Shown in pieces: positions 1-64,000 of a stretch of DNA of 64,000 bases (positions are counted from its first letter, which is position 1; the number at the start of each line of letters is the position of its first letter). Source of the stretch: Candidatus Caenarcanales bacterium. GTDB lineage: Bacteria; Cyanobacteriota; Vampirovibrionia; 2-02-FULL-35-15. A model generated the notes under the pieces. It saw only the letters and a program-made list of their open reading frames with translations. It searched no databases and was not told the DNA's origin. The position numbers and the translations under genes are program-made. Location: NCBI GenBank assembly GCA_020050435.1, contig JAGVKQ010000016.1, positions 1 through 64,000 of the forward strand, given 5' to 3'.

Positions 1-42
1 TCAGTTAAAAGATGTTGTCCAAAGCTTTTTTTTGTCTTCATT

Positions 43-312
43 TCAGTTTTCAAATATCAAAGTATCTAGCTCACCCTTAGCATCTAAAGCATGACTATCA
101 TCACAACCACCTATATGCTTATCGTTTATAAATAGCTGAGGTACGCTCTTTTTACCACCGGTTCTTATAGCCATCTTATCTCTGGCTTCTTCATCACCAT
201 CAAGCTTGTAGCGAGTATATTGAACACCTTTTGAATCAAGCAATCCAATTAATTTTTTGCAATAAGGGCAAGTATCCCAAGTATAAATTTCTACTTTTGA
301 TTTCTGTTTCAT
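43..312 (-). CDS. grxC: Glutaredoxin (GrxC-type, dithiol)
   Basis: This small thiol-disulfide oxidoreductase would use glutathione to reduce protein disulfides in the cytosol. The 89-residue length is normal for the family. The dithiol active site CPYC is at residues 15-18, the cis-proline loop SVPQ at 56-59, and a GG-C-DD glutathione-contact segment follows near residue 68. It lies downstream of rpmE on the same strand, separated by an imperfect inverted repeat. A glutathione synthetase gene (gshB) elsewhere in the window fits a glutathione-using cell. The family is clear; the exact subtype is inferred from the CPYC motif. Confidence 0.93.
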   Translation of the reverse strand: MKQKSKVEIYTWDTCPYCKKLIGLLDSKGVQYTRYKLDGDEEARDKMAIRTGGKKSVPQLFINDKHIGGCDDSHALDAKGELDTLIFEN

Positions 313-336
313 AATCTAGCTTTCAACTATGAGCTC

Positions 337-395
337 TCAGCAGAACAATTCAGCATTTAGCTTTTTCTACTGATTAGCTGAACGCTGACTGCTGA
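337..395. repeat. Imperfect inverted repeat rich in AGCTGA/TCAGC
   Basis: The stretch holds TCAGCAG...TCAGC...TAGCT (337-362) facing AGCTGAACGCTGACTGCTGA (376-395), with a short T-rich loop. It sits between rpmE and the glutaredoxin gene and abuts the rpmE stop codon. It could form a hairpin in the transcript, but there is no clean U-tract, so I call it a repeat rather than a terminator. Confidence 0.5.
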
Positions 396-602
396 TTAGC
401 TTGTTTTCTTACCGTAACGTTTTTGGAATCTATCAATTCTACCTTCAGCATCAATAATTTTTTGAGTGCCTGTATAGAATGGGTGACATGCGCCACAAAT
501 TTCAACCTTGATAGCTTTTATTGTAGATCCAATTTCAACTTCATTTCCACAAATACATGTGGCTATAATTTTTTGATATTCTGGATGAATGCCTTGTTTC
601 AT
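396..602 (-). CDS. rpmE: 50S ribosomal protein L31
   Basis: This is a large-subunit ribosomal protein of 68 residues, the normal size for bacterial L31. Four cysteines at residues 16, 18, 36 and 39 match the zinc-binding (C+) form of L31. The segment [13 protein letters not shown] is the family signature. The start follows a GAGAAAG purine-rich stretch. A palindrome (612-638) lies just upstream of the start, inside the expected 5' untranslated region. Confidence 0.96.
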
Positions 603-611
603 TTCTTTCTC

Positions 612-638
612 GTACAGACGTTGATTGCAACGTCTCTC
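612..638. repeat. Palindromic repeat, AGACGTTG...CAACGTCT type
   Basis: Arms AGACGTTG (616-623) and CAACGTCT (628-635) enclose a 4-base loop. The core is the same as that of the longer palindrome inside uvrC (13027-13054). It lies about 15-35 bases upstream of the rpmE start codon on the minus strand. Confidence 0.65.
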
Positions 639-742
639 CTTACTTATTTTTTAATACTCTACCTATTAATTTAACTTCAGACTGGGGTTTTATGATACCT
701 AAAAATATGAAATATTTCAATGCAACAATTTCGCAATACGAT

Positions 743-1849
743 TTACCCTACAGAGACTGGTTCATTTACCATTATGTCTATTTCTGTAAGTAATGCGTCT
801 AGCAGCTGATCTTCAGGTAATACTTTAAAAACTTCACCTTTTTTATAGATAACACCTTTACCATTACCACCAGCTATTCCTATATCAGCAGCCTTAGATT
901 CTCCAGGTCCATTCACAACACATCCCATAACAGCTACAGTAATTGGCTTTTTAAGATTTTTTAATTTTTCTTCAATTGTCTTAGCCATTTCTTCAAAACC
1001 ATTTAATTCCATTCTTCCACAGCTAGGACAACTAACAAGATTTAATCCTTCTTGTTTTAATCCAAGTGATTTTAATATACCTTTTGCTACTTCAATTTCA
1101 GTTACCGGATCACCTGTTAATGAAACACGGATGGTGTCTCCGATACCTTCAGCTAATAAAGCACCGATTCCTACACATGATTTAATCGTTCCACCTTTTG
1201 GAGTGCCTGCTTCAGTTACACCTAAGTGTAACGGATAGTCAATCTTATTTGCCATTAAACGATAAGCTTCAAGCATAACTGGAACATCAGATGCTTTAAG
1301 TGAAACTTTTATTAAATCAAAATCTAAATCTTCTAAAATTTTTATATGTTCAAGAGCACTAGCAACCATAGCTTCATGAACTCTGTCAGCTCCAAATTTT
1401 TCACCCCATTTAGCATCCAGCGATCCAGCATTTACACCAATTCTAATGGGAGTTTGTCTCTCCTTAGCAGCTTTTACAACATCTTTAACACGCTGGTGCT
1501 CACCAATATTTCCAGGATTTAATCTAAGTGCATCTACACCTTGATTGATAGCCTCCAATGCTAATCTCCAATCAAAATGAATGTCTGAAATTAAAGGAAT
1601 AGGAGATCTCTTTTTTATTTCACCAAGTTTACTTGCAGCTTCTTTATCTGGAACAGCTACACGAACGATTTCACAGCCAGCTTCATAAAGTTCATTTATC
1701 TGTTTTAGCGTAGCTTCTGCATCTCTTGTATCTGAAGTAGTCATAGACTGAATTACAACAGGTGCATCACCACCAATAGTCACATTTCCTACAAAAAGTT
1801 TTTTTGATTTTCTTCTTTTATATATGGGATTTGAAATAAGAAATGTCAT
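743..1849 (-). CDS. ispG: 4-hydroxy-3-methylbut-2-en-1-yl diphosphate synthase
   Basis: IspG (GcpE) converts MEcPP to HMBPP in the non-mevalonate (MEP) isoprenoid pathway, using a 4Fe-4S cluster. The protein has 368 residues, the usual size of the short bacterial form. A TIM-barrel N-terminal half is followed by the cluster-binding half, with CPSC at residues 274-277 and GCVVNGPGE around residue 309 supplying the three cysteine ligands (274, 277, 310). It stands alone between rpmE and the TPR gene. Its presence says the organism makes isoprenoids by the MEP route. Confidence 0.97.
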   Translation of the reverse strand: MTFLISNPIYKRRKSKKLFVGNVTIGGDAPVVIQSMTTSDTRDAEATLKQINELYEAGCEIVRVAVPDKEAASKLGEIKKRSPIPLISDIHFDWRLALEAINQGVDALRLNPGNIGEHQRVKDVVKAAKERQTPIRIGVNAGSLDAKWGEKFGADRVHEAMVASALEHIKILEDLDFDLIKVSLKASDVPVMLEAYRLMANKIDYPLHLGVTEAGTPKGGTIKSCVGIGALLAEGIGDTIRVSLTGDPVTEIEVAKGILKSLGLKQEGLNLVSCPSCGRMELNGFEEMAKTIEEKLKNLKKPITVAVMGCVVNGPGESKAADIGIAGGNGKGVIYKKGEVFKVLPEDQLLDALLTEIDIMVNEPVSVG

Positions 1850-1890
1850 GAATATGATTATAACGTAACGGTTGTTGTTTACGTTCGTTG

Positions 1891-1911
1891 AGACGCCCCG
1901 GTGGGGCGTCT
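1891..1911. repeat. GC-rich perfect palindrome AGACGCCCC-GGT-GGGGCGTCT
   Basis: A 9-base-pair perfect stem (1891-1899 with 1903-1911) has a 3-base loop. It is far more GC-rich than its surroundings. It lies between the start of ispG and the stop of the TPR gene on the same strand. A few T residues follow on the plus strand, but the genes read the other way, so a terminator role is unlikely. Confidence 0.75.
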
Positions 1912-1925
1912 TTACACTGCAATAT

Positions 1926-3737
1926 CTATGGTTTTAATGTCTTGAGATAAGTTATACGTTCTTTTGCATCATTGACATAAGTACCACTGGGAGCATTTTG
2001 AATGTATTTTTGAAAGTTTTCTATTGCAGAATTCTTAACTTTCTTTTCTTCATAAATTCCAGCAAGAAAGAAGAAAGCATCGGCTTGTCCTTTTGGATCT
2101 AATTGAGAAGCTTTCAAGTAAGAAGAAATTGCCTGATCATTTTGATTATTTCCCTGATAAGCAGTAGCTAAATTAAAATGAGTTTGTGCATCATCAGGAC
2201 TGTACTCAAGAGCTTTACTATAGTCAGCTATTGCACCAGGTAAATCATTAGATGTTTGCTTATTGATTGCACTTTGAATTAGCGGAGTTGCTAACTGTAC
2301 TTTTAAAATCTTTAATGCATTTTGATAGGTTTGATTACCTTTATCCAGGTCAATAGCTTTTTGGTACTGAGTTTGAGCATTAGTTAAATCGCCTGAAGCC
2401 TGAAATGCAGTACCAAGATTGTATATAAGCGAATGATCATTTGGATTAAAAGAAAGAGCGGCTTGATAAGCAGTAATTGACTCTTGAAAGTTTCCAGAGT
2501 TTTGTAATTCAAGAGCTCTAGATGAAAGTTCTTGTAATTTTTTTGCACTTTGTTGTTTAGAAAGTGAATCTAAAGCACTTTTTGCTTTATCATTTTTTGG
2601 ATCCATTTCAAGAGCTTTCATATAAGCTTTTTCAGCATGGTCAAAATCATTTTTTGCCTGAAATGCAGTTCCAATATTATAGTGAAGACTTGCATTATTC
2701 GGAGTCAATTCAATAGCTTTCACATAGTTTTGGATAGCCTCATCAAATTTTCCTTGTGATTGAAGTTTAAGTGCACCTTCTACAAACTGATTCCCACGAG
2801 CTTTTTGTTTATCTTGTGCAAGAGAATTTAAACCTTTTTGAGCAATGCTATTTTCAGGATCAAGCTTTAAAGCCTGATTGTATTCTTCTTCTGCATTAGG
2901 AAAATCACCTTTCAATTGAAGAGCTGAAGCTAAACCAATATGGTTTTCAGCTACAAGTGGGGCAAGCCTTACAGCTTCATTCCAACCTCTTAAATTTGCT
3001 GCGAGTGCATCCTGAGAAAGAGGTTCTAATTGAATTGCTCTTTTATACTGTTCTATAGCACTGATTACATCTTTCATCCCAAGGAAACCATCTCCAACCT
3101 TAATATAAGCCTTTGCTGTTTCTTTAATAGATAAAGCTTTTTTATATGAGTCAATGGCTTTATTTATATCATTTGTACTTTGACCATCTCTAAGAAAAAG
3201 GATGTAGTAAACGTCACCAATTCCAATATATATATTTTGGTCTGGTGTTTTTGATAAAGATAAGGCTTTTTCATATTCAACAAGAGCCAGTTCAAAATTA
3301 GCATCTGATCTAAGTTTTTCAGCAAGCTGCATTCTAACTTGAGGATTAGAAGCTTTTATTCCTCTTTGAACTAAAAGCGAATCAAGATTTTCGTCTCCCA
3401 TTTTATTTCCTTTATCGAAATAAATAGCTAGTCTAAATTCTTTTAGAGCCTTTTCATAGTCTGTTCTTTCCGTTAAATATTTCCCATAATTATTATGAGC
3501 AATGCTTAGATTTTCTTTCACGAGAACATTTGCTGGCTCTAAAGCATAGGCTTCTTGAAAAAATTTTATTGCAGTTTGAAAATCATTGTTTTTGTGCGCG
3601 TCTATTCCTTGGCGGATTAATCTAATAACAGTTGGGTCTGAAGTATATCCTTCATTTTGCGCAATAGAAAATTCTGGACTTAAAAATAAGAGTCCGATTA
3701 AAATTGAAGAAAGAAAAATTTTATATTTATTATTCAT
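1926..3737 (-). CDS. Secreted/periplasmic TPR-repeat protein
   Basis: This is a 603-residue protein with an N-terminal signal peptide (basic MNNKYK, a hydrophobic core, and a likely cleavage site near residue 26). The rest is tetratricopeptide repeats, recognisable as recurring A-x-Y-x-KAL-x-DP-N units from about residue 35 to the end. TPR arrays act as protein-binding scaffolds, so no enzymatic role can be assigned. The start is supported by AGAGGAAGT three bases before the ATG. It is divergent from the ATPase genes. The number of repeats and the partner are unknown. Confidence 0.85.
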   Translation of the reverse strand: MNNKYKIFLSSILIGLLFLSPEFSIAQNEGYTSDPTVIRLIRQGIDAHKNNDFQTAIKFFQEAYALEPANVLVKENLSIAHNNYGKYLTERTDYEKALKEFRLAIYFDKGNKMGDENLDSLLVQRGIKASNPQVRMQLAEKLRSDANFELALVEYEKALSLSKTPDQNIYIGIGDVYYILFLRDGQSTNDINKAIDSYKKALSIKETAKAYIKVGDGFLGMKDVISAIEQYKRAIQLEPLSQDALAANLRGWNEAVRLAPLVAENHIGLASALQLKGDFPNAEEEYNQALKLDPENSIAQKGLNSLAQDKQKARGNQFVEGALKLQSQGKFDEAIQNYVKAIELTPNNASLHYNIGTAFQAKNDFDHAEKAYMKALEMDPKNDKAKSALDSLSKQQSAKKLQELSSRALELQNSGNFQESITAYQAALSFNPNDHSLIYNLGTAFQASGDLTNAQTQYQKAIDLDKGNQTYQNALKILKVQLATPLIQSAINKQTSNDLPGAIADYSKALEYSPDDAQTHFNLATAYQGNNQNDQAISSYLKASQLDPKGQADAFFFLAGIYEEKKVKNSAIENFQKYIQNAPSGTYVNDAKERITYLKTLKP

Positions 3738-3794
3738 GTGACTTCCTCTATTTTAGAAGATAAAATACACAAGTTAGGGTCTCGTAAAGCTTAT

Positions 3795-3835
3795 CTTTAG
3801 GAGAGAACCTAAAGAAACTATCGTAAAGACGCCAT
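3795..3835. repeat. Intergenic hairpin plus a 17-base repeat shared with 10935-10951
   Basis: CTTTAGG (3795-3801) pairs with CCTAAAG (3808-3814). Next to it TATCGTAAAGACGCCAT (3819-3835) recurs exactly, in inverse orientation, at 10935-10951 between queG and rimO. The segment lies in the divergent spacer between the TPR gene and the ATPase genes. Confidence 0.65.
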
Positions 3836-3866
3836 CGTATAGACTCTTATATCTTAAAATAACACT

Positions 3867-4073
3867 ATGGGTATGTTATATGATTTAATTTTTGGAGTAT
3901 TTGTTCTAACATTTTTGGCTACTTATTTTGGGAACTTTTTAGATAAGAGACTCCATACCTCACCATGGTTTGCCATTTCATTAGGACTATTAGCAATTAT
4001 TTTTGGATTAGCTCGGTTAGTTATAAAAGCTAATGACTTAGATAAAAAAGAAAAGAAGAAAATTGACAAATAA
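3867..4073 (+). CDS. atpZ: AtpZ-like ATP synthase accessory membrane protein (ATPase gene 1)
   Basis: The 68-residue protein has two hydrophobic helices, about residues 5-22 and 33-52, and a lysine-rich C-terminus. Size, topology and position directly before an atpI-like gene and atpB match the AtpZ/'gene 1' family that heads many F-type ATPase operons. Family members are described as assembly or ion-handling helpers of the F0 sector. The next gene overlaps its end by 11 bases. Identification rests mostly on context and topology. Confidence 0.7.
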   Translation: MGMLYDLIFGVFVLTFLATYFGNFLDKRLHTSPWFAISLGLLAIIFGLARLVIKANDLDKKEKKKIDK

Positions 4074-4419
4074 ATTTCCTAAAACAATAAACAAAATTGC
4101 CTACCTACAGCTAGGTGTATGCTTTTTATTTTCAATACCATTTTTTTTTACTGGAGATAAAGATACGGTAAGTGGATTGGTACTAGCTGGATTTACATCT
4201 TTTTTATATACACAACTAATTAGACTAGGCAGCTTCAATACTGTATTTGCTTTATTAGGATATCCAATAAGACTGATTGCTTGTGGCATTCCATGTGCAA
4301 TACTGGTTCACAAATTTCACTCTAATCTGCTAGCATTATTTACTGGTTTTACAATAAGTCAGATAGTGTTTTTTTATTTTATTTATAGGTATTCAAAGGA
4401 AACAGAGCAGGAGCAATAG
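4063..4419 (+). CDS. atpI: AtpI-like ATP synthase accessory membrane protein
   Basis: The 118-residue protein has about four hydrophobic segments and lies between atpZ and atpB. AtpI-family proteins assist assembly of the F0 c-ring. The likely start is a TTG overlapping the end of atpZ by 11 bases, which suggests translational coupling. The stop codon directly abuts the atpB ATG. Similarity of the sequence itself is low, as is usual for this family, so the call depends on operon position. Confidence 0.7.
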   Translation: MTNKFPKTINKIAYLQLGVCFLFSIPFFFTGDKDTVSGLVLAGFTSFLYTQLIRLGSFNTVFALLGYPIRLIACGIPCAILVHKFHSNLLALFTGFTISQIVFFYFIYRYSKETEQEQ

Positions 4420-5142
4420 ATGTCACTAGGAGTACACTTAACCGGACAAATATTAAATCAAAAAGTTCATTTGGACACCTTATGTTTTTCATGGGGAATC
4501 ATGGCTTTTTTACTACTTTCAACATTTTTAATGACAAGAAGCTTGAAAATAGAAGGTGGCGGGACGAAACAAACCCTTCTAGAAACAGTGTGGGGATTAA
4601 TAGATGGGCTAACATCAGCACAAATACCTGCTGCAAAAAGTAAGAGTTACATTCCTCTAATCGGTGGAATGTTCTTGTTTATTCTTTTTGCCTATTGGAT
4701 GGGATTAATGCCATGGAAAGCAGGAGAAGCTCTTAGCTTTTGGCCAATGTTAGATGATGGTCATGCATGGGAAGGTTCTTCCCCGGCAGCAGATATTAAT
4801 GTAACTGCAGGCATGTCGGTAATAGCTGTTTTAACTTACATAGCTGCTGGTATTAAAGCTGGTGGGATGCATTATATTTCAATGTACTTTAAGCCTCTTG
4901 GTTTTGTAGAGTGGTTAGATCTTTTCGTAAGACCGCTTACTCTTTCTCTCCGACTTTTTGCAAATACATTAGCAGGAGAGATTTTAGTAGCATCGATTCT
5001 TGGTCTTGTAGCTATTTTCATTCCTGCACTTGCTCTAGCTTTTGAACTTTTTATCGGTGTCATCCAAGCTTTAGTATTTTCACTATTAACTACTGTTTAC
5101 ATCGGTACAGCATATGCTCATGGAGAGCACGAGGCACATTAG
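4420..5142 (+). CDS. atpB: F-type ATP synthase subunit a
   Basis: Subunit a forms the proton half-channels of F0 next to the c-ring. The 240-residue protein carries the hallmark segment SLRLFANTLAGE near residue 175, including the essential arginine, and five or six membrane helices. It starts at the base following the atpI stop. The usual next genes (atpE, F, H, A, G, D, C) do not follow: after the stop there is an AT-rich repeat and a gene on the opposite strand. The rest of the ATP synthase must lie outside this window. Confidence 0.96.
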   Translation: MSLGVHLTGQILNQKVHLDTLCFSWGIMAFLLLSTFLMTRSLKIEGGGTKQTLLETVWGLIDGLTSAQIPAAKSKSYIPLIGGMFLFILFAYWMGLMPWKAGEALSFWPMLDDGHAWEGSSPAADINVTAGMSVIAVLTYIAAGIKAGGMHYISMYFKPLGFVEWLDLFVRPLTLSLRLFANTLAGEILVASILGLVAIFIPALALAFELFIGVIQALVFSLLTTVYIGTAYAHGEHEAH

Positions 5143-5145
5143 GAA

Positions 5146-5215
5146 ATTGATAATTGACAATGGATAATTGATAATAAAGAACTTCCACAAATTGTCAATT
5201 TTCAATTCTCAATTT
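5146..5215. repeat. AATTGACAAT-type inverted repeat
   Basis: AATTGATAATTGACAAT on the left (from 5146) faces AATTGTCAATTTTCAATT on the right (up to about 5215), forming an imperfect stem between the convergent atpB and OppD-like genes. It may act as a bidirectional transcript end, but it has no strong U-tract. It overlaps the last codons of the minus-strand gene. Confidence 0.5.
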
Positions 5216-6152
5216 GTTCTAAGAAGCATCTACTCAAGTGCTGACCATTATCTTTCACAGAATATAACTCTGGCTTTTCAGTTTTACATCTATCAAAAAC
5301 TTTAGGGCATCTTATATGAAATGAACAACCATTAGGAATAGAATTTATACTAGGTGGTTGTCCAGAAATTGGTATTAAAGATGACTTACTCTCATCTGGC
5401 AATGAATTTAAAAGTCCAATTGTATAAGGATGTTTTGGATTAGAGAAGATTTCTTTGGTGCTGGCACTTTCTACAATACGGCCAAGATACATTACATAGA
5501 CCCTGTCACATATTTCTGATACAACGGCTAAATCATGTGTAATTAAAAGAATAGCTTTTCCTTTTTCTCTTAAGTCTCTTAAGATTTCTAGGATTTGAAG
5601 CTGAATAGTTACATCTAAAGCTGTAGTAGGCTCATCAGCAATCAATATATCTGGCTCTGCTACAAGCCCCATAGCAATTAAAACTCTTTGCCTCATGCCT
5701 CCAGAGAACTGATGCGGATAATCATTTATCCTTTCTTCTGCATTTGGAATATTAACACTCTCTAAAACTTTTATTGAAGTTGATAAGGCTTCCTTTCTCT
5801 TCATATCCTTATGAACTTCTAAGATTTCTGATATCTGCTCCCCAACAGTGAAAACAGGATTTAAAGCAGACATTGGATCTTGAGGTATTAGAGAGATTTT
5901 ATTTCCTCTAATTTTTCTTCTTGAATCTCTATCCATCTTTAAAAGATCTTCGCCATTATAAATAATTTCACCAGACAGATTACTTCCAGGGGGATTAATT
6001 CCTAATATTGAAAAAGCAGTTAAAGATTTTCCACATCCAGACTCGCCAACAAGCCCCACGATTTCACCAGCCGACAAATTAAAATTTATCTTGTCAACAG
6101 CTATTTTGTCTTCAAAAGAAATTGCTAAATCTCTTACTTCTAATATTTTCAT
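5202..6152 (-). CDS. ABC transporter ATP-binding protein, OppD/DppD family
   Basis: This is the ATPase subunit of a peptide/nickel-type importer. The 316-residue protein has Walker A GESGCGKS near residue 36, signature FSGGMRQR near 148, Walker B LIADEPTTALD, and the C-terminal oligopeptide-transporter extension with conserved cysteines (CSFHIRCP...C...CF) that often binds an iron-sulfur cluster in this family. No permease, binding protein or OppF partner is nearby, so the cognate transporter is encoded elsewhere. Confidence 0.9.
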   Translation of the reverse strand: MKILEVRDLAISFEDKIAVDKINFNLSAGEIVGLVGESGCGKSLTAFSILGINPPGSNLSGEIIYNGEDLLKMDRDSRRKIRGNKISLIPQDPMSALNPVFTVGEQISEILEVHKDMKRKEALSTSIKVLESVNIPNAEERINDYPHQFSGGMRQRVLIAMGLVAEPDILIADEPTTALDVTIQLQILEILRDLREKGKAILLITHDLAVVSEICDRVYVMYLGRIVESASTKEIFSNPKHPYTIGLLNSLPDESKSSLIPISGQPPSINSIPNGCSFHIRCPKVFDRCKTEKPELYSVKDNGQHLSRCFLEQIEN

Positions 6153-6342
6153 TGATCTTATACCTACTAGGAAACAATTACAATTTTAGGTTAAATGAAG
6201 TTAATATCATTGTTTTGATATTGATTTTGACATATTCTAAATAGTTTCAAACAACTATTTAGGCACTATATAGGCTATTACTCGTCGACATTTATAGCTG
6301 TGGTAACATTTAGATGATTAAACATATATTTTAAGGAAGAGA

Positions 6343-7158
6343 ATGACTAATAACCAGCATACAAGCATAAACGATTTAGACATTGACACAAATGATGTCC
6401 ACGTATTACTCACTGAATATAATAAGAAAAAGAATAAAGCTGTTAGAGATCAAATTGTTAAGATCTCAATTAATCTTGTTAAAAGAATTGCATATGGATT
6501 AGCCAGAAGAAGTACTGACCCTGTAGAAGATCTTGTTCAAGTAGGAAGTATTGGTCTTGTTAAAGCCATTGAACAATTTGATCCAAATGCTGGAGCAAAA
6601 TTTCATACTTATGCCACTCACTTAATTACAGGTGAAATAAGACATTACTTAAGAGATAAGACATCTATGATTAGAGCTCCAAGAGAGCTTCAGGAACTGA
6701 GTTTTAGAATTTCCAGATTGGTACAAGACTTAATTCATGAATTAGGCAGAGAGCCTACTGATGCAGAAGTCGCTGATGTTTTACAACTACCTTCTGATAA
6801 AGTATCAGAAGCTTATGAAGTAGACAGAAGAAGAACACTTATCTCCTTAGATCAAACTTTGACTTTTGATGGAAACAATGAGCAAATGCTCATCGACACG
6901 CTAGAAGATTCTTCTCACCAAATTAAATTCAAATCTGATGAAGACAACATAATGCTAAATGCAGCTATTAAACAACTAAAAGAAAGCTTAAGACAAGTTG
7001 TAGAAATGACTTATTACCAAGATTTAAGTCAAACTGAAGTAGCAAGAAGATTAGGAATCTCACAAATGCAAGTCTCAAGAAGATTAAGAACAGCAACAGC
7101 AGAACTTCAAAGAATACTTCTTGGAAATAAAATGAGCATTAATAAAAACAACAAATAG
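6343..7158 (+). CDS. RNA polymerase sigma factor, SigF/SigB type (group 3)
   Basis: This is an alternative sigma factor of 271 residues with regions 2 (EDLVQVGSIGLVKAIEQFD, then FHTYATHLITGEIRHYLRD), 3 (LGREPTDAEVADVL) and 4 (DLSQTEVARRLGISQMQVS helix-turn-helix). Region 1 is lacking, which separates it from the primary sigma factor. The region 4 sequence resembles cyanobacterial SigF and Bacillus SigB/SigF. AAGGAAGAG precedes the ATG. No anti-sigma or anti-anti-sigma gene is adjacent, so its regulation is not visible here. galE follows after 9 bases. Confidence 0.92.
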   Translation: MTNNQHTSINDLDIDTNDVHVLLTEYNKKKNKAVRDQIVKISINLVKRIAYGLARRSTDPVEDLVQVGSIGLVKAIEQFDPNAGAKFHTYATHLITGEIRHYLRDKTSMIRAPRELQELSFRISRLVQDLIHELGREPTDAEVADVLQLPSDKVSEAYEVDRRRTLISLDQTLTFDGNNEQMLIDTLEDSSHQIKFKSDEDNIMLNAAIKQLKESLRQVVEMTYYQDLSQTEVARRLGISQMQVSRRLRTATAELQRILLGNKMSINKNNK

Positions 7159-7167
7159 AGAGATATC

Positions 7168-8142
7168 TTGAAAGGCAAAATCTTAGTTACTGGTGCAGCT
7201 GGTTATATAGGAGCAATAGCTACTGAATTACTTATAAGCAAGGGCTTTGAAGCAGTAGCTTTAGATGATTTATCCACTGGTCACAAAGAGTCTTTATTTG
7301 AAAACATCCCATTTTACGAAGGTAAAGTAGGAGACAAGTCCATTTTAGAAAAAATATTTTCTGAGCACAAGATTGATTGTGTCCTTCACATTGCTGCTGC
7401 TGCTTTAGTAGAAGAATCTACAAAAAATCCATCAAAATATTTTGATATAAACTTTTCCCAGCCAAATATAATGCTTGAGACAATGATGAGTTTTGGAGTT
7501 AATAAAATTGTTTTCTCCTCCACCTGTGCAGTATATGGGATACCTAATGATGACCAAATTCCAATAAAAGAATCAAATCCTAAAAAGCCTATAAATCCAT
7601 ACGGTGAATCAAAATTGGTTTTTGAAGAATTACTTAATTGGTATAAAACAAATAAAGGGTTAGATTTTATAGCTCTACGGTTTTTTAATGTTGCTGGTGC
7701 TTCAATGAATCGTGGAGAAAAACACAATCCTGAAACACATTTAATACCCCTAGTTTTGAAATCTATAAAGAACAAAGATTACAATTTTAAGATTTACGGA
7801 AATGACTACCCGACAAAAGACGGAACAACTATTAGAGACTACATACATGTATTAGACTTAAATCATGCACTTATAAATGCAATTGAAGCATTACTTGATC
7901 AAAAAAAACATGTTAATTTCTATAATCTTGGTTATGGTCAAGGATATTCTGTATTGGAAATTGTAAATGCAGTCAAAAAGGTTTTAGGCGTAGAAATACC
8001 TTACACCGTTACAAATAGGAGACCTGGAGACCCTGCAGTCTTAATTGCTGACTGTAGAAAAGTAAAAGAGGATTTAGGATGGACTCCGCAATACAATAAC
8101 ATCGAAGAAATAATTTTGTCAGCAAATAGATTCGCAAACTAA
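7168..8142 (+). CDS. galE: UDP-glucose 4-epimerase
   Basis: GalE interconverts UDP-glucose and UDP-galactose with bound NAD, feeding surface polysaccharide synthesis. The 324-residue SDR-fold protein begins at a TTG and runs straight into the NAD motif GAAGYIG (residues 9-15). The catalytic S/Y/K set appears as SSTCAVYG and NPYGESK. The C-terminal part has the family motif RRPGDPAVL. It lies 9 bases after the sigma gene and is probably co-transcribed. The exact sugar specificity is inferred from the family. Confidence 0.93.
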   Translation: MKGKILVTGAAGYIGAIATELLISKGFEAVALDDLSTGHKESLFENIPFYEGKVGDKSILEKIFSEHKIDCVLHIAAAALVEESTKNPSKYFDINFSQPNIMLETMMSFGVNKIVFSSTCAVYGIPNDDQIPIKESNPKKPINPYGESKLVFEELLNWYKTNKGLDFIALRFFNVAGASMNRGEKHNPETHLIPLVLKSIKNKDYNFKIYGNDYPTKDGTTIRDYIHVLDLNHALINAIEALLDQKKHVNFYNLGYGQGYSVLEIVNAVKKVLGVEIPYTVTNRRPGDPAVLIADCRKVKEDLGWTPQYNNIEEIILSANRFAN

Positions 8143-8233
8143 TTACTACTAATTAATTTAACAAAGAGTAAAGCAAATTAAACAATATAACAACTTAAAA
8201 CTAATACTTTATAAAGTACAAAAAGTTTCTTAT

Positions 8234-8262
8234 TTGACAGGATTTAGCTGTTAAAATAATTT
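8234..8262 (+). promoter_or_regulatory. Sigma-70-type promoter for the RHH gene
   Basis: A perfect -35 box TTGACA (8234-8239) and a -10-like TAATTT (8257-8262) are separated by 17 bases, 25 bases before the start codon of the ribbon-helix-helix gene. A ribosome site GAGGG lies between them and the ATG. Confidence 0.65.
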
Positions 8263-8287
8263 TGTTTTAATAAGAGGGAAAATTAAC

Positions 8288-8485
8288 ATGGCAAAAGTTT
8301 TAGTGAATTTTCAAGATGAGTTTTTACAAGAAATAGACAAGATTGCAGAACATGAACACAGAACAAGAAGCTCTCTTATTAGAGAAGCTCTTCGTAGATA
8401 TTTATCTCAATCACAGGCTAAGATAGAGCTTCAACAAAAAGAAAATACAAATACTACAAGTAGTGCAAATACAATAGCTATATAG
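8288..8485 (+). CDS. Ribbon-helix-helix (CopG/MetJ-type) DNA-binding protein
   Basis: The 65-residue protein has an N-terminal beta strand (AKVLVNFQDEF) followed by two helices, EIDKIAEHEHRTRSSLIREALRRYL in two parts, which is the classic ribbon-helix-helix fold. The rest is a polar, asparagine- and threonine-rich tail. Such proteins are dimeric repressors, often toxin-antitoxin antitoxins, but no toxin gene is adjacent. It has its own promoter and is convergent with another RHH-like gene across a shared terminator. Confidence 0.85.
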   Translation: MAKVLVNFQDEFLQEIDKIAEHEHRTRSSLIREALRRYLSQSQAKIELQQKENTNTTSSANTIAI

Positions 8486-8502
8486 ATCCCGATAAAATCT
8501 GC

Positions 8503-8534
8503 AAAAAAAATGTCCCGCATTAAGCAGGACATTT
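8503..8534. terminator. Bidirectional Rho-independent terminator
   Basis: AAATGTCCCGC (8508-8518) and GCAGGACATTT (8524-8534) form an 11-base-pair stem with one mismatch and a loop ATTAA. A run of eight A (8503-8510) gives a U-tract for the minus-strand gene, and a T-rich stretch follows on the plus strand. It separates two convergent RHH-type genes. Confidence 0.85.
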
Positions 8535-8563
8535 AATTTTTCTTAAACCGTAAACTCTACCTT

Positions 8564-8821
8564 CTAGTTTAATGAAGGAGCAAGTTCTTGTGTTTCAGTT
8601 TTTTGAGCAAAAGGGCTATCTGCATTGCTGCCAATTAATCTTGCCCATTGTTCAATCACTTCAGCTTGGCTAACACCTTTTTGTGTAGCAACATATCTAA
8701 TGATTTCTAATGCTCTTGGTGAGAGTCTGAAAGAAACCATCTTTTTTGCTTCACCATAAAGTGGCTTAGGTCCTGTTTTTTTACGGCTTTGTTGTTGTTG
8801 TTGTTGAAGTAATGTATCCAT
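8564..8821 (-). CDS. Small RHH-like DNA-binding protein with N-terminal polyglutamine
   Basis: The 85-residue protein has a run of seven glutamines (residues 6-12), a basic patch (RKKTGPK) and then MVSFRLSPRALEIIRYV-ATQKGVSQAEVIEQWARL. That pattern fits a ribbon-helix-helix DNA-binding domain. AGGAGAAAC before the ATG is a strong ribosome site. It may be a transcriptional regulator; its target is unknown. The polyglutamine is encoded mainly by repeated CAA codons, a microsatellite-like tract. It is convergent with the other RHH gene. Confidence 0.75.
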   Translation of the reverse strand: MDTLLQQQQQQSRKKTGPKPLYGEAKKMVSFRLSPRALEIIRYVATQKGVSQAEVIEQWARLIGSNADSPFAQKTETQELAPSLN

Positions 8822-8988
8822 GTTTCTCCTATTATTCTTTTTACTGTTACCTTCCGGATTAATAATTTATCTCAGTATTGACTAATGTAGCAAAAAATAC
8901 ACAAATATTTTATATTTGCTAATGACTAAATCTTAAAATATGAAAAAACATTAGAAATTTGACGTTTTTTTGAGTAGTTACGCTGTTA

Positions 8989-9028
8989 GGTTAAGAAGAT
9001 TAAGGATAAAATACTTATTATCTTAACC
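8989..9028. repeat. Inverted repeat upstream of suhB
   Basis: GGTTAAGA (8989-8996) pairs with TCTTAACC (9021-9028). It lies 47 bases before the suhB start in a 250-base spacer that otherwise holds only AT-rich sequence. It could be an operator or a leader hairpin; nothing in the sequence decides which. Confidence 0.4.
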
Positions 9029-9074
9029 AAGTTTTTGAATGGAAATTTGATTTGTATTTGTAAAATAAAAACTT

Positions 9075-9839
9075 ATGAATAAAATTTTTAATATTGCAGA
9101 AGAAATAATAGAAGAAGCAAGTAAATATCTTTTAAAGAGTCTTCACAGGAAAAAGATTTCATATAAAAGTGGACATTTTAATTTAGTAACTAACATAGAT
9201 AAAGAAGTAGAGAATCTTATTGTAGGGAAGATAAAAAAAAGTTTTCCCACGCATACGATTGTCGCTGAAGAAAGTGGCATTCACAAAAAAGAATCACATC
9301 ATGAATGGTTTATTGACCCTATAGATGGAACTACAAATTTTGCACACAATTATCCATCATTTTGTATCTCAATAGCCTATATGAAAGATAGCGAATTACA
9401 AATAGGACTTGTAAAGAATCCATCTAGTGGAGAGCTCTTTTCAGCAATCAAAAGAAAAGGCGCAAGGCTAAATGGAAAAAAAATATCTGTCTCAAGTATA
9501 AAAAAACTTTCAGAAAGTTTATTAGTTACAGGATTTCCTCAAGAGACAAAAAAATCAAAATTGAGTAATTTTGAAAGATTTAAAAATCTAACATTAAACA
9601 CCCACGGCGTGAGAAGAGCTGGCTCTGCTGCTTTAGATTTATGTAATGTTGCTGCTGGCAGATTAGAAGGTTACTGGGAAGAAAAATTAAGTCCCTGGGA
9701 TGTAGCTGCAGGAGTTCTAATTTTAAAAGAGGCGGGCGGAAAAATTACAAACTACAAGAACGGGAAGTATGATATCTACTCGAAAGAAATCCTGGCAACT
9801 AATGGATTGGTACACAAAGAATTAATGTCATACCTTTAA
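9075..9839 (+). CDS. suhB: Inositol monophosphatase family protein
   Basis: This metal-dependent sugar-phosphate phosphatase has 254 residues. The metal-binding motifs are present: EESG near residue 67, WFIDPIDGTTNFAH near 79, and SPWDVAAGVLILKEAGG near the C-terminus. The family hydrolyses inositol-1-phosphate and related compounds; in cyanobacteria and others some members act on fructose bisphosphate or histidinol phosphate, so the substrate is not certain. Its last 12 bases overlap the end of the convergent queG. Confidence 0.9.
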   Translation: MNKIFNIAEEIIEEASKYLLKSLHRKKISYKSGHFNLVTNIDKEVENLIVGKIKKSFPTHTIVAEESGIHKKESHHEWFIDPIDGTTNFAHNYPSFCISIAYMKDSELQIGLVKNPSSGELFSAIKRKGARLNGKKISVSSIKKLSESLLVTGFPQETKKSKLSNFERFKNLTLNTHGVRRAGSAALDLCNVAAGRLEGYWEEKLSPWDVAAGVLILKEAGGKITNYKNGKYDIYSKEILATNGLVHKELMSYL

Positions 9840-10919
9840 TACATTAAATCTTTCCAAGGCCCATAAAGCATGTTCTTTAATTATTGGATCGTTTTCATTT
9901 TTAGATAGGTTGATCAATTCAGGCAAACACTCTTCAGAATGATTATTCCCTGCAACAATACATGCATTTCTTATTAAGCCTTTTCTTTTTGTTCTCATAA
10001 TTGCAGTATTTCCAAACTTGGACTTAAATTCTTTATCAGATTCTATAGACAAAATATCTTTTAATCTCAAGTAATGTCCCATACCAGATTGAGGTTTAAA
10101 TTCTTCCCAATCAGTTTCTACTATTTTTTTATTATAAGGGCAAATTTCCTGACATAAATCACATCCAAAAATCCAATTACCAATTTTTCCTCTAAGATCA
10201 TTTTCAATACTACCTCTATTTTCAATAGTCAAATAAGAGATGCATAAACGAGAATCCAGAAGTGGCGATTCATGCCGCCCTTGGCGAGCCTCGCCTTCGG
10301 CGGGAATCGCCCCAACAGTTAACGCCTCAGTAGGACAGATATCTATACAGCGCGTGCACTTACCACATGTTCCCTCTTTTTCAGCATCAGACTCAATATC
10401 CAGATTAGAAATGATTTCACAAATAAAAAAATATGATCCAAATGGTTTATTTATTATGAGAGTATTTTTTCCCATAAAACCAAGTCCAGCATTTCGAGAA
10501 AAAGATTTTTCCAGAAGTGGAACAGAATCTGAAAAGCCTTTTGAAATAAAATGATCACCAAATTCTTTTCTTAGTTTTGCTTGGAATAAATTAATTTTAC
10601 TTTTTAAAATGGTGTGATAATCCAGTCCCACAGCATAAGCTGCTACCCTTCCAAAATCCCTCCCTGGATTTTCTGGCGGTTTTGTATAGTAATTAACAAG
10701 AAGGGTTATTATCGATCTTCCTTCGCTTAAGATTTTTGTAGGTTTAGCGTTTATAGGGTCTTCACGCAAAAGATAATTCATATCTGCTGCATAACCTAAG
10801 TCTCTCCACTCTAAGAAATGCTTTTCTGATGTTGGGATATCATTTGCAGAAGTAATACCCACAGCATGAAAGCCAAGATCAAAAGCTATACGTTTAATCA
10901 ATTGTTTAAGATTTTGCAT
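9828..10919 (-). CDS. queG: Epoxyqueuosine reductase, with an in-frame palindromic insertion
   Basis: QueG reduces epoxyqueuosine to queuosine in tRNA, using cobalamin and two 4Fe-4S clusters. The 363-residue protein has the ferredoxin-type clusters CGKCTRCIDICP near residue 185 and CDLCQEICPYN near 255, and a C-terminal HEAT-like helical segment. Between the first cluster and the conserved LDSRLCISYLTIE block there are about 16-17 extra residues (about 203-219, GAIPAEGEARQGRHESP). They are encoded by a GC-rich palindrome of 48 bases (10264-10311) and are not expected from the family. The rest is intact, so the gene is probably functional. Confidence 0.94.
   Translation of the reverse strand: MQNLKQLIKRIAFDLGFHAVGITSANDIPTSEKHFLEWRDLGYAADMNYLLREDPINAKPTKILSEGRSIITLLVNYYTKPPENPGRDFGRVAAYAVGLDYHTILKSKINLFQAKLRKEFGDHFISKGFSDSVPLLEKSFSRNAGLGFMGKNTLIINKPFGSYFFICEIISNLDIESDAEKEGTCGKCTRCIDICPTEALTVGAIPAEGEARQGRHESPLLDSRLCISYLTIENRGSIENDLRGKIGNWIFGCDLCQEICPYNKKIVETDWEEFKPQSGMGHYLRLKDILSIESDKEFKSKFGNTAIMRTKRKGLIRNACIVAGNNHSEECLPELINLSKNENDPIIKEHALWALERFNVLKV
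10264..10311. repeat. 48-base GC-rich nested palindrome inserted in frame in queG
   Basis: The outer arms are GGCGATTC (10264-10271) and GAATCGCC (10304-10311), the middle arms CCGCC (10275-10279) and GGCGG (10299-10303), and the inner arms GGCGAG (10283-10288) and CTCGCC (10290-10295). The length is exactly 16 codons and the reading frame is kept. Base composition is strikingly GC-rich against an AT-rich gene. Confidence 0.85.
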
Positions 10920-10934
10920 CGATTTAAAGAAAGC

Positions 10935-10951
10935 ATGGCGTCTTTACGATA
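10935..10951. repeat. 17-base repeat, inverse copy of 3819-3835
   Basis: ATGGCGTCTTTACGATA is the exact reverse complement of 3819-3835. It lies in the divergent spacer between queG and rimO. The GTAAAGACGC core resembles half of the GAGACGC-type palindromes seen elsewhere in the window. Confidence 0.65.
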
Positions 10952-10985
10952 CTATTCTACCGTTTGATATAATCGTTAAGCACTT

Positions 10986-12356
10986 ATGACAAAGACAAAA
11001 ACAAAATCTAAGATCCTTCCTACTATTGGTATCAGCACACTTGGTTGTCCTAAAAATCTCGTCGATACTGAAAATATTATAGGAATACTGCATGGAGCAG
11101 GCTATCCCATTACTGCTGAACATGAAAAAGCAGACATTTCATTAGTTAACACTTGTACTTTTATAGAAGGAAGTACAAATGAAAGTAAAGAAGTATTAGG
11201 CGATCTTTCTAGCCAGGGAAAGAAATTAATTATTACTGGGTGCATGGCTCAAAGATTTAAAGGTGATTTGTTTAATGAATTTGAAACTGCACAAGCCGTA
11301 GTAGGAACAGGAAACATAAAAGATATTTTAGATGTAGTAAAAAAGGTTACTGAAAATTTAAACAAAGGGAAAGATTCAAGAATCATAAAAGTAGATGAAG
11401 TCCCTATGGCAGTAGCAAACGCTGAAACACCTAGAATGCATACTCAAATAGGACCAAGCGTTTATTTAAAAATAGCTGAGGGTTGTGATCATAGGTGCGC
11501 ATTTTGCATCATTCCACATTTACGTGGTGATATGAAATCCCGACCTATAGAAGACATAGTAAAAGAAGCTAAGCATTTAGTAGAACATGGTGCACGTGAA
11601 ATAGTTTTAGTTTCCCAGGACAGTACAGCTTATGGAACTGACATATATAAAAGAAGAGCCTTGGCTGATTTATTAAAAGCAATAGCTGATGAGTCAGGTG
11701 CTCCCTGGATCAGACTTATGTATGCATATCCTACTGAAATGGATGAAGCAATGCTAGATGTAATAGCATCTAAGAAAAACATTGTTAAATACATAGATAT
11801 CCCACTTCAACACGCTAGTAAAAAAGTTTTATTATCAATGAGAAGACCACCTACCGTTAGAGATACAGTAGAGCTTATTAAAAAGAAACTACCAGGTGGC
11901 ACGATAAGAACGACTCTCATAGTAGGATTCCCAGGCGAAGAAGAAGAAGATTTTAACGAGCTTTATAATTTCGTAAAAGACAGTAGATTTGATAGAGTAG
12001 GTGTTTTCACATATTCAAAAGAAAAAGGTACACCAGCTGGTGACTTTGAAAATCAAGTAGACCAAAACATTAAAGAAGAACGCAGAGAAAAGATCATGCT
12101 TCTTCAGCAAAAGATTTCATTAGAAAAGAATAAAGAGTTTATTGGAAAAGAAATTGAAATGCTAATAGAGCATATAGAACAAGCTGAAGACGGGAAATTA
12201 CGTGTAGTAGGTAGATCCTTCCGGGACGCACCTGAAATAGATGGACAGCTTTATATAGAACTAAAGAAGAATGAAATAACCCCACCACCAGGAGAATTTA
12301 TCAAAGTTAAAGTAATTGATTGTGATGAGTATGATTTATATTGCAAAATGATTTAA
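10986..12356 (+). CDS. rimO: Ribosomal protein S12 methylthiotransferase RimO
   Basis: RimO is a radical SAM enzyme that adds a methylthio group to an aspartate of ribosomal protein S12. The 456-residue protein has the N-terminal UPF0004 domain with cysteines 21, 57 and 86 (LGCPKNLVD is typical of RimO rather than MiaB), the radical SAM motif CDHRCAFC at residues 167-174, and a C-terminal TRAM domain. Its stop overlaps the convergent uvrC stop by 4 bases. Confidence 0.95.
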   Translation: MTKTKTKSKILPTIGISTLGCPKNLVDTENIIGILHGAGYPITAEHEKADISLVNTCTFIEGSTNESKEVLGDLSSQGKKLIITGCMAQRFKGDLFNEFETAQAVVGTGNIKDILDVVKKVTENLNKGKDSRIIKVDEVPMAVANAETPRMHTQIGPSVYLKIAEGCDHRCAFCIIPHLRGDMKSRPIEDIVKEAKHLVEHGAREIVLVSQDSTAYGTDIYKRRALADLLKAIADESGAPWIRLMYAYPTEMDEAMLDVIASKKNIVKYIDIPLQHASKKVLLSMRRPPTVRDTVELIKKKLPGGTIRTTLIVGFPGEEEEDFNELYNFVKDSRFDRVGVFTYSKEKGTPAGDFENQVDQNIKEERREKIMLLQQKISLEKNKEFIGKEIEMLIEHIEQAEDGKLRVVGRSFRDAPEIDGQLYIELKKNEITPPPGEFIKVKVIDCDEYDLYCKMI

Positions 12357-14227
12357 CTGTTTACAGTCTTCCAAAGATCCTTAACATTTTCCTCATTTTG
12401 TCCCAAAGCTTCAGCAAAATCTTTAAGATCAGATTCCTTTATACTTTTCACACTTCCAAAATGATTCATTAATCTTTTAATCTTAGCTTTTCCAAGCCCT
12501 TCTATTTTTTCTAATTCTGATTCAAAAGTATTTTTAGCTCTAGTATCTCTTTGAAAAGTTATAGCAAATCTGTGAGCCTCATCTCTAACCCTTTGGATAA
12601 GATGTAAGACTTCAGATTTTCTTTCTAATTTAATAGGATTTTTTAGTCCTGGTTTATATATCTCTTCAAATTTCTTAGCAAGGCTAACAATATCAATTTT
12701 ATTTAAATCCAAACCACTTTTATCAAGAGAATCTTTTGCAGCGCTTAACTGCCCCTTTCCGCCATCTATTATTATTAGATTAGGCAAATCCATTTCTTTA
12801 TTAAAATACCTTCTGGATATTACCTCTTTCATTGAAGAAAAATCATCTATCTTACCAGTTGGTAATGACTTGATTTTAAATTTTCTGTAGTTAGATTTCT
12901 GTGGTTTTCCATCCACAAAAACCACCATACTAGCCACAGTTCCAGTTCCACCTAAATGTGAGATGTCAAAACATTCTATGCGTTTGGGGAAATTGTTTAA
13001 TTGCAATTGTTGTTGTAAATCCGTCAGTAGAGACGTTACGCGCAACGTCTCTACGTCTGACATTTCAAGATCAACATTATTTATATTTGAAAGAATTATT
13101 TTTTGCAAAGACAACCTGGCATTTTGTCGTGCCATTTCAATCAATTCTAGCTTTCTGCCTTTTTTAGGACAAGAGATTGAAACTTTTTCTTTTCTATCTG
13201 AAAGCCACTTCTCAATCTGCTCTTTTTCTAAAAGTTCAAACTGTACTAAAATTTCCTTAGGCATATTCTCATCCACTATGCGACTATAATACTGTTTAAC
13301 ACCATCATTAAATGCTTCCACATAATCGGTTTCTTTAGGAATTGAAAGAGGATAAGATTCTATAGCAACAACCTTACCTTCCCTAACAAGCAGTACTTCC
13401 ATAACCATATTCTGCTCATTAAAATCACATGCAAAAATATCCTGAGAAAGTTTCGGATCATCACTTACCACAATTTGTTTTTCTAAAACTTTATTTATTT
13501 TACTTATGACATCTCTATATTTTGCAGCTTTTTCATAATTGAGATTCTTACTAGCTTCATTCATTTGACTTTTTAAATTTTTCAAAACTGCATCATATTT
13601 CCCAAGCAAGAAATCCTCTACCTGATTCACAATTTTGTGATAGTCATCACGTGAAATCAACTCTTGACAGGGACCTGAACAAAGCCCGAGATGGTAATTC
13701 ATACAAGGTCTATCTTTAAAAAGTTGCTTTCTTCTAAGTCTTAATTGAAACCCTTCTTTTAAAATCTTATAAGTCTCCCACATAGCACCAGCATCACTAT
13801 ATGGTCCAAAGAATTTATTTTTTGTTCTGGGATATTTCTTTTTAAATCTAATAACATCTCTAATTGGGAGAACCCTAGGATACTCTTCGTCACGTGTAAT
13901 CATTAACCATGGAAATTTTTTATCGTCTTTTAAAGTCACATTGTATTTAGGCTGATATTTATTTACTAAATTCGCTTCCAGAATAAGTGCTTCATTTTCT
14001 GAGCGAGTAATAACTGTTTTTATTTCTTTAACCTTAGGCATCATAAAATGTAGCTTTTGTCTTTCACTCCATGATTTTTGATTAAAGTATGATCTGACTC
14101 TTGATTTTAGATTTAAAGCTTTACCTATATAAATAACTTGACCTTTTTTATCCAGCATCATATAAATGCCAGAAGTATTAGGAATGTTTTTTATTTGCTC
14201 TTTTAGGCTTGAATCCAGATCTTCCAT
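12353..14227 (-). CDS. uvrC: UvrABC system protein C, with a short in-frame palindromic insertion
   Basis: UvrC makes both incisions in nucleotide excision repair. The 624-residue protein has a GIY-YIG nuclease domain (SGIYMM...VIYIGKA, residues 19-37), a UVR motif (about 210-240), the RNase H-like 3' domain with FDISHLGGTGTVASMVVF and IIDGGKGQL, and a C-terminal helix-hairpin-helix pair (IEGLGKAKIKRLMNHFG). Residues about 392-401 (DVETLRVTSL) are encoded by a perfect palindrome (13027-13054) in the variable linker just before the 3' nuclease domain. All catalytic parts are intact. Confidence 0.96.
   Translation of the reverse strand: MEDLDSSLKEQIKNIPNTSGIYMMLDKKGQVIYIGKALNLKSRVRSYFNQKSWSERQKLHFMMPKVKEIKTVITRSENEALILEANLVNKYQPKYNVTLKDDKKFPWLMITRDEEYPRVLPIRDVIRFKKKYPRTKNKFFGPYSDAGAMWETYKILKEGFQLRLRRKQLFKDRPCMNYHLGLCSGPCQELISRDDYHKIVNQVEDFLLGKYDAVLKNLKSQMNEASKNLNYEKAAKYRDVISKINKVLEKQIVVSDDPKLSQDIFACDFNEQNMVMEVLLVREGKVVAIESYPLSIPKETDYVEAFNDGVKQYYSRIVDENMPKEILVQFELLEKEQIEKWLSDRKEKVSISCPKKGRKLELIEMARQNARLSLQKIILSNINNVDLEMSDVETLRVTSLLTDLQQQLQLNNFPKRIECFDISHLGGTGTVASMVVFVDGKPQKSNYRKFKIKSLPTGKIDDFSSMKEVISRRYFNKEMDLPNLIIIDGGKGQLSAAKDSLDKSGLDLNKIDIVSLAKKFEEIYKPGLKNPIKLERKSEVLHLIQRVRDEAHRFAITFQRDTRAKNTFESELEKIEGLGKAKIKRLMNHFGSVKSIKESDLKDFAEALGQNEENVKDLWKTVNS
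13023..13059. repeat. Perfect palindrome inserted in uvrC
   Basis: GTAGAGACGTT (13027-13037) and AACGTCTCTAC (13044-13054) are perfect 11-base arms with a 6-base loop. GTCAG and CTGAC extend the symmetry outwards with a small bulge. The GTAGAGACGTT...AACGTCTCTAC core is of the type found in many copies in cyanobacterial genomes (known in general; not searched here). Confidence 0.85.
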
Positions 14228-14293
14228 AATTAAATTATAGCCTTACATAAGTACAAATTTGCAAATTTGATAAAATAGTCTGAGCGTAATTAG

Positions 14294-15583
<1,290 letters not shown>

Positions 15584-15596
15584 TCCCAGGTTGTCA

Positions 15597-16367
15597 ATGT
15601 ATTATTTAGGCAATTTCTATCACAAGAAAAAAAACGTCTCATTCTTTGGTCAATATTTCCCTAAAGAAAACATTGTTTATCCTATAGAATCAATTTTTTA
15701 TCCTAATAAAACAGGGGCAGCCGTTAGCTTTAATGAATTAAAGCCTATTCTTTGTATTCAACCATCCAAAATTGTTTGTATAGGGAAAAACTATAAAGAC
15801 CACGTAAAAGAGTTTGATGCAAAGGTCCCTACAGAGCCTATTATTTTCTTAAAGTCTCCCACATCGATAATAGGACCTGAAGAAAAAATCATTCTTCCCA
15901 AAGATAGTAATCAAGTAGATTATGAAGGGGAAATTGCTATCGTAATAAAAAAAGAGTGCTATAACGTTAAAGAAAAAAACTCTCTTGATTATATTCTTGG
16001 ATTTACATGTGCAAACGATGTAACATCAAGAGATCTCCAGAAAAAAGATGGGCAATGGTCCAGAGCAAAAGGATTTAAAACTTTCTGTCCAATTGGTCCA
16101 TGGATATTACCTTTCGAGGTTTATCCTAAGTACAACAGCTTAAAAATCAAAACCTTTGTAAATGGAAAACTTAAGCAAGATGGTAAAGCAAGCTCAATGA
16201 TTTTTAACATCCCTTTCATAATTAGCTTTATTTCAAAGGTTTTCCCACTATTTCCTGGAGATATTATCTTAACTGGTACTCCATCTGGAGTTGGTCAGTT
16301 AAAAAGAAATAACAAAGTAGTTATAGAGATTGATAGAATTGGAATACTAACAAATAGAGTTATGTAA
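15597..16367 (+). CDS. Fumarylacetoacetate hydrolase (FAH) family protein
   Basis: The 256-residue protein of the FAH superfamily has C-C bond hydrolases, isomerases and oxaloacetate decarboxylases among its relatives. Motifs are GKNYKDHVKEF (about residue 72), DYEGEIAIVI with metal-binding glutamates, and CANDVTSRDLQKKDGQWSRA with the metal-binding aspartate. GTPSGVGQL lies near the end. A longer frame opens at 15561 inside ahcY, but ATG 15597 is preferred because CAGG precedes it and no ribosome site precedes 15561. The substrate is unknown. Confidence 0.85.
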   Translation: MYYLGNFYHKKKNVSFFGQYFPKENIVYPIESIFYPNKTGAAVSFNELKPILCIQPSKIVCIGKNYKDHVKEFDAKVPTEPIIFLKSPTSIIGPEEKIILPKDSNQVDYEGEIAIVIKKECYNVKEKNSLDYILGFTCANDVTSRDLQKKDGQWSRAKGFKTFCPIGPWILPFEVYPKYNSLKIKTFVNGKLKQDGKASSMIFNIPFIISFISKVFPLFPGDIILTGTPSGVGQLKRNNKVVIEIDRIGILTNRVM

Positions 16368-16380
16368 ACAAGGATTGAAA

Positions 16381-17451
16381 ATGACAGAATTTTGGGACAG
16401 GCGTGCAAAACAATTTCTAGCAGCTGCATGTGCTGTAGTTTTACTTTTTGTATTTTATAAAATTGCTAAATATTATTTTGATATTATTGCCATACTTGGT
16501 ATATCTGTATTAATTTCTTATCTTTTAATCGGTCCAGTAGACTGGCTTTCAAGAATAGTAAAATTTAGATCATTGGCTGTGGTCATCGTTTATTTAACTT
16601 TATTGGGATTATTTATTGCTTTAATAGTTTTTGTTTTACCTAGAGTAACTAACGAATTCATACTTTTCACAAAACATCTTCCAGAAACCACTGCATTGTT
16701 AGATAAGAAGGGTGACGAGTTTCAAGTTTTTTTAAATAAGAATAATATTTCTGTAGATATTGACTCAGTTGTTGGGTCTATCACTTATGGAATAACAGAT
16801 AAATTAAGTCATTCAGCGCTTGATAATATAAATAAAGTTATAGAAGCTGCAGCAGGAACTGTTCATGCAATTTTTTATATTTTGGTAACTTCAGTTACTT
16901 CCTACTATTTTCTTTTAGATGGACATAAACTAACTTATGAATTTAAAAAATATATTCCAAAACAACATCAACACCATGTTGATAATATAGCCATTGAATT
17001 AGATAGATGTTTAAGAGGGTTTTATGGTGGAATGGTAAAACTTGCAGGGATAAATGCTGCGGTAATGTTTTCTACTTACATAATAATGAAAGTGCCATAT
17101 GCATTCCTTCTTGGAATATGGCATTTTCTATGGTGTATTATTCCTGTAGTTGGTGGTTGGGTTGGGTTGGTACCTGCACTTTTTGTGATTGCATTTACAG
17201 ATCCATTCCAACTTTGGATTCCTCTTGTTGTTTATGAAGGATTTACAAGATTGATTAAAGACAATTTTATTACTCCCAAAATAATGGGAGACGCTATTGG
17301 CATACATCCTGTATTAATTTTAATTGCTGTTTTAGCAGGATTAAAGACAGCTGGACTTGTTGGGGTGTTGTTTGCTCTGCCTTTATTTGGTGTGATCAAT
17401 GTAATTTTTAAATATACTCTCTCTCAAATAAAAATTGATGAGTTTGATTAG
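16381..17451 (+). CDS. AI-2E family (PerM-like) membrane transporter
   Basis: This polytopic membrane protein of 356 residues has hydrophobic segments near the N-terminus (about 15-60 and 68-95), an extracytoplasmic helical region, and a C-terminal bundle of three or four helices. The conserved stretch DNFITPKIMGDAIGIHPVLILIAV is typical of the AI-2E transporter family. Members export autoinducer-2 or exchange sodium and protons, so the substrate is uncertain. AAGGA seven bases before ATG 16381 supports this start over the TTG at 16375. Confidence 0.88.
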   Translation: MTEFWDRRAKQFLAAACAVVLLFVFYKIAKYYFDIIAILGISVLISYLLIGPVDWLSRIVKFRSLAVVIVYLTLLGLFIALIVFVLPRVTNEFILFTKHLPETTALLDKKGDEFQVFLNKNNISVDIDSVVGSITYGITDKLSHSALDNINKVIEAAAGTVHAIFYILVTSVTSYYFLLDGHKLTYEFKKYIPKQHQHHVDNIAIELDRCLRGFYGGMVKLAGINAAVMFSTYIIMKVPYAFLLGIWHFLWCIIPVVGGWVGLVPALFVIAFTDPFQLWIPLVVYEGFTRLIKDNFITPKIMGDAIGIHPVLILIAVLAGLKTAGLVGVLFALPLFGVINVIFKYTLSQIKIDEFD

Positions 17452-17457
17452 CAAATA

Positions 17458-17475
17458 GGTAGAGACGATACATCC
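17458..17475. repeat. Half copy of a GTAGAGACG palindrome
   Basis: GGTAGAGACGATACATCC starts directly after the AI-2E transporter stop codon. It looks like the left arm and centre of a GTAGAGACGATAC...-type palindrome whose right arm is missing or decayed (TTACATCG follows 40 bases on). Confidence 0.4.
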
Positions 17476-17543
17476 ACTTTTATATTGTATTTTTTGTTTT
17501 ACATCGTTCATTTATTGTTTTTTTTGCTAGAATAACTTGGCAT

Positions 17544-17615
17544 GCGCTTGTAGCTCAGGGGTAGAGCACTCGGCTTTTAACCGATTGGTCGTGCGTTCAA
17601 ATCGCACCAGGCGCA
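17544..17615 (+). tRNA. tRNA-Lys (anticodon TTT)
   Basis: The cloverleaf folds well: acceptor arms GCGCTTG and CAGGCGC, D-arm AGCTCAGGGGTAGAGC, anticodon loop CTTTTAA with anticodon TTT, and T-arm GTGCG-TTCAAAT-CGCAC. The discriminator base is A and no CCA is encoded. The anticodon stem has one C-U mismatch at its outer end. The gene stands alone between the AI-2E transporter and a hypothetical gene. Confidence 0.93.
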
Positions 17616-17630
17616 AATTTCATTTTTATG

Positions 17631-17651
17631 GATTTTAGACAAACTAAAATC
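17631..17651 (+). terminator. Possible terminator after tRNA-Lys
   Basis: GATTTTAG (17631-17638) and CTAAAATC (17644-17651) form a perfect 8-base-pair stem with a 5-base loop, followed by TTCTTC. The weak U-tract makes this only a probable terminator. Confidence 0.45.
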
Positions 17652-17728
17652 TTCTTCGACAAAACCTTCACATTTTATTAGCTAGAAATCTTTTATTTCA
17701 GGTACAAAGCCAAAAAAAACTATATTCT

Positions 17729-18061
17729 CTAGGTTATTGGCTTACGAAACCCTTCTTCAAACACAACGTGAGTTTTTTCTAACTCTTGCAAAGCATATAA
17801 AGAAGCAACTCTAGTCTGTACTTCTTCAGCAACTTGCGTACATAAATCACGATCACAAAGATATTGAGTACGAGTACAAAATTGACTCGTACATTTAAAA
17901 ACAACAACTTCTAAACTATCGTCCTCGCGTCTTCTAACACGGGTATGTACTCCTAACCCCAATAAACTATGTTGAGCGGCGGAAGCATTTCTACGTTCTA
18001 TAACATCTGCTGTAAGAACTTGGCTAAAACCATTTGTTGTTATTGTTGGAACTGAGCCCAT
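17729..18061 (-). CDS. Hypothetical protein
   Basis: I do not recognise this protein. From ATG 18061 it has 110 residues (MGSVPTITTNGF...); the same frame stays open upstream to an ATG at 18175, which would give 148 residues and leave only four bases to the divergent neighbour. No ribosome site decides between them. It has a basic patch (RVRRRED), four cysteines within CTSQFCTRTQYLCDRDLC, and a mixed helical C-terminus. No signal peptide or membrane helix is seen. Confidence 0.45.
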   Translation of the reverse strand: MGSVPTITTNGFSQVLTADVIERRNASAAQHSLLGLGVHTRVRRREDDSLEVVVFKCTSQFCTRTQYLCDRDLCTQVAEEVQTRVASLYALQELEKTHVVFEEGFRKPIT

Positions 18062-18179
18062 AAAATTATCATAACGCAAAAGATTTGTGGATTCAATACA
18101 ATCAAAATTAATTTTTTTTAATAATGTCTTGAGCCAAAACAAATAAACTTGGGTATATTGTATTAGGGACATCACTAAA

Positions 18180-18674
18180 ATGAACCTTAAAACAATCTTA
18201 ACCTTAGTATTTTTATTCTCAATAAATTTTTTATTTATTCAATTTTCATTTGCACAAAATGAAGCGGAGCCTTCCACTAATATAGTAAGTCCAACCGATT
18301 CAACAAATCCAGCAAACCCACTAACTCAAGATCCTCCAAACACTCCAGAAGAACCATCGTTAAATGCTCCACCAATAGTAGCTCCAGGTCCAATGAAAGT
18401 TCTTACTCCGCCCGCTCAGCCTACTGAACAAAATCCAGATCCACTGCCAGAAACGACTACTCATCCTGAAGAACACCCAATTGCACCAAGTGCTCCAAAC
18501 GTAGAAGAGACAAATAAAGTTGCCAAAGATGCATGCAATGGGATCAACGACTGCACTGGTTGTATGGATAAAAAAATAGTAAAAATATTTTGCTGTACAT
18601 CAAGTAAAAAGAGAAGTGAAAATCATGAGTATGCAAAAGGTTGTAGTCGAGCTGAAATAGAAAGCAGCAATTAG
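18180..18674 (+). CDS. Secreted proline-rich protein with C-terminal cysteine cluster
   Basis: The 164-residue protein begins with a signal peptide (MNLKTILTLVFLFSINFLF..., likely cleaved after SFA near residue 24). A long low-complexity linker rich in Pro, Thr, Asn and Glu follows to about residue 115. The C-terminus is small and cysteine-rich (CNGINDCTGCMDKKIVKIFCC, then KGCSR). The layout suggests an exported protein whose compact disulfide- or metal-bound end is held on a flexible stalk. No known family is recognised. Its stop codon directly abuts the stop of the convergent mgtC-like gene. Confidence 0.7.
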   Translation: MNLKTILTLVFLFSINFLFIQFSFAQNEAEPSTNIVSPTDSTNPANPLTQDPPNTPEEPSLNAPPIVAPGPMKVLTPPAQPTEQNPDPLPETTTHPEEHPIAPSAPNVEETNKVAKDACNGINDCTGCMDKKIVKIFCCTSSKKRSENHEYAKGCSRAEIESSN

Positions 18675-19193
18675 TCACATATCTTCTAGCGGTTCTGTTC
18701 TTTCAATGATTTTTTTCTTTCTAACTTTAGAACCATTTCCATTTCCGCTTTCATTATCAATCATTCGGTCTAAGTGAATTTTAAATGGTTTTAACACCCA
18801 TAGTAAAATCAATGTCATCAAAGTAAGAATAAGAGCAAGAACAAACATTCCTGTTCCACAAGCCATACCAATAGCTGATGCAATCCATAATGCAGCTGCT
18901 GTGGTCAGACCTTTTGTAATATAACCTTTATGTAAAATTGCACCTGCACCAAGAAAACCAATACCACTTACTACTTGTGCTGCAATTCTAGAAGTATCAA
19001 CACCTTCAAAACCATAAATAGAAATCAATGTAAACCCTGTAGAAGATACACATACAAGAGATATTGTTCTGAACCCTACAGCCTTATGACTAATCCCTCT
19101 TTCAATACCAATAATTACTCCTAAAATAAGAGATACTAAAACTCTTATAATTAAAATCTGTGCTATGTGTAAATCTGTAGTAAATGCTTCCAT
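18675..19193 (-). CDS. MgtC/SapB family membrane protein
   Basis: The 172-residue membrane protein has about four helices. The family signature is present as LGVIIGIERGISHKAVGFRTISLVCVSS in pieces around residues 19-50, followed by GIGFLGAGAILHKG near residue 77. MgtC proteins are linked to growth at low magnesium and to inhibition of the F-type ATP synthase in pathogens; what they do in environmental bacteria is less clear. The C-terminus is short and charged (no ACT-like domain), as in the shorter family members. Confidence 0.9.
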   Translation of the reverse strand: MEAFTTDLHIAQILIIRVLVSLILGVIIGIERGISHKAVGFRTISLVCVSSTGFTLISIYGFEGVDTSRIAAQVVSGIGFLGAGAILHKGYITKGLTTAAALWIASAIGMACGTGMFVLALILTLMTLILLWVLKPFKIHLDRMIDNESGNGNGSKVRKKKIIERTEPLEDM

Positions 19194-19275
19194 AAGATAT
19201 GATCAAATTATACCCGTAGAGAAAATATTGTTCACAAAATACATTTATAGAGCAGAGAAGGAAAGATAATATTCA

Positions 19276-20280
19276 TCAAACATTGAGCTGTTCTATAACC
19301 CATTCAATAATCTCTTTAGACAAAGCTCTTCCAGTAAATCTTTCTATTTCTTGTAGTCCTGTAGGACTAGTAACATTCACTTCTGTTAGATATCCACCAA
19401 TCACATCAATCCCAGCAAAATAAAGTTTGTCAGCTATAAGGTGTGGCTTTAGAGCTTCACAAATTTCCAAATCCCTTTTTGTTAAAACAGCTGGTTTTAT
19501 TGATGCTCCGCGACTCATATTTGCTCTTAGTTCACCTTTTTTTGGAATTCTAAGCATTGCTCCAATAGGCTCTCCATTCAACAAAATAATTCTTTTATCT
19601 CCAGTTAAAACCTGAGGAATATATTTTTGAATAAGAGCTACCCTATTACCATCATGAATACTGGATTCTATAATTGCATTTGCATTTTTTACATTTTTAT
19701 TCAAGTAAAAAACTCCACTGCCAGATTTATCAAACAATGGTTTAATAACAGCTTCTTTATGCTTATCTAAAAAGTCAACAAGCTCATCTTTCTTATTAGT
19801 AATTAATGTGGGTGGAGTTAATTTAGGGAATTTTAGAGCATAAAGTTTTTCATTTGTTTTTAAAATTCCTTCTGGATTATTTACAATCAATGTTTTTTTA
19901 TTAGAGACTAAAGTAAGCATTTGAATATATGAAAGATAGTTTTCATCTATTGGTGGATCTTTTCTTGCAAAGACAGCATTAAAAGAGTCAAGCGGTAGAA
20001 AAGATGTATTTAGAACGTTGACATGCTTGTCAGGTACCTGTTTTATACGTACTTTATCAAACTTAGCAAAAACTTTATTATTAATAATTTTTAAATTATT
20101 GGACTCTGATAAAAAAATATTTACGTTAAGACTTTGTGATGCAAGCATTAAAGCGAAACTTGAATCATGAAAAATGTCACTTTTTGAGAAGTTTTTAACA
20201 CCATCAGCAATAAAAGCAAAATTTAACTTACTATTTTTAACTTTATCTTGTTTTACTTTTTTACTTACTGACACTGACAT
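19276..20280 (-). CDS. gshB: Glutathione synthetase
   Basis: GshB joins gamma-glutamylcysteine and glycine with ATP. The protein of 334 residues has the N-terminal FAFIADGV...DSSFALMLASQ block, the NPEGILKTNEKLYALKF segment, and an ATP-grasp core (KPLFDKSGSGVF, GDKRIILLNGEPIGAMLRIP, GIDVIGGYLTEVNVTSPTGLQEIERF). The N-terminus is about 18 residues longer and more basic than usual. ATG 20280 is used because a GGAG lies four bases before it; a TTG one codon upstream is also possible. No gshA is in the window. Confidence 0.92.
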   Translation of the reverse strand: MSVSVSKKVKQDKVKNSKLNFAFIADGVKNFSKSDIFHDSSFALMLASQSLNVNIFLSESNNLKIINNKVFAKFDKVRIKQVPDKHVNVLNTSFLPLDSFNAVFARKDPPIDENYLSYIQMLTLVSNKKTLIVNNPEGILKTNEKLYALKFPKLTPPTLITNKKDELVDFLDKHKEAVIKPLFDKSGSGVFYLNKNVKNANAIIESSIHDGNRVALIQKYIPQVLTGDKRIILLNGEPIGAMLRIPKKGELRANMSRGASIKPAVLTKRDLEICEALKPHLIADKLYFAGIDVIGGYLTEVNVTSPTGLQEIERFTGRALSKEIIEWVIEQLNV

Positions 20281-20431
20281 CAAGCTCCAAAACCATTATT
20301 AATTATTTTTTATTTTTTTATTTAATTTAGTAATTGTATAATCGCTATAGTCTACCAAATCGAATAAATCATAACAAAGTAAATAAGGGAAGACAAGGTA
20401 ATTCACAAATTATCTCAACAAAGGAGAAACG

Positions 20432-21391
20432 ATGGGTTTAAAAGACTTCTTTAAAAACAGGCAGCTTAAAAAGGCAGCAAAGCAACAAATTGAAATGCCT
20501 AGCATTGAGCTCAAGTCTATACCTTCAGATGAAACTCTTTGTACGCTTTGGACAAAATGTCAGAGCTGTAATCAACTACTTTATACAAGTGAATTAAAAA
20601 AAGAATTATCTGTATGCAAACACTGTGATCATCACAGCAGACTTACAGCAATGGAAAGAATTGAACAATTAGTCGACTATGGTACATTCATAGAAATTGA
20701 CTATGATGTTTTACCGACTGATCCATTAACATTTTCAGACTTAAAACCTTACAAAGACCGTCTCCAACATGCAGAAAAATCTTCCAGCGCAAAAGAAGCA
20801 ATTGTAACTGGTATAGGAAGTATTGATAACCAACCTGTAGCAATTGGCTCTATGGAATTCCAATATATTGGTGGAAGCATGGGTTCAGTTGTAGGAGAAA
20901 AAATAACAAGATTAATTGAAAAAGCAATTAAAAAAAGACTTCCTTTAATACTTATCTCAAGTTCTGGTGGTGCGCGAATGCATGAAGGAATACTTAGCTT
21001 AATGCAAATGGCAAAAACATCAAGTGCATTAAAAGAACTTCATGATGCAGGATTATTATATATTTCCCTTTTAACAGAGCCTACTTTTGGTGGTGTAACA
21101 GCAAGCTTTGCAATGCTTGGAGATATTTTAGTTGCAGAACCAAAAGCAAGAATTGGGTTTGCTGGTAGGAGAGTTATAGAAGAAACTATTAGACAAAAAT
21201 TACCAAAAGACTTTCAAACAGCTGAGTACCTCCTGTTAAATGGTCAAATAGATATGGTCGTTCATAGAAAAGAGTTAAAAAAGGTTTTTTCAGACCTAGT
21301 AAGACTTCACACACAAAATGATAAGAAGTTTTTTTTTAATGATGAATTAGTATTGAATGTTAAAGATACACCTCTACTAGCAAAGGTATAA
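20432..21391 (+). CDS. accD: Acetyl-CoA carboxylase, carboxyltransferase subunit beta
   Basis: AccD and AccA form the carboxyltransferase that makes malonyl-CoA for fatty acid synthesis. The 319-residue protein has the zinc ribbon C43-x2-C46...C62-x2-C65 and the crotonase-fold core with SSSGGARMHEGILSLMQMAK. AAAGGAGAAAC precedes the ATG. accA follows after 9 bases, so the two subunits are encoded as an operon, unlike the separated arrangement in many cyanobacteria. Confidence 0.97.
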   Translation: MGLKDFFKNRQLKKAAKQQIEMPSIELKSIPSDETLCTLWTKCQSCNQLLYTSELKKELSVCKHCDHHSRLTAMERIEQLVDYGTFIEIDYDVLPTDPLTFSDLKPYKDRLQHAEKSSSAKEAIVTGIGSIDNQPVAIGSMEFQYIGGSMGSVVGEKITRLIEKAIKKRLPLILISSSGGARMHEGILSLMQMAKTSSALKELHDAGLLYISLLTEPTFGGVTASFAMLGDILVAEPKARIGFAGRRVIEETIRQKLPKDFQTAEYLLLNGQIDMVVHRKELKKVFSDLVRLHTQNDKKFFFNDELVLNVKDTPLLAKV

Positions 21392-21400
21392 AAGGAAATT

Positions 21401-22363
21401 ATGAAAGCAAACATTGTCCCACTAGATTTTGAAAAACCACTAAACACTCTCTCAAAACAAATTAATGAGCTTGAGCAAAAGTCATCATTGGTTAATGGAA
21501 ATAAGAAACTATTAATTGATTTAAAAACAGAATATGAAAAAGCAAAAGCAGATATCTATAAAAATCTTTCTCCTTTTGACAGAGTGAAAATTGCAAGACA
21601 TCCTCAAAGACCATATGCAGTTGATTATATAAATCACATCAGTCCTAGCTTTTATGAATTACATGGAGACAGAACAGGAAAAGATGACAACGCTATTATT
21701 GGGGGGTTAATTGAAATTGATGGCCAAACCATAATGGTAGTAGCTACACAAAAAGGAAGAAACATAAAAGAAAATCAAAAAAGAAATTTTGGCATGCCAT
21801 CACCAGAAGGCTACAGAAAAGCTTTAAGACTTTTTCAACATGCAGAAAAGTTCAATATGCCTATCATTACATTGATAGATACACCAGGTGCTTATCCGGG
21901 ATTAGAAGCAGAAGCACATAATCAAAGTCAAGCAATTGCATTAAATCTAAGAGAGCTTGCAGGTCTTACCGTTCCTGTAATTTCTATAGTATATGGTGAA
22001 GGTGGTTCTGGTGGTGCATTAGCAATTGGCGTAGCAAATAGAATCTTAATGCTGGAAAACTCTGTTTATTCAGTAATTTCACCTGAAGGTTGTGCTGCTA
22101 TCTTATGGCGTACAAGAGAAAAAGCAAGTGAAGCAGCAAAAGCATTAAAAATTACAGCAAAAGATCTTTATGAATTAGGCATAGCAGATGAAGTAATTCC
22201 AGAACCAGTTGGTGGTGCTCACTATAATATTGAAGAAACATGTAAGAACGTACTTTCTTCAATAAAAAAACATCTTGATGTGCTAAACAAACTAAATGGT
22301 GAAGAATTAAGAAAAGATAGACAAGAAAAATTTAGAAAAATTGGTGAGTATATACAGGGATAA
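21401..22363 (+). CDS. accA: Acetyl-CoA carboxylase, carboxyltransferase subunit alpha
   Basis: This is the alpha partner of AccD, with 320 residues. The family blocks are present: FDRVKIARHPQRPYAVDYI, ELHGDR, ITLIDTPGAYPGLEAEAHNQ and IVYGEGGSGGALAIGVANRI-LMLENSVYSVISPEGCAAILW. AAAGGAAATT precedes the ATG. An SDR gene follows 34 bases later on the same strand. Confidence 0.97.
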   Translation: MKANIVPLDFEKPLNTLSKQINELEQKSSLVNGNKKLLIDLKTEYEKAKADIYKNLSPFDRVKIARHPQRPYAVDYINHISPSFYELHGDRTGKDDNAIIGGLIEIDGQTIMVVATQKGRNIKENQKRNFGMPSPEGYRKALRLFQHAEKFNMPIITLIDTPGAYPGLEAEAHNQSQAIALNLRELAGLTVPVISIVYGEGGSGGALAIGVANRILMLENSVYSVISPEGCAAILWRTREKASEAAKALKITAKDLYELGIADEVIPEPVGGAHYNIEETCKNVLSSIKKHLDVLNKLNGEELRKDRQEKFRKIGEYIQG

Positions 22364-22396
22364 CGTAGAAGCCAACTTTCCATCTATAATGGTTTC

Positions 22397-23113
22397 ATGA
22401 AATCTTTAAAAGGTAAGGTCGCACTAATTACAGGCTCAACTGGAGGAATTGGTAAAGCAATACTTTTAGCTTTAGCAAAAGAAGGCTGCAAAGTAATAAT
22501 ACACTCACATAAAAATAATAGCGATTTAAAAGCTCTCCTGAAAGTTATAAAGCCAAAATATAAAAACCCTTTTTATATAGCTGATTTAACAAAAGAAAAA
22601 GAAGTGGAAAAGCTATTTAAAGAAATTAAAAAAGATCATAAAAAGCTAGATATCTTAGTAAACAATGTGGGGAATTACTTAAAGAAAGATTTAAGCAAGT
22701 TAACTGTAAGTGAATGGCATAACATCATTGATAGTAATTTAAATATTACTTTTTACTGTACTTATTTTTCACTCCCATTACTTAGAAAAAATAGCTCTGG
22801 AAGAATAATCAATATTGGATTTGCATCAACTGGTCAAATAGTTGCAAAGCCAGGGATTTTACCTTATCAAATAGCTAAAACAGGAATACTGCTCATGACA
22901 AAAGCTTACGCTAAAACAGAAGGCAAAAATGACATCCTAATAAATATGATTTCTCCTGGTGTTATGGAAAATAGCCTTAGTAAACCATTAGACGATATAC
23001 CTCTAGGAAAACTTGGACGACTAGAAGGCATAGCCGAATTAGCAGTTCAAACCATTAAAAGCGATTATATAACTGGTACAAACATTGAATATGCCGGTGG
23101 TTTTAACCTATAA
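22397..23113 (+). CDS. Short-chain dehydrogenase/reductase (FabG/FolM-like)
   Basis: The 238-residue classical SDR has the nucleotide motif TGSTGGIGKA (residues 13-22), NNVGNYL, a catalytic serine in NIGFAST and the YxxxK pair in PYQIAKTG. The end (ITGTNIEYAGGFNL) resembles FabG and pteridine-reductase-like proteins. Position after accDA hints at a reductase of fatty acid synthesis, but the sequence is divergent and the substrate is not certain. priA starts 4 bases after its stop. Confidence 0.85.
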   Translation: MKSLKGKVALITGSTGGIGKAILLALAKEGCKVIIHSHKNNSDLKALLKVIKPKYKNPFYIADLTKEKEVEKLFKEIKKDHKKLDILVNNVGNYLKKDLSKLTVSEWHNIIDSNLNITFYCTYFSLPLLRKNSSGRIINIGFASTGQIVAKPGILPYQIAKTGILLMTKAYAKTEGKNDILINMISPGVMENSLSKPLDDIPLGKLGRLEGIAELAVQTIKSDYITGTNIEYAGGFNL

Positions 23114-23117
23114 AATC

Positions 23118-25433
23118 ATGATAGAGACCACAATAAATAATAGAGCAGAAGAGAAGATTTCCACATTTGCAAGAATAGTAATTGATTTACCCATAACTAT
23201 ATCAAGTGAAAATTATGATTATTTTTACTATAAGATTCCAAATGAGTTATTAGACAAAGTCAAGCCTGGAATGATAGTTAAAGTGCCATTTGGAAAACAA
23301 GATCTGTGTGGATATGTAATAGGCATTGAAGACAATGTGCCAAAAGATTCAACATTCACCATAAAAGAAATTTATGAAACTATATATGAAAGAGAGATCT
23401 GGAATAAAAACTATTTAGCCTTTGCAAAATGGCTAAGTGAATATTATTTAACAAACTTGGGCACAGTTTTATCGGCTTCCATTATTTCTCAGATTCTCGA
23501 TAATTCTACTGCTGAAGTAGAGCTAAACAAAGACTTTAAAGATTTTTCACTGTTAAGTCCTGATCAAGCTTTCATCATAGATAAATTTGCAAACAGTAAG
23601 AAAAAAAGCTTAACTTATAGACATTTAATTCAAGATTCAAAACTTACCAAACAAAAGTTCTATCACTTAATCAATCAATTAAAAAGCAAAAATATACTTC
23701 TGTTAAAGCAAAAGAAACTTATTAAAGAGAAAAAAGAAACAATTCGTTTTGATTCAAATATAGCTATAGATAAAGAAATTAATATCAAAGAACTTGTTTT
23801 AAATAAAGATCAAGAAAAAGCCTATAAGAGAGTCTCAGAAGCAATAGCCCTTAACAAATTTGACTATTTCCTCCTTCATGGAGTGACTGGATCAGGGAAA
23901 ACAGAGGTTTATCTAAGGCTAATTGAAGAAGCCCTTAAAAAGAATAAAACTGTAATTTACCTAGTCCCTGAAATCTATTTAGTCCCTCAGATTTATCAAA
24001 GATTAATTACAAAGTTTGACAAGTCATCAGTAATAATCTGGCACAGCACACAAACAATCAAAGAAAGAATAAACAATTTCGAGAAAGTAATAGACGATAA
24101 AATCAATGGCACTACTAACATAAAAATAGTACTTGGTGCTAGATCAGCATGTTTAATACCATTAGATAATTTAGGATTAGTTATTATCGATGAAGCACAT
24201 GATGGTTCTTATAAACAAGCTTCCCCCGCCCCCAGATATGATGCTATAAAAGCTTCATTAAAGAGAGCAGAGATTGAAAATGCAGTTGTAGTAATGGGTA
24301 CAGCCACACCAAATATTACTGAATATTATGGCGCAAACATTAGAAATAATATTTTAGAGTTACCGACCAGAATTGAAAATGTACCAATGCCTGAAATTGC
24401 AATAGTTGACTTAAAAGATGAAGTAAAAAAGCAAAATAGAAGTATTCTTTCAGGAATTTTAAAATTAAAGATCTCAGAAGCTTTAGAGAGAAAAGAGCAA
24501 GTAGTCCTTCTTTTAAATAGAAGAGGCTATGCCAGTCACATTTTTTGTAGAGCATGCGGGTTTATCCAATTTTGCAATAATTGTTCTGTTCCTCTTGTTT
24601 TTCATAAGAACTTAAACGAAGTTATCTGTCATCACTGTGGCTATTCAAAAAAATTCAATACAACCATGGCTTGTCCTGAGTGTAGAAGTCCTCATTTTAA
24701 GTATTTTGGTTTTGGAATAGAGCAATTAGAAGAAGATGTTAAAAACCAATTTAAAGAAGCAAAAATTCTTAGAATTGACAGCGATAAGTTAAAGGGAAAA
24801 GATAAGTATATTGAGCTCTGGAAAGAGTTTGCTTCAGGTGAAGCTGATATCTTAATAGGGACACAGATTGTAGCAAAGGGTCTTGATCTACCCAGCGTAA
24901 CCGTAGTCGGGGTAATATTTGCAGATACCATGTTTAATTTTCCTGATTACATATCTCATGAAAGAGCTTTTCAGCTACTAACACAAGTTAGTGGAAGAGC
25001 AGGAAGAGGAGATAAGCCTGGAAAGGTTTTCATTCAAACATATCAGCCAGAGCTTCCAATATTTAAATATATAAAAGAACATGACTATAACACTTTCTAC
25101 AAAGCAGAATTAAAAGAAAGAGAGGAATTTAAATATCCTCCTTTTGCAAATATAACTCGAATTATTGTTCAATCCCTAGATGAAAAAGAATGTATTAGCC
25201 ACGCTCACGAGGTCAAGGAGATACTATCAACCATCAACCATGAGTTATTAACCATCCTAGGCCCTGCCCCTTGTTTCTTCTCTAAACTGCATAATAAATT
25301 CAGATTTCACATACTAATAAAAACAGAGAAAGAAGAAGTAAAAAAAGCATTATTTGAGACTTTCTTTCAAAAGTACAAAAAAAGTGCTAAAGTAGAGCTA
25401 ATCGTAGACATAGATTCGGTAAATCTTTTATGA
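23118..25433 (+). CDS. priA: Primosomal protein N' (replication restart helicase PriA)
   Basis: PriA reloads the replisome at stalled forks. From ATG 23118 it has 771 residues: an N-terminal DNA-binding domain, Walker A GVTGSGKTEVY near residue 254, the DEAH box IIDEAHDGSYKQ, a zinc region with eight cysteines (CRACGFIQFCNNC...CHHCGY...CPEC), and helicase motifs GTQIVAKGLDLP and QVSGRAGRG. The open frame extends back to 23085 inside the SDR gene but ATG 23118 gives the normal beginning. The next gene starts within its stop (ATGA), so the two are translationally coupled. Confidence 0.96.
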   Translation: MIETTINNRAEEKISTFARIVIDLPITISSENYDYFYYKIPNELLDKVKPGMIVKVPFGKQDLCGYVIGIEDNVPKDSTFTIKEIYETIYEREIWNKNYLAFAKWLSEYYLTNLGTVLSASIISQILDNSTAEVELNKDFKDFSLLSPDQAFIIDKFANSKKKSLTYRHLIQDSKLTKQKFYHLINQLKSKNILLLKQKKLIKEKKETIRFDSNIAIDKEINIKELVLNKDQEKAYKRVSEAIALNKFDYFLLHGVTGSGKTEVYLRLIEEALKKNKTVIYLVPEIYLVPQIYQRLITKFDKSSVIIWHSTQTIKERINNFEKVIDDKINGTTNIKIVLGARSACLIPLDNLGLVIIDEAHDGSYKQASPAPRYDAIKASLKRAEIENAVVVMGTATPNITEYYGANIRNNILELPTRIENVPMPEIAIVDLKDEVKKQNRSILSGILKLKISEALERKEQVVLLLNRRGYASHIFCRACGFIQFCNNCSVPLVFHKNLNEVICHHCGYSKKFNTTMACPECRSPHFKYFGFGIEQLEEDVKNQFKEAKILRIDSDKLKGKDKYIELWKEFASGEADILIGTQIVAKGLDLPSVTVVGVIFADTMFNFPDYISHERAFQLLTQVSGRAGRGDKPGKVFIQTYQPELPIFKYIKEHDYNTFYKAELKEREEFKYPPFANITRIIVQSLDEKECISHAHEVKEILSTINHELLTILGPAPCFFSKLHNKFRFHILIKTEKEEVKKALFETFFQKYKKSAKVELIVDIDSVNLL

Positions 25434-26254
25434 CAGTACTTTTAGATGAATCAGTTCAAAATTACATAGACTGGCTTAAGAACATCAAAAAAGCCCCTTA
25501 TCATACTTTCAGAGCTTACCAGGTAGATTTACTTCACTTTTTAAAGTATTTTTTATGCTTAGAAAAAAATGACATTCCAAGCAAAGACGAAATGGAAGAA
25601 TACTTAGCATCTATAAAAAATAAATACAATTATGCTTCATATAGAAGAAAAGTTACAGTTCTTAGAAACTTTACAAGCCATCTTGTAGATTCAGGAATCG
25701 ATGTACCTGACCCTTTTATTTCAATATCTCTTCCCATGCCTGGGATAGATTTTAATATTCCAGTTTTATATGAAGAAGTTCTTGATTTTATTGAGAACCT
25801 ACCAGAGAACGAAAGCTCAGAAATTAGAGATAAAATCGTATTTTCTTTAATTACAAAAGCTGGATTAACAGTAAAGCAAGTTACCGCTTTAAAAGTAAAA
25901 GACATAAATATGGCATCAAGTCAGATTTTTTTATCTAGAAATCAAATGACGTTTATTGATCCTAGAACTCAATCATTGATTGAAAAATATTTATCATTTC
26001 AAAGTTCTGACTCTCCATTAACGCTGGAAGATTTTATTATTTCAAGGAGCCTAAAAATTGGAGAAGGAAGAGTTCCACTCTCTACCAGAAGTATAAATTT
26101 AATTATTGATAAGACTTCAGTAAAACTGAAATTCAGAAGTAGACTATCTCCTACTGTATTAAGAAGACTATTCGCAAGAAGTTTAACGGATAAAAACATT
26201 AATAAAGCTACTAAAGAATTGATATTTGGAAAAAAATGCAGACTAGTTAGTTAA
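25430..26254 (+). CDS. XerC/D-like tyrosine recombinase homologue lacking catalytic residues
   Basis: The 274-residue protein has the layout of a Xer recombinase: an N-terminal SAM-like core-binding domain (residues 5-90, with HTFRAYQVDLLHFLKYF and YRRKVTVLRNFTSHLV) and a C-terminal domain with the catalytic-fold pattern AGLTVKQVTALKVKDI and LSPTVLRRLFARSL. In active enzymes these read GLRxSEL and HxLRH. Here the first Arg is Thr147, the His-x-x-Arg-His box is T242-V-L-R245-R246, and the frame ends in FGKKCRLVS with no LGH or catalytic Tyr. It overlaps priA by 4 bases. A DNA-binding, non-cutting role is inferred. Confidence 0.75.
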   Translation: MTVLLDESVQNYIDWLKNIKKAPYHTFRAYQVDLLHFLKYFLCLEKNDIPSKDEMEEYLASIKNKYNYASYRRKVTVLRNFTSHLVDSGIDVPDPFISISLPMPGIDFNIPVLYEEVLDFIENLPENESSEIRDKIVFSLITKAGLTVKQVTALKVKDINMASSQIFLSRNQMTFIDPRTQSLIEKYLSFQSSDSPLTLEDFIISRSLKIGEGRVPLSTRSINLIIDKTSVKLKFRSRLSPTVLRRLFARSLTDKNINKATKELIFGKKCRLVS

Positions 26255-26256
26255 TT

Positions 26257-27528
26257 TTATATTCTTGGAATTCTTTCTACAGGTCTTACTAAAGAATTAG
26301 AGCTTATATTTGTATCTTTATTACTTATAAAATCTAGATAACTTTTCGTTCTCTTAAATTTAGTTTTTATATGTTTATAGTCCACTTTTAAAGCTGTTTG
26401 ATTTTCATCTACTAATACCACATTCTTAAAATGATCATTTGAACATATAACACCAGCACTACCAAAAGCACTAGAGGGCACATATATTGAATTAAGATTA
26501 CCGGAATTAATAACTCTACCTGATTTTATAACTTTATCTAATTTAGTAACTTTAGGTGAAAATCTCAATCCATTAATAACAGATGGTAAGAACGTATCGG
26601 CAATATACTCTCCTGCTGAAAGTGGAGAGATTTTTTTATAATTTATCCTTTCTTTAGAAGTTAAGACTGGTGCATGTGCAGATGGAAGTCCTGTATAGAA
26701 AGAAACTGAATGAGAAATCAAAGCTTCAATCCCACCGATAGGATCAAGTCCTTCTCCTAAAGCATATTTTTTATTTTTATTAGAATCTTTTATAAGAGTA
26801 CAAATAGCAATAGCATCAACCTTTTTACTTTTTAAAAATAAAGCCTTTTCAATTAAACCTTTCAAATTACCAATATCACCACTAGAGAATCCATCTTTAT
26901 TTACATTGGTGATAATTTTCAAAGGTTTATCTGTCACGGTCCAAGCTGTAACTTCAGCACCATAAAAAGCTTTAGAAGCATTTAATACATTAACTTCATA
27001 ATCAATTCTGTTTTCACCAATACCACTATCAAAAATTACTCCGATTTTATTAATATTATTTACAGTTAAGTTAATTTGCCCAAGAAGAAAATGATCAAGC
27101 AAAAAGCCTTCAAGATAGATCACATTTGAAGGAATGTCTGTTAGGACTGAACCATTTACTACATTAGGATGAGTAATTAAAATATCAGAGTTGAATGCAA
27201 GAGCCTTCGCAATAGGATTGGCATCTCCTGCATATCCACCAAACTTCGCACCGATACCAGTAGGGATTATGAGACAGGAAACATTTTTAGACTTATAAAG
27301 CATATAAGACTTGTAGGGCTTATAAGGCTCATTAAAGAAAGGTTTATAATCTGAATCATTGATAGTAACTAAGTGGAAATAGAGCTTACTTTTAGTTGTT
27401 TTAATTAAATTGAGCTTTATCCAGCTATTAGAAAGTTTAGAAGAAGAGTTTAAAATAGATTTATAGACTTCTTCCCAATTAAAAGACTTAGGATTATCAA
27501 TTTCTAATATCTTCTCTTGGAAATGCAT
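26257..27528 (-). CDS. DUF3326 family protein
   Basis: This 423-residue protein belongs to a family of unknown function typical of cyanobacteria and plastid-bearing eukaryotes. The recognisable block is LIIPTGIGAKFGGYAGDANP followed by SDILITHPNVVNGSVLTDIP and IYLEGFLLDHFLLGQINL, with later AICTLI, GGIEALISH and PSAHAPVL motifs. ATG 27528 is chosen because the upstream ATG at 27546 lies in the loop of the terminator of the preceding gene. Function is unknown; the conserved His/Asp residues hint at an enzyme. Confidence 0.8.
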   Translation of the reverse strand: MHFQEKILEIDNPKSFNWEEVYKSILNSSSKLSNSWIKLNLIKTTKSKLYFHLVTINDSDYKPFFNEPYKPYKSYMLYKSKNVSCLIIPTGIGAKFGGYAGDANPIAKALAFNSDILITHPNVVNGSVLTDIPSNVIYLEGFLLDHFLLGQINLTVNNINKIGVIFDSGIGENRIDYEVNVLNASKAFYGAEVTAWTVTDKPLKIITNVNKDGFSSGDIGNLKGLIEKALFLKSKKVDAIAICTLIKDSNKNKKYALGEGLDPIGGIEALISHSVSFYTGLPSAHAPVLTSKERINYKKISPLSAGEYIADTFLPSVINGLRFSPKVTKLDKVIKSGRVINSGNLNSIYVPSSAFGSAGVICSNDHFKNVVLVDENQTALKVDYKHIKTKFKRTKSYLDFISNKDTNISSNSLVRPVERIPRI

Positions 27529-27557
27529 AAAAAAATACCCCAGCATTGCCAGGGTAT
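27529..27557 (-). terminator. Rho-independent terminator of the repeat-protein gene
   Basis: Read on the minus strand, ATACCC (27557-27552) pairs with GGGTAT (27540-27535) and is followed by a run of seven T. It lies about 27 bases after the stop of the 37-residue-repeat protein gene and just before the DUF3326 start. Confidence 0.8.
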
Positions 27558-27583
27558 CATAAATTGATCATATTTAATGCGAA

Positions 27584-27991
27584 TTATGACTCGCTATTTC
27601 TTTCATACCACTTTAAAGCTTTTCTCTTTTGAACACCTATTTCATTTATTGCATTATGAAATGGCTCATGATAAAAACTTAAGTAATAAAACTTATTCTT
27701 ATCTACGTTATCTTCATACCACTCTAAAGCATCGTGCTTTTGAGTAGCTATTTCATTTACTGCAGTATGAAATGGCTCATGATAAAAACTTAAGTAGTAA
27801 AACTTTTTCTTGTCTACATTATTTTCGTGCCACTGAAGTGCATCACCTTTTTTAAAGTCGATGGCCGATTTAGTTGTGTGAAAAAGATATGGACCATGAA
27901 AGCCAGTATCTTCTGAATATTTTGCACTTGCTTGTAATCCTACTAAAGTAAGTAGTGACACTAGAGCTAAAGTAATTGTATTTCTTTTCAT
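27584..27991 (-). CDS. Small secreted protein of 37-residue tandem repeats
   Basis: The 135-residue protein has a clear signal peptide (MKRNTITLALVSLLTLVGLQ, cleavage after ASA at 23). The mature part consists of repeats of 37 residues: A51-D87, A88-K124 and a partial third from A125, with a decayed partial copy before residue 50. Each unit has AL-x-W-x-E-x-NVDK-x-KFYYLSFYHEPFH. The motif is rich in Trp, Tyr, Phe and His. I know no family with this unit. It is a single gene with its own terminator, flanked by unrelated genes. Confidence 0.75.
   Translation of the reverse strand: MKRNTITLALVSLLTLVGLQASAKYSEDTGFHGPYLFHTTKSAIDFKKGDALQWHENNVDKKKFYYLSFYHEPFHTAVNEIATQKHDALEWYEDNVDKNKFYYLSFYHEPFHNAINEIGVQKRKALKWYERNSES
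27620..27841. repeat. Two 111-base tandem repeats in the secreted-protein gene
   Basis: 27620-27730 and 27731-27841 encode the two 37-residue units. They are nearly identical at the DNA level (for example GAAATGGCTCATGATAAAAA occurs in both), which indicates a recent duplication or continuing gene conversion. Confidence 0.8.
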
Positions 27992-28117
27992 TGTTGCTTT
28001 TCCTTCTATAGTGGATAATCTAACATATATCCATATTAAATGTTTACCCTTGAAAGGGGAAGTTATAAACTCCTAGTTTTATTAAGAGTTAAAAAAAGAA
28101 ATGTAATAATTAAGGAA

Positions 28118-28675
28118 ATGATGGAAAAGACCCCACAAAGAATTGTATTAATTGGTGCCAGTGGTGTAGGAAAGACTTCTTTATTGAAAAAAATTAAGGA
28201 TGGGATTGCTTTACAGATAATTGATGAACAGGCAAGAATTATCTGTAAAGAACTAGGATTTAAGAATATATACGAAATTAAGAACCCTAATCTTTTTAGG
28301 CAAATGGTTTTAAAAAAGCAAATTGAAATAGAAGAACAACTTAATGAGTTTATTTCTGATCGATCAACGATTGATTGTTGGGTTCACTGGCTAAGGTGGA
28401 GCTATGAAAGTGCTAAAACTTTTGAGTCAGAAACATATTATCAAAAAGCATTTCATCAAGCACTTAAATATTCTCATATAATTTACATTCCAATAATGTT
28501 TGAAATCAAAAAAGATAATTTCAGGTGGACAAACAATGAATACCAGAATCAAATTGACAGACTTGTCTTAAATGTATTAAAAGACTGGGGATTAATGAAA
28601 AGAACATATATCGTAGAATCACCAATTTTAAACAACAGAGCAAAAGAAGTCTTGAATTACTTAAACGATGGCTAA
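28118..28675 (+). CDS. P-loop ATPase/kinase-like protein (AAA_28 type)
   Basis: The 185-residue protein starts with a Walker A motif GASGVGKTS within its first 20 residues, followed by LQIIDEQARIICKELGF and FISDRSTIDCWVHWLRW. This pattern matches the AAA_28/NadR-like group of small P-loop nucleotide or sugar kinases. AAGGA precedes the paired ATG codons at 28118 and 28121, which is why the longer frame from 28040 is rejected. The substrate is unknown. Its last 15 bases overlap a small gene on the other strand. Confidence 0.7.
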   Translation: MMEKTPQRIVLIGASGVGKTSLLKKIKDGIALQIIDEQARIICKELGFKNIYEIKNPNLFRQMVLKKQIEIEEQLNEFISDRSTIDCWVHWLRWSYESAKTFESETYYQKAFHQALKYSHIIYIPIMFEIKKDNFRWTNNEYQNQIDRLVLNVLKDWGLMKRTYIVESPILNNRAKEVLNYLNDG

Positions 28676-28846
28676 TGTTTTAGATGGTTTAATTTTTATA
28701 TTTTCAACAGTAGCTTTATTATCTAGATTTAAGAGCCTCTTTGCATAGTTGACTGACAAAGAATAGTAGTAGGGGGAAATACTCTTTCCTAGTGCCTTTA
28801 AAAGCATCCTTCTAATTTCAACTGATTTATTATTTTGATCAAACAT
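28661..28846 (-). CDS. Small hypothetical protein
   Basis: The 61-residue protein is mostly helical and basic (MFDQNNKSVEIRRMLLKALG...). AGGAAAG eight bases before the ATG is a good ribosome site, which is the main support for it being a real gene. It has no recognisable domain. Its 3' end overlaps the convergent ATPase gene by 15 bases. Confidence 0.45.
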   Translation of the reverse strand: MFDQNNKSVEIRRMLLKALGKSISPYYYSLSVNYAKRLLNLDNKATVENIKIKPSKTLAIV

Positions 28847-28938
28847 AGGAAATCTTTCCTATATATCTCCCCTCTATAAAAGAAATTGTCAGGGGCAACC
28901 CCAAAATTCATAGGACATAGGTCATGGGGTGGAGAATG

Positions 28939-29754
28939 TTAGACTCTGCTTTTAATCCACAGAGAGACATCATCTACTAATAAACTCAATTCTTGCTCAA
29001 TAAATAAATCATGGTAAGCATTGTAATAAACTTTCTTTGTTTTATCTTTTGACTGTACCAGATTATAAAATTTATCCATAGCTTCATTAGAACAAACCAT
29101 ATCTTTTCCAGCTTCAAGTAGCATAAACTTTTCAGAGAATTTTTCAGACAATTTCATGGCAGCTTTTGTAAGTAAGTGTACCTGAAGAAAAAGTGATGCT
29201 TTAGGGCTTATAACCCTCAATGTATCCCTCTTAAGTTTTTCTTGTGTTTCTTTATCTCTAGTTATCGCTTCTGGGCCAAACGGCATAATAATGGGTTTGT
29301 TTGGTAGAAATAAAGCCTTTAGAATAGTAGGCAAAACAAGCTTACAAAATGGCCACATCTCTGGGTTGCCAGAAAATCCTGGGACAGAAAAGACCCAACC
29401 ATTTGCTTTTATTTTTTCAGATAACTTAAGAGCAATTAAGGCACCCATACTATGCCCTAAAATAAAAACAGGTTTTCTCACTCCAAAATCAATTAAAAAC
29501 TTTTTTATTGTGTCAAAAGAAACATCGATCCACTCATTGTAAGAAGTAACACTTCCTATCTCATATTTACTTTGCCCAAATCCAGGTAAATCAAAAGAAA
29601 AAAAGTTTATATTACTTTTATTAAAGAGTGCAGCAGAATTATCAAACCAAATACAATGCCCACCCAATCCATGTATAGCAACAACATTAGCAACAGCATT
29701 TTCAACAGAGAAATACCTGTAATAAACTTTATTTATATAGCCTTCTTGAAACAT
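28939..29754 (-). CDS. Alpha/beta hydrolase (lysophospholipase/monoacylglycerol lipase-like)
   Basis: The 271-residue alpha/beta-hydrolase has the oxyanion segment AIHGLGGHCIWFD near residue 27, the nucleophile elbow GHSMGAL near residue 98, an acid in EAGKDMVCS and a histidine in YHDLFIE near the C-terminus. This matches the serine hydrolase family that includes lysophospholipases. No signal peptide is seen, so it is probably cytosolic. It is divergent from the DUF4330 gene. The substrate is unknown. Confidence 0.85.
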   Translation of the reverse strand: MFQEGYINKVYYRYFSVENAVANVVAIHGLGGHCIWFDNSAALFNKSNINFFSFDLPGFGQSKYEIGSVTSYNEWIDVSFDTIKKFLIDFGVRKPVFILGHSMGALIALKLSEKIKANGWVFSVPGFSGNPEMWPFCKLVLPTILKALFLPNKPIIMPFGPEAITRDKETQEKLKRDTLRVISPKASLFLQVHLLTKAAMKLSEKFSEKFMLLEAGKDMVCSNEAMDKFYNLVQSKDKTKKVYYNAYHDLFIEQELSLLVDDVSLWIKSRV

Positions 29755-29805
29755 ATTTGCCTAGTGATTGCTTCTTACTGCAAGCAATCTATTATAATAG
29801 TAAAC

Positions 29806-30306
29806 ATGAATAAAAAGATAAACTTGTTTGATGCATTAACTTTACTAACAATAGTCTTTTCAATTAGCGGCTATTTATTTGCAAAAGCAGAGAAGACTGG
29901 TCTAAACAAAGTGATTGAAGGCAAAGAAAAAATTGCAATAGAACTTTTAGTGCCTGATGTAAACACAGGAAGCTCAGACTCAAAAAGTGACATTTTTAAA
30001 ACTGGAGACAAATCAGCAATTACTATTAGAAACAGACCTTATACAAAACTTGAAATTATCAAGTCTGAATCTAAACCTAAGTTACTTATTATTCCTGACT
30101 TCCATGGATCATTTAAAACTCCTAATGACCCCACAAGAACAAATATCAAAGATTACACAGTAACACTGACTGATGAAGCACTTAAAACACAAGACGGTTA
30201 TGTAATTGGTGGGAATAAAATAAAAATCGGCAATCAAATTGAGCTTGAAGGTTTCAACTACAGACTTACTGGAAAAGTAATCAATCTCTATCCTTTGAAT
30301 AATTAA
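29806..30306 (+). CDS. DUF4330 family membrane-anchored protein
   Basis: The 166-residue protein has one N-terminal membrane helix (INLFDALTLLTIVFSISGYLFA) and a beta-rich extracytoplasmic part. The beginning matches the DUF4330 family, which is common in cyanobacteria. ATG 29806 is chosen over the longer frame from 29656 because the membrane segment then sits at the N-terminus. Its stop shares a base with the start of the O-antigen ligase gene, so the two are probably coupled and may act together in envelope polysaccharide handling. Confidence 0.7.
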   Translation: MNKKINLFDALTLLTIVFSISGYLFAKAEKTGLNKVIEGKEKIAIELLVPDVNTGSSDSKSDIFKTGDKSAITIRNRPYTKLEIIKSESKPKLLIIPDFHGSFKTPNDPTRTNIKDYTVTLTDEALKTQDGYVIGGNKIKIGNQIELEGFNYRLTGKVINLYPLNN

Positions 30307-31667
30307 TGAGCCTTAACTTAAAACTAGATAAGATTTCTAATGAGTCAATTAAAAACAGTTTTTTAGGGGGTCTATTATATCCCGCTCTTAAAGCAATTAC
30401 AAATTCTTTATCTTTACTGCCAAAAAGTATTCAGGACTTATTTTACAAACTTCTAATTCTTTCAATTATTGTTTTGCTGGGAGCCCTCTCTCTTCCTATG
30501 TTTGCCAGTGACAGGTTTGGAATTGGGTTAATTATTATTTTTATGTTCTTAATCTTCACTCTAAACCTTAACAGAATAAAGGATATAGATTTTAATTTCA
30601 TTGATATTTTATTCATTTCATTTTTATTTCTCTGCACTGTAAGTACTTTTTCATCTTATTTTTTCAAAGAAAGTTTAATTGGATTATTTAAGTACTTTAT
30701 TTTTTTTATTGGTTATTTAGTTATAAAATTCACTTTCTATAACTCTGAGAAAAAGACACTCTACAATGTACTGTCTTCATTTTTTATATTTGCAACTATT
30801 ACAGCTTCAATAGGAATCTACCAATATATTATTGGCGTAGAACCTCTTGCAACATGGGAAGACCCAAATGCTGAAGATACTCATACAAGGGTTTATTCAA
30901 CGCTTGGAAATCCTAATCTTTTAGCAGGATATCTAATTTTAGCCCTACCAATAGGACTAACTTTACCTTTTGAAGAAAAATCAAATTTAGTAAAAAAGAT
31001 ATTTTATATTATTTGTTCTCTAATAGTTCTTCTATGTCTAATTTTTACAGGTTCAAGAGGTGGATACATTGCATTTATTGCTCAGCTAGGAGCTTCATTT
31101 TTTGTACTTATTAGCTTTATTTTAAAGAGATTTAAAAGCAAAAATAAAAAATCAACCATTAGCATAATAATTTTTTCAGGTGTTTTACTAACAGGCATAC
31201 TAATGTTTATGTTCCCTGTTATCACTGAAAGATTAATGACAATTTTTACATTGAGAGAACACAGCAGCAACAGTTACAGGGTAAATGTTTGGGTCTCTTG
31301 TTTAAATATGTTAAAAGACAACTATTTTATTGGAATCGGGCCTGGAAACGCTACTTTTAGGCTCGCTTATGGCTTATATATGATTTCTGGATTTGATGCC
31401 CTTGCAGCCTATAATATACTGCTTGAATTTGCAGTAGAAGCAGGTATTTTAGGGTTTTTAATAGCAATTCTAATTTTCTTAACTTCATTTTTAAAATTAC
31501 ATTTTATATTTTGGGATAGAGGAAGTATTTTAGGACTTGGAATCTTTATATCTTTATTAGGTGTCTTTATACATGGAATGTTTGATACTATTTTTTTCAG
31601 ACCACAAGTTTTTATTCCATTCTGGGTGCTAATTGCAGCAATTGCAAAACTAGAAAAAAAGAGTTAA
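30306..31667 (+). CDS. O-antigen ligase/polymerase family protein (IctB-like)
   Basis: The 453-residue membrane protein has about eleven helices. The Wzy_C family features are visible: STLGNPNLLAGYLILALPIG near residue 200, TGSRGGYIAFIAQ near residue 248, and a large loop with RVNVWVSCLNMLKDNYFIGIGPGN. Such proteins ligate or polymerise surface glycans; cyanobacterial relatives were named IctB. It overlaps the DUF4330 gene by one base. The glycan it acts on is not known. Confidence 0.88.
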   Translation: MSLNLKLDKISNESIKNSFLGGLLYPALKAITNSLSLLPKSIQDLFYKLLILSIIVLLGALSLPMFASDRFGIGLIIIFMFLIFTLNLNRIKDIDFNFIDILFISFLFLCTVSTFSSYFFKESLIGLFKYFIFFIGYLVIKFTFYNSEKKTLYNVLSSFFIFATITASIGIYQYIIGVEPLATWEDPNAEDTHTRVYSTLGNPNLLAGYLILALPIGLTLPFEEKSNLVKKIFYIICSLIVLLCLIFTGSRGGYIAFIAQLGASFFVLISFILKRFKSKNKKSTISIIIFSGVLLTGILMFMFPVITERLMTIFTLREHSSNSYRVNVWVSCLNMLKDNYFIGIGPGNATFRLAYGLYMISGFDALAAYNILLEFAVEAGILGFLIAILIFLTSFLKLHFIFWDRGSILGLGIFISLLGVFIHGMFDTIFFRPQVFIPFWVLIAAIAKLEKKS

Positions 31668-31689
31668 TATAAAAGAAAGGAGAGATTAA

Positions 31690-32121
31690 TTGAAAGCAAA
31701 ATCAGCATCAGCTAGAAAAAAAATAGAGTCTATAAAAAAAACTCCTATAAAAACAGCCAATAATAAAGATATAACCAGTGCATTACTTGCAGCACAAGCA
31801 GCAGAAGATAAAAAAGGAAAAGATCTTTTACTTTTAGATGTTAGTAAACTTACAGCAATTTCAGATTATTTTTTAATTATTAGTGCAGAGTCAAATATAC
31901 AAGTTCAAGCAATAGCTAATTTTATAGAAGCCACCTTGTCAGAAAAAGGCTTTAAACCTATTGCTAGAGAAGGCTTCAGTCATGCCAGTTGGATTGTTGT
32001 AGATTACGGTGACCTCGTAGTTCATGTAATGCATGAAAAAGAAAGAGAATTTTATAAACTTGAAAGGTTTTGGAGTAATGCTACAACTGTCGACAAAAAG
32101 TCCTGGAAAAAAGCTTCCTAA
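31690..32121 (+). CDS. rsfS: Ribosomal silencing factor RsfS
   Basis: RsfS (Iojap/YbeB) binds L14 and blocks subunit joining when cells starve. The 143-residue protein has a basic N-terminal extension and then the core ALLAAQAAEDKKGKDLLLLD, ISDYFLIISAES, EGFSHASWIVVDYGDLVVHVM and FYKLERFWS. It begins with TTG six bases after a strong AAGGAGAG site, with no ATG available. The following gene overlaps its 3' end by 44 bases. Confidence 0.93.
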   Translation: MKAKSASARKKIESIKKTPIKTANNKDITSALLAAQAAEDKKGKDLLLLDVSKLTAISDYFLIISAESNIQVQAIANFIEATLSEKGFKPIAREGFSHASWIVVDYGDLVVHVMHEKEREFYKLERFWSNATTVDKKSWKKAS

Positions 32122-32536
32122 AGATTCTATTCTTATAGATTTCACGACAAATGGAAATTTTGAGTGCTTCAACTTAAGCGTTCAAAGTTTCTTAGAAAAA
32201 AATAAGAATAAAAAGAAAATTACTATTATTGATTATATTTATCCATTAGGTAAATCATTAAAAAGCAGTTTAATTGAAATAAAAGATCATGTGAATTTAA
32301 CTGGTAAGAACCCATTGAAGGGTGCTCTATTTATACCGCTATCAAATATTTACAATTCAAAAAATGGAATAGTAGTAGCCGGATTAGAAAATGGGACCGT
32401 GCCAAACGATCATGAAATAAAGGTTTTACAAGACTGTGACATAAAAGCCTATTGTTATAATCTTGTACCGACTGTAATACTCTCTGCTTTTTTAAAATTA
32501 AATATAAGTGCTTATGGTGTTTTAAAAAACTCGTAG
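32078..32536 (+). CDS. Shortened purine-nucleoside-phosphorylase-like protein
   Basis: The 152-residue protein contains DHVNLTGKNPLKG (residues 70-82), close to the DHINLTGxNPLxGPN block of trimeric purine nucleoside phosphorylases. IPLSNIYNS then parallels the MSDAYD block, and GTVPNDHEIKVLQ...YNLVPTVILSAFLKLNISAYGVL parallels the YETPAEIRxLR...GMSxVPEVIxARHxGLxVLGxS block. The N-terminal phosphate-binding half of the usual 270-residue enzyme is absent. GGAG precedes ATG 32078 inside rsfS. The family link is my reading of motifs; activity is doubtful. Confidence 0.55.
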   Translation: MLQLSTKSPGKKLPKDSILIDFTTNGNFECFNLSVQSFLEKNKNKKKITIIDYIYPLGKSLKSSLIEIKDHVNLTGKNPLKGALFIPLSNIYNSKNGIVVAGLENGTVPNDHEIKVLQDCDIKAYCYNLVPTVILSAFLKLNISAYGVLKNS

Positions 32537-32548
32537 TGACGCCCTGTA

Positions 32549-32650
32549 AAAATGGCTTGTATTTTAATTACAAACTATATGCCTACGCTTGCTACTCCCA
32601 GAGGTCAACGCAAGCTTAAGGCATATAGTTTGCAGACAACAAGCCATTTT
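32549..32650. repeat. 102-base long imperfect hairpin upstream of gpmI
   Basis: Three nested pairs of arms occur: AAAATGGCTTGT (32549-32560) with ACAAGCCATTTT (32639-32650); CAAACTATATGCC (32571-32583) with GGCATATAGTTTG (32620-32632); and GCTTGC (32587-32592) with GCAAGC (32610-32615), enclosing a 17-base loop. It ends 20 bases before the gpmI ATG. It may be a mobile palindromic element or an RNA leader structure. Confidence 0.85.
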
Positions 32651-32669
32651 CTAAGTATAATAATGTCTT

Positions 32670-34304
32670 ATGAAGAAGCCACCAGTAGCATTAATAATTT
32701 TAGATGGATGGGGGGCAGCAAAACCCTCCAGTGGAAATGCCATTTCCCAAGCTAATTTACCTATATTCAACAATCTTTTAAACTCATATCCAAATACCAT
32801 TATTAACACCTGCGGAGAGGCTGTAGGACTTCCTGCTGGTGTAATGGGAAACTCTGAAGTTGGTCATGAAAATATTGGTGGTGGCAGAATCGTTACTCAA
32901 AAACTTACATTAATTTCAGAAGCTATACAAAACGGCTCTTTCTTCACAAATAAAATACTACTCACTGCAATTGAGCATGTGAAAAAGAATAATTCAAAGT
33001 TACACATAATGGGCTTAATAAGCGAGGGTGACGTACACAGTCATACTGGTCACCTATATGCTCTTTTTGAATTGGCAAAAAGAAATGAATTGAAAGATAT
33101 TATTCTTCACGCCATAACTGATGGAAGAGATGACCCACCTAAATATGCAAATTCACTGGTTCCTAAAGTTGAAAAAGAATTAAAAAAATGCAATGGTAGA
33201 ATTGCTACTGTTTCTGGACGCTTCTATGGAATGGATAGAGATAATAGATGGCAAAGAGTTCAAAGATATTATGAGCTAGTCACCAAAGGAGAAGGATTTA
33301 CTGCAAATACTGCACTAGAAGCTATAGAGAAAGCCTATTCACGCGGCTCTTTAGAAAAAGCAAAAAACAATGAAACACCATTAGAGGTTTCTGATGAATT
33401 TATACAACCTACATTGATTACAAATAAAAAAGATCTTATATCAGACAATGATGCTGTTATTTTCTTTAACTTTCGTCCAGACAGAGCAAGAGAAATCACT
33501 GAGGCTTTAACTCAAAATAAATTTGCTGGATTTCTCAGAGAAGTGTTTCCAAAGAATCTTTATTATGCCTGCTTAACTGAATACGACACTAAGTTACATA
33601 GTAAAGAATATGCAGATCCTGTAGTTCCTACAGCATTCACAAAAAATGAACTAAGTGATGTAAATAAAAATCATTCGCTTGGTGAAATTATTTCAAATTT
33701 AAAACTTAAACAAATTAGAATTGCTGAAACTGAAAAGTTTAGACACGTAACAAGCTTTTTTAACATGGGAAGAGAAAAGGAATTTGAAGGAGAAACAAGA
33801 ATTCTTATTCCATCCCCTAAAGTAACCACTTATGATCAAAAGCCTGAAATGAGTGCTTTGGAAGTAGGAGTAGAAACTATAAAAGCCATAAAATCAAAAG
33901 AGTATTCTCTCATCGTAGTAAACTTTGCAAATGCAGACATGGTGGGTCACACAGGCATCATTCCAGCTGCCATCAAATCTGTAGAAACAGTAGATAAAAT
34001 ATTAGGCGACATTGTTTCTGCCATAGATGAAGTGAATGGTACTTTGATAGTTACAGCTGATCACGGAAATGCTGACCAGATGATAAATGATGATGGCTCC
34101 ATTCGAACAGCACATAGCTTAAATCCTGTTCCACTTATACTTATAAGTAAAGATTTGAAATCAGCAAAATTAAAAGAAGATGGGAAGCTAGCAGATATAG
34201 CACCTACTATTCTTGATATCATGGGGATAGATAAACCTTCAGAAATGGATGGAGAAAATTTGATTTTAGGAGTAAGACATGTCCAAAGTAATTCAAGAAG
34301 ATAG
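32670..34304 (+). CDS. gpmI: 2,3-bisphosphoglycerate-independent phosphoglycerate mutase
   Basis: This manganese-dependent glycolytic enzyme interconverts 3- and 2-phosphoglycerate. The 544-residue protein has LIILDGWG at the N-terminus, the phosphoserine segment MGNSEVGHENIG (about residues 61-72), HAITDGRDDPP, RFYGMDRDNRW, FNFRPDRAREIT, and the metal-binding NFANADMVGHTG and TADHGNAD. No ribosome site is obvious; a long hairpin ends just before the start. The next gene overlaps by 26 bases. Confidence 0.96.
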   Translation: MKKPPVALIILDGWGAAKPSSGNAISQANLPIFNNLLNSYPNTIINTCGEAVGLPAGVMGNSEVGHENIGGGRIVTQKLTLISEAIQNGSFFTNKILLTAIEHVKKNNSKLHIMGLISEGDVHSHTGHLYALFELAKRNELKDIILHAITDGRDDPPKYANSLVPKVEKELKKCNGRIATVSGRFYGMDRDNRWQRVQRYYELVTKGEGFTANTALEAIEKAYSRGSLEKAKNNETPLEVSDEFIQPTLITNKKDLISDNDAVIFFNFRPDRAREITEALTQNKFAGFLREVFPKNLYYACLTEYDTKLHSKEYADPVVPTAFTKNELSDVNKNHSLGEIISNLKLKQIRIAETEKFRHVTSFFNMGREKEFEGETRILIPSPKVTTYDQKPEMSALEVGVETIKAIKSKEYSLIVVNFANADMVGHTGIIPAAIKSVETVDKILGDIVSAIDEVNGTLIVTADHGNADQMINDDGSIRTAHSLNPVPLILISKDLKSAKLKEDGKLADIAPTILDIMGIDKPSEMDGENLILGVRHVQSNSRR

Positions 34305-34902
34305 AACAAAACAAATAATAAATAACTACATCAATCATGCTGAAAAGTATATTAATGAGAATAAGAAGCTTTTTTCTTCATGGGCTACTATTTACAATAA
34401 AGTTGTCAAAAAAAACAATGTTGATCCAGCCATGGATTATACAAAAGAGATAATAAAAAGAATGGAGAGAGACAAAGTTACCTCTCAAACAGCTATGCAA
34501 ATTTCAGAAAACCTAATGCCTGAAATGCAAAATATAAAAAAAGATGTCCTTATTATGGGAATACCTTTTTTAATTGGAGTTTTACTTGCCATAACATTTA
34601 CTATTTTAATTATTTTCTGCAAACCTCTTGATCTAAGCAATCATTATTTAATTGGTTATCTTATAGGATTAGGAATAAGCACTGTTCTAATCGGATTTGG
34701 TTCTGTACAAAGAAAAAAAGTGAAGAATAAAACACTTACAAATATGATGTTATTCCAGGCAGCCACTGCTTATGGAGCAGCTAAAATGCAAGGGCAAGGC
34801 AGCTTTGGAGCATTTAGAATACTTGAAGAAATGAAGACTAAGCAAGGGAAAGAACTTCAGATAAAAATACCTCAGCCACAAACTAGAATGGTTAATCGCT
34901 GA
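34279..34902 (+). CDS. Hypothetical membrane protein
   Basis: The 207-residue protein is not recognised. It has a charged helical N-terminal domain (residues 1-95), a pair of membrane helices (about 97-118 and 127-143) and a basic, glutamine- and glycine-containing tail. It starts inside gpmI with a 26-base overlap and no strong ribosome site, so coupling to gpmI translation is possible. It ends three bases before a perfect 20-base palindrome. Confidence 0.6.
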   Translation: MSKVIQEDRTKQIINNYINHAEKYINENKKLFSSWATIYNKVVKKNNVDPAMDYTKEIIKRMERDKVTSQTAMQISENLMPEMQNIKKDVLIMGIPFLIGVLLAITFTILIIFCKPLDLSNHYLIGYLIGLGISTVLIGFGSVQRKKVKNKTLTNMMLFQAATAYGAAKMQGQGSFGAFRILEEMKTKQGKELQIKIPQPQTRMVNR

Positions 34903-34904
34903 AA

Positions 34905-34924
34905 GCGAGGTTACGTAACCTCGC
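34905..34924. repeat. Perfect 20-base palindrome GCGAGGTTACGTAACCTCGC
   Basis: GCGAGGTTAC (34905-34914) is exactly the reverse complement of 34915-34924. It fills the gap between the convergent membrane-protein gene and nrdR, whose stop codon abuts it. No loop and no U-tract are present, so it is not a classic terminator. Confidence 0.8.
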
Positions 34925-35422
34925 CTACGGAGATCCGACAACTTCATTAAATTTAAAACTTCCTTGATCTACTTGAAGATCACGCAATTCTTCGATAAAG
35001 TCTTCTACGCTTTTAAACTGCCTATAAACTGATGCAAATCTTACATAAGCAACTTGATCTAAATCTTTAAGCTCCGTTAAAACCAGCTTCCCTAGTACAG
35101 TGCTACTTACTTCTCTTTTTGTCTGCTTCGCTAATTCATTCTCAATATTTTCAATAGAATTATCAATTTGCTCAGCTGTAATAGGTGTTTTTTCACAAGC
35201 CCTTATAATTCCTGATCTTATTTTTTCTCTTGAGTATGGCTCTCTTTCTCCTGAGCGTTTAACTACTAAAACAGGCATCACTTCTACACGTTCATAAGTA
35301 GTGAACCTTTTATTGCAAGCTGTATTTTCACACTCTCTCCTTCGTCTTATAGAAGAAGCTTCTTCAGTGGTTCTTGACTCAAGAACTCTGCTATTTACTG
35401 AATTGCAAAATGGGCATAACAT
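34925..35422 (-). CDS. nrdR: Transcriptional repressor NrdR
   Basis: NrdR senses dATP/ATP and represses ribonucleotide reductase genes. From ATG 35422 it has 165 residues, beginning MLCPFCNS with the zinc ribbon (CPFC...C...C) and RRRRECENTACNKRFTTYERVE, then the ATP-cone (VVKRSGEREPYSREKIRSGIIRACEKTPI). A TATAAT lies 7 bases before a preceding in-frame ATG and about 10 before this one, and no ribosome site is seen, so a leaderless message is possible. Confidence 0.95.
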   Translation of the reverse strand: MLCPFCNSVNSRVLESRTTEEASSIRRRRECENTACNKRFTTYERVEVMPVLVVKRSGEREPYSREKIRSGIIRACEKTPITAEQIDNSIENIENELAKQTKREVSSTVLGKLVLTELKDLDQVAYVRFASVYRQFKSVEDFIEELRDLQVDQGSFKFNEVVGSP

Positions 35423-35500
35423 GACATCCATTATATCGCAGATTTGTACCACAGATTTACCCCCATGCAGAAGAGTGTAATACAGAGGATAATTTTACTG

Positions 35501-36685
35501 ATGGTTGAAACATATGACATAGCAATTATAGGCGGGGGAATAATAGGCAATTCCATTGCTGCTCACCTGGCCAAAGAAAATCTTAAAATAGCCATAATTG
35601 ATCCAAATAATTTAGGTTTGCCTGCATCAAAAGCAGCAGCAGGACTTTTTCAAATTCAATCAAGTGAATTAGGAAATAAAGAACTAATAGATTTTTGCCA
35701 TGAGTCATTTTCTTATTTCCCCAAGTTTTATAAAGAAATAAGCGATTCATTTGAAAACATTGATTTAGGTTTCAGAAAAACTGGTTCTATTTATTTAACA
35801 TTTAATGAAGAAGATATTAAAGAAAAAGAAAATGAATATAATGAATTAAAAATTAAGCCCAAACTATCATTTCTAAAAAAAGAAGAAGTTTTTATACTTG
35901 AACCAAAAGCAGCAAAAAACATTGTCGGTGGATTTCATTATCCAGAGGAAGGGTACATAAATAATCCGAAGTTTCTAAAAGCAATAAGTTCATATTGCTT
36001 GGCAAATAATACAGTTTTCATAGAATCTAGAGTTGAAGAAATAGCGATCAATAAAAATAAAATTCAAAATGTAGTTCTGGCAAATGGGGAAATAATACAT
36101 GCAAATAAATATATTTTATGCAATGGAGCCTGGGCAAATAAGCTTTTAAAAAAAGCTTTAAATATTGAACAGAATTTAATTATTGGAGTCAAGGGCGAAA
36201 TCATGCAACTGGGCGTCAATGGTCAACTTCCAATAAAAAATGTTCTTCTTTCACATAATGGCTACATAGTCCCAAGACCTGCCACAAACTCTCTAGAAGA
36301 AGATTCAATTATAGTCGGTGGAACGACAGAAGAAATAGATATAGAAAAAACACCGAATATATTTAAGAATTCACCAGAGGGAATATTAAAACTAAATAGA
36401 CTTGTAGAAAACCTTCTACCTTCATGTACAAACCTACCAAGAATTAAAACATGGGCAGGCATAAGACCAAAGACTATAGATTCATTACCTATAATTGATA
36501 CTTCGCCAGATTTAGAAAATTTAATTCTAGCTGTTGGACATTACAGAAATGGTATTTTAATGGGTCCACTTACGGGTAAAATAATAAGTGAGTTAATTTT
36601 AACTAATTCTACGAGCTTTGATATAAATAAATTTAAGTGTGAAAGATTTTTATCTAAGCAACAGCTATCTCATTCAATTGCATAA
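35501..36685 (+). CDS. thiO: FAD-dependent oxidoreductase, glycine oxidase/ThiO-like
   Basis: The 394-residue flavoprotein of the D-amino-acid oxidase family has the dinucleotide motif DIAIIGGGIIGNSIA at the N-terminus and the C-terminal TWAGIRPKTIDSLPIID...VGHYRNGILMGPLTG typical of ThiO. ThiO oxidises glycine to the imine used in thiazole (thiamine) synthesis. ATG 35501 is chosen over the frame from 35444 because it places the FAD motif at residue 6. No other thi genes are near, so a general glycine/sarcosine oxidase cannot be excluded. Confidence 0.8.
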   Translation: MVETYDIAIIGGGIIGNSIAAHLAKENLKIAIIDPNNLGLPASKAAAGLFQIQSSELGNKELIDFCHESFSYFPKFYKEISDSFENIDLGFRKTGSIYLTFNEEDIKEKENEYNELKIKPKLSFLKKEEVFILEPKAAKNIVGGFHYPEEGYINNPKFLKAISSYCLANNTVFIESRVEEIAINKNKIQNVVLANGEIIHANKYILCNGAWANKLLKKALNIEQNLIIGVKGEIMQLGVNGQLPIKNVLLSHNGYIVPRPATNSLEEDSIIVGGTTEEIDIEKTPNIFKNSPEGILKLNRLVENLLPSCTNLPRIKTWAGIRPKTIDSLPIIDTSPDLENLILAVGHYRNGILMGPLTGKIISELILTNSTSFDINKFKCERFLSKQQLSHSIA

Positions 36686-36917
36686 ACTTATTTTCTTCAA
36701 TAACCAGTTTTTTTGCTGCTAGAACTAATAGATTTTGATGATAACAACTTGGATAGGTTTTATTTTTAATTTTCAAATTAAAGTATGTAGAGTCCTCTTC
36801 TTTAACCTTATTTGTATAACCAGCTTCTTCTCTAAGCTGACGGTCTAAAAAGCTTCTCTCAATAGACTCTTGCTCTCTATACCTATCTAATCTTGCTTTT
36901 ACAATATCGTATCCCAT
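36654..36917 (-). CDS. Small hypothetical protein
   Basis: The 87-residue protein is not recognised. Its first half is charged and helical (VKARLDRYREQESIERSFLDRQLREEAG) and its second half resembles a small alpha-beta fold. Its 3' end overlaps the end of the glycine-oxidase-like gene by 32 bases and no ribosome site is obvious. It fills the otherwise empty space before gcvT, which favours it being real, but only moderately. Confidence 0.4.
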   Translation of the reverse strand: MGYDIVKARLDRYREQESIERSFLDRQLREEAGYTNKVKEEDSTYFNLKIKNKTYPSCYHQNLLVLAAKKLVIEENKFMQLNEIAVA

Positions 36918-37007
36918 ACGTTATAGCTTCGGAAGAGCAGGAGGAAGTATAATTGTAAGAGCTACAACTTTTAGAGGAGAGTTTAGAAGTATTAAAGGAG
37001 AAACATA

Positions 37008-38099
37008 GTGATAACCCTAAAAAAGACACCTTTGATTGAATGTCACAAAAAATGTGGAGCCAAACTTGTTGATTTTGCAGGGTTTGAAATGCCTGTTCAA
37101 TATCAAGGAATAATATCTGAACACAATGCAGTAAGAACAAATGCAGGGTTATTTGATGTTTCTCACATGGGTGAATTTATAGTTAGTGGGGAAGAATCAC
37201 AAAAGTTTTTAAATTACTTAGTACCTAATGATGTAGATAAAATTAGTGAGCGTGGACAAGGTTTATACACACAGCTTTGTTATGATAATGGCGGAACCGT
37301 TGATGACTTAATCATATATAACAGAGGTTTTGATTTTCTAGTAGTAGTAAATGCCTCAAATATTGATAAAGACTGGGCTTGGTTTAATAAAAATAAATCT
37401 AGATTTAACGTAGAATTAAGAAATGTTTCTGACAACTTCTCTTTACTTGCCCTGCAAGGACCAAAATCAGAAGAGATTCTAAGCAAGGTTTTAAATATTG
37501 ATTTAACTGTTTTAAAGTCACATAAATACTTTGAGATTAAGAAGTATAATCCACTCTGGATTGCAAGAACAGGCTATACAGGAGAAGATGGCTTTGAAAT
37601 ATTTATAAAAGATGAAAAAGAAGCACAAAAGCTCTGGGATAATTTAATTCAAAATGGAGTCACGCCTTGCGGATTGGGAGCCAGAGATACACTGAGACTT
37701 GAAGCTGCATATCCTCTATATGGTCACGAGCTTGATGATGAGACATCACCTCTTGAAGCAGGACTTGGATGGAGTGTGAAGCTAGATAAAGCATCAGAGT
37801 TCTTAGGAAAATCATCTTTAATAAAGCAAAAGAAAGATGGTTTAAAAAAGAAAATGGTTTGCTTAAAGATAAATGACAAAGTTATTGCAAGACAAGGATA
37901 TAAAGTATTTTCAAAAGAAAATAAAGAGATTGGAATAGTAGCTAGCGGTTCACAAGGACTTACAGTAGGCTATCCAATAGCAACTGCTTACGTAACTCCA
38001 GAAGAGTCTGAGGTTGGAAAAGAACTTTTTGTAAGTATTAGAGATAAGCTGGTATCAGCAACAATAATTAAAAGACCGTTTTATAAGAAATCTACCTGA
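37008..38099 (+). CDS. gcvT: Aminomethyltransferase (glycine cleavage T protein)
   Basis: GcvT transfers the aminomethyl carbon of glycine from the H-protein to tetrahydrofolate. The 363-residue protein has GAKLVDFAGFEMPVQYQGI, LFDVSHMGEF, LALQGPKSEEIL and ARTGYTGEDGFEIF, with the catalytic aspartate in NDVDKI. It starts at GTG seven bases after AAAGGAG. The stop codon overlaps a 28-base palindrome. gcvH and gcvP are not in the window, and no glycine riboswitch is seen in the 90-base leader. Confidence 0.96.
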   Translation: MITLKKTPLIECHKKCGAKLVDFAGFEMPVQYQGIISEHNAVRTNAGLFDVSHMGEFIVSGEESQKFLNYLVPNDVDKISERGQGLYTQLCYDNGGTVDDLIIYNRGFDFLVVVNASNIDKDWAWFNKNKSRFNVELRNVSDNFSLLALQGPKSEEILSKVLNIDLTVLKSHKYFEIKKYNPLWIARTGYTGEDGFEIFIKDEKEAQKLWDNLIQNGVTPCGLGARDTLRLEAAYPLYGHELDDETSPLEAGLGWSVKLDKASEFLGKSSLIKQKKDGLKKKMVCLKINDKVIARQGYKVFSKENKEIGIVASGSQGLTVGYPIATAYVTPEESEVGKELFVSIRDKLVSATIIKRPFYKKST

Positions 38100-38125
38100 A
38101 GGCAGGGGCACGTGCCCCTGCCTTC
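38098..38125. repeat. Perfect 28-base GC-rich palindrome
   Basis: GAAGGCAGGGGCAC (38098-38111) is exactly the reverse complement of 38112-38125. It overlaps the last two bases of the gcvT stop codon and lies between convergent gcvT and frr. No U-tract follows on either side. The GGGGCACG...CGTGCCCC core is of a type common in cyanobacterial genomes. Confidence 0.85.
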
Positions 38126-38140
38126 GCACGTGAATACGTT

Positions 38141-38689
38141 TTATACAGTGAGAACTTCTTTTTCTTTAGAAGCAGCCAATTCATCAATTTCCTTAGAGAA
38201 TTTATCCGTCAATTTTTGAATTTGGTCTTGTTGTTTTTTAGATTCATCTGTGGAGACTTCAAGTTTTTTTAGTCCTTCCAAACCATCACGTCTAGCATTT
38301 CTTAAATGAATCTTCCCATCTTCTGAAAACTTTTTAATAAGTTTTACAAGGTCTTTTCTTCTTTCTTCTGTGAGACTAGGAACTGAAACTCTAACGACAT
38401 TGCCATCATTAGTAGGAGTTAATCCTATATCTGCTTTATTAATAGCAATCTCAATTTCCTTAATGGATCCTTTTTCATATGGTTGAATAACAAGACATTT
38501 ACCATCAGGAGTAGAAATATTTGAGACCTGTTTTATGGGTGTAGGGACACCATAATAATCCACCATTACTCTGTCTAGAAGTCCTGGATTTGCTCTTCCT
38601 GTTCTTACGCCTTGAAGCTCTTTTTGAACATGAGCTACACCCTTTTTCATTTCTTCTTCTATATTTTTAAGTAAATCAGTTGCTTGCAT
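38141..38689 (-). CDS. frr: Ribosome recycling factor
   Basis: RRF, with EF-G, splits post-termination ribosomes. The 182-residue length is normal and the family signature is intact: LQGVRTGRANPGLLDRVMVDYYG, ISTPDGKCLVIQPYEK, LTPTNDGNVVRVSVPSLTEERRKDLVK and RNARRDGLEGLKKLE. It is downstream of uppP and trmD on the same strand, with a 71-base gap. Confidence 0.96.
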   Translation of the reverse strand: MQATDLLKNIEEEMKKGVAHVQKELQGVRTGRANPGLLDRVMVDYYGVPTPIKQVSNISTPDGKCLVIQPYEKGSIKEIEIAINKADIGLTPTNDGNVVRVSVPSLTEERRKDLVKLIKKFSEDGKIHLRNARRDGLEGLKKLEVSTDESKKQQDQIQKLTDKFSKEIDELAASKEKEVLTV

Positions 38690-38760
38690 TTAAATTCCCC
38701 CCAAATATAGCTATATTATAAAACAGAGTAGATACATTGTATACAACATATCTACATCAA

Positions 38761-39606
38761 TCAATTAATCATCCCTTTCCAGTTCAAATATATAACCAAT
38801 AATCCAATTAAAACCCTATAAATTACAAATACATATGTCTTATGATTTTTTAAATACTTAAGTAAAAAGTCTATAGATAAGTACCCAGAAATGAAAGCAG
38901 ATATAACACCTACAATTATATTCATCCAAATTAATTCTTCACCTGATTTTACACTTACAATAAAAGTTCTAAGCTCAAAAAGTCCACTGAGTACTACTGC
39001 AGGCACACTAAGTAAAAAAGAAAACCTTGCAGCATCCTCTCTTTTTATTCCTAAAAATAAGGCTGCAATAATAGTAGAACCAGATCTAGATACACCAGGA
39101 ATAAGAGCTAAACTCTGAGCAAAGCCAATCCATAAAGAATCTAAAAAGTTTATTTTTTGAAGGGTTCTTTCCTGTTTACCAACTTTCTCAGCTACAAAAA
39201 GTAAAATGCCTACAAAAATCAAAGATAAAGAAATTACATTTAAGCTTCTAACCCAGCCATTTTCAATAGGCTCTTTAAATAGCAATCCAAAAAAACAAAT
39301 AGGAAGTGTAGAAAACAAAATCCAAAATCCTAACTTTGATTCAAATGATTTCAATCTAGGTTTTTCATTTTTAAAGAATCTAGGCAAATCAGAAAAAAAA
39401 GAACTATATATTTTTTTCAAGTCTGAGAAAAAATATACGACAACTGCAAGCACCGTCCCCAACTGAATCACGGCAGAATAAGCAGTTCCTGGGTCACCCC
39501 AATGCAAAAGAGCAGGTATTATGCGCAAATGTGCAGTACTACTTACAGGTAAAAATTCTGTAAGTCCTTGTACTATGCCTAAAATAATTGATTGGAATAT
39601 ATTCAT
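38761..39606 (-). CDS. uppP: Undecaprenyl-diphosphatase
   Basis: UppP (BacA) recycles the lipid carrier undecaprenyl pyrophosphate for peptidoglycan and polysaccharide synthesis in the inner membrane. The 281-residue protein has about eight helices and both active-site motifs: GLTEFLPVSSTAH near residue 15 and LIPGVSRSGSTIIAALFLG near residue 168. Its start overlaps the trmD stop by 4 bases (coupled). It would serve the polysaccharide genes at the end of the window. Confidence 0.95.
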   Translation of the reverse strand: MNIFQSIILGIVQGLTEFLPVSSTAHLRIIPALLHWGDPGTAYSAVIQLGTVLAVVVYFFSDLKKIYSSFFSDLPRFFKNEKPRLKSFESKLGFWILFSTLPICFFGLLFKEPIENGWVRSLNVISLSLIFVGILLFVAEKVGKQERTLQKINFLDSLWIGFAQSLALIPGVSRSGSTIIAALFLGIKREDAARFSFLLSVPAVVLSGLFELRTFIVSVKSGEELIWMNIIVGVISAFISGYLSIDFLLKYLKNHKTYVFVIYRVLIGLLVIYLNWKGMIN

Positions 39607-40268
39607 AATAAGTCTGGTCTGTTTTTCTGCGTCTTTTGCTTAGCCTGCTCATCTCGCCATTTTTTTATTTCACCATGATGCCCACTTACTAATATATCAG
39701 GGACTTTTAAGTTGTTGAATTCCTGAGGGCGAGTATATTGAGGGTATTCTAAAAGGTTATTTGTAAAAGATTCTGTTTCATGTGTCTCTTCTTTTTTCAA
39801 CACTCCTGGAATAAGCCTGGCAATAGAATCTATAACTGTTAAAGCACAGATCTCCCCACCACTTAAAATAAAATCTCCCATACAGATTTCTTCATCTACA
39901 TAATTTAATATTCTTTCATCAAATCCTTCATACCTGCCACAAATCATAATTATCTGATCTTCATCTTTTAATCTTTCAGCGCATTTCTGATCCCATTTTT
40001 TACCGCTGGCAGATGTAATTAAAACTTTAGACTTAGGTTTTCTTTTTACACTTAGAAGAGCATTATAAATAGGCTCAAGCATTAAAATTAGTCCTACACC
40101 ACCACCATAAGCCAAATCATCTACCTGATTATGTTTGCCGAGCCCAAATGGTCTCAAGTCTACAGGATTAACCTTTATTAAACCTTCTCTATGACCACGT
40201 CCTACTATACCTAGATCACAGTAGGTATTAATAATGTCAGGAAATAAAGTAATTACGTCAAATTGCAT
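39603..40268 (-). CDS. trmD: tRNA (guanine-N1)-methyltransferase TrmD
   Basis: TrmD makes m1G37 in tRNAs reading CNN and some GNN codons, preventing +1 frameshifts. The 221-residue protein has DVITLFPDI, DDLAYGGGVGLILMLEPI, ICGRYEGFDERI, EICMGDFILSGGE and LEYPQYTRP, the trefoil-knot SPOUT landmarks. It is divergent from tsaD across a 54-base spacer. Confidence 0.95.
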   Translation of the reverse strand: MQFDVITLFPDIINTYCDLGIVGRGHREGLIKVNPVDLRPFGLGKHNQVDDLAYGGGVGLILMLEPIYNALLSVKRKPKSKVLITSASGKKWDQKCAERLKDEDQIIMICGRYEGFDERILNYVDEEICMGDFILSGGEICALTVIDSIARLIPGVLKKEETHETESFTNNLLEYPQYTRPQEFNNLKVPDILVSGHHGEIKKWRDEQAKQKTQKNRPDLL

Positions 40269-40322
40269 TTCTGATTAGCCTTCTTCTAGGTATATTTGCA
40301 CTCATATATTATACTTTATTAC

Positions 40323-41327
40323 ATGCTAATTCTAGCTATAGAAACAAGTTGTGATGATACAGGCTGTGCCATTGTAGAAGATGGTAGAAAAGTCATTGTA
40401 AATAATATCGTTTCACAAATAGAGAAACATCAAGAGTTTGGTGGTGTTAAACCCAGCGTAGCAAAACAAGCTCACTTAGATGTAATAGATAAATTGATCG
40501 AACAAACTTTAAAAGATGCAAACTTAACAATAGAGAAAATAGATGCCATAGCAGTCACTCTAGGACCAGGCTTAGTAATTTCACTACTGGTCGGTTTTAA
40601 TAAAGCAAAAGAATTAGCAAAAAAATACAATAAAAAGTTAATCGGAGTAAATCATTTATTTGGACATATCTGTTCAAATTATTTAGAGTCAGACTTAGAA
40701 CCACCTTTTACTTGTCTTTTAGCTAGTGGTGGTCACACTCAGGTTATAAACGTAAAAACTTTTACGGATTATGAAATTATAGGCACATCTTTAGATGATG
40801 CATGTGGAGAAGCTTTTGATAAAGTAGGCAGGCTCCTGGGCTTACCTTATCCTGGTGGTCCTCACTTAGAAACACTAGCTATAAATGGAAATATAAAAGC
40901 ATTTGAATTACCCATAGGAAAAGTAGGTAATTATGATTTTAGCTTTAGTGGATTAAAAACAGCAGTCCTTAGACTCATAGAAAAACTTCCACCGGATTAC
41001 AATAAATCAGATCTTGCAGCCACATTTCAGGACAATGTCACAAATACATTATTGAAAAAAGTATGCAAAGCAGCTAAAGATCATAACTCCAATAAAATCG
41101 TTATAGCTGGCGGCGTCTCAGCAAATAAAACACTTAGAAAGAAACTCATGGATACTGAGTTTCAAGTATTTATGCCAGGATTAAAATACTGCACAGATAA
41201 TGCAGCCATGATAGGCTCAGCAGGATATTTCTTAAGAGACATTCCTCAAGACTTAGAAACAATGGATGTATTTGCTAGAGACCCTTCTTCTATCAAGTTA
41301 AAAACAGCATCAAGAGCTGCATTGTAA
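40323..41327 (+). CDS. tsaD: tRNA N6-adenosine threonylcarbamoyltransferase TsaD
   Basis: TsaD transfers threonylcarbamoyl to A37 of ANN-decoding tRNAs. From ATG 40323 it has 334 residues: ILAIETSCDDTGCAIV at the start, metal-binding histidines in AKQAHLDVID and GVNHLFGHI, LLASGGHTQVI and VIAGGVSANKTLRK. The open frame from 40296 begins with TTG and adds nine residues not expected in the family. Its last 82 bases overlap the end of miaA on the other strand. Confidence 0.95.
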   Translation: MLILAIETSCDDTGCAIVEDGRKVIVNNIVSQIEKHQEFGGVKPSVAKQAHLDVIDKLIEQTLKDANLTIEKIDAIAVTLGPGLVISLLVGFNKAKELAKKYNKKLIGVNHLFGHICSNYLESDLEPPFTCLLASGGHTQVINVKTFTDYEIIGTSLDDACGEAFDKVGRLLGLPYPGGPHLETLAINGNIKAFELPIGKVGNYDFSFSGLKTAVLRLIEKLPPDYNKSDLAATFQDNVTNTLLKKVCKAAKDHNSNKIVIAGGVSANKTLRKKLMDTEFQVFMPGLKYCTDNAAMIGSAGYFLRDIPQDLETMDVFARDPSSIKLKTASRAAL

Positions 41328-42187
41328 TTTAAGCCATCTAAATAAACCCAATTTATTTTTTTATTTGCTTTAAACCAAGTCATCTGCCTTTTGGTTAATT
41401 GCCTAGTATTCTGGGTGATTTTATCTATCATGGTCTCAAGAGGGTAACTATTTTTTAAAAAATCCAACACTTCAGAGTATCCAATTGTTTTCCTAAAAAG
41501 TTCTAGCTCTCCATATTTTTCTACAAGTCCCTTAACTTCATCAATAAGTCCATTTCCACAAAATCCAAAAGCACGTTTTCTAACCAACTCTTCATGATGG
41601 TCACGGTTTTCATAAGAAAGTCCAATCCAACAAACATCAAATGGTAATTCTTTTATAGTTTTCAATTCAGAAAAAAGCTTATTAGTTTTATAAATAACTT
41701 CAAGAGCTCTTACTGTTCTAAAATTATCATTCTTATGAATAATCTCAGCAGCCTTAGGATCTAAAGAAATCAATCTTTTATGAAGTTCATCCTGACTAAT
41801 ATCTTTAAGCTGCCTTCTAAAACTCGCATCTGGAGACACTTCTGGAATAGAAAGTCCCAGGAGCACTGAGTTTAAATACAGTCCTGTCCCTCCTACAAAA
41901 AGAGGGGTTTTATTCCTTAGAAAAATATCGTTTATTAATTTTTCACTTTCATTTTTATAACTTGAAACAGTATAATTTCCACCTGGTTCGACTATATCAA
42001 TCAAATAGTGAGGGATTCCAAATTTTTCTTTTTCTGTGGGCTTGGCAGTGCCAATATCCATTCCTTTATATACAAGCCTAGAATCTGCAGAAATAATTTC
42101 AAATGGATGTTTCTTAGCTAACTCAATACTAATAGCAGTTTTATAAGTACAAGAAGGACCAACAATTGCAAAAATCTTTTTTTTCAG
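41246..42187 (-). CDS. miaA: tRNA dimethylallyltransferase MiaA (probable CTG start)
   Basis: MiaA prenylates A37 of tRNAs reading UNN codons. The first ATG in frame (42061) would remove the phosphate-binding loop. Reading on upstream gives KKIFAIVGPSCTYKT and then ISADSRLVYKGMDIGTAKP, so the true protein must start earlier. The frame is closed by TAA beyond about 42194, leaving CTG at 42187 as the likely start, 10 bases after AAAGG; this gives 313 residues, a normal length. The Walker A has Tyr where Gly precedes Lys. Later motifs (FVGGTGLYLNSVL, FGFCGNGLIDEV) are intact. The tRNA-Tyr gene ends 37 bases upstream. Confidence 0.88.
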   Translation of the reverse strand: MKKKIFAIVGPSCTYKTAISIELAKKHPFEIISADSRLVYKGMDIGTAKPTEKEKFGIPHYLIDIVEPGGNYTVSSYKNESEKLINDIFLRNKTPLFVGGTGLYLNSVLLGLSIPEVSPDASFRRQLKDISQDELHKRLISLDPKAAEIIHKNDNFRTVRALEVIYKTNKLFSELKTIKELPFDVCWIGLSYENRDHHEELVRKRAFGFCGNGLIDEVKGLVEKYGELELFRKTIGYSEVLDFLKNSYPLETMIDKITQNTRQLTKRQMTWFKANKKINWVYLDGLNYNAALDAVFNLIEEGSLANTSIVSKS

Positions 42188-42224
42188 AAAATTTTAAACC
42201 TTTTTTTCGGCTTCAAAATAGAAA

Positions 42225-42307
42225 TGGGCAGCGCTGGGTTCGAACCAGCGTAGACTTACGTCAGCAGATTTACAGTCTGCCCCCTTTAGCCGCTCGGGCA
42301 GCTGCCC
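42225..42307 (-). tRNA. tRNA-Tyr (anticodon GTA)
   Basis: Acceptor arms GGGCAGC and GCTGCCC, an anticodon loop CTGTAAA with anticodon GTA, a long variable arm (type II tRNA) and T-arm GCTGG-TTCGAAC-CCAGC are all present. The discriminator is A and no CCA is encoded. A36-A37-A38 in the loop is the recognition triplet of MiaA, whose gene lies just downstream. Confidence 0.95.
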
Positions 42308-42365
42308 ATATTGTAAGTTCAAGAAAGCTTGAACCTGAATTATCTGCTCCCAGCAATCTAGAAAC

Positions 42366-42437
42366 AGCCGATAGTCAGATTTGAACTGACGACCTACGGT
42401 TTACAAAACCGGTGCTCTACCCCTGAGCTATATCGGC
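42366..42437 (-). tRNA. tRNA-Thr (anticodon TGT)
   Basis: Acceptor arms GCCGATA and TATCGGC, D-arm AGCTCAGGGGTAGAGC, anticodon loop TTTGTAA with anticodon TGT, and T-arm GTCAG-TTCAAAT-CTGAC fold into a normal cloverleaf. The order tRNA-Thr then tRNA-Tyr resembles the start of the thrU-tyrU cluster in other bacteria, but tRNA-Gly and tuf do not follow. A small palindrome (42317-42334, GTTCAAG/CTTGAAC) lies between the two tRNAs. Confidence 0.95.
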
Positions 42438-42472
42438 AAAACAAAAGCATGAACAAATGAACAAACATTATT

Positions 42473-43087
42473 CTAACAAATATTTAGCTTTTCCTTAAGT
42501 ATTTCATTTACTTCATTATGTAATAATTCAATAGATTTAGACCCATCTAAAATCACATATCTATTTTTGTATAGCTTAGATAATTCATCATAACCCTCTA
42601 TTACATGTTTATAAAACTCAGCCTTAGAACTTTCAATTTTATCTTTAGAGCCCCTCTTATCTGATCTTTCTTCAAAAGTATCTATATCAATCCTAAATAA
42701 AAAAGTAAGATTTGGCTCAGGAAGTCCACATACATCTACTAGCTTCATCATATTTTTTATATCTAACTTTCTACCAAAGCCTTGATAAGCAATAGTAGAA
42801 TCATAATATCTATCACAAAGAACCGTTTTACCTTGAGATACAGCAGGGAAAACAATCTTTTCATAGTTGTCTTGAATACCAGTAAAAAATAAAAGCATTT
42901 CATTAGTTTCTGAAAGTTTCAAATCTGATTTATGCAATAAAATTTTTCTAAGCTCTTTCCCTAACTGAGTTTCACCAGGATTAGAAGTAAAAACTACATC
43001 TTTTCTATTTTTAAATTCTTTTTTTAAAAGATCTATCTGAGTAGTTTTACCCGATGAGTCAATCCCTTCAAATGTGATAAAAGACAT
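42473..43087 (-). CDS. tmk: Thymidylate kinase
   Basis: Tmk phosphorylates dTMP to dTDP. The 204-residue protein has the P-loop FEGIDSSGKTTQ (residues 5-16), the DRYYDSTIAYQGFGR segment near residue 93 and a lid region with RGSKDKIES. It follows the cytochrome gene after 3 bases and precedes tRNA-Thr on the same strand. Confidence 0.95.
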   Translation of the reverse strand: MSFITFEGIDSSGKTTQIDLLKKEFKNRKDVVFTSNPGETQLGKELRKILLHKSDLKLSETNEMLLFFTGIQDNYEKIVFPAVSQGKTVLCDRYYDSTIAYQGFGRKLDIKNMMKLVDVCGLPEPNLTFLFRIDIDTFEERSDKRGSKDKIESSKAEFYKHVIEGYDELSKLYKNRYVILDGSKSIELLHNEVNEILKEKLNIC

Positions 43088-43090
43088 TGT

Positions 43091-43423
43091 TTACTTCTTT
43101 AATGTTTGTAGATAAGTATAAATAGCACCGAACTGAACAGCATCTGCAGTTAGATTAGGATACTTAGGCATAGGTGGTGGTGGATTATTTAAAAATGCTT
43201 TAAAAGCCCCAGGAGAAGCAAGTTTTGATGAACCAATAACTGGCTTATCTTTTTTAATTGCATTTAAACCATTGAAATGACAACCTGCACAGTTTGCTTT
43301 AAAAACTTTTTCACCCAAGACTAAAGAGTTTTCTGCTTTAGCTTTTTCAAAGAAATTATAACCAACAATAACTATGGATACTAATCCGAAAATTACCACT
43401 ATTGTTTTTACTGGTTTTGTCAT
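43091..43423 (-). CDS. Membrane-anchored c-type cytochrome (c6-like, class I)
   Basis: The 110-residue protein has an uncleaved or cleavable N-terminal hydrophobic segment (VKTIVVIFGLVSIVIVGYNFF), a haem site CAGCH at residues 45-49 and a likely methionine ligand in PPPPMPKYPNLT. Size and fold suit a small electron carrier outside the inner membrane. It is sandwiched tightly between rplI (7 bases) and tmk (3 bases), so it is part of a housekeeping operon rather than a respiratory one. It implies some respiratory electron transport. Confidence 0.88.
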   Translation of the reverse strand: MTKPVKTIVVIFGLVSIVIVGYNFFEKAKAENSLVLGEKVFKANCAGCHFNGLNAIKKDKPVIGSSKLASPGAFKAFLNNPPPPMPKYPNLTADAVQFGAIYTYLQTLKK

Positions 43424-43430
43424 TTAAATA

Positions 43431-43904
43431 TTAGGGTTGAGCTTCTGGGCTAACGACAACTTCTATTTCAGTAGAAACTTCTGGGTGAAGTTTAATTTTT
43501 ACTGGATACTTACCAACTTCATGAATTCCTCTCTTGAGATTCACTTGTTTTTTATCTACTTTAAACTCTTCACCTAATTTCTCATTAAGGACTTCTGCAA
43601 TTTCTTTAGTGGTTATAGCACCAAACAATTTACCGGATTCTCCAGCTTTAGCCTTGATTTCAATGGATGCAATTTCAAGAAGCTTTGAATTGATTTCTTC
43701 AGCTTTTGCTTTTGTCTCTTTATTCAACTTCTCAATTTTTTCTTTTTTCTTTTCTACACTTCTAATTTCACCAATTGTAGGGAGTGTTGCTAATCCTTGT
43801 GGTAATAAGTAGTTTCTTGCATAACCAGGCTTAACGGTAACGATTTCACCGATATCTCCGAGTTTTTCAACACTTTCTTTTAATAGTACTTGTACGTTAG
43901 GCAT
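43431..43904 (-). CDS. rplI: 50S ribosomal protein L9
   Basis: The 157-residue protein has the N-terminal domain VQVLLKESVEKLGDIGEIVTVKPGYARNYLLP in sequence, a long connecting helix (residues 50-80) and the C-terminal RNA-binding domain with KLFGAITTKEIAE. It is about eight residues longer than the E. coli protein at the C-terminus. It is upstream of the cytochrome gene on the same strand. Confidence 0.96.
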   Translation of the reverse strand: MPNVQVLLKESVEKLGDIGEIVTVKPGYARNYLLPQGLATLPTIGEIRSVEKKKEKIEKLNKETKAKAEEINSKLLEIASIEIKAKAGESGKLFGAITTKEIAEVLNEKLGEEFKVDKKQVNLKRGIHEVGKYPVKIKLHPEVSTEIEVVVSPEAQP

Positions 43905-44003
43905 AAATTTATCTCTTTCTTCTTAAAATTCAACTTTGGAAAGAATATTTTAGCATGAGGGTAGGTGTAATTAGGAGCTAAAGGCATGGCAATCCACCGT
44001 AAA

Positions 44004-44080
44004 ATGTCATTCTGAAGGAGCAAGGCGACTGAAGAATCTATTAACGTTAATGGATTCTTCGCATTCGCTCAGAATGACAT
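44004..44080. repeat. 77-base inverted repeat, TGTCATTCTGA type
   Basis: ATGTCATTCT (44004-44013) pairs with AGAATGACAT (44071-44080), and GAAGAATC (44031-44038) with GATTCTTC (44053-44060). The element lies in the 205-base spacer between rplI and serA. Elements with TGTCATTCTGAGCGAA and GAAGAATC are known from many unrelated genomes as dispersed palindromes. Confidence 0.8.
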
Positions 44081-44109
44081 AATGCGTTAGTCGAATTGTC
44101 ACACGTCGT

Positions 44110-45762
44110 CTATACGCTTTCAGTTGTGGATAACTTGACGTATTTAGCCTCAAGAATACCATCTACTTTAGATACTTGTTTAACTAGTTCACTTGGCATT
44201 GGGTCATCAAGATTTAAAACCATCACTGACATTTCTCTTGGGCCCTTTCTGCCTACATGCATGGAGCTAATATTTATATTTCCTTTCCAAAGAATATTTG
44301 AAACCTGAGCAATCATTCCAGGTTTATCTTGGTGGTGAGTTAGCAACATATGCTCTGCAAGTGTCGCTGACATAGAATAGTTATCTACCTGAACAATGGC
44401 AGGTGTGCCTTGAGCTAAGAGAGTCCCTGAAATAAGTTTTTTACCTTTATCAGTTTTTACAGTAATAGTTAACTCTTCAACAAAATCTCCAGCTTCAACA
44501 GATTTTGATTCAACAACTTTTATTCCTCTTGCTTTAGCAATAGTAGGAGCATTCACAAAATTTACTCCTTCAACACTTTGAGAAAGTGCTCCTTTTAAAA
44601 CAGAAACAACAAGTGGATCAATATTTTTATTTGCAAGCTCACCTTTTGCTTCAATTTGAATTTCCTGAATAGCACCATCAGCCATCTGTGCAGCTACAGC
44701 ACCAAGACTCTGAGCAAGTGACATAAATGGTTTTACTAAAGCAATAGTCTCTGCACGCATTGCAGGAAGATTAACAGCGCTTCGTGCTAGTCCACCACTT
44801 AAAACATCTCTTATTTGCTCAGCAACATCAAGAGCTACATTTAACTGTGCTTCTTCTGTACTAGCTCCTAAATGAGGAGTTAAAACAACTTTATTTCCTA
44901 ATTCTAACAATGGATTATTAGTGTTAACTGGCTCTTCACTAAATACATCGAATGCAGCTCCGCCTACTTGACCAGATTTAATACCTTCAGCAAGTGCAGC
45001 TTCATCTACAATTCCACCACGAGCACAATTAATAATCCTTACACCCTTTTTACATTTTTTTATAGTCTCAGCATTTAAAAGATTAGCTGTTTCTTTAGTC
45101 TTCGGAACATGGAAAGTAATAACATCTGATCTTTTCCATATTTCTTCTAAACCTACCAATTCAAAACCAAGCTTCTTAGCCATCTCTTCATTTACAAATG
45201 GATCGTAAGCTAAAACCTTCATCCCTAGAGCAAGTGAAGCTTTTCCAACTCTAGTTCCAATTTTTCCAAGTCCAACAACTCCAAGAGTTTTACTAGACAT
45301 TTCAAAGCCCATAAAATCAGAGCGTTTCCACTCTTTCTTTTTCATGGATGCATCAGCAAGAGGAATCTGCCTAGCTAATGTCATCATCATAGCGATCGTA
45401 TGTTCAGCTGCCGCAATCGTATTTCCTTCTGGAGAGTTGACTACAATAATACCTTTCTGAGTAGCTGCTTCAAGATCAATATTATCCACACCTACACCAG
45501 CACGCCCAATAATTTTCATGGATGGTGAACATGCTTCAATAACTTCTTTAGTAACAATGGTTTGACTTCTAACTAAAAGCGCGCTGTAATCTTTAATAAT
45601 TTTTTTTAATTCGTCAGCTGATATGCCTGGCTTATAATCCACATCAGCAACTTGTTTTATAATTTCCAAGCCTGATTCATTTAACTTATCTGATACTAAT
45701 ACTTTTGGTTTGCCGTTTTTCATTAATTTTTCACTTTTCTCTTTTTCTAAAGTAGATTCCAT
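44110..45762 (-). CDS. serA: D-3-phosphoglycerate dehydrogenase
   Basis: SerA carries out the first step of serine synthesis. The 550-residue protein is the long type found in cyanobacteria and Mycobacterium: substrate domain, NAD motif GVVGLGKIGTRVG, catalytic RGGIVDE and HLGASTEEAQ, an intervening (ASB) domain, and a C-terminal ACT domain (MLLTHHQDKPGMIAQVSNIL) that senses serine. A GTGAG precedes ATG 45762; Met14 is an alternative start closer to the family norm. It stands alone behind the 77-base inverted repeat. Confidence 0.95.
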   Translation of the reverse strand: MESTLEKEKSEKLMKNGKPKVLVSDKLNESGLEIIKQVADVDYKPGISADELKKIIKDYSALLVRSQTIVTKEVIEACSPSMKIIGRAGVGVDNIDLEAATQKGIIVVNSPEGNTIAAAEHTIAMMMTLARQIPLADASMKKKEWKRSDFMGFEMSSKTLGVVGLGKIGTRVGKASLALGMKVLAYDPFVNEEMAKKLGFELVGLEEIWKRSDVITFHVPKTKETANLLNAETIKKCKKGVRIINCARGGIVDEAALAEGIKSGQVGGAAFDVFSEEPVNTNNPLLELGNKVVLTPHLGASTEEAQLNVALDVAEQIRDVLSGGLARSAVNLPAMRAETIALVKPFMSLAQSLGAVAAQMADGAIQEIQIEAKGELANKNIDPLVVSVLKGALSQSVEGVNFVNAPTIAKARGIKVVESKSVEAGDFVEELTITVKTDKGKKLISGTLLAQGTPAIVQVDNYSMSATLAEHMLLTHHQDKPGMIAQVSNILWKGNINISSMHVGRKGPREMSVMVLNLDDPMPSELVKQVSKVDGILEAKYVKLSTTESV

Positions 45763-45890
45763 TTATTAACTCACTTTCATATATAGGCTTATTATTTTAA
45801 TATAAAGAAGACTATATAGACCATAGAGACTATATGACTATTTTCATAAACATTAGAGTTTCTATAATAGTTCTACAATCTTGGCTTAAT

Positions 45891-46118
45891 TTAAGCTGCT
45901 AAATACTCTCTAACTTCAACCTGTACTCCAGATTTTGCTGCTTCTGTTGCAAGCTTAAGAAGTTTAGCTGTGGTTTCTTCCGAGAAAAAAGCTTCACCAC
46001 AATTTTCACAAACACTTGCTGGGACTTCCTGAAAAACAACAGTAGTATTCCCTTTTGTCATGGTAGCAGTGGTATGTCCATCTTTTGTTTCACCACTTTT
46101 ACAAATTGTACATTTCAT
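45891..46118 (-). CDS. YgiT-type zinc-finger protein (MqsA-family antitoxin-like)
   Basis: The 75-residue protein has two CxxC pairs (MKCTICKSG at the N-terminus and CENCGEAFF near residue 37) forming the YgiT-type zinc finger seen in MqsA N-terminal domains. The usual C-terminal helix-turn-helix is missing, leaving a short helix (EETTAKLLKLATEAAK). It starts three bases after the end of the DUF4258 gene, the standard layout of a DUF4258/YgiT toxin-antitoxin pair. Confidence 0.85.
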   Translation of the reverse strand: MKCTICKSGETKDGHTTATMTKGNTTVVFQEVPASVCENCGEAFFSEETTAKLLKLATEAAKSGVQVEVREYLAA

Positions 46119-46121
46119 AAC

Positions 46122-46403
46122 CTATTTCCTTTTTTTAAACTCATCTTTCCATAATAAAACATCTGGCTTATATACTGTAATTATAATTGCTTTCTTAGTG
46201 TTATTGTCAATAGCAACAACTACATGCAAAGGACTATTATTAATATACCCTAGTAGCAAATAGCTTGGGAATGGTTGATCATTAGGGTATTCTTCAACTA
46301 TATTCCCACTTTTTACAACTTCTTTAACATCTGTAGTGGTTATCCCACGTTCATACATCCTTTGAATAGCGTGTAACCTAAAGTCAATAGAAGAGAATTC
46401 CAT
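46122..46403 (-). CDS. DUF4258 protein (putative toxin)
   Basis: The 93-residue protein has the DUF4258 pattern: RLHAIQRMYERGITTTDVKEVV, EEYPNDQPFPSYLLLG, LHVVVAIDNNTKKAIIITVYKPD and a final W. The family is related to RelE/MqsR-like folds and is usually paired with a YgiT zinc-finger gene, as here. Toxicity has not been shown for most members, so 'toxin' is inferred from context. Confidence 0.82.
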   Translation of the reverse strand: MEFSSIDFRLHAIQRMYERGITTTDVKEVVKSGNIVEEYPNDQPFPSYLLLGYINNSPLHVVVAIDNNTKKAIIITVYKPDVLLWKDEFKKRK

Positions 46404-46484
46404 AACGATTATTATAACTTAGGTTTATAACTTTTATAAAATCATCAAATGTAACCCAAGGTATCATCATTGTTAAAATAAAAG

Positions 46485-46691
46485 ATGATGAAAGAAAAGA
46501 AGCTAAAAATTATTCATGATAAAAAGGGTGAAACCTTAACCATCTATTTTGACAGACCATCTAAAAACCAAATTTGTGAAGAAGTTGGTGATGGAGTAAT
46601 TTTAATTAAAGACAAAAAAAGTAAAAAAGTTATAGGGTTTGAAAAACTATACTTCAAATCAAAGTTAAACAATATTATCAATTTACAATAG
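46485..46691 (+). CDS. DUF2283 family protein
   Basis: The 68-residue protein (two adjacent ATG codons at the start) has the DUF2283 layout: IHDKKGETLTIYF, then VGDGVILIKDKKSKKVIGFEKLYF. It is divergent from the DUF4258 gene, 81 bases away. DUF2283 genes are often neighbours of DUF4258 genes, so the three may form one module. The molecular role is unknown. Confidence 0.8.
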   Translation: MMKEKKLKIIHDKKGETLTIYFDRPSKNQICEEVGDGVILIKDKKSKKVIGFEKLYFKSKLNNIINLQ

Positions 46692-46733
46692 TGAGAAAAC
46701 AATTAAACTTTAAATTATAAACGTAAGTTTTAT

Positions 46734-48011
46734 TTAGGCTGCTACCGGTAGTCTTGAGTTCGGATTAACAGGAGTTACATTCTCTGAAAGATTAACTAAA
46801 TCAAATTGAAAGTCGCTATCAACTATTCCAAGAATAATTTGATCTAACTTATATGCCAAGGCATTTGCAGCTGAAGATGTACCGCTTATTCCTGCTTTAA
46901 TCAACCTATCTTCTGGGTCTGTAGTGGTTAATATATTATCAACAAGTTCTGTCAACTCATTTGGAATGATTGGATTAGCTGCTTTAAGAGGAATATATAA
47001 TCCTGTTTGTGTAGCATTTTCAAGATTAAGCAGCGTAGTTAGTATTCTTGCCGTATTAGTAGATTGGACTACAGATTTACCGCTAAGAGCAACATAAATT
47101 ACAGTTGCTAAACCATAAATATCTGCAGACTCACCTAAAAACTTATCTGCTGAAGCCTGCTCTGGAGACATATGCTCTACAGTACCAACAATTTGATTTG
47201 TATCCGTAGCAACTGTTTTTAGTGAGGGGTTCTCTGCATCTGACATTTCTTTTGAAAGTCCATAATCACAGAGGACTACATCAAATAAATCATATGCACT
47301 TTCAGGTTTTTTTGCAGGTTCTAAAAGTATGTTTGCTAACTTAATATCTCTATGAACAATATCATAATTATGCAATTCGCTTAATGCTTTGGCAACCTTC
47401 TTTGCCATATAAATTATAGACATTAAGTGCGGTTTATTTCCCGACCTTAACTTACTAAGTAAACTTCCCTCAGGGTAAACAGGCATTACTATCACTGTGT
47501 CATTAGGTTTTGCAGGATCGAACTTATGATCTAGGAGTGGAATTAGTCCTGGTTTCCCAGTCATTAATTTCATGTTTTCAATTTCTCTTTTTAGTCTTGT
47601 GACTTGAGACCTTATAGCTTTAGCTGAAGCGTTTAGGTTGATTTTTGGGGTTTTTATAGCTACAGGATTATTGTTTTCATCTGTAGCCAGATAAACATCT
47701 CCCATACCACCTGAACCCAACTTAGCAACAGTAGTATATGTATGATTATTGGTTGTTAAAGTAGTTGAAATAAATGGTTCTTGTGGTGGTTCTTCTAAAG
47801 TAGAACCTATGCTTTGACGGGCAGCATGAACTGATGCAGAGGCGTGCCTATCACCTGGCACAGCCAAATCATCTGGTGGACTATCAGGATGAGGCGAGTG
47901 ATGTTGTGGAGTATGATCTAAAAGTTCAGCAGTATCTGAACCTGCTAAAGGATCAGGCTTTTCAATTATTCTCGTAGGAGATATTGCTGATATTGAACTA
48001 ACTTGGTCCAC
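46734..48011 (-). CDS. Serine/threonine protein kinase (PknB-like), soluble
   Basis: The 425-residue protein has a complete Hanks-type kinase domain: glycine loop GSGGMGDVYLA (99-109), lysine 120, HRDIKLAN (220-227), DYG at 249-251 in place of DFG, and GTVEHMSPEQA (276-286). About 90 residues precede it, rich in His, Pro, Ser and Asp (HHSPHPDSPPDD). There is no membrane helix or extracellular sensor domain, unlike PknB. It starts at GTG seven bases after AAGGA. It is divergent from the 954-residue gene over 248 bases, which suggests shared control. Confidence 0.9.
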   Translation of the reverse strand: MDQVSSISAISPTRIIEKPDPLAGSDTAELLDHTPQHHSPHPDSPPDDLAVPGDRHASASVHAARQSIGSTLEEPPQEPFISTTLTTNNHTYTTVAKLGSGGMGDVYLATDENNNPVAIKTPKINLNASAKAIRSQVTRLKREIENMKLMTGKPGLIPLLDHKFDPAKPNDTVIVMPVYPEGSLLSKLRSGNKPHLMSIIYMAKKVAKALSELHNYDIVHRDIKLANILLEPAKKPESAYDLFDVVLCDYGLSKEMSDAENPSLKTVATDTNQIVGTVEHMSPEQASADKFLGESADIYGLATVIYVALSGKSVVQSTNTARILTTLLNLENATQTGLYIPLKAANPIIPNELTELVDNILTTTDPEDRLIKAGISGTSSAANALAYKLDQIILGIVDSDFQFDLVNLSENVTPVNPNSRLPVAA

Positions 48012-48259
48012 TAAAAATTCCTTCCAACTTATATTCTAATTCTAGCTTAAAAAAAACCTAATTGAAATACATCATTTAGATAATACTTGAAATCTTTCAA
48101 ATTTCTTAATTATGTAATACGGTTAATTGATTAATTTTTTTTAATACTTTATGAAATATGCAAATATATACGATATTTATACGTCAATTAATTAAAATTT
48201 AATAATCTTTACTTTTTGAATGAAATATACTCATAATATTAAGAAGTTTAAAGTATATT
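48012..48259. promoter_or_regulatory. Divergent promoter region between the kinase and the 954-residue gene
   Basis: The 248 bases hold only AT-rich sequence, with runs such as TTAATTGATTAATTTTTTTTAA and several TATAAT-like hexamers (for example ATACGATATTTATACG and ACTCATAATATT near 48230). Both neighbours read away from it, so promoters for each must lie here, but I cannot fix their positions. Confidence 0.4.
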
Positions 48260-51124
48260 ATGCAACCACTTGAATTAAGACCAACAAATAGTGTTACAGG
48301 AGGATCTACCTCTCAAACAATTCCTGGAATACCTATTAGTGATTCAGGCACCTTTTTCCCAGATTCAGATACATTAGCTAACACTTTCAAAGGATGTTCA
48401 ACAGTATTCACAACGAACACCCCAGCTAACCCAGCCAGTAGTGCAGAGCTCTTACTTCACAATACACTAACTAAAAGATGTGCTTTCAACTGGAGAAAAA
48501 GTGAAGGCCAAGAAGTTTTAGCACTGACAAACAATACACTTGCTACCTTTACAGCAATATTTTCTGACTCTTTCCCTAAGCTAGACAATGAAACATTAAG
48601 TAAGAATTTTTTAAAGGTTCCTCCTGATCAAAGAAGAATAGAAGCATTAAAGCTTTTTGATGGTAACTATGACAGATACTTAACTACAGTTAGAAACAAA
48701 TTAAAACTTAGTGCATGTGAACTTCTTTTACATAGAGTATCAAAAGAATTTACACAAGGCGAAGAAATTACTATTCAAAATAATGCAAATCAACTTCTAT
48801 CAGAAGTAAGCGCTTCTAAAGCCGTAGAAAAAATATCCTCAAGTAAAAGAGCAAATTTTTCACTTTGCAAAGATCTTCTTCAACTTGCTAAGGAAAATGA
48901 AGGATTAATAGTTTTATTAACTGGAAACTGTATAAATTTAGCAGGTTCTATAGCTCAAGGGAATTTAAATGATCATGGGAGAAAAATCTTAGAGGTAATA
49001 GAAAGAAATGATTTGGAAACCTTTAGAAACAGTGTTTTAAACCTACAATACTTGAATATCATAGATAAAATCCAAAGAAGTCCTAATTCTGATACAGGAA
49101 AACCCACATTACTTTTAACTTACATGGATGAAATGTCTAAGATGTTTGACTCTGAAGAGAGATCATTTTCACCGAAGCATGGATTATCTGTGGAAAATAG
49201 ATTAATTCAAATTGTCAGACAAACATTAGAAGACTTTGATAAAGCCTATGAGGTAGAAGTTAGAGAAATAAATACTCTTAGAGCTCAATCCCTATCCAAT
49301 ACAGCAGGAGCAATTAGTGGAAGAGTCGTCACAGAACTTGGTAACAGTGGAACTAGACAACTACAGAGTAATGGATCCCCTATCCTTTCCACCGATTCCT
49401 CCCCTCTAACAATTACAACTCAATCTGCCGCTGCTAAAGCCTCACCAAGAGGAAGTTGGTCAAGAAGAAGCATGGTAGTAACAACTGCATTAACTTTCAC
49501 TGGTTTAGCTTTGTGGAGAGCTGGGGCTTTTGATCCCTCCCAATCTCCTATCAACCCAGCAGCAAATGGTGGCACTCATGTAAATGGTGGTAATGGGGTT
49601 AAAGCAGTAGAAAATAATGGTGGAGATAAAGGGAAGAAAGAGTTAGTTGATTCTATATTAGAGCTAAATAAAGAAACAAGAAAGTTTGAAAGAGAAATCA
49701 ATAACTATCCTGAATCAAGAGATTTCTTAGGTGCAGCACAAAAAGCTTTATCAACAGTAAAAATCAAATCAGGAGTAGTGCTTGGGAAATGGAACAACTC
49801 AGAAGATCCTAAAGAACTAACAGAAGGACTAAATGCTCTATCAACAGATCAATTAGGTAAATTAAAAGAAGCATTTGAAGAGTTCTCAAAAGCTGAATAC
49901 ACTGTCAAAATCATAACTGTTCTTGAGCAAGAAAATAATTTCAGCAAAGAGTATATGGAAAAATCTATAGCAATAGAAAAAAAACATAAGATGAACGGGC
50001 TCTCTGCTGATAATGATAAAAAAATGTTTCTTTCTGGCTATGAAGCTAATGCATTAAAAGCTTTTTATACTGAAAGAGTGGCATTATTCCAGCCAGAAGC
50101 AGATTTTCAAAGCCTAGATGAAAATCAAAGAACAATGGTAACTGAACTCTTAAAGTTAAAAGAAGAATTCCCCACTTATAAAGAAAAAGAAGATATAGAC
50201 CAAGTAACAGCTGTATATAAAAAACATAAAATAGACCCAACTACAGTAAAAAGAGAAGACCTCATTAAACTAGCCAAAGCTACTCCAGAAGCACTAGCTG
50301 ATGTCTATGTAGAGAGCTTAGATGCTAGTTGTAGGGTAGTGGCGAAGGGGGAGTTGGAGGAGTTGAAGAAAACAAATCCCATTGATAAAAATCTACCTGC
50401 AGAAGAACTAAAAAGAAACATCGATAAAGTTTATTTATCTGTTCTCCAGTATTATTTAATGCCAAAAACAAGTGAGGAATTTTTATTAAAAGAAATTGAT
50501 AAATCTATTGACTATATAAAAAAACATAACTTAGATCAATGGTTGGAAACACTTGAAAACTATAAAAAAGGAAATGTTTCTCATGAGGATCTAGTTAAAT
50601 CTTTAGATAGTGTAAAACTTGGTGGTTCATCCGAATTAAAATATGTTTTATTTTCACTAGTTGGATTCAAAAGACTTGAACAATTTACTAAAGAATCTAA
50701 AATAACCCTGCCATCTGATATTTCACAAAAAGACACTCAGAAACTCGATAGTTTTATGCAATCAACCTATTCTGGAATACCCGAAGATTTAAAAACAAAT
50801 TTAAATAACGCATTAAGAGATATATTTACTGAAAATGAGTTTTATGACAGAGATAATGATTTATACTGCCCTTATGAATTATTTGGCAGAGATTTATTAA
50901 TATTCGGCTATAGCTTTTCTCCAAATCATGAAGCTATATTAAATGGAGCAAATTCTCAAGAGATAAAGCAGCGTAATGCTATTTGTTTAAATAAAATTTT
51001 ATCTAGGCTCTCTAAAGTGAAAATTGAAATTAGTAAAATTCAAGATTTAAAAATAATTATTTTAGGACTCAATAGATGTAAAATACGATTAGAACAAATT
51101 GTTGATAAGATTAATGCTAGCTAA
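48260..51124 (+). CDS. Large hypothetical protein with one central membrane segment
   Basis: I do not recognise this 954-residue protein. Residues 1-400 are mostly helical with a Ser/Thr/Asn-rich start and a Ser/Thr-rich stretch (about 350-400). A single hydrophobic helix (about 407-423, MVVTTALTFTGLALW) follows two arginines. A Gly/Asn-rich linker (NGGTHVNGGNG) comes next, then about 500 residues of charged, helical, coiled-coil-like sequence rich in Lys and Glu. No signal peptide is seen. The layout suggests two large domains on either side of a membrane. Position opposite a Ser/Thr kinase makes it a candidate substrate or partner. Confidence 0.75.
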   Translation: MQPLELRPTNSVTGGSTSQTIPGIPISDSGTFFPDSDTLANTFKGCSTVFTTNTPANPASSAELLLHNTLTKRCAFNWRKSEGQEVLALTNNTLATFTAIFSDSFPKLDNETLSKNFLKVPPDQRRIEALKLFDGNYDRYLTTVRNKLKLSACELLLHRVSKEFTQGEEITIQNNANQLLSEVSASKAVEKISSSKRANFSLCKDLLQLAKENEGLIVLLTGNCINLAGSIAQGNLNDHGRKILEVIERNDLETFRNSVLNLQYLNIIDKIQRSPNSDTGKPTLLLTYMDEMSKMFDSEERSFSPKHGLSVENRLIQIVRQTLEDFDKAYEVEVREINTLRAQSLSNTAGAISGRVVTELGNSGTRQLQSNGSPILSTDSSPLTITTQSAAAKASPRGSWSRRSMVVTTALTFTGLALWRAGAFDPSQSPINPAANGGTHVNGGNGVKAVENNGGDKGKKELVDSILELNKETRKFEREINNYPESRDFLGAAQKALSTVKIKSGVVLGKWNNSEDPKELTEGLNALSTDQLGKLKEAFEEFSKAEYTVKIITVLEQENNFSKEYMEKSIAIEKKHKMNGLSADNDKKMFLSGYEANALKAFYTERVALFQPEADFQSLDENQRTMVTELLKLKEEFPTYKEKEDIDQVTAVYKKHKIDPTTVKREDLIKLAKATPEALADVYVESLDASCRVVAKGELEELKKTNPIDKNLPAEELKRNIDKVYLSVLQYYLMPKTSEEFLLKEIDKSIDYIKKHNLDQWLETLENYKKGNVSHEDLVKSLDSVKLGGSSELKYVLFSLVGFKRLEQFTKESKITLPSDISQKDTQKLDSFMQSTYSGIPEDLKTNLNNALRDIFTENEFYDRDNDLYCPYELFGRDLLIFGYSFSPNHEAILNGANSQEIKQRNAICLNKILSRLSKVKIEISKIQDLKIIILGLNRCKIRLEQIVDKINAS

Positions 51125-51131
51125 TATTAAT

Positions 51132-51881
51132 ATGATTTATAAAAATATTTTTTTTGCCATAAAGAAGTTCCTTTTCCCGGGGATTGATTTACACACCAGA
51201 TGCAGAAGCAAGTTTCTATCTAAATATTTCCAAAGTGGTGCAATTAAGACTCTTGATGCTGGCTGTGGTAACGGAGCATTAAGTTACAAAGCTTATCTAT
51301 TAGGTAATAAAGTATTAGGAGTATCCTTCAATGAAACTAACATAAGAAATAATACTGCCTTTTTTAGGTTTTTAAATTGTGATTCAGAAAGATTACAATT
51401 TAAGTTTTGTAATTTATATAATATTAAGTCTTTAAATGAAAGATTTGATCAAATAATTTGCAGTGAAACTTTAGAGCATATAACAAATGATAAATTAATT
51501 CTTAAAAGCTTTTATGAAATATTGAATCCTGGAGGGGTTCTGCATCTTTGTTGTCCATATTCATTACATAGAAAAAATAATTTAAACAGGCAAGATATAC
51601 CTGAAGATGGAGGACATGTTAGAGATGGGTATACTTTTGAAGATTATGAAAACCTACTAACACCATTGGGATTTCGCATTACTGAAAAGATTGGATTAGG
51701 ATCTCCTTTATTAGTCTTCATAGATGACATTATTCGATTAGTATCAAACAGGTTCGGACTAATTCCTGCAATTCCAATATTTATATTATTACTCCCACTA
51801 ACCATATTTGATAATTTAAATCCACTTACACCGCTTTCCATTTATGTTAAATGCATGAAAGAAGACCCCTATCAAGTTTAA
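51132..51881 (+). CDS. Class I SAM-dependent methyltransferase
   Basis: The 249-residue protein has the SAM-binding motif I LDAGCGNGALSYKA, the downstream IICSETLEHI and a NPGGVLHLCCPY segment, typical of polysaccharide-linked Methyltransf_11/23 enzymes. A hydrophobic stretch near the C-terminus (IPAIPIFILLLPLTIF) suggests membrane association. Starts at 51114 (ATG) and 51099 (TTG) overlap the previous gene; none has a clear ribosome site. It starts the polysaccharide cluster. Confidence 0.85.
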   Translation: MIYKNIFFAIKKFLFPGIDLHTRCRSKFLSKYFQSGAIKTLDAGCGNGALSYKAYLLGNKVLGVSFNETNIRNNTAFFRFLNCDSERLQFKFCNLYNIKSLNERFDQIICSETLEHITNDKLILKSFYEILNPGGVLHLCCPYSLHRKNNLNRQDIPEDGGHVRDGYTFEDYENLLTPLGFRITEKIGLGSPLLVFIDDIIRLVSNRFGLIPAIPIFILLLPLTIFDNLNPLTPLSIYVKCMKEDPYQV

Positions 51882-51897
51882 TAGTAAGATCAGATGT

Positions 51898-52785
51898 CTA
51901 TAACAAGTTAGTATATTTTTTAGCCAGTAATATAAGATTTCCCCCGTTTAAATTAGAATAATCTTGTTGATCCAAAAAAACATCACTACAAGTAAGCTCT
52001 GCAAATTCTGTAGTCATTTTTGTAGAAAACCCTTTATCATTAAAACACTTAAAAAGGAACTCTGGAGTAATTGCATTTACATGTACTTCGCCTATCATGG
52101 GACCCCAATATACTCCTTGCTCTTTAGCTTCTTTAGATGAACAATTAGGACATTCTAATATTAATACTCCATTATCAGTTAAGGACTTTTCAAAGAAATC
52201 AAATACTAACGATAAATTAGAAACATGTTCTATAACATGACAGGAGTAAATAATGTCAAATTTTTGATCAATAATATCATTTATAGAATTGTAAATTTTT
52301 ACCTTAAGATTTTTAACACCATAACTAGCTCTTTTTTTACTTATTTCTATTCCTGTAGCATCAAAGCCATAATTATTAGCCTGATACAAAAAATATCCCC
52401 ATGAAGAGCCATATTCTAAAAGTCTGTTTTTCCCATTAGAAATTCTTTTTAGCATTTCTAATCTTTCCGAAAAATCTTTACCACTGTTTTTGAACATGGT
52501 GTTTTTAAAACAAGCAAGTTCATTATCAGAAGGTAATTCTGTCGTTAGATCTTGAGAATATTCATTTTCATAAAATATTTCTGAAAAACTTACATTATCT
52601 TTAGGAAATCGAAAATTTAAATAGCAATCATGGCATTTAACTAATTCTAGAATAATATATTTTCTTTCTATAGTTTTTATATTTTTACTATGGCAATAGG
52701 GGCATTTTCTAGAATAGTTATATCTTTTAGATCTAAATAGTAATCTAAAGAGAAATAATAGCTTTCTTTTAATATCACTTGCCAT
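51898..52785 (-). CDS. SAM-dependent methyltransferase with N-terminal zinc ribbon
   Basis: The 295-residue protein starts with a basic stretch and a zinc ribbon (CPYCHSKNI...CHDCYLNFRFP, about residues 24-60), followed by a methyltransferase domain (RLLEYGSSWGYFLYQ, FDIIYSCHVIEHV, NGVLILECPN). This layout is common in methyltransferases of sugar and capsule gene clusters. Its start overlaps the end of the GT4 gene by 11 bases, so the two are co-transcribed. Confidence 0.85.
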   Translation of the reverse strand: MASDIKRKLLFLFRLLFRSKRYNYSRKCPYCHSKNIKTIERKYIILELVKCHDCYLNFRFPKDNVSFSEIFYENEYSQDLTTELPSDNELACFKNTMFKNSGKDFSERLEMLKRISNGKNRLLEYGSSWGYFLYQANNYGFDATGIEISKKRASYGVKNLKVKIYNSINDIIDQKFDIIYSCHVIEHVSNLSLVFDFFEKSLTDNGVLILECPNCSSKEAKEQGVYWGPMIGEVHVNAITPEFLFKCFNDKGFSTKMTTEFAELTCSDVFLDQQDYSNLNGGNLILLAKKYTNLL

Positions 52786-53929
52786 ATATATTTCTATAAT
52801 AGGTATTTAATGTTTTCCCATAATCGTCCCACGTAAAACCAGTGGAAACTCTATCTTTAGCACTTATACCCATTTCATAACATGTGCTTATATTTTTATA
52901 AAGATACAAAATTTTTTCTTTTAATTTATCTACATCTCGAATAGGTAATACAAAACCATCTACATTATTTCTTACTATATCCCCACCTCCAGTATTTTCT
53001 GTACAAATAACAGGTAAACCACATGCCATAGCTTGAGCTTGCACATATGCTAATCCCTCTTCTATCGAAGGTAAAACAAAAATGGATCCTTGAGAAAAGT
53101 ATTTATATAGTTCTAAATGCTGTATATGTCCTAAATGTTTAAAATACCCTTCATACTTTTTTAAGACAGACTTTGTTTCTGGGCTAATATTACCTATAAG
53201 CCATAGTTCACTATTTTTCAAACCGAGCTGAGAATATGCCTGAAGAAGGTACGGTATTCCTTTTCTGATAGATATCCCACCACAAAAAATTATCCTAAAT
53301 ACATTATCTTCTTTAGGAACTTGTTTAAAATGCTCTAAATTTACCCCATACGGTATCTGAATAAGCTTACTTTCTAGAATTCCTTTTTTCAGAAAGGTCC
53401 TTTTTACAAAGGAAGAAGGTATAGAAATATAATCAGCAAGAGCATATTCCTGAAGTTCTTTTTTTACCACTTTTTCATCTACAGGCTTAGTTTTAATACC
53501 CCACTTTTCATATTCTTCTTCTAAAATTTCTTTCTGGAAGGCAATGTGAGACGAACATCTCTCTATAATTCCTATAGCACCTTTTGATTTAGCTTTTCTG
53601 AGAGAATGTAAAGATGAGCCGGACCACCCTGTGAAAATATCACATTTCTCCATCTGAGTACTAGCCCATAAATCAAATAACTCACTAAAATAATGATCAC
53701 ATCCAAATAAACCTGCTTTAGAAAAAGAACGCTCTAATATTAATGATAATGGAAAAGTAGAGACTTTAGCTAAATCAATTTTTTCTTTATCAGTCCTAAA
53801 CTCAGGCAAAAATCCTCTTTTAGGACTATAAAAGCCAGTAAGTAATTTCTGCAAATGTCCTAATTTATCTAGCTGACTAGCCAAATGAAATGAATGAAAC
53901 TTACCATTACTAGAGATTATTACTTTCAT
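52775..53929 (-). CDS. Glycosyltransferase family 4 protein
   Basis: The 384-residue GT-B fold protein has the C-terminal donor-binding signature FVLPSIEEGLAYVQAQAMACGLPVICTENTGG in pieces, with the conserved E-x7-E. The N-terminus MKVIISSNGKFHSFHLASQL fits the acceptor-domain beginning from ATG 53929; the frame opens slightly earlier at 53944. The sugar is unknown. It precedes the zinc-ribbon methyltransferase. Confidence 0.88.
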   Translation of the reverse strand: MKVIISSNGKFHSFHLASQLDKLGHLQKLLTGFYSPKRGFLPEFRTDKEKIDLAKVSTFPLSLILERSFSKAGLFGCDHYFSELFDLWASTQMEKCDIFTGWSGSSLHSLRKAKSKGAIGIIERCSSHIAFQKEILEEEYEKWGIKTKPVDEKVVKKELQEYALADYISIPSSFVKRTFLKKGILESKLIQIPYGVNLEHFKQVPKEDNVFRIIFCGGISIRKGIPYLLQAYSQLGLKNSELWLIGNISPETKSVLKKYEGYFKHLGHIQHLELYKYFSQGSIFVLPSIEEGLAYVQAQAMACGLPVICTENTGGGDIVRNNVDGFVLPIRDVDKLKEKILYLYKNISTCYEMGISAKDRVSTGFTWDDYGKTLNTYYRNIYGK

Positions 53930-54030
53930 GGTATTAAGATACACTATTAATAAAAGATTTAATCAGAGTTTGCAAAGATTATTATCTTGAATTAACTAAG
54001 AATAGGCTTACTCGGGTACATTTAAGATAA

Positions 54031-55032
54031 ATGGAAAAACAAGACTCTAAAAAAAAAGTTGCTGTTATTGGGTCCAATTTATTTGATACTTTAGGTTTTC
54101 ATTTCAATTTAACCTTTAATAACATAGGGTATAACTCAAAGATTTTTGATATTTATGATCATTACTCATTAGAAGGGCTAACTAATTACACAACGAGATT
54201 TAGTATAAATTTTGAAAACTTAATTTTCAAGAGATTAGCTAATAAAATTATAAATTTTAAACCTGATTTGGTTTTATGTTTATATAGAAATGTTCCACCA
54301 TTTGTAATTGACTTAATAAAAAAAGAATTTAGAATTAAGGTTGTTTTTCTTACTGGAGACCATTTAGGAAATTTTGAAAGAGGCTATCCTTTTATTTCAG
54401 ATTTTGATGCCTTTTTTGTAAAAGACAAATATATAGTTAGGATTTTAAAAGATAAATTAAATCTTAATGCTTACTACTTACCAGAAAGTTTTAATCCCCA
54501 AATTCATACTCATTACCTTAATGAATATGATTTTGGGGCTAATTATGATATCTCATTAGTCGGCAATCTCTATCCTTATAGAGCAAAAATTTTAGATCAA
54601 ATAATTAATGATTATAATATTTCTTTATTTGGTATCACCCCAAAGTGGATGGATTTAAAGTGGGGGAAATTATATAAAGGAGATTTAAGAGGACAACAAA
54701 AATCTGAAATTTTCTTTAAAAGTAAAATAAATTTAAACACACTAAGATATGAAGAAATTTATGGGGCTAATTGTCGTGTTTTTGAAATAGCAGGATCTGG
54801 AGGCTTCCAAATCTGCGATAGAAAAAAAGACATAAAAGAGCTTTTTGAAGAAGATAAAGAAATAGTAATGTTTGATACTATAGATGAATTAAGAGAAAAG
54901 TTTGACTACTATTTAAAGCACCAGGACAAAGCCTATGAAATAGGTTGTAATGCAAGAAAAAGGGCCTTAGCTCAACATACTTATAAGCATAGAATAAAGC
55001 AAATTCTTGAAATAACTAATTTAACACTTTAG
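54031..55032 (+). CDS. CgeB-like glycosyltransferase
   Basis: The 333-residue protein has an N-terminal KVAVIGSNLF Rossmann-like start and the C-terminal block KSKINLNTLRYE...CRVFEIAGSGGFQICDRK...EIVMFDTIDELREKFDYYL...ARKRALAQHTYKHR, which is typical of the CgeB/Glyco_trans_1_2 family. Its 3' end overlaps the convergent GT4 gene by 17 bases. Donor and acceptor are unknown. Confidence 0.82.
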   Translation: MEKQDSKKKVAVIGSNLFDTLGFHFNLTFNNIGYNSKIFDIYDHYSLEGLTNYTTRFSINFENLIFKRLANKIINFKPDLVLCLYRNVPPFVIDLIKKEFRIKVVFLTGDHLGNFERGYPFISDFDAFFVKDKYIVRILKDKLNLNAYYLPESFNPQIHTHYLNEYDFGANYDISLVGNLYPYRAKILDQIINDYNISLFGITPKWMDLKWGKLYKGDLRGQQKSEIFFKSKINLNTLRYEEIYGANCRVFEIAGSGGFQICDRKKDIKELFEEDKEIVMFDTIDELREKFDYYLKHQDKAYEIGCNARKRALAQHTYKHRIKQILEITNLTL

Positions 55033-56197
55033 AAATGCACTCAATACATTCAGCATATGACCACTTGGAAATAATACGTTCTGACTGATTGCCAAAATCA
55101 ACTCTTTTATTAGAATCATTAATAAGAACTTTTAATTTTTGATGGAGAGCCTTTATATCACCAGATGAATAAATGTATCCATTTAAATCATTTTTTACTA
55201 GATCTAAACTAGCTCCAACTTTATCACTAACGATAATAGGTAAATTAAAACACATAGCTTCATTCACGACTAAACCCCATGGCTCAAAAGAAGATGGGAG
55301 AACAAAAACATCAGACATAGCATAGAACTCAGGAAGTTCAGTCTGATTTCTAAAACCCATAAAAAAAACATTTTTTATATTATTCCGTTTTGTATAATCT
55401 TCCATTTCTTTTCTTAAAACACCATCTCCCATAAAAACCAGTGAAGACGGAACCTCATTAACTAACTTTTCAAAAGCTTTTAAAAGATCCATTGGTCTTT
55501 TTACATTTATAAACTTTCCAGAAAAAAGAATAACTGGTAAGTCTTTAGGAATATTATATTTTTCTCTAAGTTTATATTTTTTATCTTTCAATTCATCATA
55601 TTTCAGGATGAAAAATTGATTATTTACTGTATATGGCATTAAATAGATTTTATCTTCTGAGACTCCATAGCTTTTATAGAACTCAGTAGAAATACTACCT
55701 ATAGATAGAAAAATATTTATCTTTTGAAAGAATAATTTTAGGATTATTTTTTTTATAAACTCCTTAAGTCTAGAGTTTTTTTCATTTTCATAAGCTTCAG
55801 CTCTTAACATAACTGGGGTATTTAAAAAATTAGCCGTAAATACAGATAGAATATTAGTAAAACTATACCAGCCATGTATCCATAAAATATCTATCTCTTT
55901 ATTTACAAGCTTTTTTAAAATGCCCAGATTTATAAATTTGAAAAATCCATCTTTGTTTTTAAAAGGGCTAATATTATCCAAAAACTCATATTTATATCCC
56001 TCTAAAAGCGGTATATCAAATTTTATTTCTTTACCAAAACCTTTATCTAAATAAGATTTAGTACCTATATCAGAATAAAAATATACTTTAAAATCTATAT
56101 TATCTAATTTAGAGATTTCTTTATATAGTGGGGAAAAATATTGAATGGGGTGAGAGATTAATGCTGCTAATTTAATTTTTTTACTTTTGTTATTCAT
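55016..56197 (-). CDS. Glycosyltransferase family 4 protein
   Basis: The 393-residue protein has the N-terminal KLAALISHPIQYFSPLY (typical of sugar-cluster GT4 enzymes), ILFSGKFINVKRPMDLLKAF and VFVLPSSFEPWGLVVNEAMCFNLPIIVSD with the E-x7-E motif (EPWGLVVNE). It probably adds a hexose in polysaccharide assembly. Base composition is even more AT-rich than that of the housekeeping genes. Confidence 0.9.
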   Translation of the reverse strand: MNNKSKKIKLAALISHPIQYFSPLYKEISKLDNIDFKVYFYSDIGTKSYLDKGFGKEIKFDIPLLEGYKYEFLDNISPFKNKDGFFKFINLGILKKLVNKEIDILWIHGWYSFTNILSVFTANFLNTPVMLRAEAYENEKNSRLKEFIKKIILKLFFQKINIFLSIGSISTEFYKSYGVSEDKIYLMPYTVNNQFFILKYDELKDKKYKLREKYNIPKDLPVILFSGKFINVKRPMDLLKAFEKLVNEVPSSLVFMGDGVLRKEMEDYTKRNNIKNVFFMGFRNQTELPEFYAMSDVFVLPSSFEPWGLVVNEAMCFNLPIIVSDKVGASLDLVKNDLNGYIYSSGDIKALHQKLKVLINDSNKRVDFGNQSERIISKWSYAECIECISKVLN

Positions 56198-56317
56198 AAT
56201 AATTTAATTAATGTTGCAGCTTAGATGCTAAAGAATATGAAATTTAGTTCCCACATATAAGCTTAGGTAAATTTTAATACATAGATATAAACTAAAATGC
56301 ATAATAATTTTAAATTA

Positions 56318-57319
56318 TTACTTTGTTTCAAATAATTGCAATTTAAAGAGTAAAGCACTAGAAATATTTTTAATAGAAAACTTAGAGTCATCATAAGGCA
56401 TGTCACAATTTGCACAAGAGCTTATTTTTTCTGGCTTCTCCTCTATTAAAGCTTTTCTAAGCTCTACATATTTCTCCCCATTCCATATTTCATCAAATTC
56501 CTGAGTATTCAGATTTCCTAAAACATATTTATGTTCTAAATCTCTACAGCATGTAACGACATCACCATTAGATGCTATAACCACTTCTAACCATGGATAT
56601 GGGCAAAGATTATATTTATTACTTTTTTTAGAAATGGTTTTCACAAAACCAGTAGCATTATGAAAAACTCTTGTTTTGAATTTAATTCTATTTGACTTTG
56701 GGAATATTGATTTTAGCTTTTCGAATCTAGTAATCAATTCATCTTTTGAAAATTTAGAATAGCTAGATATATCTGTAATTAAAAAATTGATATTATTAAA
56801 TTTTTTGTTATTTATTATATGTAATATGTTTATTTTTATTCTTTCCCATGAATTTGGAGTCCCTCTATATGTTTCGAAAAATGATTTATCAGAGCAAAAA
56901 TCTGTAGTAAAAGTATATTTAACAGAGGTTGAAAGTCCTTTAATTCTTTCTTCTGAGAGAAAATAGCCATTTGTAGCAAAAAGTTGATTATTGAATCCAT
57001 ATTGTTCAGCCACCCTAGATAACTCTTCAAAATCTTTATTAATAAATGGTTCACCATCTAATGTCCAGTGAAGTAAATTAGTTTCAACTCCAGCTTTTTT
57101 GAGTTTTTCTAGGTAGAGTTTTAACTTTTCTACAGTAAGGGTTGATTTAGGGATTTTATTAAAATGTTCTGGATCTGACTGAGGGCAAAATGCACACTTA
57201 AAGTTGCAAACATTTGTTACTTCTATACTTATACTTTCAGGTAAATAAGGTAATGATATAGATTTAGCTAATTTCCAATGCCAAAAAAGTTTTATGTATT
57301 TTATTATTTTATTTAGCAT
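56318..57319 (-). CDS. Radical SAM/SPASM domain protein
   Basis: The 333-residue protein has the radical SAM motif CNFKCAFC (about residues 37-44), and a C-terminal SPASM region with cysteines in CPYPWLEVVIASNGDVVTCC and CANCDMPYD that would hold auxiliary Fe-S clusters. LGNLNTQEFDEIWN matches the SPASM signature. Proteins of this kind in sugar clusters modify nucleotide sugars or peptides; the substrate is not known. Confidence 0.88.
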   Translation of the reverse strand: MLNKIIKYIKLFWHWKLAKSISLPYLPESISIEVTNVCNFKCAFCPQSDPEHFNKIPKSTLTVEKLKLYLEKLKKAGVETNLLHWTLDGEPFINKDFEELSRVAEQYGFNNQLFATNGYFLSEERIKGLSTSVKYTFTTDFCSDKSFFETYRGTPNSWERIKINILHIINNKKFNNINFLITDISSYSKFSKDELITRFEKLKSIFPKSNRIKFKTRVFHNATGFVKTISKKSNKYNLCPYPWLEVVIASNGDVVTCCRDLEHKYVLGNLNTQEFDEIWNGEKYVELRKALIEEKPEKISSCANCDMPYDDSKFSIKNISSALLFKLQLFETK

Positions 57320-57419
57320 TAATTTAATACTTAACTCTATGAATCTGAGAAATCACATCTTTAATTGATTTGTTTTCCAATTTAGCATTCTTTTCCATTT
57401 AAAATCTTGACAGACACAA

Positions 57420-58595
57420 CTATACTAAGATTCGATGAAATTCACCTATTATACAATCTGTCACTTTATCTATATCATATTTTTCTTTTACTAATCTACC
57501 AGCATTAGAGATGATTTTACTTTTCAGTGATGGATATTCTAACACTTTTAACATTCCACTGCTAATATCTCCTACACTTAGATTAGTTACTATACCGGCA
57601 TTATATTCTAGAACTTCCTTATAAATACCGACCCTATTAGATATTATTACAGGAGTTTCACACATCATGGCTTCCGGTACAACCATGCCAAAATTCTCAG
57701 AATAAGAAGGAAGAACAAAAAGTTCTGCACTTTTATAAGCTGATAGTATTTTTTCACCTTCTAACATACCAGTAAAGATTACTTTTTCTTCTATATCATT
57801 TTTTTTTATTATTTTTTCTACTTCTTTTTTATATCCTTCATTGTCTGGTCCAGCTATAACTAGATAGAAATCAGGAAAATCCTTTAAAATCATTTTAAAT
57901 GCTGAGATTAAGAGATTTAATCCCTTTTTCTTACTTATTCTACCCATAAAAAGTATATATTTTTTTTCTTCAAGCTCTGGAAAATAATTTTTAAAATCTT
58001 TTATTTTATCTAAGTCTTTATAATTATCTAAGTCTATACCATTAGGGATTATTAAGGATTTATTTTTTATCCCTAAGTATCTAGTAACTTTTTCCTTTTC
58101 ATCTTCAGTAGTATAGTGTATTAAATTAGCATTTTCTATGCACCATTTAGCGAAAAGAAAATAGTAGATTTTCTTTATCCAGTATGATTTTATCTTTATA
58201 GTTTCTTCATATAATGAACCATGAGGGGCAAAAATATATGGGATTTTATTTAATTTGCAAGCTATAGAACCCGCTAAAACAGTAAAAGTCCAAATCGGTG
58301 AAATGTAAGCCAAATCATAATCTTTTATATGTTTAAGAAGAAAAAAGAGATATTGAGGTGAAAAAGAAAAATTTTCATAAAAATAACTGGGAAAATACAT
58401 TACCTTAACATCATCTATATTTACCCACTTAAAGAGTTCTACATTTTTACCTTTATCCATATAAACATTAGTAGTTATAACATACACTTCAATATCTTTT
58501 TTATATAAAGTCTTTGCCAATAAATGCATACTTTGTATCGGTCCACCATATCTGACAGATGGATAATAGGCAGGCAGTATAAATAAAATTTTCAT
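57420..58595 (-). CDS. Glycosyltransferase family 4 protein
   Basis: The 391-residue protein begins MKILFILPAYYPSVRYGGPIQS, typical of GT4, and has ILFMGRISKKKGLNLLISAF and FVLPSYSENFGMVVPEAMMCETPVIIS with E-x7-E. It overlaps the stop of the polymerase gene by one base (TAATG), so the two are translationally coupled. Confidence 0.92.
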   Translation of the reverse strand: MKILFILPAYYPSVRYGGPIQSMHLLAKTLYKKDIEVYVITTNVYMDKGKNVELFKWVNIDDVKVMYFPSYFYENFSFSPQYLFFLLKHIKDYDLAYISPIWTFTVLAGSIACKLNKIPYIFAPHGSLYEETIKIKSYWIKKIYYFLFAKWCIENANLIHYTTEDEKEKVTRYLGIKNKSLIIPNGIDLDNYKDLDKIKDFKNYFPELEEKKYILFMGRISKKKGLNLLISAFKMILKDFPDFYLVIAGPDNEGYKKEVEKIIKKNDIEEKVIFTGMLEGEKILSAYKSAELFVLPSYSENFGMVVPEAMMCETPVIISNRVGIYKEVLEYNAGIVTNLSVGDISSGMLKVLEYPSLKSKIISNAGRLVKEKYDIDKVTDCIIGEFHRILV

Positions 58596-59956
58596 TAGCT
58601 TTTAACCTTTCTTATAAATAGAAAAAGAGATATATAAAGGACTAAATAGTCTTTTAAAAGTTCACCAAATTGACTAGCAAATGTGCCACTTCTAGTCATA
58701 AAATAAAAAGCTAAAACATAAAATATCATGGATAATTCAGAAAGTTTTCCTCTACCTAAAAAATAATGATAAATAAAACTATATAAAAGTCCATAAAAGA
58801 ATCCACAGAGTATTCCATACCATCCGAAATTTAAAAACATTTCCCCGACCCATGACATATCTACAGAAGAAAGTTGTCCATAATTTAAGTTATATCCATA
58901 TGCTATACCGAAATCATATCCCATGCTACCAACTTCAGGCTTATTTACCCATAAGAATCTAGGTATTAGTGCTATAAAAAAAAGCATATACGTGTAACCT
59001 TTCTGAAAATCCCAGACATACGGAGTATTCGTAACTATATTAGTAACTACTTCTGTATAATTCAGTCTCAAACCAAAAGTATAATACATAAGCTCTTCAA
59101 AAAATTTCTTATTTTTCCCAGAAAAAATATCTAAATATAATTCAGTAGAATACATTAAATCTTCCAGGAGTCTTCCCTTATAAACAGATTTAAATATATT
59201 CGTATAAGGAATTATAAAAAATACAAAAAATATCCCTGAAAGAAAAAGCCAGGGAAATGGGATTTTCTTTCTTAGTGAATACATAGTCATAACTAAAAAA
59301 AGGGGCATTAAAGCTCTTTCTTTACTTCCTGTAGGTAAATAATAAATAAAATCTATTAATAGAAAAAATAGTCCTAAATTAAAAAAGAACTTGTTTTCAT
59401 TTTTAAGCCATTTAGAAAAAAGTAATAGTATAGAAAAAGTGGGAAGAATAGAGAGTAGATAGATATATTGTTGATAAAACTTAAACCCTTCAAGTCTTAA
59501 AGCATATTCACCAGCTTCTGTATGGCTATAGATTCCCCACTTAAAAAGTAAAAATCTAGATATCCACCCTAAAATAAAAAATATAGAAATAATAAATGGA
59601 AAATTCTTAATCTCTATTTTGTAAGTACTCAGATCAGGAAGCTTCAATATAATATCCTTAAAGATCTTTTTTAGATTTTTATCTTTAAAAGGTAAATAGT
59701 ACCCTATTAAAAAGAGAATGTAAGCAAAAATGATAAAGACCATGCCTACAGATATATAATCAGTTCTTACATGAGGATATATAAGGAATAAACTCATATT
59801 ATTTATCATATAAATAGCAGGGATACCATAATATGCAAAATATATAAATGAGAGGGTTTGTGGTGGGCTATAAAATCTATATTTTTTTTCTATTAGAAAA
59901 GGAATAGCACAGACTATTGCCAAAATAAAAACTTCTAAATAAATTATCCAGTCCAT
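58595..59956 (-). CDS. O-antigen/oligosaccharide polymerase (Wzy-like)
   Basis: The 453-residue protein has about twelve membrane helices and a large loop around residues 300-330 (TNTPYVWDFQKGYTYMLFFIALIPRFLWVNKPE). That layout matches the Wzy/oligosaccharide repeat-unit polymerase group, whose members share little sequence. It is probably the polymerase for the cluster. The sequence is too divergent for firm family assignment. Confidence 0.75.
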   Translation of the reverse strand: MDWIIYLEVFILAIVCAIPFLIEKKYRFYSPPQTLSFIYFAYYGIPAIYMINNMSLFLIYPHVRTDYISVGMVFIIFAYILFLIGYYLPFKDKNLKKIFKDIILKLPDLSTYKIEIKNFPFIISIFFILGWISRFLLFKWGIYSHTEAGEYALRLEGFKFYQQYIYLLSILPTFSILLLFSKWLKNENKFFFNLGLFFLLIDFIYYLPTGSKERALMPLFLVMTMYSLRKKIPFPWLFLSGIFFVFFIIPYTNIFKSVYKGRLLEDLMYSTELYLDIFSGKNKKFFEELMYYTFGLRLNYTEVVTNIVTNTPYVWDFQKGYTYMLFFIALIPRFLWVNKPEVGSMGYDFGIAYGYNLNYGQLSSVDMSWVGEMFLNFGWYGILCGFFYGLLYSFIYHYFLGRGKLSELSMIFYVLAFYFMTRSGTFASQFGELLKDYLVLYISLFLFIRKVKS

Positions 59957-60221
59957 ATTTTAAATGACGCATTTTAATTTTTTATTTCACTAGATCTTTA
60001 GTCCACTATCCTTAAGAGTATTACACGAAAGGTTAAGATATCTTAAGTTGTTATCTTTATTATTAATAAACGGAACCCTAAAGCACTAGATCTGTGGAAT
60101 ATTAATTGAGAGGATGAATTTAATTACTAAACCAATCTTTATTAAAGAGAAATGATTTACTAAGGTAATCCTGTTAAGTTTATAAGAAAAAGAGAAGATA
60201 TCTGTTTCTTAATTTATCAAA

Positions 60222-60971
60222 ATGACAAATAGCCAAAACTACAAACAAAAACTCTACAGTAGCTATATCACCTATGTAAGCTCGAGTACCATAGAAAACA
60301 TTAAATCAGATTTAAATTCCAGAAAACCCTATATAGAAAAGTTAATTAAAGATTTAATTCCTTATAATAAAGATGTAAGTATTTTAGATATAGGATGTGG
60401 ACATGGTGCATTTTTATATTTTTTAAAAGAGAAAGGCTATAAAAATTTAAAAGGATTAGATATTTCACATGAGCAGGTAAGCATGGCTCATGAATTAGGA
60501 TTAAATAATGTTTCTCATTCTAATTTACTTGAAGACCTTCCTAAACTTCCAGAAAAATCTTATGATGTAATTATAGCTTTTGATATTATTGAACATTTTA
60601 CTAAAGATGAAATATTTAAAATTCTAGAATCATCTTGTAAGATTTTAAAAAGTGGTGGCAAACTTATTCTTCATATTCCAAATGGAGAAGCAATTTTTTC
60701 AGGAAGAATATTTCATGGGGATTTTACACATGAAGCATGTTTTACTAGAAGCAGCTTAAAACAAATACTAACTTCATGTAACTTTAGCAACATCTCTTTT
60801 TATGAAGATAAGCCCATTGTTCATGGTGTAAAAAGTTTAATAAGGTCTATCATATGGTTCATATCTAGAAACATATTTAGATTAATCTATATGGCAGAGA
60901 CTGGCAATATTGGAGAAGACTTAGTTCTCAGTAGCAATATTTTATGTGTATGCCAAAAGTGTGTGAAATAA
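60222..60971 (+). CDS. Class I SAM-dependent methyltransferase
   Basis: The 249-residue protein has SAM motif I ILDIGCGHGAFLYFLKEKGYKNLKGLDISHEQV, VIIAFDIIEHFTKDEI and SGGKLILHIPNGE. It probably methylates a sugar or end-caps a glycan. It is the first of two tandem methyltransferase genes (25-base gap) in a plus-strand run of four. A 265-base AT-rich spacer without recognisable features precedes it. Confidence 0.9.
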   Translation: MTNSQNYKQKLYSSYITYVSSSTIENIKSDLNSRKPYIEKLIKDLIPYNKDVSILDIGCGHGAFLYFLKEKGYKNLKGLDISHEQVSMAHELGLNNVSHSNLLEDLPKLPEKSYDVIIAFDIIEHFTKDEIFKILESSCKILKSGGKLILHIPNGEAIFSGRIFHGDFTHEACFTRSSLKQILTSCNFSNISFYEDKPIVHGVKSLIRSIIWFISRNIFRLIYMAETGNIGEDLVLSSNILCVCQKCVK

Positions 60972-60996
60972 TTCAAGTAGAAATAATTAACAGCAT

Positions 60997-61719
60997 ATGA
61001 ATAATCTTCTAAAATCTAAAATTAAAGAAATCTTACCAGATCATCTTATTAAGAAAATTAGTGATTTTAGAAGATGGCTCAAATTTAAGAACATCAAAAC
61101 CAATGCTGATTTATTTAACCAAATATACAAAGAACAACTCTGGGGTAAATCAAAAAGTGGATTTTGCTCTGGTAGTGGTTCTAATGAAATGAATTCTAAC
61201 AAGTACGTAGAATTAATAAATAACTTTTTAAATACAAATGATATTAAAACCATAGTAGATGTAGGATGTGGTGATTTTCAGGTAGCAAAAGGATTTAATC
61301 TTAAAAACAGAAAATATATAGGCTGTGATATCGTTAAGGATTTAATTGAATACAATACCAAGAACTATTCCAAGAACAACCAAATATCTTTTATAAATCT
61401 AGATATTGTTAATGATGTTATTCCCAATGGAAACTTATTGCTCATCAGACAAGTTTTACAGCATTTATCAAATAAAGACATTGAAAAGATTTTAACTAAA
61501 ATTAAAAATTATAAACATATTATAATTACTGATGAATTACCTAATAATAATTCTCATAGAATAAATTATGAAATAGTAAAAGGTGGAACAAGATTAGAAA
61601 ATAATAGTGGTCTATATTTAGAAAAACCACCATTTAAACTAAAATTAAAAACCTTGTTGACTTACCCAGATATAGAAAATCAAATTATTTTTAGAACTAT
61701 TTTAATAGAGAATTCTTAA
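60997..61719 (+). CDS. SAM-dependent methyltransferase-like protein
   Basis: The 240-residue protein has a shorter SAM motif (TIVDVGCGDFQVAKGF, about residues 86-101), IGCDIVKDLIEYN and RQVLQHLSNKDIEKI. The N-terminal 50 residues are basic and helical. It resembles glycan-cluster methyltransferases. It follows the previous methyltransferase after 25 bases. The stop codon sits in a small palindrome (GAGAATT/AATTCTC). Confidence 0.82.
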   Translation: MNNLLKSKIKEILPDHLIKKISDFRRWLKFKNIKTNADLFNQIYKEQLWGKSKSGFCSGSGSNEMNSNKYVELINNFLNTNDIKTIVDVGCGDFQVAKGFNLKNRKYIGCDIVKDLIEYNTKNYSKNNQISFINLDIVNDVIPNGNLLLIRQVLQHLSNKDIEKILTKIKNYKHIIITDELPNNNSHRINYEIVKGGTRLENNSGLYLEKPPFKLKLKTLLTYPDIENQIIFRTILIENS

Positions 61720-61937
61720 TTCTCAGCAGCAATGTTTGAAACATGGGGATTTGAGGATGAGAAGCAAACAGGACTTGGAGAAATAAATTGAAGGCAATTA
61801 AGGAGTAAAGACAATACAATAATTATACTTCCAAATTACTGGGTATTACCTTTGACATAAGGGTATAATCCTTTATGCAAAATCAGATAATCAAAAGCCT
61901 AAGTTTTAATAAAAAACACTAAGTTTTGAGGATAAAA

Positions 61938-63044
61938 ATGAAAATTACTATTTTACTTCCAGATTTATTTGACTCTATAGGTGGGATACAGACATTTAAT
62001 AGATGTTTTGTTAAAGCTTTAGATGAGCTTTCAGAAAAGCATGATTTAAAAATAAATATTTTAGTACTTACTGATACTGGAAACAATAAGTCTCTTTTAA
62101 ATAAATATTTAACATCAAAATACATCTCTTATAGATACTTTGATTTTAATAGAGTAGCATTTGCCTGGATAGCTTTAATGGAGAGCTTTGATTCTGATTT
62201 AGTTATTTTTGGACATGTAAATTTTTCTCCTCTTACAGTTCTTATGGAAAGAAAAGTTAAAAAGTTCTTAATCGTACATGGAACAGATGTATGGAGTAGG
62301 CTTCCCACCTTTAAAAGAGTGGGTGTTTCTATTATGAATAAAATTTTATCTGTCAGTAAGTACACTGCAAATAAAATGATTAAGCAAAATGAATTAGACG
62401 AGAGTAAGTTTTTTATATTTCCAAATACATTAGATCCATTTTTTATTCCTAACTTAGAGAATAAAGAAAAGAATAATTTAGACCTTCCTAAAGGAAATAT
62501 TTTATTAACAGTTAGTAGATTGGGAGCTGATGACAAAACAAAAAGAATTGATCTGATCATAGAATCCCTACCTAATATAATAAAGGAAAAATCTAATACT
62601 TATTTAGTTATAGTAGGTGCTGGACCAGATAAGTCACGACTTATGACTCTAGCCAAAGAGCTTGGGGTCTCAAACAACACTCTCTTTAAAGGTAGAGTAG
62701 AAGATTCTCTTTTGCCTTCTTACTATGATTCTTGTGATATGTTTATTTTACCAAGCACTCAAGAAGGTTTTGGAATAGTTTTTCTAGAAGCTATGTACTT
62801 TTCTAAGCCTTGCATCGGTGCTAAGGCTGGAGGTATCACAGAAGTTATAGAAGATGGGATAACAGGACTTCTTGCTGAGCCTAATGATAAAGAAAGCTTG
62901 ACTAAGTGCATTCTTAAGTTAATAAGTGATGAAGAACTTAGAAAAAGAATGGGAGAAGCTGGGAAAAAGAGATTTGAGAGAGAATTTTCTTTTGATGCAT
63001 TTAAGAATAGACTAGAGAAGATTTTGGGAGAATTATTATCTTAA
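61938..63044 (+). CDS. Glycosyltransferase family 4 protein
   Basis: The 368-residue protein has the N-terminal MKITILLPDLFDSIGGIQTF, LLTVSRLGADDKTKRIDLIIESL and FILPSTQEGFGIVFLEAMYFSKPCIGAKAGGITE in pieces, the complete GT4 signature. GAGGAT five bases before ATG 61938 supports this start over TTG 61926. A 218-base spacer with no clear feature other than a weak 19-codon frame precedes it. Confidence 0.92.
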   Translation: MKITILLPDLFDSIGGIQTFNRCFVKALDELSEKHDLKINILVLTDTGNNKSLLNKYLTSKYISYRYFDFNRVAFAWIALMESFDSDLVIFGHVNFSPLTVLMERKVKKFLIVHGTDVWSRLPTFKRVGVSIMNKILSVSKYTANKMIKQNELDESKFFIFPNTLDPFFIPNLENKEKNNLDLPKGNILLTVSRLGADDKTKRIDLIIESLPNIIKEKSNTYLVIVGAGPDKSRLMTLAKELGVSNNTLFKGRVEDSLLPSYYDSCDMFILPSTQEGFGIVFLEAMYFSKPCIGAKAGGITEVIEDGITGLLAEPNDKESLTKCILKLISDEELRKRMGEAGKKRFEREFSFDAFKNRLEKILGELLS

Positions 63045-63112
63045 CCAACTAATCTTTTCAAGATTAATTAGAACTTATCATCAGATGGTATAAGTAAAAC
63101 AGGTAGAATATT

Positions 63113-64000
63113 ATGAAGAAAAAAATTTTAGTGACAGGTGCAGGTGGCTTCATAGGTCATCATTTGACGAAATACCTTGTTGAAAAGGGATATTGGGTTA
63201 GGGGTGTAGATATAAAACATCCTGAATTTGAACAAACTTCTGCTAATGAGTTCTTAATTTTAGACTTGAGAAAATGGGAAAGCTGCTTAGAAGCAACAAA
63301 AGCTATAGATGAAGTTTATGCACTTGCAGCTGATATGGGAGGAATGGGTTTTATATCATGCCATCATTCAGAAATTTTATATAATAACTCTTTAATTAAT
63401 CTTCATACTATAGAAGCAGCTAGACAAAATAAAGTAAAAAAATATCTTTTTACATCATCTGCTTGTGTTTATCCAGAATACAAACAAACGAGTATAGATG
63501 TTGCTCCATTAAAAGAAGAAGATGCATATCCAGCCGCTCCTCAAGATGCATACGGTTGGGAAAAGTTAGTATCTGAAAGACTCTGCCTACATTACAAAGA
63601 AGATTATAAGTTTGAAACTAAAATAGTTCGTTTTCACAATATATTTGGACCTAAAGGAACCTGGGATGGTGGAAGAGAAAAAGCACCAGCAGCACTATGT
63701 AGAAAAATAGCAACAGCAAAACTTACTGGTAATAGTGAAATAGAATTATGGGGAGACGGCAAACAAACCAGATCGTTTTGTTATATAGATGATTGTGTAA
63801 CTGGTTTGTATAAAATAATGGAATCAAATTATTCTCAGCCTTTAAATTTAGGACAGGACAGACTAATAAGCATAAATGAACTTGCTGATTTGATTTCAAA
63901 TATAGCTAATATAAAAATAACTAAAAAGCATATTCCTGGACCACAAGGTGTTAGAGGGAGAAATTCAGACAACTCTTTACTTAAAGAAATATTAAAATGG
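63113..64000 (+). CDS. GDP-mannose 3,5-epimerase-like NAD-dependent epimerase (partial, 3' end outside window)
   Basis: The first 296 codons of an extended SDR are present; the frame is still open at the window end. The NAD motif GAGGFIG is at residues 9-15. AADMGGMGFI, YNNSLIN, SSACVYPEYKQ, the YxxxK-like AYGWEK, RFHNIFGPKGTWDGGREKAPAA and GDGKQTRSFCYIDDC match GDP-mannose 3,5-epimerase (GME), which makes GDP-L-galactose or GDP-L-gulose. The family is best known in plants but occurs in bacteria. It follows the GT4 gene by 68 bases. Confidence 0.88.
   Translation, partial: MKKKILVTGAGGFIGHHLTKYLVEKGYWVRGVDIKHPEFEQTSANEFLILDLRKWESCLEATKAIDEVYALAADMGGMGFISCHHSEILYNNSLINLHTIEAARQNKVKKYLFTSSACVYPEYKQTSIDVAPLKEEDAYPAAPQDAYGWEKLVSERLCLHYKEDYKFETKIVRFHNIFGPKGTWDGGREKAPAALCRKIATAKLTGNSEIELWGDGKQTRSFCYIDDCVTGLYKIMESNYSQPLNLGQDRLISINELADLISNIANIKITKKHIPGPQGVRGRNSDNSLLKEILKW

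Follow-up and report, generated by a model that had tools for sequence, protein, structure and literature searches.

The queG locus

The window, by which we mean the whole stretch of 64,000 nucleotides that was analysed, harbours a queG gene on its minus strand. The encoded epoxyqueuosine reductase has solved homologues (PDB 5d6s/5d08). Inside the gene lies a palindrome nested in another one; we refer to the outer palindrome as layer 1 and to the inner 30-mer as layer 2. The features of the locus are:

9828..10919, minus strand: queG, epoxyqueuosine reductase, 363 aa, host gene; frame intact, full-length member of TIGR00276 (308 bits, cut-off 200)
10264..10311, plus strand: 48-bp nested palindrome pointed out in an earlier note on this DNA, comprising layer 2 and most of layer 1
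10259..10273, plus strand: layer 1, one arm (GAAGTGGCGATTCAT) of a TGTAGGGGC...GCCCCTACA-type palindrome; relatives have other perfect palindromes at the same codons, and the arms covary
10304..10316, plus strand: layer 1, other arm (GAATCGCCCCAAC); same basis, with solo layer-1 palindromes in the genome and the family
10274..10303, plus strand: layer 2, putatively mobile 30-bp palindrome GCCGCCCTTGGCGAGCCTCGCCTTCGGCGG; ten additional codons in QueG, with copies in the genome, the family and other phyla

Within queG, the 48-mer has the architecture GGCGATTCAT-[30 bp]-GAATCGCC, and the insert site in the protein is the loop that follows the first Fe-S cluster motif and precedes CISYLTIE. Sequence and fold confirm the nested palindrome at 10264-10311, in frame in the gene. 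The RNA folds better than shuffled sequences on both strands (z -3.8 and -3.0). The palindrome had been described as far richer in GC than the rest of queG, and this holds, with a GC content of 71% for the 48-mer and 80% for the 30-mer, versus 34% for queG and 32% for the window. The number of core matches expected in shuffled windows is zero.

Empty sites in orthologous genes

The earlier note had proposed an alignment of QueG from relatives and a search of the genome for further copies. The extra residues are absent from the QueG of ten relatives of the same family, and other copies are present in the genome. In the relatives G003, G007, G009 and G010, the loop consists of VGA or AGA, four residues and P(L/I)L, and in the window of VGA, fourteen residues and PLL. 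Removal of positions 10274-10303 leaves VGAIHESPLL, which has the same length as VGALPATPLL of the relatives. The insert had been put at 48 bases or 16 codons; the palindrome does have this length, but the unit that is unique to this species comprises 30 bp (10274-10303), or ten codons.

A second case is found in a reductase gene (gene names other than queG were read from translations). The copy of G009 reads AGGCAATTCAT[30]GAATTGCCTCA, whereas its orthologue in G005 reads AGGCAATTCATGAATTGCCTCA, a difference of 30 bp with no duplication or loss, between proteins that are 83% identical. PmbA differs from PmbA of G008 by ten codons, as judged by length. The three coding cases (QueG, the reductase and PmbA) agree on a unit of 30 bp. 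We infer that the direction was a gain of the 30-mer, and not a loss in G005. The ends of the 30-mer share only one base for slippage. A target site duplication of fixed length is typical of a MITE of a classical DDE transposon. Direct repeats of 7 bp were found at 12 of the 72 copies outside arrays (2.4 expected), with no duplication at the orthologous empty site. At some non-coding copies, these repeats may represent genuine duplications of the target; the clean coding cases have none.

The probably older palindrome in the QueG loop

Without the 30-mer, the loop DNA of the window reads GGGGCGATTCATGAATCGCCAC, and it is palindromic also in the relatives G007 (GTAGGGGCGTTGCCTGCAACGCCCCTAC), G009 (GTAGGGGCAAGTCGCGACTTGCCCCTAC) and G010 (GGGGCTTACCATGGTAAGCCCC). 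The layer-1 arms at this site differ between genera, with the pairing kept. Among these four sequences only, both sides have changed in 5 of the 13 pairs, 88.5% of the layer-1 cells pair (35-48% in slid controls), and the covariation score is 0.54 versus 0.14 in shuffled data. The residues encoded by the loop vary (IHES, LPAT, SRDL, YHGK). Because the loop of the relatives is palindromic with covarying arms, and its residues are not conserved, layer 1 was most likely present in QueG first and the 30-mer came later. The single 48-bp element of the earlier note is replaced here by two nested elements, in which the flanking 18 bp are a remnant of the older palindrome. QueG loops without layer 1 are only about five residues (~15 bp) shorter, although layer 1 measures 28-30 bp.

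Layer 1 has the form GTAGGGGC...GCCCCTAC, with a covarying interior and tags at both ends. A pattern search detected TAGGGGC-N(4-30)-GCCCCTA in 8 of 11 genomes of the family of the window, and related solo layer-1 copies are present in its own genome. Among 42 copies with a 12-base interior there are 34 distinct interiors, mostly perfect or near-perfect palindromes, and the interiors of these 34 covary.

Other palindromes were found in the window. At 13027-13054, a 28-bp palindrome (GTAGAGACGTTACGCGCAACGTCTCTAC) lies in frame in uvrC on the minus strand and encodes VETLRVTSLL; it resembles layer 1 and appears to be a further GTAG...CTAC element of this type. A second 28-bp palindrome (GAAGGCAGGGGCACGTGCCCCTGCCTTC), at 38098-38125, overlaps a gcvT-like gene at its stop codon and precedes a frr-like gene; the RAYT gene of this genome contains a near relative of it. 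The AT-rich 30-bp palindrome GAAGAATCTATTAACGTTAATGGATTCTTC at 44031-44060, in the gap that follows a serA-like gene and precedes a rplI-like one, could simply be a terminator-like hairpin.

Copies of the 30-mer in the genome and its relatives

The 30-mer encodes PAEGEARQGR in QueG, and all its six frames are free of stop codons. Since it is 30 bp long and stop-free, it reads through as ten extra residues. Genome-wide copy counts were obtained by pattern and BLAST searches only. BLAST revealed six matches besides the query in the own genome (E<=4e-5), and the pattern search at least five strict copies and several degenerate ones. PmbA (HPAVGEARQGRQP), ScpB, a small-heat-shock-like protein and a RecJ-like frame contain in-frame copies, as does an epimerase at its C-terminus. 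Another copy is located between plsX and fabH. The same DNA gives the same peptide in PmbA (as PAVGEARQGR), the epimerase tail and others. The relative G009 possesses in-frame copies in a geranylgeranyl-reductase-like gene and in ftsY. The dispersed copies, the exact empty site and the in-frame copies in several genes lend good support to the proposal of a mobile palindrome that tolerates translation.

At some loci two copies are 0.5-3 kb apart, which raised the possibility, not adopted here, that such copies mark the ends of a larger transposon. Copies also occur in series, with two close together at L180:4289-4344 and three back to back, free of spacers, at L130:3954-4041. In two relatives (L222 and L225), ScpB carries IARSEATKQS at its N-terminus, in the same variable tail that holds the 30-mer in the window species; this peptide probably stems from the translation of a palindromic repeat of another family.

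A preference for genes was rejected, as 69 of 110 copies, an upper bound because long open frames in GC-rich DNA may be spurious, lie in such frames, versus 72% of random positions, and all six frames are used. An assembly or adapter artefact was rejected as well, since the copies come from many independent assemblies and their variable loops keep their non-pairing.

Occurrence across bacteria

Genomes of other species yielded at least 114 stretches that match the strict pattern. Among the matches listed are Patescibacteria, Omnitrophota, Elusimicrobia, Bacteroidetes/Melioribacter, Chlorobiaceae, Deltaproteobacteria, Brocadiia, WOR-3 and Melainabacteria, and the carriers outside the phylum of the window are, among these matches, MAGs from about ten phyla. 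Within its own phylum, represented by 386 genomes, strict copies are present in five, all belonging to the family of the window. This family includes Candidatus Melainabacteria RIFCSPLOWO2_02_FULL_35_15, with matching flanks at G005 L052 and L099. The distribution, with five carriers in the phylum and many phyla outside, shows that the 30-mer is not a general cyanobacterial intergenic repeat; the earlier note had likened the sequence to such repeats.

The search of viral contigs for the 30-mer gave 0 hits, and that of plasmids and phages only weak, chance-like matches; hence neither search revealed a vector. The 30-mer may have crossed between phyla that share groundwater habitats.

Target sites and hairpin structure

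The 110 nonredundant copies of the 30-mer have GCCGCC...GGCGG ends and variable flanks, in which G at +1 alone is nearly fixed (106/110). The flanks match each other at a spacing of 7 bp (50% vs 30% shuffled, z=13), and also of 14 and 21 bp. This periodicity is due to 29 of the 110 copies, which lie in phase within heptamer arrays. Other copies are located in the tips of unrelated hairpin repeats, with a stem score of >=8 in 7 copies versus 0.2 expected. The 30-mer is also found without layer 1, in heptamer arrays and in other hairpins.

The 30-mer possesses 24 fixed bases and two variable 3-nt triplets. Both triplets are pyrimidine or both purine in 69 of the 110 copies, and therefore do not pair across the hairpin; pairing was found at 23 of 330 triplet positions versus 94 expected. 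The symmetric 3x3 internal loop is conserved as non-pairing, which suggests that the 30-mer is recognised as a single-stranded hairpin; for REPs and RAYT, recognition of a folded single strand has been reported (PMC3733652).

Candidate mobilising enzymes

The own genome encodes one RAYT (NF047646, L200:1414-2037), and within its 3.2-kb locus no palindrome similar to the 30-mer was detected. No Y1 transposase was detected in several relatives with copies of the 30-mer, among them G003, which has many. A Y1/RAYT enzyme was rejected as the mobiliser, because its presence does not track copy number in the family.

Two further palindromes were observed at such genes. The RAYT of the own genome is interrupted in frame by another palindrome (L200 1782-1809), and the Y1 transposase frame of G007 has a TGTAGGGGC palindrome beside its conserved part (L203:1471-1499).

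Interpretation and alternative explanations

In our reading, with a probability of about 0.83, two small mobile palindromic repeats, one nested in the other, make up the 48-mer, and the 30-mer was inserted in an older palindrome in QueG. The common ancestor of several genera would already have had a GTAGGGGC-type palindrome in a tolerant QueG loop. On the branch that led to the species of the window, the 30-bp palindrome (GCCGCCnnnGGCGAGCCTCGCCnnnGGCGG) would then have been inserted at T^GA, one base off the centre of the older palindrome, presumably without target duplication, and would be read through as ten extra QueG residues. The 30-mer would be selfish DNA that is moved in trans as a single-stranded hairpin, possibly by an IS200/RAYT-like HUH enzyme, or by the repair or replication machinery at hairpin tips. 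QueG with the insert probably stays active.

Another explanation, which we consider unlikely, is that a 60-bp composite (TGT...layer 1 + 30-mer...ACA) is mobile and entered QueG in one step, and that the solo layer-1 palindromes are its deletion products. In G009, the geranylgeranyl-reductase-like gene and ftsY carry composites that match each other exactly over about 60 bp, and a third copy is a near variant. As two genes of G009 share these identical 60 bp, the composite may sometimes move whole. Nevertheless, layer 1 stands alone at the same codons in QueG of the relatives and at the reductase site of G005, and the 30-mer is found free of layer 1 in the arrays and hairpins described above.

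Even less probable is that the palindrome was made and kept perfect locally by replication template switching (quasi-palindrome correction), with no mobile insertion. Layer-1 arms that differ between genera and still pair, as reflected in the covariation score, are in agreement with it, and so are the covarying distinct interiors and the net gain from layer 1 of only about 15 bp, which is below the length of the palindrome. Template switching may well apply to the layer-1 arms, but it cannot explain 24 fixed bases of the 30-mer that are common to unrelated genes and phyla.

Selection in queG for a functional hairpin of the RNA (a terminator, an antisense element or one for mRNA stability) is highly improbable: both strands do fold stably, but Rfam gave no family above threshold, the hairpin lies inside a reading frame, and copies are present in both orientations, all six reading frames and unrelated genes. 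We give practically no weight to a normal adaptive QueG loop of this lineage, selected at the protein level, for although the frame is intact and loop length varies among relatives, the same peptide comes from the same DNA in unrelated proteins such as PmbA and the epimerase, and in the layer-1 loop the DNA palindrome is conserved and the amino acids are not.

The nested pair of mobile repeats would be a clean case of non-coding mobile DNA turned into protein sequence twice at one site, in a structurally known enzyme. We propose more tentatively that the 30-bp palindrome is a free-standing element moving horizontally among at least ten phyla, which would land at hairpin tips and heptamer arrays without target duplication and, being stop-free in six frames, could settle in essential genes; the arrays would be the places where it lands or the footprints that it leaves. 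If this is true, 30 bases common to many phyla of uncultured groundwater bacteria would represent a very small element that spreads horizontally, and few mobile elements with a cross-phylum range would be as small. Given the fixed N^G preference at hairpin tips and within heptamer arrays, the movement of tiny repeats and the nature of the arrays become directly testable.

Comparison with known systems

Rickettsia palindromic elements (RPE), to which the earlier note had likened the palindrome, are similar in that a palindrome lies in frame in protein genes, is translated, and is tolerated in conserved proteins. In-frame insertion was found here for QueG, PmbA, ScpB and others, with orthologues that lack the 30-mer. 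The likeness stands for function, but not for length and family. RPE-1 is a different family, of Rickettsia, with a length of about 100-150 bp. The element described here measures 30 bp and lies within another palindrome, and the two were told apart by length and description.

Intragenic palindromic repeats are known as REPs and RPEs (PMC3733652), and REPINs are also known within genes (PMC3116915). Similar to the 30-mer, REPs and REPINs are palindromes of 20-40 bp that form hairpins, and their intragenic copies are translated in many species (PMC3733652, PMC3116915). Layer 1 starts with GTAG and has a covarying interior. In GTAG REPs, this tag stands at one end, next to a 6-13 bp stem with covarying members, whereas layer 1 is tagged at both ends. 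Layer 2 differs from REPs in the lack of a GTAG or CGTC tag in its 110 copies, and from the REPIN/RAYT system in that no copy was seen beside a RAYT.

Comparable heptamer repeats are the STRR arrays of cyanobacteria and repeats such as TAACTGA (PMC4679880). Many 30-mers lie in phase inside 7-bp arrays, but here the arrays are the target and not the element. Small dispersed repeats (SDR) are mentioned in PMC3116915.

By description, SDR are the closest match to the 30-mer, being very small hairpins associated with heptamer arrays and nesting. Those of Nostoc and its relatives, reportedly described by Elhai et al. in 2008, are said to measure 21-27 nt and to form hairpins with covariation, located in heptamer tandem arrays and nested in other small elements. 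Both embedding in heptamers (periodicity of z=13, 29 of 110 copies in arrays) and nesting (of layer 2 within layer 1, and also within other hairpin repeats) were found for the 30-mer. It differs from SDR in its length of 30 bp, its occurrence outside heterocystous cyanobacteria, its in-frame position in genes and its range of about ten phyla among the matches listed. The 30-mer core was not found printed in the literature searched. Apparently new are the in-frame nest of two layers, the empty site with its clean difference of 30 bp and the distribution of one 30-mer over many phyla.
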